Source: Enchytraeus crypticus (Eukaryota > Annelida > Clitellata > Enchytraeida > Enchytraeidae). From it: 64,000 bases of DNA. How positions within the stretch are numbered: the stretch's first letter is position 1; each line of letters starts with the position of its first letter. Below are positions 1 to 64,000 of the stretch, piece by piece. The stretch spans positions 124,001-188,000 of the forward strand of contig CAJHZI010000687.1 in the NCBI GenBank assembly GCA_905160935.1, given 5' to 3'. The notes beneath the pieces were generated by a model. The model searched no databases and was not told the DNA's origin. It saw only the letters and a program-made list of their open reading frames with translations. The position numbers and the translations under genes are program-made.

Positions 1-280
1 AGCATTGGTACTAGTATTAGCATTGGTATTGGTATTAGTATTAGTATTAGTATTAGTATTAGTATTAGTGTTAGTATTAGTATTAGTATTAGTAGTAGTA
101 TTAGTATTAATATTAGTATTAGTATTAGTATTAGTATTAATATTAGTATTAGTATAAGTATTAGCATTGGTACTAGTATTAGCATTGGTATTGGTATTAG
201 TATTAGTATTAGTATTAGTATTAGTATTAGTATTAGTATTAGTATTAGTATTAGTATTAGTATTAGTATTAGTATTTTAT
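1..280. repeat. ATTAGT hexamer microsatellite
   Basis: Nearly pure array of attagt/ttagta hexamers, cut off by the window edge. A higher-order block with 'agcattggtactagtattag' near position 1 recurs near 163, so part of the array was itself duplicated. No coding potential. Confidence 0.95.
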
Positions 281-639
281 TACTATGACTTTTATTATTA
301 TTAATATTATTACTGTTATTATTGTTACTATTATCATGTATTATTATTTAAAGTTTATTACATTACACACATCCATGAAAATTTAGCTTACGGTTTCTCG
401 GCCAATGGTTATGATCAAGAACGATACATTAGATATTTTCTAAAGAATAAGAACAATAGGGAATTCAAGAAAGGGTTATTTTTATTGAAAATAGAAGCTC
501 CGCTTAGGTTTTGATTTTGACGACACATAAAATTGTAAACTCGCTTTAAAGTGAAATGAGCAACTATGTTGATATTTATCACTTTTAATACCACATGTTT
601 TAAACTGTTAGGGAATTTATTCCATTTACCGCATAGCCA

Positions 640-790
640 GTTCTATGAATGTCAGAGATTTTATTCTCAGATCAGCACTGCTGGAATTCGAACCCACGAG
701 GGTTCAATTCACCTCAGGATATTTCATTTAAAACTTCCTGACGTTCTCACTGCGCTATTGGAGCATTCTAAACTAGTAAACTGATATAAC
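640..790 (-). repeat. SINE-C fragment (tRNA-like)
   Basis: The minus strand carries the B-box-like GGGTTCGAATTCCAG block and the 'gatctgagaataaaatctc' tail shared with better copies at 28085-28310 and 60555-60795. Diverged and truncated. Confidence 0.6.
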
Positions 791-831
791 AACCGACATT
801 GAGTTGCTATGTGAAGGTGAGGAAGAGAAAG

Positions 832-833
<2 letters not shown>

Positions 834-922
<89 letters not shown>

Positions 923-955
923 AAGAGTAAGAGAAAGAGAAAGAGAGAGAGAGAT
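834..955. repeat. GA/GACA microsatellite
   Basis: Almost pure (GA)n with a short GACA block. Apparent reading frames through it are repeat artefacts. Confidence 0.95.
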
Positions 956-3104
956 AAACGAACGAAAGATAGAAATGCACTTTGCAACGAAGCATCATCC
1001 ATAATTTAGTATTTTTAAAATAATATATTTGGAGCTATTTGGCAGTTTAGTCAATCATCCTTGTTACCCGTTATGTAAATGTCCAAAACTCCACTCTCTG
1101 ATCAGCTCGTCCTGCAGTTGAACCAATGACCTCAGCAACAGTCAATTAAAACTTGACGTCGTTACCAGATGGTCAACACACTGAGCTATTGAGACACTCT
1201 GAAGTAGTAGACAAAACTTGAGTAAATTTAAGTAATTCAACCATGTTTTCTCAATATTGATTAAGACGATAGTTATTTTACTTCGATATGAACATTTTGA
1301 TTGACGGGGAATTGGTGCAAAAAATGTAAACAATGATCTACGGCTTTTGTTCGTGTTCTTTTTACTTCTTGATGAGCCGAAGCTATACGCAAGCACAGAC
1401 ACCTAGAGATAGCCTGGACTCCAGCCAATGCGTTACCATTACAACCATTCTTCGTTCTCGTCAGATTTGTTTTGTTTTGCAGTTTGATTTAGAACAGAAA
1501 GTTGAAATGAGAGTTACGCTAAATGACCAAGTTACGCTTCGATTAATATCGCGTGCAATTACACGCATGCTGATTCTGGTATTTAGTTTGCTGTTGTCTT
1601 TAGTTCACTGAAATCTTCCGCTGCATATTTTTAGCGATTTTTAAGAGTGCAAGATTTTAGGTGAAGTTGGTGAATCAAAGAAACCGAGTTCAGTCTCTTG
1701 TAAGGAAATCGATTAAAATTAAAGTAGCTAACCAATATGCAAAAAAATCTAAAATTCTGTAAGAGTTGATTTTGACAAGTCATGCTTTTGAATTTTGAAG
1801 GAACTCATATACCTTCTGATTTAAAAATACAAATAGTATTCAGTAAAGTTATAGCTGAGTTACATGCAATTAGGATTATTATAAATTCAACATAGTTAAG
1901 ATAGCATATGATATGTCATGGTATTTCAATAGGTCCTTGTCACTGAAGAATAGACAACTCTTCCACTCGAAAGTTACTATTGATCAAGAACTGAAGAAAG
2001 CTTTCGAGAATCACTTCACAAGTCATATTTTCAAAAGGAAAAGCCTACATTAACCTTCTGGTTTAACATAAATGATCTACATTAACGTTCTACTTTACCA
2101 TTAACGTTCTACATTAACGTTCTACTTTAACGTTCTAACGTTCTTCTGCGTGTCAAAAGAAAAAGACTGCATTAACGTCCTCTAAGACATAAGTCACTTC
2201 GATGGATCGTCTTGTTAATCGATGGAATGCTCTTTCGGTAAATGAAAGCACATTGTGAACAGAAATATAAACCCTGGACCTTCAACTCAGTAGAACTCAA
2301 CAGAAAGACCATATGCTAATATTCCTTGTTTAGATGTCTAAGATTTATTTGAATGATTTTATCCAGAAAATATTTTATAGTTCAGGAATCTGGCTTCAAG
2401 TCTCTTTGACTCCATGACTGCATACTGGACCACGGCACTAAGGTACTCCAGGTACTACTGAGGAGCAATAACTTAGTTACATAACAAGAGTACACATTTT
2501 AAGACACGTTTGTGCCTTCATTTTTTATATAGTATTTTATAGTGTATAGCTACTGACACAAATATTTGCTGCTGATGAATTTTCTGTCAGTAGGCCAACG
2601 CAAATAAAAAATGTAGAACGTTCTGCAAATTGTAATTTTATCTGCACGTGTAAGGAATTTCTATCTGATTGTATTAACATATTTGTAACAGTTGATGCTA
2701 TTGAAATATTTCATTACGTTATGTGCCAATTACCTTGATATAGGCATCATTACTGCGACTCAGCAGAACTTAACTCATTGTAAAACTTCACTCATTTGAA
2801 AGCGAATTAATGTTACTTAATATAAAATAGGCGTACTTAGCTAAGAGAAGGTAGTTTTGTAATTAATGGCAGATTTGTGCCTTTAGTTTCACGATTGTGA
2901 TAGAAGTGCAGCAATGGATATAGTAAACTATTGATTACGTAGATTAGACTAGTACAGCATTTAAAAAGTGTCTATAACTTCTGTTTAGCAAAATTTAAGA
3001 ATATTATAACGAATGGATTCGTAATTATATCAATTAATATCAAGAGAAGAATCTAGATAGAATCAGGGATACGGAAGATTAGTTTTAAATGTGGAATTGA
3101 ATCA

Positions 3105-3118
3105 AGAGGGAGAGAGAG

Positions 3119-3149
<31 letters not shown>

Positions 3150-3215
3150 ACGAGAGAGAGAGAGAGAGAGAGAGAGTGAAAGAAAGAGGGAGAGAGAGAG
3201 ATAAAGAGAGGGAGA
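3105..3215. repeat. GA/GATA microsatellite
   Basis: Runs of gaga and gata repeats; no coding meaning. Confidence 0.95.
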
Positions 3216-3881
3216 AAGCATCATCTAAAATACTACGAGTAATAAAGCTCTTGTCACTCTGACTGCTTCAGTTTATGCGGAAAATAAAGTGTTTGTAAAA
3301 GTGTCTTATAAGGCATTTTGTCTGCTTTGCTTCGTTGTATTTTAATGTACTTTTCAAACTGTGGGGTTAACATCAAGACACAAAGCCTGCAGCGTTCTGA
3401 ACCTTTCAGGACGTCAGTTGTACTCGTGTATCCTGAAAGATAAATATCCGAGATTTTACTCTCGGATCAGCTCTACCGGGAATTGATCCCTGGATCTTAG
3501 AAACAGCCATTTAAAATTCCATGTCATTACCTAATGCGCTTACACACTGAGCCATTCGATATACTGTATTTTATTGCATCACAACACTGTATTTAATTTG
3601 CTACCCAAAGGTTTCAGGCTGGTGCTACTTACAATGATAAACGCTACATATTTAAACTGTTTCTGGATATTTTTCGTCAGTAACTTTTCAGTTTTGCTCG
3701 TCGTTTGGGCCTTTTTTACAGAGCTAAATGTCTTCATTGACAATTTTCTTATTTCAGGTGTACTGCAACTGCTTTTGACTAAATTATTTCAACAGAAAAA
3801 GTAGTAGACAAATTATAGAAAAATTGCAAATAGCAGATAAAAGGTATATTACCAGCCTAAGAACCGGAACTGATTGCCAGT

Positions 3882-4398
3882 ATGAAGGTTCTTAAGAGTG
3901 TTGCTGTTGCCGGTCTATCCTATGCAACAGTTCTTTCAGCAACCGATACACAATCAGCAACGGCCGGAACTACAACGACTCAACCATCATGGTTGACGAC
4001 AACACAACAAACGGTCAAAGACTATGGCAGCATTGATCTCAGTTCAGCTTATGAAAAACATCTCCGGGAATTCAACTTATTTCCTAATCCATCTACCTCA
4101 ACATCTAAAGCATCTCACGACGCAAGCTTATCTCTCTCTCAGACTCAAAACATCTCATCTTTTTACCATTCTAGCAACATCTCAGTCTATGATTTGTCGA
4201 CATCGGCAGCAGCTTCAGCCAATAGGAGCTCGAGAAGGAACAGAGTTCGAAGAAGACTTACCTTGCACGGAACTGGGCAGCCCACAAGGGCTGCGGTCAA
4301 GAAGGAGGCGCAGCTTTACAGCGTGTGGAAGAAACGTTTCGTTACAGTTGAGCGTAACGGAAGCCCGAGGACTACGTCACACAGAGATTCAGCGTTTT
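3882..4398 (+). CDS. FGF: FGF-family ligand, coding exon 1
   Basis: This exon encodes residues 1-172 plus the first base of codon 173 of a secreted FGF-type ligand. The ATG is preceded in frame by a TAA at 3858-3860, so it is the first possible start. Residues 1-21 look like a signal peptide (MKVLKSVAVAGLSYATVLSA). A Ser/Thr-rich pro-region follows with N-glycosylation sequons at N90, N99 and N114, then a polybasic stretch RRNRVRRR (118-125) that could be a furin-type site. The FGF core starts near Q144: AQLYSVWKKRFVTVERNG followed by the HRDSAF turn, matching the family's 'RLYCRTG...hLxI..DGxVxGtrd..S' block. The donor T|gttagt is phase 1, the phase implied by the canonical 104-bp FGF exon 2. 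The pro-region is longer than usual. Substrate receptors are not inferable from sequence. Confidence 0.8.
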
Positions 4399-5359
4399 GT
4401 TAGTATTAAAACAATAAAAGTAATAAAACAAGTAATCAAATAATAGAGACCGTTTATACTCCTTCTCTGTCTACTTTAGTATTTTAATTAGCTATTTTGT
4501 AGATTTAAGTTTAATCTCAATTCATTAATGTTTTAGAATTCCTTTCATTGTATTTTAAGCTCAACTTTTAATCTCCCGCTCTCCATCCCTCACTCCCCTT
4601 TCTGTGTCAGGTATTCTCTCCTCAGTGCACAGCCAAATGGCAGGTTCAAGGTACATATTCATACTCAAAGTCTGCTTCCTCGCTCCATTAGAGCACTCCT
4701 TAGATCAAAACGTTAAGCTCTTTACAAAGTCTTTGCCTTATCCATACCTTATGTAGCCTATAGCTTTGGAAAAATGTGGCTTCTGAGGTGGTTTCCCGTT
4801 GCCTTCCTCAGTTAGGTGGATTAATTACCATTTAATACTGGGGGAAAATATTTCATGATGAGGTGGGTCCCCTCTTGCCATCTTCAGCTCCAGCCTCAGT
4901 CGCCTCATACGTACACGCGGCAGATTGTTTGCGGTTGCCCTATTCTGCAGTGGTCCAACCACATCCGAGCACAACACGGGGAAGTTAGGTTATTATTGTT
5001 ACTATTGGTTGTTAGCTATTATTAACGCTGAATTTAAGGCTATCGGAGTCTTTGGCGAATTTTACCGGCATCCCAATAGATAGCTACCGGATTATCGAGG
5101 GGCTAGTCAATCTTGGATTTTATGAACGCTTGTTGTACCCGCTAAATTCCGCTTTTTAACCGGCCCACTTATCGTCTCAAATTCCACCGGTTAAAAAATT
5201 TAATTAATTATTCGATTATTCCATGTCTGCTTCGCTAACCTGTTAAAAGAGAAAGATAAAGCAATTATTTCTGTTGTTGAATCGATTTACGCTGATTTGA
5301 AGAAAAGTTGTTATATGCCTATTGATTGATTGACAGCTGTCATATTGGTTGATTGACAG
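4399..5359 (+). other. FGF intron 1
   Basis: Phase 1 intron, gttagt...gacag. It contains a 370-bp SINE-D-like element (4612-4983). A region at about 5010-5170 reads weakly like a decayed retroelement protein in broken frames; I do not identify it. The last 23 bp before the exon are tandemly duplicated together with the splice acceptor. Confidence 0.75.
4612..4983 (+). repeat. Repeat element D, copy 1
   Basis: A block of about 370 bp from 'cagtgcacagccaaatggcagg' to 'gcacaacacgggg'. It is highly similar to 52757-53131 (same order, same ends), with weaker copies at 6155-6400, 25790-25850, 53353-53650 and, inverted, 47840-48005. It is non-coding, and I infer a SINE or other short dispersed repeat. 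Confidence 0.85.
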
Positions 5360-5366
5360 CTGTCAT
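5314..5366 (+). promoter_or_regulatory. Duplicated 3' splice acceptor of FGF exon 2
   Basis: The motif 'gattgacagctgtcata' occurs twice, 23 bp apart, giving acceptor AGs at 5335-5336 and 5358-5359. The second fits: phase 1 joining gives Ser-Val-Ile-Glu-Val and an open exon. Use of the first would read into TGA within seven codons, so it would make a null transcript. Confidence 0.7.
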
Positions 5367-5889
5367 AGAGGTGTTATTCTGGTGCACACTGGCGTCCTCT
5401 CCCGTTCATCCCTGTCCGGTCAGTCCTGTCGATCCTAACAATCCTGCTAATAGCGGGAAGAATAAAAATCCGGACTTTCTGCCCGTCGGTAGGGACACCA
5501 GATCAACTGCTGAACGAGGCAGGGCATCCTTAGGAAAGACAAGTCCAGAACTCCATCAGAGCCCTGTCCAAGTGAACCAAGGTCATGGCCTCTTAATCCA
5601 GGACAGGGAGAAAGATAAATCCGGTCTTAACTTGGAATCTAACATAGCTCTGCTATCTCCACTTGGAAAAGATACAGAGGAGGGAGGAGATGTGGCATCC
5701 AATGGCAGCTGGAGGACTAAATCGTCAGGATCAATCCAGGACAGGAAAAAGGCGGATCGGGACTCGAGCGACATTTTGCCCGGGGTTAAGAAGCCGGTGA
5801 ACCCTTACAGCGCTGTCCTACTCTACTTCAAGCAAGCTAGGCGGTATCTGTGCATGGACCAGTATGGAAACCTTTACACTAAACCTAAG
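5360..5889 (+). CDS. FGF: FGF-family ligand, coding exon 2 (with ~142-codon insertion)
   Basis: This exon encodes residues 173-349 and is the equivalent of the usual 104-bp FGF core exon. It is 530 bp, exactly 426 bp (142 codons) longer, so the exon keeps its phases (1 in, 0 out). The start VIEVLFW (174-180) matches the beta strand 'LLEIRAV'. The end SAVLLYFKQARRYLCMDQYG (323-342) followed by NLYTKPK matches the hallmark 'vvxIkgvxSxxYLCMnxxGxLYgs'. Residues about 185-318 are a Pro/Ser/Lys/Asp-rich, low-hydrophobicity insert with no family I recognise. It lies where the beta4-beta5 region should be. The donor AAG|gtttgg joins in phase 0 to exon 3. The insert could instead be a retained intron, but it is open throughout and no internal GT/AG pair obviously removes it. 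Confidence 0.82.
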
Positions 5890-6447
5890 GTTTGGAGCAT
5901 TTAATTACAGCAATGGTGTACATTACTATATGGTTAATATTTAGTGATAAGTTGATAGTCTGAGATTTGATAAAATTTTCTTGAACAATATTGTTGCAGT
6001 ATTTTATTTGCAACTGTATTTTGCTGTATTTTATTTAACAATTAGATAAATGCATTCTTTGTATCATTATAATATTTCTCTTATCTAGATAAAGATGTTA
6101 TTTTTATTTCCATACTTTTTTTTTTTTTTTTTTAAGGATTATTCCAGTGTTCTTCCAAGTGACAAACACATGGTATATATTGCTACTCCCATGCTGTTTT
6201 CACGCTCCTTAAGGAGTAATTCACCGATTATTACAAGTTAATCCCTTCACAGAAGGCAGTTCCGTATTCATGCCTTTAATGTAGATTATAGCTCGGAAAT
6301 AATATAGCGTCTGAGGTGGTTTCTAGTTGCCTTCCTCAGTTCTTGCTTAGTTGCCTCTTACGACACATGCAACTTACGGTTGGTTGTAAGTTAGTGCCAT
6401 TGTAAGTTATTGTTAATGTATGACGGAATGCTGATTGCTTTTATTAG
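5890..6447 (+). other. FGF intron 2
   Basis: Phase 0 intron, gtttgg...tttattag, with a good pyrimidine tract (gattgcttttattag) at its end. It contains a poly-T run (about 6118-6134) and a degenerate element D copy (about 6155-6400). Confidence 0.8.
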
Positions 6448-8049
6448 AACAAAGCTACGGAAGACGGTGATTTGGAGGAATGTGTGTTCTTACATGCTTT
6501 CGTTCTTTCCAACAACGACGTCTACTACAGCTGGAAATACCCACACCAACTTTCCGAGTCTACCCAATCACAGACCCGCATTAACCATGAGATCGGCGGA
6601 GCCAATGAAAGCAGCCATTCAGCTAAGGTTAGCATTTTTCGTGATAACGAATCAGAGGATAGAGTTCCTACAGCTGCTGAGACTAGCTCAGCAGCTACGG
6701 CTGCTGCTGAGGGTGCATCAGGAATAGCTGAGACTTCTACTAGAGCAGCTGGAACTAAATCTTTGAAGATTCGCAGGCGAACAAAAGAGGGGAATGGAAT
6801 TAGCGAGCAACATGAGAGGCTGACTGCTGTGAATTCACGCATAAATGAACGGCGTGATATTATTAGTCCTAGCTCTTCAAAACAGCAGACTGGTGATGAA
6901 AAGCTAGCCGATGGGAACAGCAAGAATATTTCCAATGAGAAACAACAGATGATTGAGATCGATAAAGAAAGCGACAGACGAATTCCGATAAGAAGTTCAA
7001 ACAGACTGATGGACGAAATGACCTCTGACGTAAAATTAGGTGCATTTGTTAGCAAGGCTAGTCTCACTTCGAGAGTTTCTTTAAAGGAAGCTCAAACTGA
7101 GCAATCAAAGAATAGCTACAGTAGTCCAGTTGACTTCGACGAAGTAAAAGAAGAATCGAGTAGAGACAAGAAAGATCAGAAGATAACTTTTGAGCAGGAA
7201 TCACCGGTGTACAGTATATCATCACATCACTATGCGGAGAACGGTAAGAACGCTGACTTAACCGAAGTTCCCGCAAATCACCGTTCTGTAACAGATGCAC
7301 ATAATGTACAAGAGAGCATATCGTCGAATATCCCAAACGTATTAGAATCCGTCAATAAATTAAAGTATCGCGGAACTAGTAATGATTCTCCAACAACGAT
7401 TGCTGGCACTAAATCTAATGGCATCATTGTAGGGAAAGAGTTGGCAAAGAATCAGAGATCAGAGAACGATCTGAGAATCTCAGGTAGGGAAACAACGACA
7501 AATGAAAAGGTGGATGATAGATGCATAGAGCGATGGTTCTTAGGTACTAGAAAGGGAGATCGCAGTCTTACAACCTTTAAGACGAGTCCATGTAGAGGGA
7601 TTAGTTCCGGAATGCTGTTCATTCAACGGTGGATGGACAGGCGTCCTCAGGACAGGAGTCCTTACTCCTTGTATCCCTCGTCCTTCATTAACATCCCTTT
7701 GAGATCCACGCTGGATCAGAGGAAGTACAAGGATAGATCTGGTAAATTCATTGGTGGAGAGACGGATAATCCTTTGCATTCACCAGCATCATCAGCAGGA
7801 GTTAATCATCGTCAGCATCGCAACCACATTCGCAGAATCTTTCCACTTCTACTGCAGCATCGCGGTAAACTAAACTCCAAATATCAGGGATTAACGGGGT
7901 CACTTGAAAATACTATCACGAAGAAAAGGAAGTATAAAAGAAAAAGAACAAGGAAACAGATGATGAGAGATCAAGGTCAGGTAGCTTGCGCTAATCTGTT
8001 AAAGAATTGCGATCTGAGGCTTCGATCTATGAAGGTCATCTGGAATTAA
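6448..8049 (+). CDS. FGF: FGF-family ligand, terminal exon 3 (with ~325-residue insertion and long tail)
   Basis: This exon encodes residues 350-882 and the stop. EECVFLHAFVLSNNDVYYSW (359-378) aligns with the FGF exon 3 start 'eCvFxExxlENnYxxYxSxkY', with the conserved Cys (C361) and V-F kept. The usual Glu after CVF is His365. RWFLGTRKGDRS (711-722) is the strand 'WyvgLnkkGrprrG', and FIQRW resembles the closing 'hFlpR'. In ordinary FGFs these two parts are only about two to eight residues apart; here about 330 residues (381-710) intervene. The insert is rich in Ser, Glu, Lys, Asn and Ala, appears disordered, and has an Ala-rich patch and a basic RRR triplet (458-460). After the core comes a C-terminal tail of about 130 residues with a strongly basic cluster at 841-852 (KKRKYKRKRTRK), a possible heparin-binding or nuclear-targeting patch. 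The exon is open for 1.6 kb, so the insert is translated unless removed by unseen splicing. Confidence 0.82.
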   Translation, partial: NKATEDGDLEECVFLHAFVLSNNDVYYSWKYPHQLSESTQSQTRINHEIGGANESSHSAKVSIFRDNESEDRVPTAAETSSAATAAAEGASGIAETSTRAAGTKSLKIRRRTKEGNGISEQHERLTAVNSRINERRDIISPSSSKQQTGDEKLADGNSKNISNEKQQMIEIDKESDRRIPIRSSNRLMDEMTSDVKLGAFVSKASLTSRVSLKEAQTEQSKNSYSSPVDFDEVKEESSRDKKDQKITFEQESPVYSISSHHYAENGKNADLTEVPANHRSVTDAHNVQESISSNIPNVLESVNKLKYRGTSNDSPTTIAGTKSNGIIVGKELAKNQRSENDLRISGRETTTNEKVDDRCIERWFLGTRKGDRSLTTFKTSPCRGISSGMLFIQRWMDRRPQDRSPYSLYPSSFINIPLRSTLDQRKYKDRSGKFIGGETDNPLHSPASSAGVNHRQHRNHIRRIFPLLLQHRGKLNSKYQGLTGSLENTITKKRKYKRKRTRKQMMRDQGQVACANLLKNCDLRLRSMKVIWN

Positions 8050-8078
8050 TGAAATGAAGGTCATCTGGAATTAACTGC
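8015..8078 (+). repeat. 25-bp tandem duplication spanning the FGF stop codon
   Basis: 'atgaaggtcatctggaatta' occurs at about 8029 and again about 25 bp later, so the stop codon and last codons are duplicated into the 3' UTR. Confidence 0.85.
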
Positions 8079-9840
8079 AATGTGAGTCGGAAACAGGGTC
8101 GTCTTCCCCCCTTTGACCTTTGACACAAAACGCAACTTGTGAGGCAAAACCCCCCTAAGTTAGATTTTCAGGTACCCCCGGAGAATTTCTTGATCAAAAC
8201 TGCGCCATCGCTTATATGACGAAGAAACCCCTTGGTAGAAAGACAATGGTATGATCGCCGGTAATAGATGAAGTAGGATACAATATGTGTGCCAATTTCA
8301 CAAGAATGATACAGCAGCAGCCACTGCTAGGAACGGAAATCTCGCCCTCATCTGATGGCCCTCATCCTCATCAGATGTATTTGAAATACATCTGATTAAA
8401 TGGACATACGCTACCGTATGTAGGCTACCAGGAGAATCTATTGAACCTGAGTTAATCAGTTGAATGTAATATAAAACAGAATCAATGTTACCTGCTTAGT
8501 ATGTATTACGTCTCTTGATACTACTCTAGCATGTCATCCGGACTATCTATTTATTAGCTGAACAAAAATGTCATCGAACTATTGAAGAACAATCGGCTTT
8601 TTCCGATTCTTTTTTGAGTCCTATAATCAGCAATCCCTTTTTATAGCACGACTGATTCTAATGGAATATTTGCTTATATCTGATCTGATTTACATTTTTA
8701 TTTGTTTGTCATTGTGTACAATTTGATCTGTCCATTTTTATGGGTAAATATTTGAGCATTATGCCTTATATAGTATTATGATTAAAATTGTGCATTATTC
8801 TGAATATTGTGTCGATGTAATTAGTGCTAGATCTATATAAGTTTTTGTATTTTGTGTATTTTTATTGGTTGATTTGTGCTCTATTGGAACATGGTCACAA
8901 TTCTCAAGGGAGAAAGGCCTCCCAGAAACCTTGTCCATAGAAAACTTATATGATTCGGATATTTTCAGATAATTCAAACTGTTTTATACGGATATGAGGC
9001 GACACCGAGAAAATCGTTTAAACACAATCGCAATTTGTTGTACCGATTCAAACTGAGATCATACAAGTAGTTAACCCTCGACCAAAAGTATTAAGTAAAT
9101 AGCTGATAAAGCGAATGTTAACGTCAGTTTTTTCACTCGAAAGTGATGTCAGTGACGAGCCACTCCAGGATTAAGTGAGACTAACCATTCCATGACCAGG
9201 TGAACTAACAGTGCCTCTAAGATTATTCGTTTCTATATTGTATTAGATGCTGTATATTTTACGAGTAGCCTAATGAAAGTTAATGCGTTTTTTATCTCAA
9301 CTGTCTTTTGGATGCATTCCAGGTAACAGTAATCTCTTTGCTTTTCCAATTTGCTCAGTCAATGAGTACTGTTTTTGGTATCGCTTCAAAATTTCTTGTA
9401 CACACTGTGGAATTATATTTAAAGCTTAATAATTAATCTGTGTGAATCTCTCATAATTCAACTAATTATACTAACAATATTTTATACCAGTACCGTCAGG
9501 GCAATAATAATATCTGAAATTTTAGAATGAAGAGTTTTAATCATTTATGAATAACGTCTTAGAAATTATGCGTGCAACTGTGCAAACTTCTTGCATGTAG
9601 CTCTAGCGTTTCCCGATATAATTCTTGTTTGAAAATCCGACATTTAGTTCTTTATTACGATAATATATATTATCTGAAGACAAACTGTTTTGAGTCACGT
9701 ACAGCTGATCAACTTATTGTTATATTAAGTAATTTTAATTTGTTGTATTTATTTACTTAATATTATTGTTAATTCGCTTAAGCATTAATTCAAGCTTTTT
9801 TAGAAATGCATCAATCTACGGGCCTACTATGACATCTATT
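8050..9840. other. FGF 3' flank, no gene seen
   Basis: AT-rich sequence with a minus-oriented SINE-A fragment (about 9100-9175: 'gttaacgtcag...cactcgaaagtgatgtcagtgacg'). I see no clear polyadenylation site that I would mark and no exon. Confidence 0.5.
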
Positions 9841-9854
9841 ACATGTACGTGTTT

Positions 9855-10280
9855 ACTTTTAAAACTATTTACCGACATCTCATTGACAACCTCTTCACTC
9901 AAAAAGTTCCACCTATCAATTATCCTATGAGAAAAAGGAAAATAGTTCCATGTTCAGTAAAGGTTCTTGACTGGGGGCAGGTTTACCAGAATCTAACAGA
10001 ATTTACCAGAACTGCTATCATATTTCGTTATTCTATTCTTTAATCAAACTTAGGTAGCAAGATAAAGGAAGAAAGTCAAGGGCTTAAGCCTATGTAAATC
10101 CCCAAACAACCATGATTACTACAACCAGCTTACTTTTAAAACTATTTACCGACATCTCATTGACAACCTCCTCACTCAAAGAGTTCCACCTATCAATTAT
10201 CCTATGAGAAAAAGGAAACTTTCCTTTAAACTTCCCTTTTCCTTTAGATGCTCTCCATTCATCCTCAGAGTTTAATATAA
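9855..10280 (-). mobile_element. Duplicated 3' end of a LINE open reading frame
   Basis: Two direct copies (about 9855-9955 and 10128-10255) read on the minus strand as a typical end of a non-LTR retrotransposon ORF: RIIDRWNSLSEEVV followed by SVNSFKSKL. This tail pattern (WNxLPxxVVxAxSxxxFKxxLD) is common to several LINE clades. Only the last few dozen codons survive. Confidence 0.65.
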
Positions 10281-10754
10281 TAATGGACAAAAATAATACT
10301 AGGCCCTATATTAGAGACAATTAATTGTAACTGCTATTTACATGAAAATTGAAAATTCTGTAAAATTTATATTTCTTCCCCTTCCAACAGGTTTAGAACT
10401 GTTCCTCCGTCCGCTCAACGTCTACACCTCACCACCAGAACCTTTTTGTCGAGAACCACTCGTTATTTTGTCTAGTTTCAGACTGTTGCTTCACAGTTTT
10501 ATTGTGTATAATGCTATATTACTTCAATAATGCTATTTTCGTTTTAAAGTGCAACTATCTGTAGTGTCTATTGATATAGCTTCGATTGACTGATGATATG
10601 GTGTTGTAAACTGGCAGTCGATGTTAATTGGAACTCCCATCGACCTATATAGATGCAACATTGCTATCACCTTTAAAGTGTTTCATCGTATAATGCTGTA
10701 TATATTTGATATGAATTTTATACCTTTCAGTACTTAATCACACAACTTTAGTTT

Positions 10755-10935
10755 GGAACATGTTCCTCAGCAATTTTGAAACTCCTCTACAGGAAATTGT
10801 ACCTCCACAATATGAATTTACACGTACACAATTGGAATTTGACCCTCTTTCATAGGAATCTGAATCGTCTCTTAAGGAATTTGATCCTCGACCGTCTGGA
10901 AATCGTACCGTTCATGAAATGTCAGCTGTCCTTCT
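10755..10935 (+). repeat. Degenerate ~21-bp tandem repeat
   Basis: Five to seven imperfect units of 'ggaawttgwmcctc' spaced 20-22 bp apart. It looks slightly coding because of the period, but in-frame stops interrupt every frame long enough to matter. Confidence 0.55.
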
Positions 10936-11210
10936 TGAAAAAAGAAATTTATTCTTATATAAAATTACGTTAGTTCAGTAGCAACTTTAATAACTTAATA
11001 GTATTAGATATACATGTATAATTGGCATACAACTGGAGCGAAGATGATGAAACATATCTACAATTATATATACAGTACATCACATGCTTTTATGTCGATT
11101 TGCATTTAACCTGCTTTACATTTTTAAAGACATTTTATGGAATATTGAGTATTCCGTATTTTTTAATTTGTGTAAAAATAATTGAATAATTAATCTAATA
11201 TGTACTTATT

Positions 11211-11257
11211 TAAGGAAATGTCAGGGACGTAGAGCCTACGTCCCTGACATTTCCTTA
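11211..11257. repeat. Perfect 22-bp stem, 3-nt loop palindrome
   Basis: The sequence from 'taaggaaatgtcagggacgtag' through loop agc to its exact complement forms a perfect hairpin. It stands alone in AT-rich DNA. Confidence 0.95.
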
Positions 11258-11688
11258 CGGGGAGGAACCGGACGGTAAATTCTTATTGATGGATTTTTGA
11301 TTATTGATTTTTATTTACTTATAAGAGCCACTGAGCCTACTCTCTTTAGAGAGACGATAGCCGCTAATACGATAGGAGTTTAATATTTGCCTATTAAGCA
11401 ATTTCCTTACACAATCAATTCCTTTATGTGATTGATAGATTTACGCAAAATTACGATTATCTATGTATATTGTCGATTGACTTCAATCACAAGTGTAAAT
11501 GTACTTACTTATCTAAATTGATTGATCTGATATATAAATTTATTATATTTATAGAACTCGTATGACTAATTTAAACTAATATTAATATCAAATATACTAG
11601 ATATCATAAATCTAATTAATTGATTTCACTACTAGCCAGCATACCTTGATAATTCGTAAACCTAACATCTTTCAGAAATTGACAAAAT

Positions 11689-12020
11689 AATAACAACAAT
11701 TAGAGTGCTACTGTCGGCTATGACTACACTGAGCACTATTGAGACAAACCCAAGCCTGTTAGCGAAAAGAAGGTCCTAAGCGGTGCAATTTTCAAAGTCC
11801 AGAAAGCCAGTCCAAAAATAAATGGAAATAAAGAAAGGGAGGCTTACGTGCTGGTAGTAACTCGTGGACATTGGATGGAAAAGAGAGATGGAAAAGGTAG
11901 GTCTTCAACTGCCTATGGAACTGCTCATATGAAAGTACAGGCTAGTGTGATTCAAACGAAGACTTCTGAAGAGTGGATGGAAGAGAATTCCAGATCTGCG
12001 GTTCAGATCTGGAAAGAACA
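11689..12020 (-). mobile_element. LINE-B 3' fragment
   Basis: Shares sequence with 17985-18300, 22497-22630, 43345-43486 and (inverted) 37490-37760. The best copy reads on the minus strand as IWNSLP...FHRQLKTYLFHLSF, a typical LINE ORF end, followed by about 150 bp of 3' UTR ending in aacaacaa-type sequence. All copies are 5'-truncated. Confidence 0.65.
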
Positions 12021-12437
12021 ATAAGATAGCTAACGGCGTGAAGGTAAGCTAGGTCTCACAAGAGTAATTAAATTAGACGACCGAGTAACAGAAGGCAGCA
12101 GTGCTTTAATAAAGGAAGACCTATAACTTTGTCAAGGGTTGTTATGGACTTATAGTCCATCACCATATAATCACCCATAATTATTCCTTCCTTAAAACCT
12201 TCCATCGCCTCCGTCACTACCACCTCGAAAAAGAGTTATGATGTAAATATAACATAATACCATCATATACGTTAACATGCACACAGACAATGAGAAAGCT
12301 AAGCCTCAATGCCTAGTGCTGACGAGGCTGAAACGAATATTACGAAGAAATTCTATCGAATTTAATTTCAATACCGACGTAAAAATAATATATTCAACAA
12401 TAATAACTGTGATTTCAAAGAGAAGAACTTATAAAGT

Positions 12438-12600
12438 TCAAAAAGCTAAGGCTAAGTTTAACGTCAGTTTTGCTGATGAACAGCATGTCAGCGACGAGTA
12501 GAGCACAGGCATTTGAACCTTGCACCAACTGATCCGATGTCGAACAACTTGCCAACAAGCCACAGGTTCAGCCCGGTAATATGCCTTGGCTATATGGCAT
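12438..12600 (-). repeat. SINE-A copy
   Basis: The minus strand carries the family's tRNA-like body and 'gacgttaaac' tail. Diverged copy; see the copy at 38968-39110 for the clearest boxes. Confidence 0.6.
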
Positions 12601-12939
12601 GCCATCACCGTTACCAAATATTCATAACTCTAATTTCCTTGATAGGGGCCTACTATTTTCACGGGCACAGAAAAATAAATTCGCAAAATATGACATGTGA
12701 ACACAGATAACTGGGTACAAGAAGTGTATGGCAGGAAATAAGCAGAAGACCCCATAAGTAAAGTTTGGTATGTTGTATAGTCTTCAAGAATGAAAAGGAA
12801 TTAAATAGTCAAGCCAATCCAATGAGCAAAGAATATTTACAGATATTAACAGATTGAAAGAAGTCTTTTAAAAGACAGAAATCATTCATCATCAGCTTCC
12901 CTTGAATCCTAGTTTAACTAGGGTCGGAATACGAATAGA

Positions 12940-13254
12940 TTGTCTCAAATCCACTCTGTCCTACATCATTTCATTCACCAGTCAATCCCGTATTTGAGAC
13001 TTTTCCATTCGTTTAAATTTGTGTATCAATTTCTGCAGACTAGGCGCTCCAAAACAATAAGACAGCAAACGAAAAGGTTGGCAGAAAATGACGTTCATTA
13101 CGAGTCTAAACAAGCGGATACATACAATGTGCATGGAAATGATCAGAACACCAAAAAACAGAAACATATGGAAGAACATGACCATGACCGCACAGGCTTA
13201 GAACAAGCACGGCACTTGAAGAAGACGAGGGAACAATCCACATTTTGTATATAA
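12940..13254 (+). other. Open, hydrophilic stretch of unknown nature
   Basis: A plausible acceptor (tgtgtatcaatttctgcag, ending about 13039) is followed by 70 open codons rich in Lys, Gln, Glu and His, ending in a stop at 13252-13254. I recognise no domain and find no partner exon. The codons before the acceptor overlap a repeat-E end. It could be a terminal exon of an unseen gene, or chance. Confidence 0.15.
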
Positions 13255-13479
13255 GCATGTAGGTGATAAATGCAGCCATGCGCAAGCTTGAAAAATCAGT
13301 GAAGAAACTAGATCAATGTATGTCAAACACTTTACTACAATGTAACATAAATCAATGGAGATGTTTGTCATGTAGCAACTATTAGCATCGGTCATTGACT
13401 CTGGATCCGCTGCTTGTCCTTTATTCTTCTTTCTAGTTCTTCGTTCTCTCTTCTATCAATTAGTTCCATCTCACGAACC

Positions 13480-13770
13480 AGCTATTTAATCAAACATTAA
13501 TTGATTTATTAATAAATGAAGAAAACCAACGATCGATCCATTAATTAATCCATCAGTCAATTAATCAGCCAATCAATCAATTTAATAGTTAATCGATAAA
13601 TAAATGTATCAATTAATTACTCTTTGAATGATAATCACAATCAACTAATTAATCAATCCAATCAGTCAATTCATCAATCATTCACGCAATCAATCACTTA
13701 ATTCAACAGCAAGATATGTTATCAAAAAATTCTTAATCAATAACTAATTATAACTAATTATAACTAATTA
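13480..13770. repeat. Degenerate AATCAATC-type repeat
   Basis: Dense, imperfect aatcaatyaatt motifs with tandem 'ataactaatt' copies near 13740. Confidence 0.8.
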
Positions 13771-14129
13771 TAGATAACTATTTAAATGATCAGTTTTTCA
13801 CTTCTGAAATAGAATGTAACAGTTTTCGCCTGCATTATTTTACATCTAATTCTAGTCTAGTATTGATAGAAAATATGAGTTAATAAATTACTAGATTTCA
13901 ATACAATATTACAGTAAAAAGACGAACCATTCTATCACTTTACATGTTTAAACCATGATGCAGTTTTTTTAGTTCATTATCCTTCCCACAAACTGAGAAA
14001 TATCCGAGATTTTACACTAAGACACGCTAGCCTTCGAATAGAACCCATGAGAATCAAAAATATATCTAAGGATCGGTCATTTTAAATTTTCAGATTATAA
14101 CAGTTGCTCTCTACTACTTTTTGTTACCC

Positions 14130-14415
14130 CTATTGTGTCCGGGTTGCTGAAAATAGATCAGCCGTGGACTGAGCGTGTCATAATGGCGGCAAAGCAGCTT
14201 TAAGATTCAAACCATCGTTATAAAGGGCGTTCGGTTTATGGGCACCTAGGCTCCAGAAATTGTAAAAGAAAAATTTAAATAGTAATTGAAAGAAGGTCTG
14301 TTCTTATCCCGACCCTAGTTAAGCTGGGATTCAAGGGAAATGATGATGATTATGATGATTATGATGATGATAATGACTATGATGATGATGATGATGATGA
14401 TACTGATGATGATGA
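14130..14415 (+). repeat. Repeat element E with GAT tail
   Basis: Starts 'tgtgtccgggttgctgaa' and ends 'cgaccctagttaagctggga' plus 'ttcaaggg', followed by a (GAT)n run. The same head, middle ('cacctaggctccagaaa') and tail occur at 35120-35325 and, inverted, 45565-45725. Tails alone occur at 12885-12925(-), 17370-17425(-), 32605-32660 and 44278-44325. The fixed 3' end plus simple-repeat tail suggests a SINE. Confidence 0.75.
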
Positions 14416-15179
14416 CCAGCTGTTCTCAGCATTAAGTCGTATTAGCAATATTTGTTATTAGATAGTAGGCTAGCACACCAGAGAAATCTCAGTTTCTATT
14501 ATGTGACGATATTTAGAGCCAGAGCCAAGAGAATTCATCTCCTTCAAGAACTTCTCTCTTTCAGAGATCTCATTCTGAACTAAAAACAGTTTCAAAAATA
14601 ACCATACGAGAAGCCTTGATATTTATTACAACACATCAAATGATGGTTTTAACATTTCGGTCAAATGTTAATTTAATCGAATTTAACAATGTTGTTTACA
14701 GCTCTGTATCTTGTTCCTTCTTCATTTAACGTCCGTAGTTTTGTTCAACGAGGACTGATGCAAGTAAACTAATGCTGACTGTGTTTTACATTTTGCCAAA
14801 TGGACGGACTGATTTCTATAGCATCAAATACTTCATTTCTACGATATCTTTCTATGCAATGTTATGTTATGTTATGTTGCCCCTTCACAGTCGCTGAATA
14901 ACAAATTCATGAAATGAATAAGTAATAAATAATCTTTTTCACCGACCTATATGGTAGTACACATCAGCAGAAACAAATCAACGAACAAACACCGAGCACA
15001 TTATGAAACTATCATAAATACACATAAATAAATAAATGCACATAAAGAAATTCACGGAATGAATAAGTAATTGCCTTATTTATTCTTCCAGTGAATCAAT
15101 TAATATCAGACGACTGACACTTGCATAAGAAGCACAGAATAAAATTGAAACTTACAAAGAATCTATCAAGCGAATGAAA

Positions 15180-15640
15180 TAACTCCTTGATGAATCAATC
15201 AACAGATCAATCAAGATCAATCAAGATCAATCAAGATCAATCAGTCAACAGATTAATCACGATCAATCAGTCAACAGATCAATCATGACCAATCAGTCAA
15301 CAGATCAATCATGATCAATCAGTCAACAGATAATTCATGATCAATCAGTCAACAGATCAATCAAGATCAATCAGTCAACAGATCAATCACGATCAACCAG
15401 TCAACAGATAATTTATGATCAACCAGTAAACAGAACAATGATGATCAATCATGATTATTCAGTCAACAGTTCAATCAGTCAACAGATCAATCATAATCAT
15501 TCAGTCAACAGATTAACCATGACCAATCATGATAAATCAGTCAACAGGTCAATCACAATCAATCATGATCAATCAGTCAGCAGATCAATTAATCACGATC
15601 AATCATGATCAATCATAGACTACATAGAGTGGCAAATTTT
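15180..15640. repeat. GATCAATCAGTCAACA tandem array
   Basis: About 30 imperfect units built from 'gatcaatcagtcaacagatcaatcatgatcaatc', with a higher-order unit of about 30-45 bp. Related degenerate 'aatcaatcattcaatc' repeats continue at 15850-16060. Confidence 0.9.
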
Positions 15641-16059
15641 CTTCTATTAGCCAGCGATCAGTCAGATTACATAGCGACTAGTTTGATGAGAGAACAAGTT
15701 CATACTTTCAGTGAATCTATCGACAGGTGGCGCCTCTGGTGGAGGTGACTCACAGTGTTGCTGCTTAGAGGTCATTGAACCTGCAGGTCCTCTCTCATCT
15801 CCATAAGCCATAATGTTAACCAGCTTCTCCTTGTCCTTATCATATCTGCCTCCTACATCAATCAGTCAATCAGCCAACCAATCCATCTCTCAACACATCA
15901 ATCATTCAATTAATCACTCAATCGATTCATAAATCAATCGTTGAGTTAATCAACCAACCAATCCATCTCTCAATACATCAGTCATTCAATCAATCACTCA
16001 ATCAATCGATTCATAAATCAATCGTTCAGTCAGTCAACCAACCAATTAGTGAGTCAAAT

Positions 16060-17940
16060 GTTATTCTATATAAATCAATCGATTAAATAAATATATTTGT
16101 CTCCTACACCGATGAATTTTTATACAAATTAATCATTTACAAGAGCCAGCTCTTTGAAACAAACTCAGCTTCACTATTCCCAATGTTAGTCAGTCAGTTA
16201 CTACTGTTATACCTCCATCAAATAATCAAATAAACTTCTATCCACCTTTCTTAATCAACTCCCTTAAAAATAAAGCCTTCATTTACCCCATAATCATTCT
16301 ATTAGCGTTTAATGCTCAATGCGATGCAGGAAGAAACATAATAATAATAATAATAATAATAATATAAAGGTTTAAAGTCCATTTCCTCATCCAAGTATGA
16401 TGTCAGGGACGTCATGTTCATGACATACATGAAAAACATTCTCAACCTATGGTAAGCACACTTTGTATTAATCTTATTGTTTTTAAGCAATGATTAAACT
16501 AATGAATCTATTAAACAATTTCATTATTCCATGATTCTCCTAGTCAATTCTACACAAAATACTCATATCAAGAACAATGCCACTGTTCAGCAGAAACTCT
16601 TGATAGAAAATGAGGTGTTGCAGTGATTTACTTAAGTTCAATTATATTAAACATTTAAACTGTTACTCATATTAACTTTAGTAACTCATCCGATTTCTTG
16701 CAAATACTTTACACAGAATATTACAGATACTACATGTTACATCATATTACATGCTGTAAGACCTCATACTTTGCAGTTACATTACAGAGCTTTACTTCTT
16801 TTAGCAAATTAAGCATTCGGCATAGTTTTGATACAGCCAATCTAAATGACCACTTTAAAGAACATATAGGCAATGATACTGGTTGGATGTCTGAATGTAT
16901 AGTAAGCTTGAGAAGTAGAAAGATGACCAGCTAGACCATCTTTGAGATATCGCTTCTGATACCTTAACAGACGATAAACTTAGCACTATAGCTTTTAGAA
17001 GATTCAAAGATTTACTGCCAACTACTGACCAAATTTAGTGAGAGGCGCAGGGTGATATCTCTCTCTTTCATACGCCCCTGAAGCCTCAATCTGATCCTTA
17101 TTTCTCATTTTAGATGAGTAGTTTCTGTTAGCAATTAGAAGTTTACAATGAGAATAGTGAGAGCACTGAGTATTTTGATAAATTGCAATTTGTAAAATTT
17201 GTGTTTTTGTTTATAATCAATTTGCTCAGATTGCTAAATAACAGACTTTAGCTTGACAAATAATAACATGTATTTAAATCAGTATCACTGCATAATGTGA
17301 TCGATACTGATCAGTATTTTAATCAATTATAGGAATTTTTGTCAATTGCATCAGTATTTTAATAAATAGCATCATCATCACCATCATCTTCCCTTAAATC
17401 CCAGTTCAACTAGAGTCTGGATATGAAGAGACCTTCACCAATCCTCAATGTCCCACACCATGTCACCAATCAATCCCTTATTTATTATGTCCTTCTTAGT
17501 AACCACGTCAGTTCTGGTATACCTATCTGTAGCTAAATTTTCATAAGTAGCAAAGAATATAAATAGTACCATTGACATGAATCACTTTTGTCTATGTCTT
17601 AAAATAGATAACATTACATAGTTAATAAAAAAACACATTTATTTTGTACTAATTTATATTATTATTTGTTAAATTTGACTGTAAGAACTAACTTTCCGTA
17701 ATGATCAAAAACTGATTTAGTGCAGAGAAGCCTCTGTGTGGATCAATTAGTCCTTCATTTCAGCAGCTGAATTGTCACATAAAAGAGTAAATTCGTGAAG
17801 TACATGAATGTTGTATAATTAAGAACCTTGGGTTGAGAACTATCTGACCAGAAACAGTTCGTCGACAGGTTGGGGCACTTGCTGATTTGAGAGAATTATC
17901 CATCTTCTGACTGGGCTTAGGCAATGATTTACCATCTTCA
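16060..17940. other. Intergenic AT-rich DNA
   Basis: Holds an (ATA)n run (16335-16365), an inverted repeat-E tail (17370-17425) and a short 'FRRFKDLLP'-reading fragment near 16995-17045 that may be a LINE ORF end. Nothing else is recognised. Confidence 0.5.
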
Positions 17941-17984
17941 AGAATTCAATGTAGAAGAATTAAAAATATAAATAACATAACATA

Positions 17985-18300
17985 TAACATAACAACAATT
18001 AGAGTACTACAGTCATCAATGACAACATCGAACCCTATTGAGACAAAATCAAGCCGGCGAGCATAAAGAAGGTCCAAAAGCGGTGCAAATTCCAAAATCC
18101 AGATAATCAGTCCAAAGTAAGACGAATTAAAGAAAAGGAGGTTTCGGCGCAGGTCGCTGCTCATAGACACTGGATGGAAAAGAGAGATGGAAAAGATAGG
18201 TCTTCAACTGCCTATGGAACTGCTCATAGGAAAGCCAAGGCCGATGTGCCTCAAATGAAGATTTCCGAAGAATGGATGGAAGAGAATTCCAGATCATTAA
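17985..18300 (-). mobile_element. LINE-B 3' fragment, best copy
   Basis: The minus strand reads an open end of a LINE ORF (IWNSLP, then FHRQLKTYLFHLSF) followed by a 3' UTR that matches the other LINE-B copies almost base for base. Truncated at the 5' end. Confidence 0.7.
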
Positions 18301-18309
18301 ATACAGCCT

Positions 18310-18696
18310 CAATAATCAGAAATTCTTAAATAAAGCACTCTTACCTATTTTCAGTAACACTTACAAATATTTTATCTAAATGTGTCTCAGAAATTATTAA
18401 CAAATGTCTTAACTATGGTTCAGAAACTTTTCACAAATCATATCTCTCTGTCTCAGAAATATCTAACAAACCGTGAAGGTTAAATAACATATATGAATGT
18501 AAGAATGTGCAACACTGCCCATTGGCAAAGAACTTATCCAGTACAAAGAGACTAAAGTGCTGACAACTTAGTCCTTCACTACTGCAGCTGAATTGTTCAC
18601 ATTTTGTGGTAGTGTTTGGCTTAAGTTAATATTTTTGATCAAAGGGACAAAAAATTAGATTAATTACTTAAATGTATTGCAATAATATAATCATCA

Positions 18697-18733
<37 letters not shown>

Positions 18734-19560
18734 TAATAATAGTAAGTATATCTATAAAGCGTCACTCAATACTAAATGCCACAGTAGCGCTGATCAGTGA
18801 TTCACTGTTCAGTTCGTTTAACTGAAAAATTCATCTACGGAATAAATTACAAAATCACACATCTATTAGCCAATATAGCGCAGTAAAGACTAAAACTCAA
18901 TACCGTAAGCTAATAGATAGAAAACGTTTTTTAATATCGTAAAGCTATATTTTCATGATTTTAAGACAAGACAGAAACTACTACAGATAGGATTGTTTTA
19001 GCTATGCAAAATAATTTTTTTAATCAGCTACATCAAATATTTATAATGTAACGGCTGAAAGAATATGGGGAAAGTTTACAAATGAAGTTAAAAAAACTGT
19101 TACGAACTTCAGGAGTTCTGTTAGCCATGGACCAACTTGACTATCCAATCACTAAATTTGACCATCAAACTATTCACAAATATTCAGCCATTCAGTAGAT
19201 ATATTCTGCAATAATTATGAAGTGGTATTAACTATCAAATACTCATCGAACAGGCAATATATAGAATATTAGTTAACTTGTTTGAAGCATTAATTTATAA
19301 TACATATTAACAAATATGTCTTATACTAAATTGTATTATACAATTAAATCAAAACCTTTAATAATGTTGCTTAGTTCTTTCCTTTGTTGATTGGTTAACC
19401 TTGATTCATTCATCATTGCTAAAATAAATACATACAATAAGTAAAGTGGCAAAATGTTCATTCAGAGTTGATATTAAATGTCACATGCAAAATTAACTAC
19501 AGCTGTACGAAGCTTTTTTAATAGCAATTTAGTTTATCCGAACAATTTCCCCAAAACCAT
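18310..19560. other. Intergenic AT-rich DNA
   Basis: Contains an (AAT)n microsatellite (18698-18742). I see no exon, RNA gene or element end. Confidence 0.5.
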
Positions 19561-19564
19561 ACTA

Positions 19565-20415
19565 CAAGGTGTTTTTTATAACTGCTACCCCAAATTGTTT
19601 TTACAATAAAGTCATAAGAAGTGGACCGATGTTCTTGAAAATTACAGTACTTGACCAGCAGCCAATTCTACCAAACATAGAGAAATTTCGTTAGAATATC
19701 TTTAATAACGTGATAGTTATAGTTTTGTGAAAATGAGTGGGGTCAGATAAGAAATTTCCAGTACACTATTACAGGTGTGTTACATGCAGCGTAAAATTAT
19801 CTCTATAAAAATAACAGCGAACATGTCACAAAATGTCAGCTAATACAATTTTGAAGAGCAATCACTGCTTTGCAAAATGACGTAAAATACGTGCTGATAT
19901 ATTCTTAATTGACAAAGTTATTGAACTTTTAATGCATGCATTGCTTGTCTGGGTACAACCTGTTATCACCGCAGCCACTGCAGCAGTGTCCTCAAGCGCA
20001 ACAGTTAAAATACCTTCTTCGTTATTCACTTCATTCAATGCATGCATAAAAAGTTCAATAACTTTGTCAATTAAGAACATATCAGCACGTATTTTACGTT
20101 GTTTTGAAAAGAAATGATTGCTCTTCAAAATTGCATTAGCAAAAATTGTACATTGCGTATTAGCTAGTATTTTTATAGAGATAATCTACGGTAAATGTAA
20201 CATGCCCGTAAACCTGTATTGGAAATTTCTTAGCTGACCCCACTCCTATTCGCAAAACTGTAAGTTTCACGTTATTAAAGATATTCAAGCGTAATTTCTG
20301 TATGTTTTGTAGAATTGGTTACTGGTCAAGTGCTGTAAATTTTAAGAACATCGGTCAACTTTTTACGACTTTATTGTTAAAATAATTTGGGATATCAGTT
20401 ATAAAAAACACAGTG
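19565..20415. mobile_element. Foldback / MITE-like element with ~390-bp inverted arms, TA target
   Basis: The left arm (about 19565-19950) and right arm (about 20035-20415) are inverted copies over their whole length, around a spacer of about 85 bp. The ends read CAAGGTGTTTTTTATAACTG on the left and, on the other strand, CACTGTGTTTTTTATAACTG on the right. TA dinucleotides flank both ends (19563-19564, 20416-20417), as for Tc1/mariner-type insertion. There is no transposase. Two short reading frames on opposite strands share the same residues only because of the palindrome. Confidence 0.85.
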
Positions 20416-21042
20416 TATTAGTCTGGCAAGTATGCCATACAATGAGTATTAATTTCATAGATAGATTGTATTAACACTAGAATCTCCATATGCTAGCTCA
20501 GGCTTCTCTTCAAGAAAACTTTAAAACTCAACTTATCACCAAGAAGATTAAATGAAACTTATTTCAGCAAGTAGCCCACTAAAGGAGGATCACTTTATAA
20601 TTGGAAAAATTCTAAACAATGCTAATATGAATTCTAATTGAATTTTGCTATTAAACACTCCAACAATGCAGTAGGGTGCATTTAGACACAATTAACTCTG
20701 TAGAAATAATAACATGGTATCATACTAAAATTAATTAGCAAATTTTTACTTACTGTTTATAAGATTTTGGGTTTCCTGACTATATGTAACCCGATGCCCG
20801 TGTAGAAGACCACTAGGAGCATATCCTTTAGGTGGCTCTGCCATTTTATATTTTCAGTTAGACCTGTTTAATTAATTTTACAGCTATGAAGCTTCCCCAA
20901 TTTCTTAAAACCTCTTTTTGTGTCAAATATCAACAGCAAGTATAACTGTCATAGATTTTTCATTACATTTCTATTTTCGTTTAGATAGCTGCACAAGATA
21001 ATAGCTATACTTTTAAAAGTAATATATAAATGTGAACCGTTT

Positions 21043-22190
21043 CTAGCATCAGACGACCTTCAATTTGGTTTTAAAAAGGGGATAGGATGTTCTAATGCTA
21101 TATTTGTTTTTAGTCAAGCAGTGAAGTATTTTAATTCGAAAGGGAGCTCAAGGCAACTTTAGATTTTAAAAAGGCGTATGATAAAATTAATCACTATAAA
21201 CTCCTGTCATCTTTGGTTAAGCATGGTATTCCAGTGTGGGTTATAGTACTGCTACATGATTGGTATAACAAACTATTCGTTAATGTTAGATGGAGGGGGT
21301 GTGTATCTAGGGGGTTTTCAGAGAGAAGTGGTGTACGACAGGGTAGTTCTATTTCTCCTGCGTTATTTAATGTGTTTATAAATACATTTATTCTTGCTTT
21401 AAAAGATAATAATATTGGATGTCAATTTTGTGGTCAGTACGTTGGCATTATTATGTATGCTGATGATTTACTTTTAATCTTGGCTAGCGTTGCTGGTCTT
21501 CAAGAAATGTTAAATACCTGCTACTCAGTTAGTGTGAACACCATGTTAGAATTTAATTATAACAAGTCAAGCTGTGCTGTCATAGGATCAGCTAGTAAAT
21601 ATAATATTGAAAACATGACGCTTGGGGGAAATAAATTAGAATGGTGTACAACCGTTAGATACTTGGGTGCCACGTTTACAGCCGGAAAGAAGCTATTTGT
21701 AGATACAGCTCCAATTAAAAGGAAATTTTATTTGTCAGTTAATTGTATTTTAGGAAAAACTAGGTGTACCGACGACACAGTTAAACTCGCTTTAATGGAG
21801 TCGCATTGTCTTCCGATTCAGCTATAATCATCTACAGCCGTTAGTTATTCCAAAGAGCAGCTTGTTGATCTTGATGCATGTTGGAACTCAGTGTATCGAC
21901 GAATCTTTGGTTTTAATCGCTGGGATTCTGTCAGGGTATTTGTTGCGGGATTAGGCCGAATGGATTTTGCTTCAATTCGTGCTTATTTATGTTTGAAATT
22001 TTACAAAGAAGGAATTAAGTCATGTAATTTAGTTTTTTAGGCGTATTAAGACGGTCCATCTTTTCAAAAGACTTGAGAACTCTATGTAAAATTGTAAATT
22101 TAGAATTAAATTACCAATCTTTAATCGAAATATCGTTACGCAATATGAAACAAAATGTCTATAACAATTTTTGTGGAAGCGCTCTAGTGT
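21043..22190 (+). pseudogene. Decayed LINE reverse transcriptase
   Basis: Non-LTR retrotransposon RT fragment, 5'-truncated and broken by frameshifts. The first block reads DLQFGFKKGIGCSNAIFVFS (RT motif around QFGF.kg.s). After a frameshift near 21160 comes TLDFKKAYDKINHYKL, then RSGVRQGSSISPALFNVFIN and IIMYADDLLL with the catalytic YADD at 21456-21467. A second break lies near 21825. The continuation has DACWNSVYRRIFGF and LGRMDFASIRAYL, typical of the C-terminal thumb/connection of CR1/Jockey-like elements. The open part (21213-21827) is 204 codons. The clade is my inference; RTE or L2 relatives are possible. No endonuclease domain is visible. Confidence 0.85.
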
Positions 22191-22496
22191 AAGATTGTTT
22201 AGTTATTGCACTTGTATTTTGTATTCTGCACTTTTTCGGTCTTTGTACGACACTTGTTAATTTTCTTAGTTGTCAAATTTGACGAATAAAAGATCTTCAT
22301 AAATATCTACAAGCACAATATCCACTAGAAACAAGAAACTAATAAAATAATTAAAGTACGACTGCGAATTTTACTTTACACGATAGATTTTCTTTATTTA
22401 CAAATAGTTTCCATGCCAACCGGAGTTGCCACATTCAAATTTCTTCGACGAAATATTCCATGATTCAGAAAGTAAAGTAGACACGAATTAATAATA

Positions 22497-22630
22497 ATAG
22501 CTACAATTAGAGCGCTACAGTCAGCAATGACAACATCGAGCACTATTGAGACAAAATCAAGCCGGTGAGCAAAAAAGAAGGTCCAAGAATGGTGCAAATT
22601 CCAAAATCCAGAAAACCAGTTCAAAGAATT
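22497..22630 (-). mobile_element. LINE-B 3' UTR fragment
   Basis: Near-identical to the 3' portion of the copies at 17985-18300 and 43345-43486. Confidence 0.7.
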
Positions 22631-22854
22631 ATTGTAGTGAAATGATCAACTACGTTGATATTATTTTATTACCGGAACGCCCGTTAGCTAATTTCCGGCA
22701 GATAGCACCGAGAGCCAGCACTGTATGCCGACCGTTGATGGGTTGTGCTTTACTTGTAGTGAGCAGGTATGGGTAATGGAATTTTGTGAAATAATTAAGA
22801 GTCTGACCCACGTAAACAGTTTGACTACATTTCTGTTAATAGTTTGACCACAGA

Positions 22855-23238
22855 CAGCTGCTGCGTGGTTGCAGACAGCTGCGTGGGTGCAGACGCCTAG
22901 CCCATAGAGCTGCAAAGTTTGGCAGTTGAAAGCTCGGAGTTCAGGTACCTCAGTCACAACCAGTTGTGAGTAGATAGAAAAGACAGTGCGCCTAAGTTAT
23001 ACATGTATATTACTGCCACTTTGCGCGTAATTTAAAAAATTGGAATTAATCGCAAGTAGATTAATATTTCTAAGCTAATTACTCACTGATCGTTTAACAT
23101 GGCTAACTAGTAGGGCCTAATCTACCACCTAGTACTAAGTATTAGCATGCTATTCGATGCACTAAATAAAATCTTAATGAAAATTAAGCGTTCATGATAA
23201 TCACAATAGGTGTAAAGACGAACAGTAAATGTGGATTT
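22855..23238 (+). repeat. Segmental duplication, copy 1
   Basis: Runs from 'cagacagctgcgtg' to 'ggtaaatgtggat'-type sequence and is about 90% identical to 24483-24866 in the same orientation. This copy has only two to three units of the 21-bp GACAGCTGCGTGG motif at its left edge. Confidence 0.9.
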
Positions 23239-24194
23239 TGGTGTAAATGAGAAATGCAAGAAATGTGTAAATGAGAAGATACAAAATGATTGTGTACGCC
23301 ATTGGAATACCAGACTTTTGTGAAAACGCGTCATCCGTTGAATTGAATAGTCAATAGATGGTATGAGTTTATTAACTGTACGCCTGAAGCTTATAAAAAT
23401 AAATTAATTTTTATGTGATTGGAATCATATACGAAAATACGAAATCTGGCGAAGAATATTGTTGGGTTCTCTAATCCTCCGTCCATTATAGGAGTTCGGA
23501 AATGGAGTCGTGGGTTCGATTTTTCCAACTCTTCATGCTTTGGCGGTATTAACCTAGAGGATGCAAGGACCTCTTGGACTCTGTTATAGCTACTAATTAT
23601 GGTTATACGGAACAGAGCTTTGGCTTTTTATGGTAGTCTCTTTTGTATTGTTATTTGTTTATATAACTACATGCACGTTCCTTTCGTTTCTATAATCTGT
23701 GCTATGATAAACAAATAAACTATACTAAACGAAAAATTATGAATTAGTGATTTTTCAGGACACTCCCGTAGTTATTCACCCTCGATTCCTGGTGCCGAGA
23801 AACTGAACTAAATAAATTTTATAAATTCTAAAGAATGACAGAATATTCGAATTCACTTAGAGCTTTAAATTACGATGGAGTTTCGCAAAAGAAACGTTTT
23901 GGAGGCTGAAGTTTAGTGTCATCTTACCGTCAGATAGCTTGATTGTTTTTGTGTTGCTTACCGTCTCACCTGATGAAAGATAGCTACCAATCTTTCATCC
24001 CTGCCTTACTGACCTACCGCTGATTATGAAATCATCGACGTTTAAATTATGTTTAACATTTACTTTTTATGGTATTAAATTTATCTCTAGGAACAATGTT
24101 TCAGAAACTAATTTTGAAAAGTTTGAGGCTTGATGTTTGGTAATGAGCTTGTTCTAAAACTTGCTTATCAGACTAGCGGGTGAACTGTTGTAGC

Positions 24195-24525
24195 TAGTCA
24201 GCTGTGTGACAACAGACAGCTGTGTGACCACAGACAGCTGTGTGACCATAGACAGCTGTGTGACCATAGACAGCTGTGTGACCTTAGACAGCTGTGTGAC
24301 CATAGACAGCTGTGTGACAACAGACAACTGTGTGACCATAGACAGCTGTGTGACCAGAAACAGCTGCGTGGCTGCAAATAGCTGCGTGGCTGTGGACAGC
24401 AACGTGGCCACAAACAGCTGCGTGGCCACAAACAGCTGCGTGGCTATAAACAGCTGTGTGGCTATAAACAGCTGCGTTGCTGCAGACAGCTGCGTGGTTG
24501 CAGACAGCTGCGTGGCTGCAGACGC
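24195..24525 (+). repeat. 21-bp minisatellite (GACAGCTGTGTGACCATA)
   Basis: About 16 units of 21 bp. Since 21 is divisible by three, several frames on both strands stay open (for example Asp-Ser-Cys-Val-Thr repeats). These are artefacts: no start context, splice site or conserved domain supports a protein. Confidence 0.92.
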
Positions 24526-24866
24526 CTGGCTCATTGAGCTGCAAAGTTTGGGAGCTGAGAGCTCAGAGTTCAGGTACCACAGTCACAACCAGACGTGAGT
24601 TGATAGGAGAGATAATGCGCCTAAGTTAAATATTTCTGCGATCTTGCGCGTAATTGAAGAAATTGGAATTAATCGCAGGTAGATTAATATGTCTAAGCTA
24701 CATGTAATTACTCACTGATCGTTTAATATGGCTAACTGGTAGGGCCTAATCTACCACCTAGTACTAAGTATTAGCATGCTATCCCGATGCAGTAAATAAA
24801 ATCTTAATGAAAATTAAGCGTTCACGATGATCACAACAGGTGAAAGACGAATGGTAAATGTGGATA
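24483..24866 (+). repeat. Segmental duplication, copy 2
   Basis: Partner of 22855-23238, about 1.63 kb downstream. It begins inside the expanded 21-bp minisatellite. Confidence 0.9.
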
Positions 24867-24869
24867 ATT

Positions 24870-26430
24870 GATAAGTGAGAATTTGAGAAAAATGTTGCTA
24901 CATTTAAAACTATTTTATCACCTGTTGTTGCTGATCATTTTAAATCTACCATCTCGACAGGGATACATCATATCAAACAATGGTAAGATTAATCCAGTGT
25001 TACATATTCTAATTTAGAATTGGTAACATATATTTGAATTGTATAGTTTTAGATCTTAAAAATTCTGCAAAACATCATTCAATCAGTTAAAAACTTCTCT
25101 TATCTTTCAGAAGTTTCTCGCCGAAGGCTATTCGAGGAAAGTCTTGAAGGGAGTTCAATTATTTACAATTATTTTAAAAACAACTATAACTACTGGATTA
25201 TAAATAGAAATTGAAATTTTTGAAAATTTAAATAACTAGGCTTAGTTGTTTATTTGCTTTTTCGGTTAATGTACTTATATAATGGCTTTCTCAGTCTTAT
25301 ATAGAAGTATTGGTTATTATTAGTATTAGTTCTAGTTAAGGTTTATTGAGTCTTAAACAAGCATGCAATTGCTTCCTGACTCTGTAGTGCTACGTTTTGT
25401 TATATTATAATTTTATTAGAAGGTCTGACTTTACGGCACTGATTAGAGTAACAGCAACATTCAGGCCCGATATATGAATAATTTAATAGATGGTTAGACT
25501 ATTGGATAAGTGAGTGAACGAATAAATGGTAATTGACTAAACGTTTAATATTTAGCCTACAAGTTCTCAAATATTAATTATGGGATCACATCAGAACCCA
25601 AACAGTTCTTGAAAGGTCTGGACAAAGAAACTATACAAAATAGTTTCTGAGATTGTTGGGACACCTATTGAGAATATCTGAAGATCGATATGCCTAGATA
25701 TTGCATTTGATTGGAAGCCAAGTCAATGAAAATGAAGAGAGGACTCTATCGATTAACGTGTTAGACTCTCAAAGGCTACGCCTCACACACGCATTTATGT
25801 AACCTATAGGTAGGGAATAATATGGCTTCAGAGTTGGTTTCCCTTGGTCTTCCTCTCAAATTTTACTCTCAGATTAGCTCTACTTGCAATTTATGCCAGG
25901 ACCACAGAAACATTTATTTAAAGTTTCCTGACGGACCCTAATGCCCTTATATCCTGAGCTATTTACACATTCAAAGGATTGAAAGATATTGGTCTTTATA
26001 ATTGGATCAGCTTGTTGGTTAAAGGTGTGTAATTACTGAGCCTCAAAGCTGACTGTACCTTAGACCTGCCACTTATCTGAACATTAAATATTCAATATAG
26101 TGTCGACAATATGGAGATAAATATTTCTGCTTCATTTATTCTAAATTTACATCATAACGAATAGCAGAATATACATGTAAATGTAACATCTCCATTGGAT
26201 AGCCCATTCGCTAGCGAGCTGTCAACCTTGAGGCTGAGATTTCAATTTCCAGACTGTATTTTTAGAACGTCGTATGGACGAGACATTGGCAGTTTATGAA
26301 CAACGAGTTTGTTTAAAGAAAGCCGAAGAAAAACCCATAAATCAGTGGCACTAGCTGAAGCTGCAGCAACAGTGCATGGACATGTATAAAGATGGCTTGA
26401 TCAATCACCCGTGCCTTCGTTCTGACTATT
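24870..26430. other. Intergenic DNA with SINE-C and element D remnants
   Basis: A fragment of element D (about 25790-25850) runs into a minus-strand SINE-C copy (about 25850-25985). No exon was recognised. Confidence 0.5.
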
Positions 26431-26444
26431 ATTTATGACAAACT

Positions 26445-26940
26445 TTACTCTCTATACCACCCTCTATCTCTCTGTACCACTCTCTCTATCTCTGTATCAC
26501 GCTCTGTCTCTCTGTGCCACTCTCTGTCTCTCTGTACCACTCTCTGTCTCTCTGTACCACCCTCTGTCTCTCTGTACCACCCTCTATCTCTCTCTGTACC
26601 ACTCTCGATCTCTCTATACAACCCTTTATCTATCTATACTACCCTCTATCTCTCTGTGCCACGCTCTGTCTCTCTGTACCACTCTCTGTCTCTCTGTACC
26701 ACCCTCTATCTCTCTGTGCCACGCTCTGTCTCTCTGTACCACTCTCTGTCTCTCTGTACCACCCTCTATCTCTCTGTACCACTCTCTGTCTCTCTGTACC
26801 ATCCTCTATCTCTCTGTACCATCCTCTATCTCTCTGTACCACACTCTATCTCTCTGTACCACTCTCTGTCTCTCCGTACCATCCTCTATCTCTCTGTACC
26901 ACTCTCTGTCTCTCTGTACCACCCTCTATCTCTCTCAATT
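26445..26940. repeat. Pyrimidine-rich ~20-bp minisatellite
   Basis: Imperfect units 'ctctctgtaccaccctctat' alternate with 'ctctctgtaccactctctgt'. The long frames through it on both strands are artefacts. Confidence 0.95.
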
Positions 26941-27092
26941 CCTACTTGATGCTTTAAAATATCAATGCCCTCTCTGCCTTGTTGTAAACCACTTCTTTCT
27001 TTCTCCACTAAGTTTCACTTCCTTTTTAAAAGTAAATAAAAGTAAGTAGACCTATAATTTTCCTGACCAGTTGTTGACCCTTATGAATAATT

Positions 27093-27240
27093 GGTGGCTT
27101 GAGCCACTGTTGAAGGTTGAGTCAATGACTTGTTGGCAAGTTGTTCGACAACGGATCAGTAGGTGCAGCGTTCCAATCCAGTGCTCTCCCCGTCACTGAC
27201 ATGCTATTCGAACAGGAAACAGACGTTAAACTTGGCCTTA
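27093..27240 (+). repeat. SINE-A copy
   Basis: Contains 'ttgttcgacaacggatcagt', the family's middle block, and the 'gacgttaaac' tail. Confidence 0.65.
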
Positions 27241-28084
27241 GCGTTAACCTTAGGTTAATCATAGTTTATCATTTTAATAAATATGATATTATTAACCTTT
27301 CGTTCCCATTGTTGCTGTTACTTATTGTTAACCCCTCAAAAACCATACACTCCCCGAACTCAGAGAAGGAAGCTACGCGAATGGAATTGAAATATAAACA
27401 ACATCTCGAGGTACTTACATAACCTGTTCGTTTAGAAGTTGGGAGGGGGAGAGGACCTTGTTTCCGGGTCCTGACCCATGGCCTTCTCTCCCTCGCCGGG
27501 TCCTTCTTGTTTGAAATTCCGCTTCGCTACAGGAATTCTGGTCGAATTAATACGTCAGACTTTGTAAAGATATATAGCATCGTCCTGGTGTGACCGGATA
27601 GAGGGAAGAGCATGGAAGCTTTTATTTCCGAGAAGACAGTCTAACAATAATTATTATGTATTATGCGAGTAATTGGTAGCCCTATATGGACTACAGTATA
27701 TTTAGGTACAAATCCTTAACAGCGGCAATTTTTGTGCTACAGCCGTCATGAGCATGAAATAGTTTTAAATACCGAACTAATGTAAGAGTCTTTCTTAGTG
27801 CACTGCCTACTGGCAGGTCCATGGTACATAACGCCTCCACTCTTCTCTGTCTTCCGCCTTCCTCTTTATTTCCACATATGAGTGGGTCTTTAAATCATCT
27901 AACATACCTAATCTCGGCCTGCCCCTGCCTCTTTTTCCTTCCATTCTACCTTCTACGACCTCTTTTAATAGACCTTCCCCCTTAGAATGTGTCCTATCAA
28001 TCTCTTCTTTCTATTTCTTAATACATTTATCAACTGTCTATCTGTGCCAACTCTCTCCATGTAAGAGTAGCAATCGTAATTCAG

Positions 28085-28310
28085 AATGTCAATAGCGTAA
28101 GGGTAACGTCATAAAGTTCGAAATGACAGATCCTGAGACGTATTGAACTCTCGTGGGTTCGAATCCCAGCCGCGTTGATCTGAGGGTATTATCTCGGACA
28201 TTCACAGTACTGGTTATACGAAAAATGGACTAAATTGCCTAACGGTGTAAACATGTGGTATAAAAAGCGATAGATATCAAAATAGTTGATCATTTCACTA
28301 TAATGCGTAT
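28085..28310 (+). repeat. SINE-C, near full copy
   Basis: tRNA-derived SINE: an A-box-like 'tagcgtaagggtaacg' near 28092 and a perfect B box GGTTCGAATCC at 28156-28166. The unit then continues through 'ttatacgaaaaatggactaa' to 'gttgatcatttcactat'. It is closely similar to 60555-60795. Confidence 0.8.
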
Positions 28311-28332
28311 TTACGTCATAAATGATTGTAAT

Positions 28333-29739
28333 TAGAGATGAGAATCGAACCGAACCCGAACCGAACCCTAAAATCTAGAATTTTAACCGAACCGAACTCG
28401 AACCCAGACTCTGACCGAACCCGAACCGAACCCGAACCCAGACTCTGGCCGAACCGAACCGAACCCGAACCCAGACTTCGTCCAAACCGAACTGAACCAA
28501 ACTCTTGTGGTTCCTTTCTTCTTCACCAGCCTGACATTAAATAAAGATAGTAAGAACAATACAAATATATATTAGTTTTTGCATTTACATGTCTTACAGC
28601 ATCTAACAGCATATATTCAGGTAAGGCTGGTTCCGACATAAATTTTAAAATGGTAGCGGTATAAAAAAATGGTAGCGAGAAGCGACACGGGCCTACAGAA
28701 GATAATGGATAGTCTGAATGATACGGCATTGAAATATGGAATGAAGACTAACATCAAAGAGACAAAAGTGATGAGAGTATTCCAGAAAAATCTGAAAATG
28801 GTTGAATCAATCTAGGTGGATTTGTTCTTGTTAAATTCAAATTATGAATTTTTTCTAATTTTAGTGTGACATTCTATATGTGTTAAGACTATCTGGAGTA
28901 AATAATTTTGCACCATAGCAATGCAATAATTTCATAACTATTTTCGTAACTTCATAATTGATCTGATAGTTTCAAATTTGAAACCCTAAGGTAAAGTATG
29001 AAGCTTATTACTGGTCAGTTGATAGCAAACGGTGTATATTATGATCGTTTTTCTATGGAAGTACACGTGTTTACCAAATCATCTTTATTTGACATTTTTA
29101 TGTTACTAAATTGCACTTTGTCTCTGAAATATTGGATCAAATTTTAGCCAAGACATTTTCACTTAATTATAAACGTATCTAATATATAGGCCTATAGAGA
29201 CAAAAAATATTTTAAAAAATTGATGAAGCATTCTATTTGCTCATTATAATCAAGGAGAATATTTAAGATACAATAATAAGGCTAAATATCTATATTATGA
29301 ACATTTGTTGGTCAACTTAAAATATTTTAAGAAATGTACAGGAATAAATATCACTTCTCTCCTTTTTTCATTGTCATATTTTTACCCAGGTGAAAAAATG
29401 TGGCAGCTATTATGACTTAATGAATTTTTAAGCCTATTTACCATAAAACATTTTAAACATGTTTGTCATAACCATGATTATTATAAGTAAAGTTAAACAA
29501 AAATGCAACATTAACCAAACCAAACCATTTCGAACTCGAATCGAACTCTTGCGAGTTGGAAAGCAAGCCGAACCCGAACCCTTGTTAGAACCGAACTCAA
29601 ACCGAACCGAACTTTAATTTTCAACGAACCGAACCGAACTCTCAAATTGTCAACTGCTAACCGATCCCGAACTGAACCGAACTTTCATTTTCAACGAACC
29701 GAACCCGAACTCTGGAAATTCATAAAATTCCCGTCTCTA
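28333..29739. mobile_element. Non-autonomous hAT-like element
   Basis: The 1407-bp element starts TAGAGATGAGAAT and ends in the inverse of TAGAGACGGGAAT. It is flanked by an 8-bp near-identical direct repeat (ATTGTAAT at 28325-28332, ATTTTAAT at 29740-29747). Subterminal arrays of CCGAAC/GAACCC motifs occupy both ends (28350-28500 and 29530-29715). An 8-bp target duplication and TAGAGATG-type ends are characteristic of the hAT superfamily. The interior has no transposase. Confidence 0.85.
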
Positions 29740-29799
29740 ATTTTAATCACATTTTGTCTATGTATAACCATTTATTGATGATAACGCACACTCTCTCTA

Positions 29800-29857
29800 C
29801 TCTAACCTCTCTCTCTCTCTCTCCCTCTCTCTCCCTTCTCTCTCTCTACCTCTCTCA

Positions 29858-29889
<32 letters not shown>

Positions 29890-29945
29890 ATCTCTCTCTG
29901 TACCTCTCTCCCTCTCTCTCTCTCTCTCTCTACCTTTCTCTACCT
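29800..29945. repeat. CT microsatellite
   Basis: Long CT-rich run directly after the hAT-like element; frames through it are artefacts. Confidence 0.95.
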
Positions 29946-30049
29946 GTGACTCTCCTTCTGTGTAGTATGGGGCCAATCTACATATTCCTATACAAACCGT
30001 TCTATAACGCTTCAAAATAAGCAGTCCTATGCCCATTAGTCCTATGCCT

Positions 30050-30132
30050 ATGTCACTGTCCTATGCCGCAGGTCCTATGTCCTATGTCCTATGTCCTATG
30101 CCTATGTCCTATGCAGCAGTCCTATGCCGATT
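30050..30132. repeat. GTCCTATGCC short tandem repeat
   Basis: About ten units of gtcctatg with spacer changes (cc, t, cagca). Confidence 0.9.
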
Positions 30133-30837
30133 AGTTCCAATCTTAAGGGATGCGTCTTTATTAAAATATAATGTATTTTGTTTGCTATGAAAAATTTGAC
30201 CTGTGAGGTTTACACTGCATACTTCGGAAGCTGCGTTAGTCGAGTCTTACAAACGCGTTTCCTTTTTTGGTTTATCACTTTCAGAATTTTGCCTATTCAT
30301 ATATACAGCACTATTTTCATAAACATTGCTTTGCAATGTTGTCTTTTGTACTTGTCTACCATTGAATTGGTGAAATAAAAAAAAATAAATGCTATCAGTT
30401 TATCTCCATTTTATCATTAATTTGTTAATCTACTTCTGTGCAGTCAATAATTGTTATTGTGTAATTTATAAAAACGCAAAAAATAAAGCTAATGATTTTC
30501 TACAAAATAAAAAAATTAATTTGTCGATATTGCGTGTAGGCGTAAATATAGTCAGCGTCAAGTTAAGTAAGAGACTTGAAACATTTAAAACAGGATCGTG
30601 GATATTGACCGATAGAATAAAAGAAAGAATAAGATTAATTTGAAAGGAATCATAAGGGAGAGAAGGAAACAACATCATTTCATAATTGTTGACCTAAACT
30701 CACTCAACCATGTCTTGATTTGCTCTTCGTTGTTGTCTCCTTGGAGTAATAACATCATCCTAGCTTCTGTCTAAATTATATTGTCCTATGTACTTCTGTA
30801 CTGCGCATTCGTCATTTTTCAGCTACACCCTCCACCG

Positions 30838-31035
30838 AAATGTCAATGACAACGACAACGACAATGACAACGACAATGACAACGACAATGACACGACAAT
30901 GACAACAACAATGACAACGACAATGATAATGACGACGACAACGGCAACGACAATGACAACGACAATGACAGTGACAATGACAGTGACAATGACAATTACA
31001 ACGACAGTGACAATGACAATGACAATGACAATGAC
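30838..31035. repeat. GACAAT/GACAAC repeat
   Basis: Hexamer-rich array; Asn-Asp or Met-Thr frames are artefacts. Confidence 0.95.
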
Positions 31036-31227
31036 CTTCAATGACAACAACGTTAACGAAACCTTCATATATTGTCGTTCCACTTCACGTTACTAGAATT
31101 ATTACTTTTCATTACGCATTATAATAAAAGTAATTAATTATAAAATGTACTCTATAGGTAAAGAACCAGCCTAAGAAACTATTTAATAGAAATTTGTTTA
31201 ATATGATCAAGAGGACATTTTTAAGAA

Positions 31228-31310
31228 GATAAAGTCATGAAGAAGACACAAACAGCTGGGTTTGATGGCGTTCAAGTAGAATTCTTAATTATGCTGAAAT
31301 GACTGTATTT
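31228..31310 (+). pseudogene. Possible LINE RT scrap
   Basis: Reads MKKTQTAGFDGVQVEFL, similar to the RT segment 'KAPGpDGIqvEfLK', then breaks at a stop. Too short for a clade. Confidence 0.4.
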
Positions 31311-31563
31311 ATAGAGTTTTGTAGAAGCTTGATTCTGAGAAACACATTTAAACTTGTAACTCTTTTAAAACTTTTAACTCATTTGGAACTTTTAAATCTT
31401 TTACTTGTAGAAGATTGTCTAACCTATGAGTGGATGCATGTTATGTTTGAAGCTCTTATTTGTTTATTGTTTTATGCACCTTTTTTCTTATCTGTGAGTT
31501 ATCAGTCTCTTTCTGGCGTATTATAAATTCATATATAATTTCTTACACATTTCTATATAACAG

Positions 31564-31817
31564 ACACTGTTAACGTCAAAACTCGCTCTACTTCACTCAA
31601 CAGTTTTCTGTCACATCTTTCTGTTGGAAAATTGAAATCATCACGTGACCACGGGGTAGTCAATGACAACCACATGACGTCATCTAAGCACAACCACGCG
31701 TATGACGATCATTTGATTACAGAAAGGCAACGCGTTGCTAGGAAAACCGTTACCATAGAGGCAGACCCTGAGAAGGAAGCTAGCGCCCCCCTTGACAGCA
31801 TGCTTAAATTAGAGGTA
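31564..31817 (+). CDS. NRXN: Neurexin, probable LNS4 exon
   Basis: The frame is open from the acceptor ctatataacag to the donor GAG|gtatga, which is phase 0. The last part, RVARKTVTIEADPEKE then SAPLDSMLKLE, follows the neurexin LNS4 pattern 'vRrgKsLkLtVDd...g...rLEF', including an exon border right after the LE of RLEF. Earlier, SVGKLKSS may correspond to the 'dAGrVkLtV' strand. The usual Trp of 'NDNeWHtV' is Leu. The start is uncertain: an acceptor at 31603 (cttcactcaacag) would also keep the frame in another entering phase. The domain's second half ('FiGhLqslxfNG') was not found downstream, so one or more small exons are probably missed between 31818 and 32694. Confidence 0.5.
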
Positions 31818-32694
31818 TGAAATTAAAATTCAGGAATTATAAATGAATACATTTTGGAATTTCAGAGAAATATCCGAACGAGAATTGACTCCAACTATGA
31901 TGAAAAGCAGATTTGAACCAGTTTCTTCCGTGCTGGTACTGCATATCCATGACGTCTTGAAGAGATGCCCTTCGGACTTCTGATCTGGGCGTTAAGTTCA
32001 CATCATCAGTCAGTTATTTAGTTAAAATGCATGTCTTTGAAGCTCTGTCATCGTATTTATGACTTTCTTAGTTTAAGTCACTGAAGTGGGTTAGGATTCC
32101 GTACAGTTTTGATTAGCATACCTATAGGGCTACAAAACAATAATATATATTTCTTATGTTGTTTGCGTACCTGTATTGTTTTCAGGGACATTCATCCCTC
32201 CAAGATTCTAAGTAAGCGTAATTAATTGGCGTGAATCAAAGTAAACCGCCGTAGTGATCATACAGTTTTGTGAAAAGCTTTTCTAAGTCTCTACAGAAAG
32301 TGATGAACATTTTAGAGCTTTCCTGTGATATTCATATAGCTATAATCCATGATCAGCTAATTTTGTAAATAATCCTCTTAACATCAGTCACCCCAAACCG
32401 AACAGCATCGTTTTAAAGATAAGTTAAACCAACTTGCAAAGCAGAATTTTGCACTGTACTTATTTATTGTTATGATATGGCTTAATATTGCTTAGTATTG
32501 CTTAGTGTTGCTTAGTATTGCTTAGTATTGCTTAGTATTGCTTATTATTGCTTAGTATTGCTTAGTTTTTAGTATCGCGATGGATGAGGCGTATATCGTA
32601 TATAGTCTATTCGTATCCCGACCCTGGATAAACTGAGATTTAAGGGACGACGACGACGATGATCTCTCAGTACTGTCTTGGTAAACTTCTGCAG
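31818..32694 (+). other. Neurexin intron region, with repeat E tail
   Basis: Holds a dispersed repeat shared with 48890-48970 and 58460-58500 ('gtctTgaagag...cttctgac'), a 10-bp 'cttagtattg' tandem array (32475-32570) and a repeat-E tail (32605-32660) ending 35 bp before the next exon. The missing part of LNS4 is expected here. Confidence 0.5.
32475..32570. repeat. 10-bp CTTAGTATTG tandem array
   Basis: About nine units of ten bases. Confidence 0.95.
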
Positions 32695-32862
32695 CTAGGT
32701 GGGGATGGACTAGAGGCAGAGCAGAGTGGGCAAGAAGGAACTAATAACAAGGAAGTGGATCATGAAGGATCGATGGTGTCGAACCCAATCAGCTTTCGAA
32801 CATCATCCAGTTATCTCATCGCTACATTGGTGCTTCATTCGACCTTCTCTATACACTTCCAG
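32695..32862 (+). CDS. NRXN: Neurexin exon: linker and start of LNS5
   Basis: 56 codons, phase 0 at both ends, between acceptor aaacttctgcag and donor CAG|gtgtgg. The C-terminal half NPISFRTSSSYLIATL then TFSIHFQ aligns with the vertebrate start of LNS5, 'dPvtFktkSSYvaLatLqaytsmhlFFQ', with the exon ending at the same Gln. The first half (Gly/Glu/Asn-rich, no cysteines) replaces the 'CxNGDidYCeLn' linker and looks unrelated. An alternative acceptor at 32670 (gatctctcag) would add eight codons beginning Tyr-Cys, which may be the remnant of that linker. Confidence 0.8.
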
Positions 32863-33137
32863 GTGTGGAGTGTTCATTTATAATCTTACGTGTGATCGTA
32901 CATGACGTTCAGTTATGCATCCGTTCTGTACAGATATAATTGGAAAGTTCGTAGATACTATTGCTATGTATTTTTTCGCAATAGACAGCAAAGCCAATGT
33001 AATTGTAGCATATATTTCATTTTACAATTTGTATGTAGTAGCAATAGTATTACATGTATTTCGTGTTGTATAGTAGTATTAGATAATGAAGCCTTGAATT
33101 CAAATAGTAAAATCATTATATTACAACTGTTCTTCAG

Positions 33138-33666
33138 ATAAAGACAGCTGATCCAGATGGTCTTCTTCTCTACATGGAAGGACAGAATCAGCACCTTCAT
33201 CTTCCACCGTCGAACAGTACCCCTACTCCAACCACACCTAGACATGACTTCCTTTGTGTGGAGCTCGTATCAGGAGTTGTCCATTACTCTTTTGACATAG
33301 GAGGGGCTGAAAATCGTATTTCTGGACGTCTAAAATCTGGGGGAGGTAGCATAGCAAACGATCGCTGGCACACAGTCGCCATCTTGCGTCCTAGTATGAC
33401 TCAGCATATTCTGCGCGTGGATGACTCAGTGGCCTTCGTTCATCAGTCCAATCCGATCAGCTTTGAGTTGATTGACAGGCTATATATAGCTGGGGTACCC
33501 GCCCATATGTACCGTAGGCTATCGGAAGGCGTGGTTAACAGGCGAGGGTTTCGCGGCTGTCTGGGTTCTGTTGATTTAGATGGCAATGGGGCGGGGCTAC
33601 TGGAGCAAGAGGGGCGTGTCATATTGCCTTCAGCCTATCTGAGAGATATACGGAGAGGCTGTAACG
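33138..33666 (+). CDS. NRXN: Neurexin exon: LNS5 core
   Basis: 176 codons plus one base; acceptor ctgttcttcag, donor AACG|gtttgt; phases 0 and 1. It starts IKTADPDGLLLYMEG (family: FKTxxxDGlilYn). Then come FLCVELVSGVVHYSFDIGG, NDRWHTVAILR, RLYIAGVP and FRGCLGSVDLDG, and it closes at RRGCN, which supplies the second half of the domain disulfide. This is the laminin-neurexin-sex hormone globulin (LNS/LamG) fold of the presynaptic adhesion receptor neurexin. A Pro/Thr/Ser/His-rich loop of about 20 residues (HLPPSNSTPTPTTPRH) after the first strand is extra compared with vertebrates. FLC adds an unpaired cysteine. Confidence 0.93.
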
Positions 33667-34049
33667 GTTTGTATCAATACAATACTGTTTCGTTAGGTCT
33701 CAAATAAAGTATTTTATGCGTAATTATTAATTGCTGTTAACGCTTATCATAGGGCTCTGTAAGTAGAAAAGTGGTGGTCCAAAATGGATTAGTCACAGGC
33801 ATGACAGACATGCTCCCACTAAACCAAGATTCATATCAAACCAGTGGAAACATTGATAAAATAAGCTATGCAGTCCCAACTAAGCGTAACTCCTTGAGTG
33901 ATAGAACCTTTCCAAATACAGTTTCGCAGTAGCAATCGCTAAAATTATGGCATTTATGACACGAGAGTGATTTCCTGAGGTTCCAGTTGAATTTCTAAGA
34001 CTAATTAATTGATGTAATAGGGTTCCACACAAATAGGCCTATTTATAGT

Positions 34050-34130
34050 GGTGGCCCTTCTCAATTACCGATATAGACAAGGGCCGTGAGGCCCTTGTCT
34101 ATATCGGTAATTGGGAATTGTGAGGGCCAC
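34050..34130. repeat. Long hairpin with 4-nt loop
   Basis: A 25-bp perfect stem ('aattaccgatatagacaagg' plus 'gcc') around loop gtga, with outer arms gtggccct / agggccac extending it after a small asymmetric bulge. Confidence 0.92.
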
Positions 34131-35119
34131 GGCAGATACTCCTGATATATAAATTAAAGAACTTAACCGAACATCGATTCCAATTCAACGTGATAGTTGA
34201 TGTTAATATCGACTCAGTGCGACTCTTCTTTTGTTGGTCCTCCGTCACTAACAGCTGCTCTTGTGGGTGGACAACCCGCGTTGTGAGTTGAAAATAATTT
34301 GATAGAATTCACTGATTTTCGATGCTCATAAATTAAGATATCTTTAACGATATACAATCTTCTGTCGCTCTAGTCTGCGCAGATCGCTGTAATTTGTCGT
34401 GTAAAAAAGTTGATACCAAAACTGAATCTAATGGTAACTCCTTAGCTAGAAGTAATATCAGAAATAGAGAAGCTGTAAGAGAATTGGAATAAACCAACAA
34501 AACGTTTTGTCAGCCTCTCCGGATACATTTTCTCAATCATACGTTGCCCATGAGTCAGAGCTCAGAATGAACTTAGTCAGTTCAGAATTAATTAATTAGT
34601 CTTTGCATTCTGTTAATGAAGTAAAGTAAATATTGAAGTGCTGTATTACGTAAATGAAGGATCTTCTAATTCAATTTTCTTTTCCCACTGCTCGATGTTG
34701 TCATTTTCGACGATAACGCCATAGTTGCTATAATATAATATGTAAATGCAATATCGTCTTTTTAGAATCGAATTCTAGCTCCTCAGGTATGTAACACTGG
34801 TCAACTTCGTAGTTTTCATTTTCACACTTGTAGAATGTAGACGTATGTTTTCTTTTGTATATTTCTTAGTTGTTTTTATTTGTTTACTTACCTATCTGTG
34901 TTTAATCTTTTGGCTTTTCTTTCAATCGACTTTCTATCAATGTGCTGAGATTCGACGCAGCTTCATCACACCTTTTACTCGAAGAACTCGATTGGTCAAA
35001 TTAACTTTAAATCGACCATTACTTTCTTTATATAGTAGTTTTTCAAACCCGTAACCTAGAAATTTGGGGTAAAAGGTATATTAAACGTTAGTTAGTAATA
35101 ATTGGTATAATTATAATTT

Positions 35120-35325
35120 TATCCCAGTTGTGTCCGGGTTGTGAAGATTGAAGAATAGGTCAATCCTGGACTGCACGTGTCGTATAAGGCGACAACACAT
35201 GGATCCAAACCAAGGTCAAAAATGGCATTCGGCTGGCAAGCGCCTAGGCTCCAGAAAATGCCACAAAATTGTCTAATCCCGACCATAGTTAAACTGGCAT
35301 TCAAGGAAAGACGGTGATGAGTAGG
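35120..35325 (+). repeat. Repeat element E, full copy
   Basis: Head 'tgtgtccgggttgtgaag', middle 'cgcctaggctccagaaaatg', tail 'cgaccatagttaaactggca'. Matches 14130-14415. Confidence 0.75.
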
Positions 35326-37489
35326 CCGATAATTATAATTGTATTCTTGTTTTGCTATTCACCGATAGGAAATGATAATAGGCTAGCAATAAAATATGTG
35401 TATTAAGAAAGAAATTAGTTTAACGAAAAAAATTTCATATTACATGCATGTTGTTCGAGAGTCAGGTGAATTTTGTGTCACACGGTATGTTAGATTAAGC
35501 CTAAAAATTGTCATTTCTAAACGAATAACCAAACTTCGTCCTAATTATATTTAAATAACGTGAACTTTTCTCCAAATAAATTCAAAAAGTATTAACTTCC
35601 TCTTTAGATTGTATGGACCTTTTTAAATGTGCAGTCTACAAGGCCACCTAATTCTCTAAATGTATCGTTTATAGTATCTTTATATAGCTCTATATATGGA
35701 AAGTAAATTGAAATGAAATACTTGTAGGCGGAAAGCGGAAAGTATTACTCTGATAAAAAGGATGCACGTCATTAGTGAAACTATCATTAGACAATAGCAT
35801 TCGCTGTTTTATACTGATTTTTGTCTCAATTAGCTCTAACAGTCTGAAGTTGTCCTGTAAAACTACGTGCAGATCAGAGTGTGATAGACATTTCTGCTTA
35901 GAGGGGAGGGGACATACCCGCCCTCCCCATGAAAAATCCTGACAAATATGAAAATAAATAAAAAACTTATAACCTCCTTGGGTCCTTAAGCTGTCACTCC
36001 GGATATCATCTCATTTGAAACACCCCCCCCCCTCCATCCTTTTCCGGATAAAATTTGTTGAATATAATGCTGCAGACGAGAAAATGTTTGGTGTGGATTA
36101 ATATCCATTTGCATGGCACCACGCATATTACAGATATACTTTAAAGAATGAGAGAGAGAACAGAAGTGGGAACTGCAGGTAAAGAGAATTCATGGAACTG
36201 AAGGAACAGATATCGAGGCATTAGGCACAATGAGTATGCATTTTATAAACCTAGACGAGAAAGAAACTATAGCATAAAGCAACAGTCTGAGTGCTTTAGA
36301 GTCTTTAGCTCTGGGTTTCGAGAATAATTACCAAAAATGTAGTATTACAGAGCAGAAAGCGGTCGCTATACCGTGTGCTCGTATCGAGGGATTTGTCATC
36401 GTCTTGATAAATGCGGAGAGTGGAGGTTCAAGTCACGGTCTCGTACATGTCCTACACAATGGCTGCTCTACCTTCTCTCCGCCTTTGTCTCCTAGCTGAG
36501 CATTGTTGCGATTTTGTAGCGAAAATGAGGCACTAAGATTTCCCTTTCGTTTATTTTACAGAATTGTATAAGCTTCTTCTGCTTGTTTTCTTTTTCTTTT
36601 TTCATATACATGCATAATGGAGCTTTTGTGCATTTAGAATTTTCTGCATGATCTGTCGCTTAACTTCATTTTTCATGTTGTACTGTAGGTTAATAGTTAA
36701 TTGTATGAGATTAGGTTGCCTTGTTGACAGAGCGCAGTCAATCAGTTTGACAAGCACGACTCCATAGGTTCGAATCCGATACAGATTCATTTCTGATATT
36801 TTACTATTGCCGCGGATACATTCGCTAAACCGACCTCTTGATTGATATATCATTCTTATTGTAACTTAACAAGACTTCATTTTATTTAACTTATGCTTTG
36901 ATACAAATGATTTGACTCGTATACAGATTTATATATATAAACGTAATAATAGCCACTCCACTGAATTGGCTAAGCTATTGTTTGTAAATCCATATATTGT
37001 TAATCATTTCACTTTCTGTGTGCTCTCTTATTACGACATTATCGTAAATGTAAGTTACTTCAAAGAGGAAGAGAGGGATTGTGAAATTTATAGATCCTGT
37101 TCAGATTTGAATCCCAGAAGACTCGAGAAAGTTAACGACTTCATAGACTAATCCACTGAGGACAATAATTTCTGCAAGATCAATAGGACTTGAAACGTTT
37201 CCATGTAGTTTTTGTTGGGTCCCATTGAAGCAAATTATCAGAGATTCAATAAAGATACAAGCATTCAAATAATCAGCAGTGGTATGTAATTAGTATCGTT
37301 ATAGAAACGACTGGGCAAATGATTAGATGAGTTTACTGATGAGTTTTGTTCTAAATACTGTTTCTAAGGAATACTGTTTCTAAGGAAATTCGGCTCCCGG
37401 TGAGATGTGAAGCAAGAGTAGCGTAGTCTGGGGTTTGAGAAAATTTTAATTTTTGTTGCAATTTGTGCATCGCAATTCAAATATATTAC

Positions 37490-37760
37490 AACTGTCATCC
37501 AATCTTCTGAAGTCTTTGTTTGAATGACGTCGCCCTTTGATTTCCTTTGAGCAGTTCCATAGGCAGTTGAAGACCTATCTTTTCCGTCTCTCTTTTCCAT
37601 CCAGTGTCCATGAGCAGCGACCTGCGCCCAAACCTCCTTTTCTTTAATTTCTTTTATCTTTGGACAGATTTTGTTGCTTTTCAGAATTTGCACTGTTTTG
37701 GACCTTCTTTTGGCTCACCGGCTTGGATTTGTCTCAACAATGCTCGATGTTGTCATGAAC
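37490..37760 (+). mobile_element. LINE-B 3' fragment (opposite orientation)
   Basis: Inverse complement of the copies at 11689-12020 and 17985-18300; reads FPLISFEQFHRQLKTYLF-like residues on the + strand. Confidence 0.65.
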
Positions 37761-38154
37761 AAAAATAGCACTTTAATTTTTGCTAGATTATATTATATGC
37801 TAATGCAAATAAATGCTACTATTTGATTTTACATTGCGATAGGATTCCATTAAAAGACCGCTACGAGCTTAACGTCAGTCTCTTATCTGTGAACGATATC
37901 AGGGACTCGCCAATAAATCATTTACATTTAGTGAAATTCACAAGTTTAGCGTCCGTGTCGAATCAACAGATAATACCAACTACAATCACGAAATTTTTCA
38001 GCTCTTCTTGAAAAATCGTCTACTGATCTATGAAATCTTAGATTTGTTTCATTTAAATTATAAAATGTTTATATACTACGCTCCTACGATAAATTGTTTA
38101 TACTACGCTACCTTATGACATAATGTTTATATATTCAATCAGCGGTCTCTGCAG

Positions 38155-38265
38155 CACACTGCACAGAGCACTCGTGTCAGAACCAGGGGGTGTGTGTTCA
38201 AGCCTGGGACAAGTTCTTGTGTGACTGTACTCTCACTACGTACACTGGACCAACCTGTTCAGCAG
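38155..38265 (+). CDS. NRXN: Neurexin exon: third EGF-like domain
   Basis: 111 bp, phase 1 at both ends; acceptor ggtctctgcag, donor GCAG|gtatgc. It encodes a complete EGF module with six cysteines in the C-x4-C-x5-C-x8-C-x-C-x10-C layout: [21 protein letters not shown], then TTYTGPTC. This is the neurexin-specific form 'CxedSCxNqGxCxQxWdxfxCDCsmTsysGpxC' that sits between LNS5 and LNS6. Confidence 0.95.
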
Positions 38266-38967
38266 GTATGCTAGTAAGCACATCATTCGTACATCGAACA
38301 GGCAAATAAGGTTAACGAAAGGTAAGATTTGAAGACTTTAGAATTTCAAAATGGCTTAGTGTGTAGAGCCTAACAGTTTGAAAAAGTGATGTTAAAAAAT
38401 TTCAGATATCATCACGAATAACCGTTACCATATAGCTTATTCTTAACCTTTAGCGTTAATTTAATTTCCAGCGATAACATATTGTCTTAACAAAAGCAGG
38501 CCGAGTTTCTATTCAAAAACCCGCTTTATTCCAGTCTTAATTCTACGTTAAACTACGAAACATCACACGGATAGCATTTAAGATCGTTAAACATTATTGT
38601 ATAATGTATACAAGTCAATGGTATGAGGAGCATTTTCACAAGATGAAGAGCTGAAAGAGGTGGAACTAAAATAGAAGAATGCATTGTGTTAGATTAGTAA
38701 GAAGCTAAAGAAAACAAAAGAAAATCGGTTTGTTCTTGGAGCATAGACGAAGTAGATCGTAAAGTGGAAAAAATAAGAAAATCGAGACTAAATAGCCGAA
38801 TGTGAACTAAGAGCACAGTTGCTTGTGTAAGGCCCATTCTCTTCTTCCTCTCCGCGGCTATTAATTATCTTTGCCTTTTGATAGCGCATCAGTTTCAGCA
38901 GGCGCGGATTTAAGAATAACCTTCCATCATCCTGGCTTTTTTTTCCTTCAAAGCTGTCAATGCTTAT

Positions 38968-39110
38968 CTGGAGCCATTGGCGATGTCGGTAAGATACTCG
39001 ATCGCGGATCAGTAGGTGCCGGTTCAAATCCTGGGCTCGCCCGTTACTGACATCGCATTCGCGTGAGAAAACTGACGTTAACCCTAGCTTTACCAGCTTT
39101 ATCAATACTC
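38968..39110 (+). repeat. SINE-A, clearest copy
   Basis: tRNA-derived SINE. An A-box-like 'TGGCGATGTCGG' lies near 38980 and a B box GGTTCAAATCC at 39021-39031, followed by 'ctgggctcgcccgt' and the tail 'gaaaactgacgttaacccta'. Other copies: 9100-9175(-), 12438-12600(-), 27093-27240, 41420-41570(-), 43262-43325, 44605-44742(-), 49568-49695, 53937-54062, 54790-54870(-) and 56458-56590(-). Confidence 0.8.
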
Positions 39111-39374
39111 GGTCTTCCAAAGGTGGCCACCCATAAAGGTCACCCAAGGCCGATGTAGCTTAACTTCGATTATTGACGCGGAACTAATCCAAGTACGCTA
39201 AATCCCACCGTCTTAACTTGAACTTAACGCACGTCTTGTCGTCTCCTGAGGATATATCGGACGATACAAGTCTTTATTTCACGTGGCTGCGGGTTGTGGA
39301 AAGGATGAAAGCGAGACAAGTTGATAAAGACTGAGTAGATGATGATTATCGGTAATAGGTCCAACCTTATAGAT

Positions 39375-39570
39375 CTCTCTCTCTCTCTCTCTCTTTCTTT
39401 CTCTCTCTCTCTTTCTCTCTTTCTCTCTCTCTTTCTCTCTCTCGTCTTGCCAAACCACATAATTTCGTTCTTTGTCTCTCTTTCTATCTCTCTCTCTCAC
39501 ACACTCTCTCACTCTCTCTCTCTCTCTTTCTCACTTGCTCTCTTTCTCTGAGTCTATCTATATCGCACTC

Positions 39571-39629
<59 letters not shown>

Positions 39630-39630
39630 T
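39375..39630. repeat. CT microsatellite
   Basis: Several hundred bases of CT/CTTT; long Ser-Leu frames are artefacts. Confidence 0.95.
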
Positions 39631-40014
39631 GTCCCTCCCTACATCTATCTATCTCTCATTTTTCTTCTACTTCAGTTTTCCTTGTTGTAATTCCCCTTTA
39701 TTTATATGAACTGCACAATTTATCTCTTTATCTATTGCCTTTAATCTCTTTTCAAAGCTTGAAATATTTATCGATTTTGACCACAGATCATCTTCTGGTA
39801 ATAAACAGTTATTGATGATCTTTATAATTGCTCAATTGCTAATCGTTCCCTCTTAACTATATTTACTTACTTTTTTTTTTTTTTTTTTAAACTTTCTTCT
39901 CTCACGTTCTGTCTTTTCTCTCTTCTGCCTACTGAAATTTATTCCTCTTTCTCCCTCTCTTCCGCATACCTTCTCTCTTTTCTTCTCTTTTACTTTCTCC
40001 TTTTCCCTTCGTCT

Positions 40015-40066
40015 CGCTCTCTCTCACACTCACTCTTTCTCTCTCTCTCTCTCTCTCTCTCTTTCC

Positions 40067-40098
<32 letters not shown>

Positions 40099-40131
40099 TT
40101 CTTTCTCTCTCTCTCTCTCTCTCTATCTCTG

Positions 40132-40165
<34 letters not shown>

Positions 40166-40243
40166 CATCCATCCATCCATCCATCCATCCATCCATCCAT
40201 CCATCCATCCATCTATCTATCTATCTATCTGTCTTTCTATCTA

Positions 40244-40275
<32 letters not shown>
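40015..40275. repeat. CT, CTAT and CCAT compound microsatellite
   Basis: CT array, then (CTAT)n, then (CCAT)n, then CTAT and CT again, an almost symmetrical compound repeat. Confidence 0.95.
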
Positions 40276-41092
40276 CTCCAGAACTGACAGTCAAATGGTA
40301 TGAATGACTCGCTAGAGGTTCAGTAGTTATGTCGCTATTCGCTAGAGGCGCTGCTTTGCTCTTTGATCTCAAAGCTCGTAACTGACCTGTGACCATTCCA
40401 AACACACGATTACGTCCGTCATGTGTTGCTTTCAAACGAGCGTCGCATTATTCACAATAATAAATCCTTACAAACTTAATGTCAATGCTTGCTTGGTGTT
40501 CAACTTGCCATGTGGATTTAGCTTGATGAAGAGTGTTCATCGCTATACATAAGTTGAAAAATTTCCTTGAGAAGGAATTCAAACTGAGGAACAAACTGAG
40601 CAACATAATATTATTAAATTCTCTGAAAATCATGATCATCAGCGTCCTGAATCGACGCTTAGTATATCCTAAGCTTACAGTATTATATGTAATTTTCTTA
40701 GTTAGCTTCATTGAAATGGTGCGTAGTACCTGCAGATGGTGCACAATTATGAAATATATCTTTGTAAAACGATTAAATGTGGAACGTTTGTTACGTTTTC
40801 ACTTGATCATAAATTTATAGTCTCACCCTGTACAAAATAACGCAAGTTTGCACTGAAATAGAGTCAAGAGGGGGTGCAGCTTGGGAGAGGAGCGAGGGTC
40901 GAGACAGCGAGAGGGGTTGAGGCTAATGGCTCGATCAGAGAACGAGTAACAATAACGAATGACCAAACAACAAACACATCTCAACCAATTCAAGCCATTC
41001 CACTGCTCGCATTACACGGGAATCTTCTGCCGACATTGCGTCTTCTTGTTTCACGCGCATCTCTCTAGCGCTATAAATTTTCTTCTCTCACT

Positions 41093-41133
<41 letters not shown>

Positions 41134-41419
41134 ACGCACACACACACATACGCACGCACACACAACTTTCCATTGTTTTATTTCTTACAATCTATTTCGA
41201 TTTTCTAACAAATTCATTTCAAAATGATTATATCTGATAGTGTAGAACAAGTCGGTATGTATTTGAATCCTCCATATTAAATTTAACAAAGATGTATAAT
41301 TATTTTACTTACTCCACTAGTCCAAAAATTATGCATGAGTCTCCAGTGTGTGTTACCCTCTTCTACTACAGTGGGAAACTGGCGCAAGATGATAAAGCTA
41401 AAATAGGTAATGTTAAAGT

Positions 41420-41570
41420 CAGTTTTTCAGCTAAAATAGGTAATGTTAAGTCAGTTTCCTCACTCGAAAGCGATGTCAGTGACAGGAAGGCCCAGGATTT
41501 GAACCCGGCACATACTGATCCGCGATCGAATATCTTACCGACATCGCCACTGGCTCCAGCCATCATAGAC
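41420..41570 (-). repeat. SINE-A copy
   Basis: Minus-strand copy with 'ggtaagatattcgatcgcgg' and the GGTTCAAATCC B box; lies 220 bp before the LNS6 exon. Confidence 0.75.
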
Positions 41571-41788
41571 ATAGCATGGTCGTTTGTGCTCTTGCAAATT
41601 TACTTTACATATTCTTGATTGACTGCTTTTTTCCATTAAATCTATCTATTGTCTATTTATTTCTTGTAAATAATTAACTTAATATAATTACTAATTCTTT
41701 AATTTACTTAAATTTTCTTACGCGTCTTTAATTGTGCTGTTTTTATTTTTTTCAATTTCTGCATTTCTCAACACTGCACGCATCCTAG

Positions 41789-41973
41789 ACAGCACAGCCT
41801 ATAGGTTTGGGGTCGACGGTGGTTTGATCTCGCACCGGTTTGCTCAGAGAGACGATTCTGATTTACCGGAGCCAAGCCATCTGGTGGTAGGAATGAGAAC
41901 AACCGAGTCACGTGGTGTACTTGTTAGAATAGAACCACGCAGGCCTGTCGGCAACTTCCTGCAGATTGAATTG
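41789..41973 (+). CDS. NRXN: Neurexin exon: LNS6 part 1
   Basis: 185 bp; acceptor gcatcctag after a long T-rich tract; donor TTG|gtaata; phases 1 and 0. It encodes DSTAYRFGVDGGLISHRF, then PSHLVVGMRTTESRGVLVRI and VGNFLQIEL, aligned with vertebrate 'gttYiFgkgGGlItytw..drpstraDrLaiGFsTxxkeaVLvRvdsssGLGDYLELhI'. The last LNS domain is the one shared by alpha and beta neurexins and binds neuroligins, LRRTMs and cerebellins. The Asp of 'GDYLEL', a calcium ligand in vertebrates, is Asn here (GNFLQI). Confidence 0.93.
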
Positions 41974-42568
41974 GTAATAACAACGTCTTGTATTTCCTTT
42001 TTTAGAGGCGACTAATGTAATATTCAAGAACGGCGCGTCGCCCGGGATTCGATTGAGTCATATTGTAGCCGGAAGTCGTTGTCAATGAACAAGACGCTGT
42101 GCTAGCTTTTATCTCTTTATTGCTGGCTTGATTAATTTATTGATGGATTGGGCGATTTGTTTTTTGACTGATTGACTGACAGAATAAATTAGTGATTAGT
42201 TGGTTAATGGATTGACTGAATGATTGTTGGATTAATCGATTTATTTGTTGACTGATTGATTGATTGAGTGATTGATTGGTTGATATTGAGATTCATACTC
42301 TCATTAAAATAATTTTAGTACATCATCACAGCGGAAGCGTATAGGCCTTTGAAATAAAATTAAACGAAAATATTCCAAAAAGGTGCGAATAATATTAGAA
42401 ATAGCAACTTTTAGATTATCAAATCAACTCATTACACTTTTAAGCTTCTGCTCTTCACTTTTACAAGGTTTATTGAATAAACGCAAAGTCAAACTTTCGG
42501 AAAGCGATATAAATATAATATATTTTCATATCAGCACGTAACTCTCTAAGAGATAACAGAGATTGAAC

Positions 42569-42960
42569 GGTTTACATATTTGTGTGTAACTCAGGAACAA
42601 GGCATGCTGGGTGGTTTACATATTTGTGTGTAACTCAGGAACAAGGCATGCTGGGTGGTTTACATATTTGTGTGTAACTCAGGAACAAGGCATGCTGGGT
42701 GGTTTACATATTTGTGTGTAACTCAGGAACAAGGCATGCTGGGTGGTTTACATATTTGTGTGTAACTCAGGAACAAGGCATGCTGGATGGTTTACATATT
42801 TGTGTGTAACTCAGGAACAAGGCATGCTGGATGGTTTATATATTTGTGTGTAACTCGGGAACAAGGCATGCTGGGTGGTTTACATATTTGTGTGTAACTC
42901 AGGAACAAGGCATGCTGGATGGTTTATATATTGTTGTGTAACTCAGGAACAAGGTAGGCT
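42569..42960 (+). repeat. 44-bp minisatellite carrying a splice acceptor in every unit
   Basis: Nine units of exactly 44 bp, with unit starts (tttacat or tttatat) at 42571, 42615, 42659, 42703, 42747, 42791, 42835, 42879 and 42923. Each unit reads 'catatttgtgtgtaactcag' then gaacaaggcatgctggrtgg. The ninth unit supplies the real acceptor and first bases of the next neurexin exon (ctcag|GAACAAGG), then diverges. Confidence 0.97.
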
Positions 42961-43142
42961 GCTGATAACTCACAGGCTGGTCACTGGGTCAGAAGAGGGC
43001 GGAGTCAGAACTCATAGGCTGCTGGCTCCGCCTACTGGCAGACTTGATAACGGGTTCTATCACGTGATCAGATTATATAGGTCAAGGTCAAACACAACTA
43101 TTCATATCAAAGGTCATCCGCCTACGACCAAATTATATGAGG
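42947..43142 (+). CDS. NRXN: Neurexin exon: LNS6 part 2
   Basis: 196 bp; acceptor gtgtaactcag, donor GAGG|gtgagt; phases 0 and 1. EQGRLLITHRLVTGSE matches 'hQGkigVkFNVGTddi', and LDNGFYHVIRLYRSRSNTTI then HIKG matches 'iNDGkYHVVRFtRsGgNATLqVDnwP'. It ends at LYEG, exactly where vertebrates end before splice site 4. Between the two conserved parts is a short internal duplication (THRLVTGS.. / THRLLAPP..) that lengthens the loop. The exon start is the final copy of the 44-bp repeat, so the coding start itself is part of the minisatellite. Confidence 0.92.
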
Positions 43143-44146
43143 GTGAGTTCTTGCTATTCATTAAATTGACGCGTGTATTAATCAGTCGAACATTAAGTCA
43201 GAAACAATGTAAAACAGAAATGCAACAAAGTACCATATTATACAGTATATAACATTATACTAGGCTCGCCCGACACAGACATCGATTTTCAGTGAGGAAA
43301 CTGACGATAATATTAGCTTTTTTAGCTATATAAAATATTTATATAATAATAATAACAACAATTAGAGTGCTACAGTCATCAATGACAACATAGATCACTA
43401 TTGAGACAAAATCAAGCCGGCGAGCAAAAAAAAGAAGGTCCAAAAACGGTGCAAATTCCAAAATCCAGAAATTCAGTCCAAAGTATATATCATAAAGGTT
43501 AATACTAAATTGTGGATAGTCTTGCATTGTGCATATTTGTTTAGAAATTAAGGGCGCTCTCATAATTTTTGCATTTGTTTTCTAAAGTAGGTTTCATTTT
43601 GAGTTAATTTTCATTGATATTTTAACGGCAGTCTCGCTAGGCAAACATTGCCTGTGCAGTGATTTTTGTGGTCGTCTCAAACACACGAGACTGGAAAGCA
43701 ATTACGAGAGTAAACAGACTGATCGCCTTCATTTCTGTACTCACTTTCCAGGTTTAAATCTGAGACGTGCTGCTGTCATCTGCCTATTGACGAGAATATA
43801 ATAGATTCTCATTTTATACGACATCAATATCGCAAGCAGTTTGCCTTCAATTTCTCATCAGTACAATTATTAGCCCAACAGAACATCAAGCAGTGGATCT
43901 CCCAAAACGATGCCTGTCAGTGTGAGAGTAAAATCTCGGACGTTCACAGGACTGGTAAATGGATAATAGATTAAACTATCCATCTTTAGAAATTGTGATA
44001 TTAAAACTGACAGATAGGCCTATAATTATAGATTTCGCTGTACTATGTGTGCGTTATCTCGCTATGTACTACTAACTTTGTTACTTATCTACTACTGTAA
44101 ATTTAACTGATCATTTCTAAATTTAATTATTGAATATATGCGTCAG
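43143..44146 (+). other. Neurexin intron at the splice site 4 position
   Basis: Phase 1 intron lying exactly where the alternative SS4 exon is inserted in other neurexins. It contains a SINE-A tail (43262-43325), a LINE-B fragment (43345-43486) and a SINE-C tail (about 43915-43985). I searched for a phase 1-1 exon of about 90 bp and did not recognise one. Confidence 0.7.
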
Positions 44147-44245
44147 GTGATCACGCATTGTCAGGCAGTCAGGCTACTGTTTATATTGGTGCTCAACTGC
44201 GATTGGTGGATCGGCTGGTAAAACCTTTTCATGGAACTCTGTCAG
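44147..44245 (+). CDS. NRXN: Neurexin exon: LNS6 part 3
   Basis: 99 bp, phase 1 at both ends; acceptor atgcgtcag, donor CAG|gtattt. GDHALSGSQATVYIGAQLR followed by VKPFHGTLSG matches 'rqLTiFNSQATIiIGGkeqgqPFqGqLSG'. The Asn of 'TIFNSQ', a calcium ligand in vertebrate neurexin, is Gly here. Confidence 0.93.
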
Positions 44246-46021
44246 GTATTTTACTTATTTAGTAATTAATCGGCTATTCGTACACCGGCCCTAGTTAAAC
44301 TGGGAAGAGAAGATGATGATGAGTAATTAATCGGCTACTAATCAATCAACTAATAAGAGCTTTTAGTCACTTTCACACCATTTCTGAGCATTTATTTAAC
44401 TTAATGTACATTCATAAGTGGCTGCGAAACCATTAGAAACTAGCTGTCTCAAGTCATAACCTTTTCATAACCGTAATTATAAACTAAGTCATAGTCTTTT
44501 TGTTTGATGGCTTAGCGACCCACTTAGATCCATAATGTATATTTAAATTATACCGGGGCCATGTGGAACATTAACTAATGTTTATTATTTACACTGTATC
44601 CATAGGCGTAAAGCTGGTAAAGCTAATGTTAACGTCAGTTTCCTCACTCGAAAGTGACGGGCGAGCCGAGGATTTGAACCTCACACATACTGATCCGCGG
44701 TCGAATAACTTACCGACATCGCCTATGGCTACAGCCAGCGTACGTCATAGTGTTACACGTTTTTATAGACCTTTCATAAAACTTGTCTAGTACTTTCAAA
44801 GTACTTAGTACTTTGAAAGATCACTCTGAACATTTCTCTTAAATATGAGGCGCCATCTCTGGAATCTGCTTTACGGCTTCAATTTACAATGTTAAATATC
44901 CTATAAATGTTAGATATCCTGTTTAAATATTCAATCTAGACATTTACTAAATGTAAATTGTGATATTATTTTGTCGTCATTTGATAAGCAGTTGAAATAT
45001 ATTTTACAAAACTTTATTTTATGTCACTCTGCTAATAAATCCAGATGTACATAATTTCATAGAGGAGTATATATATATATATATATATTCAACTTGGCCT
45101 GCCGTGATTGTAAACACAACCCCCTCCGCACTCCCACACTCGGCTTTGCTTACTATTTGAGCAGAGATACCACTACCTATTATAAAAAAATTATAGGAAA
45201 TCATTAAGTATGTGGAGACACCTGGTGAACAGTTTTACTCGTTTTCTGTAAGAAATCATTTAGTATGTTGCGACATCTTGTTAATAGTTTCATTAAAATT
45301 TGCTCGATATACTTTTGCAGCTACTAGATTCGGGCGATAACTAATATTTGAAGTTTACTTACCAAAGCTTAGAAAAACCTGTGCTTAAATTTTTAATCCT
45401 GACAATTTATCTTAATTTAAAAATACTTAAATTATTTTTGACAAGCAATGGATCAGGAATGCACTGAAAACCATCTCAAAAGCTAAATAAATCCCAATCT
45501 AAGACTACTCCTCATCTTCACTCGAATCACAGTTTCACTTGCCTCAGGGATAGAAAATTTTGTAGAAATTTCTGGAGCCTAAGCGATCACCAACTGAATG
45601 CCCTTTCTAACGTTGGTTTGGACCCTAGGATACATATAGATTTGTCGCCTCTTAGGATACGTGTAAGTCAACGATTGTTCTATTCTACAGCAACCCGGAC
45701 ACAACTCGGGTATAAGTATAAATATTGAATTGGTACAGTATTGATCTATGATAAAGACTACACAAAGATTTGATAAAGTTATTGCGTCTCTGGTGAGTTC
45801 AAATTGTGAGTTCAAACTGTTGATCAACTGCTTTGGATAGTGTGTAAGCGAACAGTAAGTCCTCAAGTAATTTGACCCTTCCGTAAGCAGCAGGGCAGTG
45901 CAGAGAAAAATGAAAACTTTTGAATTTCTGAACAGCTTTAGTATAATAGCATGGAGAAACATAATGTTTAATAATTTTATAACCCAGTGTTAAGCTCATC
46001 GTAATTAATTTATGATATACA

Positions 46022-46023
46022 TA

Positions 46024-46102
<79 letters not shown>
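46022..46102. repeat. (AT)n microsatellite, left of foldback element
   Basis: About 38 AT units. Confidence 0.97.
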
Positions 46103-46959
<857 letters not shown>

Positions 46960-46977
46960 GCAACTTGTTGGCGCTAG

Positions 46978-47264
46978 GTCTGGTTGTTGACGGAGTGAGA
47001 CTCTTAGAACTTGCTGCAAACAACGATCCTGATATTTCCATATCCGGCGATGTCATCATGGATTTAAATCCGCTGCACCATTACTCGCCCGTCAGTTCTA
47101 TTTCCGGTGATGACTTCTCTTCTTCCACATCGCAGTGGAAGCCTGTTCCAGGTCACGGCTCCAGAGACAACGATACCAGTCATGACAAGATTGGAAAACA
47201 GCGTGGAGAACGGCAGAGGAGCTTAATCAAGGGAAGTGGAAAAAGAAGGAAAACCAATAAGAAA
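46978..47264 (+). CDS. NRXN: Neurexin exon: LNS6 end and extracellular stalk
   Basis: 287 bp; acceptor ttggcgctag, donor AAA|gtaagt; phases 1 and 0. The start LVVDGVRLLELAANNDPDI then SISGDV matches the end of LNS6, 'GLyYNGlkVLnmAaenDaniaIvGnVrl'. It continues as a Ser/Thr/Asp-rich stalk (YSPVSSISGDDFSSSTSQW) and ends in a basic stretch (GSGKRRKTNKK). Ser-Gly pairs beside acidic residues (SISGDV, SISGDD) could be glycosaminoglycan sites, as known for the neurexin stalk. The acceptor has almost no pyrimidine tract. The following exon (phase 0 entry) with the membrane span was not found. Confidence 0.9.
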
Positions 47265-47839
47265 GTAAGTGAAGTAAATAAATTACACTAAACCAGTATA
47301 AATCAGTATGACCAGTATATTACACTAAATCTAGTATTTAAAACTGTCATAAATTAAATGTTTTGTGATTGGTTTTCTGGACTATACGATAGCGCTGAGA
47401 ATCTAATTAAAGGGTAGGCCTATGTATGGCAACTTATTATTTGCTCCTTGTTACTGACATTTATTCGTCACTTGGAGTAGCAAAGAAATACAATTGCGGG
47501 ATTATAGTATAACATCTTGATTTTGCATAATATATGACATTAATATAGTTATAGACGGTGGTCAGCTAGATAAGACGTGTATCATCTTTCCTGAAGGCCG
47601 TTGTTCTAATTTCTACAGACTGTTTGATACCCTGTGTTTTTGAGAATTTTTTATTGTATTTATTTTAAATGTTTATTTCTATATGTATTTGTCAGTGATT
47701 TGGTGTTGATGCTGAAATTAACATATATATCGTTTATAGGTCTATACATGCTTAACGAAATTTGGTAGCTTAGGATTATGTCATATGACTAATTTATAAC
47801 ATTAAATCATAGCTGTAAATACGTTTATGTGTTCGTAGT

Positions 47840-48005
47840 CCTCGTTTTGTGAACAGCCCACAGAATGATAGACCAACCGTAAACTATACATGTCGTAAGA
47901 GGCGACTAAGCAAGAACAGGGGAAAATAATGGGAACCACCCCAAACGTCTTTATTCCTAAGCTGTAAACTACATTCAAGTGTGAATGAGGCATAGTCATT
48001 GCCAC
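47840..48005 (-). repeat. Element D copy (inverted, degenerate)
   Basis: Inverse complement retains 'gaggtggttcccattattt'-type and 'ggttggtctatcattctgtg' blocks of element D. Confidence 0.55.
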
Positions 48006-49567
48006 CCTTTGCTAGAAGGATTAACTATTTGTTCGATGGAGGGCACCATACTTATATATACTTATATAGGGTGACAGCAGGCCGTGACAACAGACGACGA
48101 CTATGATTTGTAGCTTGGATCTGCCACTTGGCAGGTCAAAGAGTTGAATATAGTCTACACTCCGAATAAAATATATTAGGCCTACTATTCAATCCATAGA
48201 AAGTGGGTAAATGGTGTAGAGCCACAAATTCTTGCATCTATTCCGGGGTTATTGGATGGAAACGAAACATGTCGCCGCATGGCACTAGGCTTTCGTTAAA
48301 TCTCCCGAGGTATTTCTTCCATTCATTTTCCACATTCTCGTTTAATCACATAAATCACAAAGTGTCTGCCTCAGGAATCTCATTTCAATCACGGTCGCTC
48401 GTCATGGACTAACGGAGCTTGACGCGATAATTTCTTCAAAACTATTCATTCCATAGCAGGAACAAGGGATGTGGGACTTCTTCCAAAAAAAATTTCTACA
48501 AGTTTCTTTAGACTTATAGCCCAACTCGGTGTCTTAAATATATCGTGGAAAAGATGTTTGCAAAATATCCCAAATAGAAACTATGTAGCTGTTTCAAATT
48601 GCAGACCCCTTTTTATCATCGTTGAGCGATGGATTTAAAAATACAGCCTACGACGTGTCTTTATGTTCCCTACTTTTGAAAAGGTTTGGATAAACTCTTC
48701 CTTTTTCTCGCAGGCGTTTCAGCCAATCAGCGCAGTCGTAACAATCCAGTTACGTCCTGTTTGTCGATATATCATAAATCGATCGGATAGTCCTATAGAT
48801 CGGGTGAATTGGATATTTTCAGAGGAGGGATGGTAGTGTCGAGTAAATCGAAATCTAAATGTCAGACTAAAGGTCAACCACTCTACATACTAATTTGAAG
48901 TCTCGAAGAGAATCCCTTTGGGCTTCTGACCTTGACTTTAAACCTACATCATCACTCAAAAGATCACCAGTTTCCCGAATCTTGTAAACAGATGTAGTGA
49001 AGGAAATGCAGTGTAAGAAATCAACCCTCTAGATGTCCTGCAACCCGCAGTCCTGTGTCCCTTGTCCCTCTTCCACATCCACAGCCACAGCCACCTAGAG
49101 TCGGATACTCAATATCATGGTGCCCAACATCCTAGTACCTCACTTTCTGGAACCCCACGTTCTGCAACCCCACATGAGCCATACCCTGGTACCCCGTGTC
49201 TTTTTAACCAACATCTCATTACCCCACATTCATGTATCCGCCCTATTCCGGTAAGCCACATCTGTATATCCCACATCTCTGTAATCATCCTCATAAGACT
49301 TGAAACATTTCTTTACTTTGTCTGTGGCTGCAATTAGACCTTTGCTTTAATTTATGCAAGTAAATGTTTTTATCAGCAAATGGTTGTATGCCGCCATTGT
49401 CCCATTTTAACATTTTACATTTGCTTACTGCTGATAGATCAACTCAAGCGATACAAATAATTGCAAAATATCTACAATGAAGCAATTTAAACTTGCAATT
49501 TCGATGTCGTAGATTATGCTAAATAGTCAGTGATATGGAATCCTTAACAATGAGATGAGATCCATTG

Positions 49568-49695
49568 GCTGGAGCCAGTGGCGATGTTGGTAAGATATCC
49601 AACAACGGATCAGTATGTGCGGGGTTCAAATCCTGGGCTCGTCCGTCACTGCTAGCACTTTCGAAAGATGAAACTGAAGTTAACATTGGCTTTAC
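49568..49695 (+). repeat. SINE-A copy
   Basis: 'gtggcgatgttggtaagata', then GGTTCAAATCC near 49622 and the 'gaagttaacattggcttta' tail. Confidence 0.75.
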
Positions 49696-51499
49696 TTCTT
49701 ACTGCTTTAAGCAGACTCTCTGCTCGTATATAAATCAGTGTATCGCTTATTTTCCTCTCAGTCAACATCAAAAGAACGAGGAGGCGTCCTTGGCTTGCAG
49801 GTTGAGAAGGTTCTGTCTCCATAACGGAGCTTTCATAAATGAAAGCGGTATCGTGACATTCTGCGTATAAAGTAATATGAACTTTAGAGATCTATTGTTT
49901 ATTTACTTTAATTTACTCTTATTGATTCGAGAGCTATCCCTAAATGACACTGCCTTTTTTGACAGAATTATTGGATGGCCTTTTGAGTTCTCTTGATGGG
50001 TTAGTTAGCGTTATGCGCGAAATACATGCATATGCCTTGGGTTGCGCAGGAATTTTGAGCTAAATCGTTAATTTGAGGTAATTCGCTCGTTTGTAATACT
50101 TAAATATATATTGATTTTGTCGTCAGGTATAAATAACTCAACTCTAAATCTAACGTCTTTGGTTCTCTCTAGTTCTAACATTAAACTCTAGTAACATTAA
50201 ACTCTAGTTCTTGACAACGAGTCAGTATCGGGGTGATCGCTGGATTTGAACGAAGTATCTACTGATCGACAGTCAAACAACTTAATGACATACTTACTGC
50301 TTATCTCATATACTGACAGTATATTGTTGTAATAATATTACTTGCAAATTGTCCCTAACAGCAACGATGTTATTAATTAAGGAAAGGATTTCAACAAGTC
50401 GAGCCTGGAACCTGTATCACAAGACCGGCCAAAAAATTAAGCGCTTAAAATTTAATTTTGATTTTGTGAATTGTTAATAACGCATATTAACAGCAATAAG
50501 TAACAGCAATAAATCACCTTATATTATGAATAATAAGTTGATGCAGATTATGGAATGCATGCTATGATATATTTGACACACGGAGACGTCTGCCGTTTAA
50601 TTGAGCACCATTCAATAGGATGGTTTTAATTATAATCGTACAGAAAGAGTGGATTAAGGATATTCTGTATTTATAAATTGCTATTTTACCTAGCTAATTT
50701 GTTTTTCGTAGCTTAATATTACTTATTTCTATTTTGGGTTTGCTATTATTAGATCTATAACTATTTTAATTATTGCAATTTTTATTGTAGGTAGTTATTA
50801 TATTTTAATATTTTGATATACTGATTATATATATATGGAATAGTTTAAAATTTTAATTTTTATATTAAATAAGCTAAAACAATAATTTGCCAGAATAGTT
50901 GCAGTAGGATATTATCCTGGTGTTGATTTATGGTTAAATGCTTATTTACCCGTCAGAACTTGATCTCAAGACATACATCATCTCACCAGCTTGTCGTAAA
51001 TCAACTTCCTAATATTAATTATGAATCGACAAGAATACGTTCTAAGAATATTTAGATAGAATACGTAGATACTTAGATACAACACGTCCGTACATGTAGG
51101 ATATCCAGGTAAATGCATTGATAGAAATTTGACACATACACTGTATTGAAATAGATCTACATGTAGCCCATATAGAGTGTTTTTAACAACGATATTGCAG
51201 GTATTTGATTCTAATCACATAATTTTGAGATTCGAAGTTTAATTTAAATCAGTTTTAGCCTAGTTTCACATTCGTTGATAATTTCAACTTTCCGGTGGAT
51301 CCTTATTCCTCGCCCTTTGTTATAAAAAGCTCGGATGCAGTTAGCTGAACCAATAAACTCTTGGTAAGCCGAGTGTATCATCTGTCTGTAACTGATAACT
51401 CTAGAATTAATACCGCACTGGCAATGACGTTCATCACGTGATACACCCAGCAATCATACCACACATACACTGGGAACTAACTGAAGAGGTCATGATTTT

Positions 51500-51910
51500 G
51501 ACATAGAGTAAGGTGAAATGAATGACCTTGTCTCAGAGTTCAATGAAATGAATGACTTTGACTCAGAGTAAGACGAAATGAATGACCTTGACTCTGAGTT
51601 AAGATGAAATGAATGACCTTGAATCAGAGTTCGATGAAATGAATGACCTTGTCTCAGAGTAAGATTAAATGAATGACCTTGAATCAGAGTTCGATGAAAT
51701 GAATGACCTTGTCTCAGAGTAAGATGAAATGAATGACCTTGTCTCAGAGTAAGATGAAATGAATGACCTTGACTCAGAGTAAGATGAAATGAATGACCTT
51801 GACTCAGAGCAAGATAAAATGAATGACCTTGACTGATAGTAAGATAAAATAAATCACCTTGTCTCAGAGTAAGAGAAACAAATGATCTTGTCTCAGAGTT
51901 CGATGAAGTG
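51500..51910. repeat. 30-bp minisatellite
   Basis: About 13 units of 'gaatgaccttgactcagagt' plus aagatgaaat, well conserved. No flanking Cas-like genes and no unique spacers, so not a CRISPR array. Confidence 0.95.
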
Positions 51911-52437
51911 ACCGTATCAATGAGCTAGTAATTGCTTTGAGGCTAAGTGCTTAAAAATCAGTTTCCAGCACTACTGAACTACTGAAATTGCCCTTCAATA
52001 AAATAAACTATAATTGGTGTATTGAGATTATAATTGGTCCATTAAGATTATAATTGGTGTATTGAGATTATAATTGCATTGGCGGCAGTTTTATACAAAT
52101 AACTTATCGCGGGAAGAAGAGATAGTGCCAAATGATGAAACAATATAATGATAAAACTTCGACAAAGTGGCAAAGAAGATTAATGATAAATCTGTGCTTG
52201 GAATGCTCCTCCGCGCGTTAATGTCTTTACTCCACAAGTTCATTGACTAAGGAAAGTAATTACAGCAGAGACAGTAACTCATTTTCTAATCCACATCCGC
52301 AGACAGTTGACGACAGGATGCCCGATCTCTTTCCAACCTCTCTCCCCACCAGATACAGGTTCATTAGCTACTCCCCTGACCGCACCCCCCCCCACCCCAG
52401 TCATCGAGCCGGTTCAATTACAACCGTCTAAATCGAT

Positions 52438-52520
52438 CCTCTGTGTCCCTCGTTGCATCCTCGCTGTCCCTCGCTGCATCCTCACTGTTCCTCGCTGTGT
52501 CCTCGCTGTGTCCTCGCATT
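52438..52520. repeat. ~21-bp CCTCGCTGCATCCTCGCTGT repeat
   Basis: Four to five imperfect units. Confidence 0.85.
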
Positions 52521-52589
52521 GTCCTTCTTTGAGCGGTTAGAGGAGGCTCATATCTAGAGAAGTGCAGTCCCTTGAACATCTCTCCCTAC

Positions 52590-52649
52590 CTGTCTCTCTC
52601 TCTCTCTTTGTCTCTCTCTATCTCTCTCTTTGTGTATATATATACATTG

Positions 52650-52716
<67 letters not shown>

Positions 52717-52750
52717 TATATATATATATAAGATATATATATATATATCT
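52590..52750. repeat. CT then TA microsatellites
   Basis: CT array followed by a TA array of about 90 bp, directly before element D copy 2. Confidence 0.95.
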
Positions 52751-52756
52751 TCTTTT

Positions 52757-53131
52757 CAGTGCACTGCCAAGTGGCAGGTTCAAGGTACATATTCATACTC
52801 AAAGTCTGTTTTCTCGCTCCATATTAGCACTCCTTAGATCACCAAGTTAATCCCTTCACAAAGTCTATGCCTTATCCATACCTTATGTAGCCTATAGCTT
52901 GGGAAAAATATGGCTTCTGAGGTGGTTTCCCGTTGCCTTCCTCAGTTAGGTGGATTTGTTACCATTTAATCCTGGGGGAAAATATTTCATGGTGAGGTGG
53001 GTCCCCTCTTGCCAGACCCCTCTTGCCATCATCAGCTCCTGCCTTGAGTCGCCTCTTACGTACACGCGGCAGATTGTTTGCGGTTGCCCAATTCTACAGT
53101 GGTCCAACCACACCCGAGCACAACACGGGGA
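52757..53131 (+). repeat. Repeat element D, copy 2
   Basis: Closely similar to 4612-4983 in FGF intron 1. Contains a small internal duplication ('cccctcttgcca' twice). Followed immediately by an ATATATACATGT array. Confidence 0.88.
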
Positions 53132-53350
53132 TATATATACATGTATATATATATATACATGTATATATATACATGTATATATATACATGTATATATATAC
53201 ATGTATATATATATATATAAACATGTATATATATAATGTTATATATATACATATATGTCTCTCCTTCCCTACCTCCCTCTCTCGCTCTCTCTCTCTTTCT
53301 CTCTCTCTCACTATCTCCATCTCTTTATCTCTCTCTCTCCTTTCTCTCTC
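53132..53350. repeat. ATATATACATGT and CT arrays
   Basis: A 14-16-bp TA/CATG repeat, then CT-rich sequence, then a degenerate element D fragment. Confidence 0.9.
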
Positions 53351-53936
53351 TATCTGGTGTTCTGTCAAGTGGTAGACAGCTTCAAAGTACACATTCATAC
53401 TTAGAGTCAGCTTTCACCTCTCATAAAATCCACATTTTCTCAGACTCTTTTTAAACTAAACCCTTCAATTTTAAAACAAATTCTCTTCGCAAAATGCCAC
53501 GCCTAATCCGTACCATATTTACCCGATAGTTTCGTGAAGAGTTTGACTTGTGAATTTGTTTCTTGTTCCCCTAGTCAGTTTTTGCTTAGTTGCCTTTTAT
53601 GATATATGCAGTTAGTTGTTGATCTCTTCTTCAGTTTCCCCAACACGGGAACATCTATCAGTCAATAATTGAGACTAACACTTTCGATTCTTAGTCTGTA
53701 GGGTTCTCTTATGAACTTATAATTACCTTCATGCTTCACAGATCCAAACGTGCATTGCGGTCGCAGAGATGACGAAATACTTGCGCTTAACGTTTGCAAC
53801 GTTTTTCTGATATGCTTCCAATAAGTATGAAGCCGTACCTTATATACTGCTGTACTTGATCTAGAAGGCAACAAAACTTGATGCTCCATTGGATATTGCA
53901 CTGAATAGTATGAGAAGTATGTCATCGCCACTAGCT

Positions 53937-54062
53937 CCGTCCAGTGGCGTTGTCGGTAAGATATTCGACCGCTGATCAGTATGTGCGTGGTTCAAATTCT
54001 GGGCTCGCCCGTCACTGACATCGCCTTCGAGTGAGGAAACTGACGTTAACATTAGCTTTTTT
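53937..54062 (+). repeat. SINE-A copy
   Basis: Good copy: 'ggcgttgtcggtaagatatt' to 'ctgacgttaacattagcttt'. Confidence 0.8.
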
Positions 54063-55374
54063 TACTTTACACGTTTGACGTTTCCTTCCAAGTCATGATG
54101 CTCTTCTAGGTCATGACGGCTCTATAGTTAAGCGATGGACTCAAAACCCTGAATTATCTTTCTTTTAATATTAAATGATTTGTTCTAAAATACTAATCGA
54201 TAGTTGCTACAGTAGTAGCGGCACGTTTTGCACGTGTTCAATAGTTAGCGTAGATTAATAATGTTGTGAGATCTAGATCCTAACTGCGATTGTGGCTATG
54301 GATGTTTGTACTACTTTTGAGGTTCATAAATTCAGCTGGAATTTGTATTTCCTTTATATTTAACTAGACTGACTTAATAGACTTTTTAAATCGATTGTGT
54401 AATCTTTGTGGAGCTTTGTAGCTGACTTTGAAAAGGAGTAGGTACGTTGGACCTGCCATCTGGCAGAACACTAGAGAGATCTAGTACTTTTTGTATCTGA
54501 GACGAGTTTGTGTATCTCTACCTCTCCGTGTGTGTCACTGTGTTGTGCGGATGCAGACAATCAATAAAAAGTATTGAATTTAGATGATCACCGATCTGTA
54601 ACTGTCCCTTCTGAAACCTCACAGCTTTAGGCGCACGTTCCCACCTCAAGTACAATCATTCCAAACCTTTCGATTTTGCGAATTAAATAGCGCAAATATA
54701 AAATTTTCAAATATAAAATTCTGATTTGAATTTTTATATTCAAATCAGAATATACGTTTCTTAGGTTTTCTCTTAGAGACAGGTTAAACTGGTAAAACCG
54801 GTAAAGCTAATGTTAACGTCAGTTTCCTCACTCAGAAGCGATGTCAGTGACTGGTGAGCCCAGGATAATATTGAACTCCTTCTTGTTTGGTATATATTGG
54901 GTTTAACGTTAAGCTCAAACGTCCTAAAGGCTTCACTTCAAGAAGTCGTACTTTTGCCTGTCGAGGCCCTTTATCACTTTATGTTGATTCATTTGAAATG
55001 GTACACTTACACTTACAGTTCGTTCTTCTTTTTCTATAACCAATTTCTGATAGTAGGAGAAGACTGCTATACGTATGTAGTTATCGTAGAATTGCTATTG
55101 CTTATTACTCTATTAGGCATAATTATTACTGTATAATTAGGTATTTAATAAGAGATAAGCTGCTCAAAAATTCTCTCTACTTTCTTTTTGACATATTGAT
55201 TTATTTTAAATCACTGCAGGATCAGTGAGATCACAGAGATCACTTAAATCGCCGTTATGCAGGAGATCACTGCGTTCGCCGTGATCACTGAAATTACCGA
55301 AATAACTTAATTCACCGAAATCACTGAGAACACGGATATCACTGCAATTACTGATATCACTTAGATAACTGAGA

Positions 55375-55745
55375 TCACTTAGTTGAGGTCATTGAGATCA
55401 CTAAGATCATTTAAATCACTGAGATTGCATAGATCATTTAAATCACTGAGATCGCATAGATCATTTAGAACACTTAGATCGCTTAGGTCACTGAGATCAT
55501 TGAGTCCACTGAGATTATTTAGATCTTTTAGGTCACTGAGATCACTAAAGTCATTCAGTCCACTGAGGTCATTGAGTCCACTGAGGTCATTGAGATCACT
55601 GAGATTATTTAGATCTTTTAGGTCACTGAGATCACTGAAGTCCTTCAGTCCACTGAGGTCACTGAGGTCATTGGGTCCACTGAGGTCATTGAGATCACTG
55701 AGATTATTTAGATCTGTTAGGTCACTGAGATCATTGAGATCAATT
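55375..55745. repeat. 9/18-bp GATCACTGAGATCATTGA minisatellite
   Basis: About 40 nine-base units. The period keeps frames open on both strands (Asp-Leu-Ser repeats on minus, Ser-Leu-Arg on plus). I see no sign of a real protein: no signal, splice context or conserved consensus. Confidence 0.92.
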
Positions 55746-55840
55746 TCCAATTTGCTTTCCTATCCAAACTTTCGATTTCTCATTCTCTCGTATAACGGTT
55801 GATTTCGCTATAAAGGCAATGCTTCTTAATTGGAGACCAA

Positions 55841-55874
<34 letters not shown>

Positions 55875-56457
55875 TACATACATATACTAATCCCTAGAAC
55901 TGTACCAGAAGCTGCCGTTTATTTCTAAAGTACTGTACATTAATCTTAAAGCAATATAACGTACAGTAACTATACTAGTGTTCGCGGCTAATCGGTGTAT
56001 TTAAATTCCTGCTATACGTCGGATGAAATAATAAACGAGCCAGAGATCGAGAGCGGCCAACCGTCGTCTGTTTGAGAATGCCTCAACTTCAGTTTAAACT
56101 GGATTTTTATCGGAATTTAATTACGTCTTATTTTTCTTGGCCACCTCTTGTTTCCTGAGGAATGAGTTGATTTCTTCTTGCAGGACTGACGGGTTGAGAC
56201 ACGCAGCTCTAAATAAACACAATTGTCTATTCGACTCCAGCACTCGAATCTTTCTTCTAGGACTCGTCCTAGGTAAACACACATCAGAGCTGAATAACAC
56301 CTTTCTACTAATCTCATCCATCATCCTTATAGAAACAAATCGAAAGCTAAGCGGTTGATGACTCTTTCAGCATCGTTGTAAAACCTACACAGAGAAGACC
56401 AGAGTCGGATTAGACGTGGGGTTACTAAAATTTAATGAGTTTGTCTTGTACAGTATA

Positions 56458-56590
56458 AAAGCTAAAAGCTAATGTTAATGTCAGTATCTTCACTCGAACG
56501 CGATATTAGTGTCGGGTGAACCTATGATTTGAACCCCTCACATACTGATCCGCGGTCGAGTATCTTACCGACATCGCCACTGGCTTCAGT
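56458..56590 (-). repeat. SINE-A copy
   Basis: Minus-strand copy with the same B-box region and tail. Confidence 0.75.
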
Positions 56591-57254
56591 AAAATCACAT
56601 GTATACAATAATGAGACATGAAATAGCTAAGACAGGGTAATCAATCAATAGGCTCCAGGCACTTTCAAGGACCCTCAGAAAAAATCCTATAATTTAATAA
56701 GCGCTATGAAATAAGCAGTATTAATAAATTAGTAGCTCGTTTTTACATTTTATTTTTTTCCCGAGTACCTTAAACTCCTTCAGTTTTGTACATTCCTTGA
56801 TATTTTTCGAAGCAGTTGACATTTTTGGCTCAAACCTTTTGCCAATGTCCATAGAATTGCTCGCTTAAAGTCAACTATCTAGCACACGAAGAGTGCCACT
56901 TTGAGAAGTTTGAAGAAGTTGATTCATGTCATATCGTAAAGAATTTTATTCTACTCAGTATCAAAGTTTTAATTATTAATTAAAATATTAATTATTTTTA
57001 TTTAGAGACATAATTGAATGCCTCGTAGAAAGTTAATCTCTATTATCTCACTTATCATCTCAATGCGATATGTGAGTATTGAGTTGTATTTGCAGTCTTC
57101 TATTAGGTATAATTACCCTAGTATATCAAACAATTACTGCAAAACTTCCACTATTTTTTTGCTTCCGCTTTTACAGCTGAAATTTGTTCTTGGCTCCAGC
57201 GTTCATGGACTCAATACTGTCATGATCCACCGTCAGCATAAATTGTTCTTGCTG

Positions 57255-57520
57255 CATCCCTTCTGTTGCCTCAACTGCTTCATTGCTGCTTCTACTGTTT
57301 CATTGCTGCCTCGACTGCTTCATTTCTGCCTATACTGCTTAATTGCTGCCTCTACTGCTTAATTACTGCCTCTACTGCTTCAATGCTACCTCGACTGCTT
57401 CATTGCTGCCTCTACTGCTTCATTGCAGCCTCGACTGCTTCATTGCTGCCGCACAGCTTCATTTATGCTTCTACTGCTTCACTGCTGCCTCGACTGCTTC
57501 ATTGCTGCCGCACAGCTAAT
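57255..57520. repeat. 21-bp CTGCTTCATTGCTGCCTCTA minisatellite
   Basis: About 12 units; Tyr-Cys/Ala-Ser frames are artefacts of the 21-bp period. Confidence 0.92.
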
Positions 57521-57629
57521 TTGACCTTAGCACAGCTGTCGTCAAGGATTCTAAGATTTAAGAAGTGTATTCTACGAGTTGTTTATACCCGCCCCGTTGT
57601 GGCCTGGTGTGAACGTAGAACTCCCTACT

Positions 57630-57925
57630 GGTCTCTCTCTCTCTCTCTCTCTCTATCCCTCAGACGCAGATACTCTCTCTCACTCTATCACACACTCTCA
57701 CACACTCCCACTCTCTCTCACTCTCCCTCTCTCGTTCTATCTCTTTCTCTCACACTCCCTCACACACTTTCTCGTACACACTCTTTTTTTCTCCCTGTCA
57801 TCACTAACTCTCTCTCGCTCTCTCTCACTCTGTCTTAATCTCCTTCACTCTTTCTCTCTCACTCTCTCTCTCACTCTCACTCTCACTCTCCTTGTACCCT
57901 CACTCTCTCTCTCTCTCTCTCCGAC
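57630..57925. repeat. CT/CACT microsatellite
   Basis: Long pyrimidine array with CACT phases, followed at 58075-58150 by a 'tatcactatccctc' tandem. Confidence 0.95.
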
Positions 57926-60268
57926 CAGCTCTGGTGGTGGTATGAAGCAGTCCTTACAACGAAATCGTTTTTTCCTGTTCAGCAGACTCTTTCTCGCTTT
58001 CACTATTCCAGTTTTACACTCCGTTTCGCGGTATTTCATCTCTCTCAACGCTTTTATTTCTCCTATTACCACTCCCTCATCCCTCTATCATTATCCCTCT
58101 ATCACTATCCCTCTATCACTATCCTTCCATCACTATCTCTCTATCGCTATCTCACTTTCGCACTTATTTGATGCCCTCCTCCCTTCTGTATTTCTCTCTT
58201 TTCACGATCCTTTAATATTATATTTCGCAGTGCTCTTTGACGAGCGCATAATTAAAAATTTACTAAGAAAGTGTGCTTTAGACCTGCAAACATAGGCATA
58301 ATTGTAGGGTGAAAAAGAGACTGGGGAAGAGATAGAGAGAAAGACAGAGTGAGAGAGAGAGAGAGAAGAAGAAGAAGAAGAAGAAGAATAGATAAAAGGA
58401 GAATTTCAGAAAGAAGAACAAAGTCTCTGTATCGATGGTTTCAATATAATTAAATGTCTTGAAGAATGTCTTGAACTTCTGGCTTTGATGTCAACCAAAG
58501 CCGCTGAATATTTTTATAAACAGTTTTCACGCTTAGCATTGTAAAGGTTTTGATGATCTAATCTACTTGATCCAGGTAGGATAATGATTAGCGCTTCATT
58601 TTGGTTACTATGCCAACCCTTCCATCGCACTGTTTGTCCTTTAGATTATTCTTTCAACTGACTCTTCAACCAAGGCTCTCCTGGTACACGCCTGTGCGCT
58701 ATTCTTAGCAACACTTTAAATTTCCAGAACTAAATTATTTCTAATTACGCGCATTCACACTCACGCGGTATTTAAACTGGTTCTCTCGCTTTTGTTATTT
58801 TTCTATTCAAGTAGAAGTCCTAGTTTTTAGTATTTTCATTTCGCCTCGTTGTTAGCTACACTACACTCAGTTTATAGGAAAGTATTTCGAATTCAGGGAT
58901 TCAAAAACCTAAATTTGAGAGCTTCAAGGGAGTCCCATGAAATGGTTAAATCACTGTCAAATATCTTATCAGAAATTCAAACAGGAATCTTTTTAAAGTA
59001 ATGAATAATCTATATATGCTCTGTACAACATAATGAGTCCTTATAGACTTTTTTGTACGGAAACACTTTAGCTGACGATTACTTCGTCTTTGACTCTTCA
59101 CCTGATTCACCTGAGATAATTGTAACATTCTCCATCATGCTACATGTTTTAACTGTGTTAATTAACATTTCCATTTATTTTAGTGTTGTGATGCCTCTCA
59201 TTGTGCGTATGACTCTTGTATATATGTATATTGTCCTAACTGACGGACACTATATCTTTTCCAGTATATATTGTCCTAACTATCTGACACTATCTCTTCC
59301 TATTGATATCGATCTCTTAGACCTATTCCAGGAAACAGTTAAACTGACTTCAATGGACTGAACGAGGGAACTCACGTCATCTGAAAACTACTGCGGCGAC
59401 CATTGTTGTTCTGCAAGACCTAATGTGTTTCTATTGTGCTTTACTTTTACACTTCCAATTTGTTGATCCACTAACTGAGTTGTATAAATTTATTAAATAT
59501 ATTAAGAACAAGACTATGTCGGCTTATTTTTATGTTTAATGTTGTATGCTCATACTTTTGTACACATGCTGTGTATGCTCATATGCTTGTGCACATGCTG
59601 TATATGCTCGTATGTTTGTACGCATACTGTATATACTCAAACGTTTATACACGTGCTCTATATGCTCATACGTTTGCACACAAGATGTATATGATCTATC
59701 ACCTACTATCATAAATACTCACGCTGTGCACGCTGTAGCACATACAACGGCTTGTACACAGGCCGCATACACAACTTGTATGATCTCTTGAGGACATACG
59801 CTTGCACCAGTGCGTGCATGAGCCTGCCTGGAAGAAGACGTAAGACTACGGGCAAATAATTCACTCTAGTCCGGCGCTCAGACGTCTCACACTGGAATCC
59901 TTTCAAATGTTCCTCAAATCCGTGACTCCTGTCGTTCAGAGAGTCCTATCACACCGGTGCTCGCTGTGGATAGGGGATCCAGTACAACTCTTTCAGTAGA
60001 TTTGAGAGTTCTGTCTTGTTGAAAGAAGACTATTTTCATCAAGTGATAAATTTCGTTTAAAGTATAAGAAATTAAGCGAAATATCCGTCAACAAATTACA
60101 AGACAATTACGATAATATTATTAAATAGAATTATAAATAATTAAGAATCTATAGATTTTTCAATTTGATCAATAGTACTCTAAATATAGTATCATAAATC
60201 ATTACAAAAGTCATTACACTCGTGTAATTAATTGCTAGGCGCGGTTTCAACTTCATTCAAGTTTATGC

Positions 60269-60277
60269 TATATAAAG
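60269..60277 (+). promoter_or_regulatory. Possible TATA box
   Basis: TATATAAAG, 87 bp upstream of the ATG at 60356. The spacing would place transcription start near 60300. Confidence 0.35.
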
Positions 60278-60355
60278 TTGAAGTAAAATAAAACACTAGG
60301 CTTAAGTGTAAATCATATTGGAGTTATATCTGGATATATTGGGACGGTGGAGGTG

Positions 60356-60508
60356 ATGAAATCGACTCACAGCTCATACGGATATGGAATTGCTTTAGTA
60401 ATTTACTCTAACATTCTTCTTGATAGTCTGAGTAGAGGCTTGGAACTATCAGATTCCAGCTTTGATAGCGAGCGCATTTATGATCAGAAGCAATTTTATC
60501 CTCAACAG
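60356..60508 (+). CDS. Possible first coding exon of a small secreted protein
   Basis: 51 codons from ATG to donor CAG|gtgcgt (phase 0). MKSTHSSYGYGIALVIYSNI then LLDSLS has the basic start and hydrophobic core of a signal peptide, followed by an acidic, polar segment (GLELSDSSFDSERIYDQKQF). No family is recognised. Alternatively, only 60427-60508 is an exon (acceptor attcttcttgatag, then an open frame), but its phase would not follow the last neurexin exon directly. No second exon was found in the remaining 3.5 kb. Confidence 0.3.
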
Positions 60509-60554
60509 GTGCGTGCAATCCTTTAACTTATAAAGATACGGATAGAACTGCCCT

Positions 60555-60795
60555 TATAATGTCTCAATAGTGCAGGGGTAACGTCCTGAAGTTTTAAATG
60601 ACAGATCCTGAGATTTACTAAATTCTCGTGGGTTCGAATCCCAGACGCACTGATCTGAGTATAAAATCTCGGAGATTCAATGGACTGGTTATACGAAAAA
60701 TGGACTAAAATTGCCTAATGGATTAGACATGTGGTATAAATATCATAAAGGTATAAATATCAATATAGTTGATCATTTCACTATAGTGCGCGTTT
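60555..60795 (+). repeat. SINE-C, full copy
   Basis: A-box-like 'tagtgcaggggtaacg' and perfect B box GGTTCGAATCC near 60632; same 3' portion as 28085-28310. Confidence 0.82.
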
Positions 60796-60799
60796 ACTT

Positions 60800-62470
60800 T
60801 TTTTAATGTTCCTTTCGTTTTTCGTAAAGTTTTCTTTAAATTGTTAAGAAGGTTTAGGGCTAAGATTTGACTCTGTAGCCAGTCTCTTGTCAAGCAGGTC
60901 TTCTAACAAGGTGGCTAGCTAATCGATGGAATGCATATCCGATGTAATCGTGTGCTATGAGCAGTATTTTATACAGAAAATGAAAGACATTATTACTCTT
61001 TGTTTTAGATTATTTCTCTGTGGGGCGCTATTACTGGATTATCTTGCTTGACACATGCATCGAACTGTAATTAAAACGAAGCATCGAATTTTATTTTAGT
61101 TATTGAAATCTTAAGAGGTATTTAACAAAGAAATTCTTTATTATTTCTTTGCTATTATTGGATTGTTGAAATTCTAAGAGGTGTTTATTTGTTTATAATA
61201 CAGAACAATTTTCACAGTACCTGACAATAAATTTGACTTAAAGCTCAACTCTCTCTAAGTTGCTGATGGTCAATTCAGGCCGAGATTATGTGATTATGAA
61301 GGCTGAATCAGTGTATGTGGTTCGGTTTCAGATTTGACCTGGCACTGATGGTGCTACTTGTAACACAAAAGATTTTATGAGTCTGTTGTCAAATGAATTT
61401 CGAGCATATTTATGATTAGGTCCGTACTCATTCAATGGATAAGACTTTCAGACAATGTGTAATATGATTACTTCTTAAATATTGTAATTGGTTTTTTGTT
61501 TCGCTAAAATCGTCAATCGCTCTTAGTAACATAGCTTCTTTCTACAGGCTGGAGCTCCGAAACATGATTTACTATTGATTGGGAAAAAGTTATTAATTTC
61601 ATTGATTGATAATTAATAATATTGAGCATTTGATTACATAGTTTATATATTCTGCGCCTACTCTTTTCGGCTATAGTTGAATATGTGGTGTGTCACTTTG
61701 CTATTTTCCACTGCTCTATGTTCTTCTTGGCGTATTCGTTGTGTTAAATTGTACATTACACATCGACTGTAATGAGTCTATTCTTTCAATGCATTCTACC
61801 CTTTTTATATGTTCCAATTTGTTCTCTAAAATGTACACGGATTCTTTTCACAGAATAATTAGAAAAATGTGAATTAGTTTGTGGTCTCTTCTTTTTTATG
61901 ATTGCTTTTAATCTACTAAAGCTAAAATTTGTTATGCTGGAAACGATGATTTTCAAAAGAGCAATTTTAATTAATTTCTGCTTTAAAGAGGAAAAGTAAA
62001 TTTCTAGAACGAAATTATCAGCACCTTCAAGCTGCATATAGCATCTCAGGTGCTCCTCTTAACATCGTCAGTTGATAAAACAAACGTAAAATACGCATTT
62101 GTGTGGTAGGCCTATTCATATTTTATTTTGGCAACATTATTGTAATGAATTGTAAAATTTTAATTCTAAACCAATATTTTATAAATAAAATCCTTTTCGG
62201 ATATACTTATCAGACATTGCACATTATTTTGTGTAATTTAATGCAATTTTATGTAATTTATATAATTTTCTCACATCAGAATAGCCTGGTACGAGCTTCT
62301 TCAATCAGTCTGTGGTTCAGTGTAGATGTACCTGTGAGTACGCATGTGTATGTGTAGTTGTCAGTTTTAATCAGTTATTGGACAGTGATTGCACCTCTGA
62401 GGCACATCTCCAATGCGTGACTTGAAAACCTCTTAACAAAAACTACCTAACAGAATATTGACCGCCTGCA
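60800..62470. other. AT-rich DNA, nothing recognised
   Basis: No convincing exon, RNA gene or element. A 'WLANRWNA' reading near 60918 may be a LINE ORF scrap. Confidence 0.45.
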
Positions 62471-62479
62471 GACACCAGC

Positions 62480-62970
62480 TGCTGACTAAAGCTGCTGAAT
62501 ACAACTGCTGGCTACAGCTGCTGACTATAGCTGATGACTACAGCTGCTGATTACTGCTGTAGACACCTTCTGCTGACTATACAGCTGCTGATAACAGCTA
62601 CTGACTACTACTGCTGACGGCAGCTGCTGATTACAGCTTCAGACACTATCTGCTGACTAAACAGCTGCTGACTACAGCTGCTGAGTACAGCTGCTGACTA
62701 CAGCTACTGACTATAGCTGCTGACTGTAGTTGCTGACTACAGCTGTAGACTCCAGTACCTGACAACAACTGCTGGCTACAGCTGCTGGCTACAGCTGCTG
62801 CTGACTACAGCTGCTGACTATAGCTACAGACACTTTCTGCTGACTATACAGCTGCTGACAGCAGCTTCTTACAGAAGCTTCTGACAACAGCTTCTGCCAG
62901 CAGATCTGAAAACAGCTTCTGACAGCAGATCTGACAACAGCTTCTGACAACAGCTTCTGACAGCAGCTTC
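62480..62970. repeat. GCTGCTGACTACA minisatellite
   Basis: About 35 imperfect units of 'agctgctgactac', switching to 'cagcttctgacaa' units from about 62860. Confidence 0.93.
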
Positions 62971-62974
62971 TGAC

Positions 62975-64000
62975 TATTCTGTTAACTATCGCTACTGCTC
63001 ATGTAAATGTAGAGTTGCTTACCAACTACAGAGCAGCTACCTTTGCGAAACTAAAAAAATTCAACCAATAGGAAGCAAGTGCCCTGACCTAGATCAATCC
63101 TCGTTTCTGGGTCAGTTCACTTCATGTCGTGCGCCCAAGGAAGCCACATAATTCTTGATATAATACATTTTAAATATCTTCTAAAATCATTAAATTTGGT
63201 AACCAAATCTTTTAAAGTTGAATCGATAGTCATACAGATATGTTATCTAATGTAACTGAATGAAATTTTATGTACCTTCAACCTAGCAATTTAATCTGAT
63301 TTTGCAAAATTTCCGTAGTTAAATAACTTAATTTATAGGCCTAGTAGGCCTACATATAGGCCTACTCTGTGCATGTAATCTACTTTGACATTACATATAA
63401 AATTAAGAAGAAACTTTTCCTATTATTTCTAATGTTATCTTGATAACACTATCGATTACGAGCAGTTTAAAGGTCTTAGACATCTTAATGTTATTTTAGG
63501 TTTTATTCCGTATAAAATTATAACTCTTATTCTGGTGCTCAGATGATTTTCCTTTTTCCCTACGATTTCTTTTGCATTATTTAACTTAAAAATGCTGAAA
63601 TTTAGTTAATTTTCGTCGGAAATGATTCAAAATAATATTGACTGAAATTGGAAAAGAGAATTAAAATTACATAAATTACAATGTAGGCCTAATAGTGTCG
63701 TCCATGGCAGCATCGAGCACTATTGAGATATAGCCAAGCCAATGAGCAGAGTGAAAAATTTAAAATATACAGCGATTTCAATTGAGCTTAAATTATACGG
63801 CGTCATAATATATTATTCTTAATTTCAAAAACATCTTATTCTGGAATGAACCATAACAGGGAAAAGAAATGAATGCGGTGATGGCGTAATGACTTGGTGC
63901 TAACGTTAACATTTGACGGCGTAATTACATGCCTTTGTTTAAGAGCATGTATTATTGACGGTTAAGTGTAGTATAATCATATTTATATAGAGTTGAATTA
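62975..64000. other. AT-rich DNA with a LINE-B scrap
   Basis: 63698-63750 matches the LINE-B 3' UTR ('catcgagcactattgagat'). Nothing else is recognised up to the window edge. Confidence 0.5.

Follow-up and report, generated by a model that had tools for sequence, protein, structure and literature searches.

An FGF-like gene of Enchytraeus crypticus with long insertions at two loops of its predicted β-trefoil core

The locus and its gene model

The window, a 64,000-nucleotide stretch of an Enchytraeus crypticus contig (CAJHZI010000687.1, positions 124,001 to 188,000), carries an FGF-like gene on the + strand. Its three exons (3882-4398, 5360-5889 and 6448-8049) encode a protein of 882 residues. 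The arrangement of the mitochondrial genes also points to an annelid source. Two paralogues in the same genome, C379 and C750, lie on two contigs and were used throughout for comparison. The features of the locus were as follows.

3882..4398, +, exon 1, which opens with a hydrophobic stretch (MKVLKSVAVAGLSYATVLSA), followed by a propeptide rich in Ser and Thr, a basic cluster and FGF β1-β3
4242..4253, +, furin-type site RVRR (residues 121-124), a putative cleavage site from a motif scan
4305..4398, +, FGF core β1-β3 (EAQLYSVWKKRFVTVERNGSPRTTSHRDSAF), matched by Pfam together with the exon-2 core
4399..5359, +, intron 1, phase 1; acceptor picked by homology with exon 2 of C379 and C750
5360..5889, +, exon 2, 530 bp (185 bp in the reading common to C379 and C750)
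5360..5394, +, probable β4 strand (S)VIEVLFWCTLA, common to both paralogues; the strand assignment is putative
5395..5814, +, insert 1, 140 residues, probably in the β4-β5 turn (25 residues in C379 and in C750)
5815..5889, +, FGF core β5-β7 (VLLYFKQARRYLCMDQYGNLYTKPK), Pfam FGF positions 43-68
5890..6447, +, intron 2, phase 0, conserved in position and phase in both paralogues
6448..8049, +, exon 3, 533 codons including the stop codon
6448..6540, +, FGF core β8-β9 (ECVFLHAFVLSNNDVYYSWKY), 24.3 Pfam bits with the exon-2 core
6541..7533, +, insert 2, 331 residues, β9-β10 loop (25 residues in C379, 21 in C750)
7534..7647, +, FGF core β10-β12 (WFLGTRKGDRSLTTF...MLFIQRWMDRRP), peak of a ten-sequence FGF profile
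7648..8046, +, basic C-terminal tail, from translation and composition
7987..8010, +, C-terminal motif CANLLKNC (counterparts CSNLLSGSC in C379 and CNNLLSSQC in C750)

The original prediction of three open frames in the right FGF order, joined with splice phases 1 and then 0, was reproduced. The start codon (3882), stop codon (8047-8049), exon order and protein length were likewise confirmed. There was no stop within the 882 codons. The exon-3 frame reaches 533 codons, whereas the longest run in 30 simulated 64-kb windows (order-2 Markov) was 194 codons. The exon-1 frame stays open up to base 4403, with a phase 1 donor (TTTT/GTTAGT) after base 4398; the second junction (KPK/gtttgg ... ttattag/AAC) is in phase 0. 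Core introns of the FGF family have phases 1 and 0, and we take the two introns to occupy the FGF intron-1 and intron-2 positions, respectively. The same exon phases were found in C379 and C750.

The acceptor of exon 2 at 5359 is weak (pyrimidine tract 0.56), and those at 5423, which would give an 862-residue model, and 5453 look better but are in phase 2. In both paralogues an in-phase acceptor defines an exon 2 of 185 bp. The encoded peptide can be aligned with the window gene from base 5362 onward; the score is 53 for C379, which none of 20000 shuffles reached, and 47 for C750, which 2 of 20000 reached. Acceptor 5359 was favoured because these exon-2 starts align from the splice site onward; 5423 and 5453 were dropped, since the shared reading begins further upstream and in phase 1. 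C379 has a second in-phase acceptor that would give a 119-bp exon, and C750 lacks an AG at that place. The hydrophobic stretch that opens exon 2 of the paralogues was discounted as a candidate signal peptide, the C379 frame having no Met there; C750 does have a Met in this stretch.

A genome search with exon 1 returned itself and then a match at E 0.018 (25 % identity, with stops), and thus no good relative. Exon 1 of C379 was detected neither by this search nor in the ~45 kb upstream of C379 exon 2.

Homology of the split core to FGFs

The complete protein scored 25.9 bits against the Pfam FGF profile (PF00167; cut-off 24 bits). With the inserts removed, the score rose to 41.3-42.4 bits, and the strand regions followed in FGF order across profile positions 3-116 of 124. 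The FGF identity originally proposed, for which this profile search was the suggested check, is thus borne out both with the inserts and without them. When exons were searched singly, exon 2 scored 13.3 bits, and exons 1 and 3 gave no match.

The evidence differed between segments. The β1-β3 region joined to the exon-2 core scored 26.7-27.9 bits (positions 3-68). The probable β4 strand, which corresponds to IVKVLYLCWIA in C379 and VLQVLCLCCIA in C750, added 1.1 bits and no more. In tblastn, β5-β7 matched C379 (E 1.4e-4) and C750 (E 8.6e-6), over a short stretch only in each, and the β8-β9 region and C379 shared 55 % identity across 34 residues. For β10-β12, a profile of ten other FGF segments peaked at 6.4 bits, compared with 0.7 bits elsewhere, a peak reached by 4 of 3000 shuffles; scores were obtained for 453 of the 488 sequence windows and for 2922 of the 3000 shuffles, the remainder being counted as lower. 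Adding β10-β12 lifted the Pfam score from 24.3 to 31.4 bits, compared with 23.6-28.8 bits for nine other 44-residue pieces. The segment escaped a two-sequence profile built only on C379 and C750. Among solved structures, the best match of the core was FGF1 (E 8e-4), with FGF23 at E 7.8e-3, and the best match of C750 was FGF23 (E 4.8e-5). Protein database searches returned no relatives; one, with four candidates, apparently covered almost no animal FGFs and was therefore uninformative.

At the N-terminus, a hydrophobic segment judged by eye is a putative signal peptide. The RVRR site, the only occurrence of RX[KR]R in the protein, ends 17 residues ahead of the core start (residue 142). In the tail, the pattern CxNLLx(2,3)C, which was chosen after seeing the sequences, occurred in none of 200000 shuffles of the window gene's tail. 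When this tail was aligned freely with those of the paralogues, the result lacked significance, 160 of 2000 shuffles scoring at least as well.

Paralogues with moderately enlarged loops

C379 and C750 are themselves FGFs, with Pfam scores of 39.1 and 45.7 bits, and their homology to the window gene covers exons 2 and 3. In a tree of 11 rows (73/85 columns) the three genes formed one clade (support 98/95), apart from the FGF8 clade of FGF8 and FGF18. The window gene had a terminal branch of 1.01 changes per column, compared with 0.19 and 0.14 for the paralogues. Subfamily, exon phases, two enlarged loops and the C-terminal CxNLLx(2,3)C are common to all three, but the loops of 21-25 residues in C379 and C750 correspond to 140 and 331 residues in the window gene. 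Of the two Cys in the β9-β10 loop of the paralogues, the first is missing from the window gene and the second is retained.

The two inserts

Together the inserts place 471 residues inside the core, and their growth sites are visible because the same two loops are enlarged in the paralogues. The earlier proposal that the core is interrupted at two places is accordingly upheld, the flanking segments matching FGF. Insert 1 probably lies in the β4-β5 turn, as exon 2 opens with the probable β4 strand and the insert follows only afterwards. Insert 2 occupies the β9-β10 loop, which in alignments of FGF1, FGF8 and FGF18 has 2-4 residues. With loops of this size the gene lies outside the core length of 120-130 residues. 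This length is typical of FGFs, not defining, and C379 and C750 bridge the gap.

Three-base periodicity was 10.4 in insert 2 (6550-7515), compared with 0.9-1.4 for the two introns and downstream DNA, and a weak 1.95 in insert 1 (5424-5786). Insert 2 thus looks coding, and insert 1 is less certain. A codon-usage model was not used as support, as it did not separate the frames (insert 1, 0.258 in frame and 0.256 in another; insert 2, held-out score 0.156 vs 0.182 without preference for the right frame). Both inserts are Ser-rich with N-glycosylation motifs, and insert 2 contains 14.8 % Ser, no Trp and one Cys, at its end. The inserts had been described as disordered, which is supported only in part: in a charge-hydropathy plot insert 2 falls in the disordered region and insert 1 on the dividing line; the joined core also plotted as disordered, so the measure is a weak one. 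The idea that insert 2 stems from a recent transposon was not supported: the only match to 6550-7515 in the genome DNA was itself, in a search that skips simple repeats and scores only the best candidates.

Comparison with known FGFs

Vertebrate-type FGFs (FGF1, FGF8/17/18 and FGF23) likewise have the core segments in order, and the YLCM...ECVF cysteine pair of the window gene also appears in alignments of FGF18 and FGF8. Their cores span about 120-130 residues (PMC3420111), whereas the window gene adds its 471 residues in two core loops. Drosophila Ths (Thisbe) and Pyr (Pyramus) are large precursors too, described in PMC2923630 as having 748 and 766 residues, extended stretches of low complexity and signs of cleavage; there the extra sequence lies beyond the FGF domain (122 residues in Ths, 128 in Pyr), whereas in the window gene it also lies inside the core. 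Branchless (Bnl) is cleaved by furin N-terminal to its FGF domain, according to PMC9203819. FGFA of the annelids Alitta virens and Platynereis, like the window gene, falls outside FGF8/17/18, and is unplaced in trees in PMC8224027; the likeness is by description only, and the ligand cores given there have ~120 residues, compared with the long loops found here. The architecture had been called unlike any described FGF, and no FGF with such core inserts appeared among the open-access matches listed, which is weak evidence as most subscription journals lie outside that scope.

Interpretation

The locus is probably an intact annelid FGF ligand gene, whose looped-out, furin-primed product would have a split core that closes into one trefoil. 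The hydrophobic signal at the N-terminus would probably direct the protein into the secretory pathway, and the propeptide would probably be cut off by furin at RVRR. The core segments may then close into a single β-trefoil, with 140 residues looped out of the β4-β5 turn and 331 out of the β9-β10 turn. Known FGFs have a turn at each of these sites, so the two ends of an insert would lie close together and the strands could still pair. The Ser-rich loops may function as spacers or shields, tuning contact with the receptor or heparan sulfate. These steps, from secretion and folding to receptor binding and the role of the loops, are predictions from sequence.

It is unlikely that the trefoil is no longer a receptor ligand and that the product is instead secreted to act as a scaffold, decoy or matrix protein with FGF pieces. 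In FGF2 the β9-β10 loop has been described as a secondary site of receptor contact, and the position of insert 2 in this loop would suit such a change of function, as would the weak match of β10-β12 to other FGFs; the core segments flanking both inserts are nevertheless retained, which would be expected were folding important. That the gene is a duplicate in decay, its loops having lengthened once constraint was lost, is rather improbable. Although the long terminal branch and the missing first loop Cys point that way, the open frame, the coding periodicity, the core, the splice phases and the C-terminal motif have all been kept. We give little credence to the inserts being spliced out to leave an ordinary small FGF. 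The exon-2 acceptor is weak, an in-frame donor/acceptor pair (5489, 5728) could take 80 residues from insert 1, and a donor-like AAG/GTTAGC occurs at 6628 within insert 2. Against this, 6501-6620 contains no GTA or GTG donor, the AGs within 7381-7530 that share the reading frame of the donor at 6628 (7440, 7449, 7455, 7464, 7509 and 7530) are preceded by only 22-33 % pyrimidine, no convincing splice pair was found near the ends of insert 2, and its periodicity is strong. Chance resemblance among unrelated open frames, which the poor single-exon matches might suggest, is contradicted by the 42.4 bits of the joined core and by paralogue homology spanning exons 2 and 3, and can be dismissed.

On the preferred reading of an intact ligand gene, a more speculative extension is that the inserts serve as gates: extracellular proteases might cut one or both loops once the trefoil has folded, leaving a nicked ligand held by strand pairing with its receptor or heparan sulfate contact switched. 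We regard this as doubtful. If true, loop growth in the FGF core would be a repeated annelid mode of FGF regulation, since four other FGFs of the genome have enlarged loops, two of them at a different site.

FGFs are normally compact signalling proteins, with a core treated as compact, and are a model family in studies of protein folding and of how receptors and heparan sulfate are recognised. The present gene suggests that this well-studied fold tolerates loops far larger than usually described. With its paralogues, which carry shorter versions, it forms a ready series for testing which turns can open and how a loop at the β9-β10 site affects binding to the receptor and to heparan sulfate. 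Genes with such loops can escape ordinary profile searches: a genome-wide FGF search listing six places passed over the window gene, C379 and C750.

Two FGF8-type paralogues carry inserts of 108 and 201 residues, in yet another loop.

FGF identity and gene model

The three open frames named in the original prediction were found on the + strand of the window, and joining them produced a single frame that encodes 882 residues and has no internal stop. The gene was laid out as follows:

3882–4398, + strand: exon 1
5360–5889, + strand: exon 2, with insert 1 probably in the β4–β5 turn (5395–5814)
6448–8049, + strand: exon 3, with insert 2 in the β9–β10 loop (6541–7533)

The family assignment also held when the whole 882-residue protein was searched with the inserts kept (Pfam FGF 25.9 bits, positions 43–93; cut-off 24). 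Removal of the inserts raised the score to 41.3 bits, or to 42.4 bits if the probable β4 strand was retained (positions 3–116 of 124 in both cases), although these trimmed-core scores are somewhat favoured because the trimming was steered by knowledge of the family. Exon 2 alone scored 13.3 bits and the exon 1 core joined to the exon 2 core 26.7–27.9 bits; no Pfam family was detected for exon 1 or exon 3 alone in the Pfam profile search. The piece spanning β10–β12 gave 31.4 bits, compared with 23.6–28.8 bits when nine 44-residue stretches from elsewhere in its frame were swapped in as controls. Among solved structures the best relative of the trimmed core was FGF1 (4yol, E 8e-4), followed by FGF18 (E 2.3e-3) and FGF23 (E 7.8e-3).

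We consider it likely that the gene encodes an intact, furin-primed FGF ligand in which both inserts are looped out of one β-trefoil, a confidence slightly lowered by an alternative exon 2 acceptor in one paralogue (C379, below).

Each intron carried a copy of a 63-base repeat (4751–4813 and 6279–6341, 83 % identical), and at 8029–8074 the 21 bases up to and including the stop codon recurred as an exact copy, with starts 25 bases apart.

Paralogues and phylogeny

The genome searched comprised 524 Mb in 802 contigs, with the window at C591:124001–188000. Its 15,205-base mitochondrial contig had open frames on a single strand that were read as cox1, cox2, atp8, cox3, nad6, cob, atp6, nad5, nad4L and nad4, followed by a gap interpreted as the rRNA region and then by nad1, nad3 and nad2; cox1 alone was identified by a profile. 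Read in this way, the genes follow the common annelid order, which suggests an annelid. A first search revealed six FGF-like places, which were taken as five genes since the two on contig C364 represented exon 2 and exon 3 of one gene. The window protein as query detected a further gene on C379 (55 % over 34 residues, E 0.4), which in turn detected one on C750 (43 % over 225 residues, E 1e-26). By their Pfam sequence scores (39.1 and 45.7 bits, respectively) both are FGFs. The best solved match of the C750 gene (locus L035) was FGF23 (E 4.8e-5), which it resembled around β6–β9 (NGYDVFKSKSY, compared with NGYDVYHSPQY in FGF23).

A tree of 11 rows and 73/85 columns was built from typed pieces with the long loops excluded. 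The window gene, C379 and C750 formed a single clade (support 98/95), and the remaining five genes clustered with FGF8 and FGF18; one of these five, C364, matched FGF18 with E 2.4e-18.

Exon 2 and insert 1

A phase 1 acceptor yielded an exon 2 of 185 bp in both paralogues, and the residues following it (IVKVLYLCWIASSSFRSCP in C379, VLQVLCLCCIAPRSFRPCP in C750) matched VIEVLFWCTLASSPVHPCP of the window gene; the initial part of its exon 2 is homologous to the paralogues. Scores as high were reached by 0/20000 shuffles for C379 and 2/20000 for C750. C379 had a second in-phase option, a 119-bp exon that omits the shared peptide and whose pyrimidine tract appeared good by eye; this option was not found in C750. 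Taking the shared 185-bp exon as the right reading favours acceptor 5359 and the 882-residue model, and would place insert 1 after the probable β4 strand and before the β5 strand VLLYFK. Counted between the Ala and the VLL that all three genes share, this segment comprised 140 residues in the window gene, compared with 25 in either paralogue.

The frame of insert 1 was open and GC-rich (0.50), with a periodicity of 1.95; the codon model preferred no frame, and one in-frame splice pair could excise 80 residues. Its coding status is less certain than that of insert 2.

Insert 2 and the C-terminal tail

In the window gene, a loop of 331 residues separated β9 (SWKY; SKSY in both paralogues) from the β10 Trp. 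The corresponding loop had 25 residues in C379 and 21 in C750, and 2–4 residues were counted on alignments of FGF1, FGF8 and FGF18. The paralogue loops contained two Cys (PRC...YC); that of the window gene lacked Trp, and its only Cys came at the end of the loop (DRCIERW).

Over 6550–7515 the periodicity power was 10.4, compared with 0.9–1.4 in introns and downstream DNA, and the codon model gave no preference to the insert's correct frame. No GTA or GTG donor was present in 6501–6620. One donor-like site occurred within the insert (AAG|GTTAGC at 6628), and the AGs in frame with it near the insert's end (7381–7530 scanned) were purine-rich. A genome DNA search with insert 2 returned only the self-match.

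Beyond the insert, a profile made from ten further FGF segments scored the RWFLG zone at 6.4 bits and the rest of the frame at no more than 0.7, a zone score reached by 4/3000 composition-matched shuffles; the zone was missed by a profile built on just C379 and C750. All three proteins shared the C-terminal motif CxNLLx(2,3)C, which occurred in 0/200000 shuffles of the window tail, the pattern having been picked after the sequences were seen. The tails of the window gene and C379 showed no significant similarity when aligned locally without constraint (160/2000 shuffles as high).

Loop inserts in other FGF genes

Two FGF8-type genes also carried inserts:

1630–1953 of locus L001 (C296): insert of 108 residues in a frame of 203 codons
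1624–2226 of locus L006 (C672): insert of 201 residues in a frame of 272 codons

Both lay after GRPxxx and ahead of a CYQFIK or CFQFIK strand, 5' of β12. In several FGFs the β10–β12 loops form part of the main heparin-binding site (excerpt of PMC4821243), and the inserts lie in that loop region. With the inserts removed, C296 scored 36.7 bits for FGF instead of 33.2, and C672 30.8 instead of 26.1. Periodicity was modest (1.67 and 2.41, respectively), one of four flanking controls being as high (1.83). Overall, a core loop was enlarged in five of the eight FGF genes found in the genome, with three sites affected (exon 3 compared in all eight, other exons partly).

Processing and disorder

An N-terminal hydrophobic segment and an RVRR motif 17 residues before the core suggest a precursor that is secreted and furin-processed; Branchless is reported to be cut by furin on the N-terminal side of its FGF domain (excerpt of PMC9203819). 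As both inserts lie in turns, the core would be able to close around them, and we propose that it does so, the inserts perhaps acting as spacer or shield. N-glycosylation motifs occurred within the two inserts at residues 287, 402, 416, 509 and 661. On a charge-hydropathy plot insert 2 fell on the disordered side (−0.089), as predicted for both inserts, and insert 1 on the line (0.016); the joined core also fell on the disordered side (−0.050), making this plot a weak guide here.

Comparison with described FGFs

Thisbe and Pyramus differ in having FGF domains of 122 and 128 residues with the extra sequence outside them (excerpt of PMC2923630). The Alitta study reports that nereids have two FGFs and Capitella a single one, with ligand cores of ~120 residues and FGFA unplaced (PMC8224027). 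Core inserts were not mentioned in the excerpts of PMC3420111, PMC8180254, PMC4244043 and PMC10146080, and none of the titles and abstract openings among the literature matches listed described large inserts inside the FGF core.

Other elements in the window

Downstream of the FGF gene and on the same strand, 33111–33707 encoded a Laminin G exon (Laminin_G_2, 70 bits) that looked neurexin-like by eye. A reverse transcriptase fragment was present at 21135–21827 (RVT_1, 78.9 bits). Three open frames (11743–12024, 18042–18329 and 37364–37714) encoded the near-identical peptide HWMEKRDGKDRSSTAYGTA and are probably copies of an interspersed repeat.
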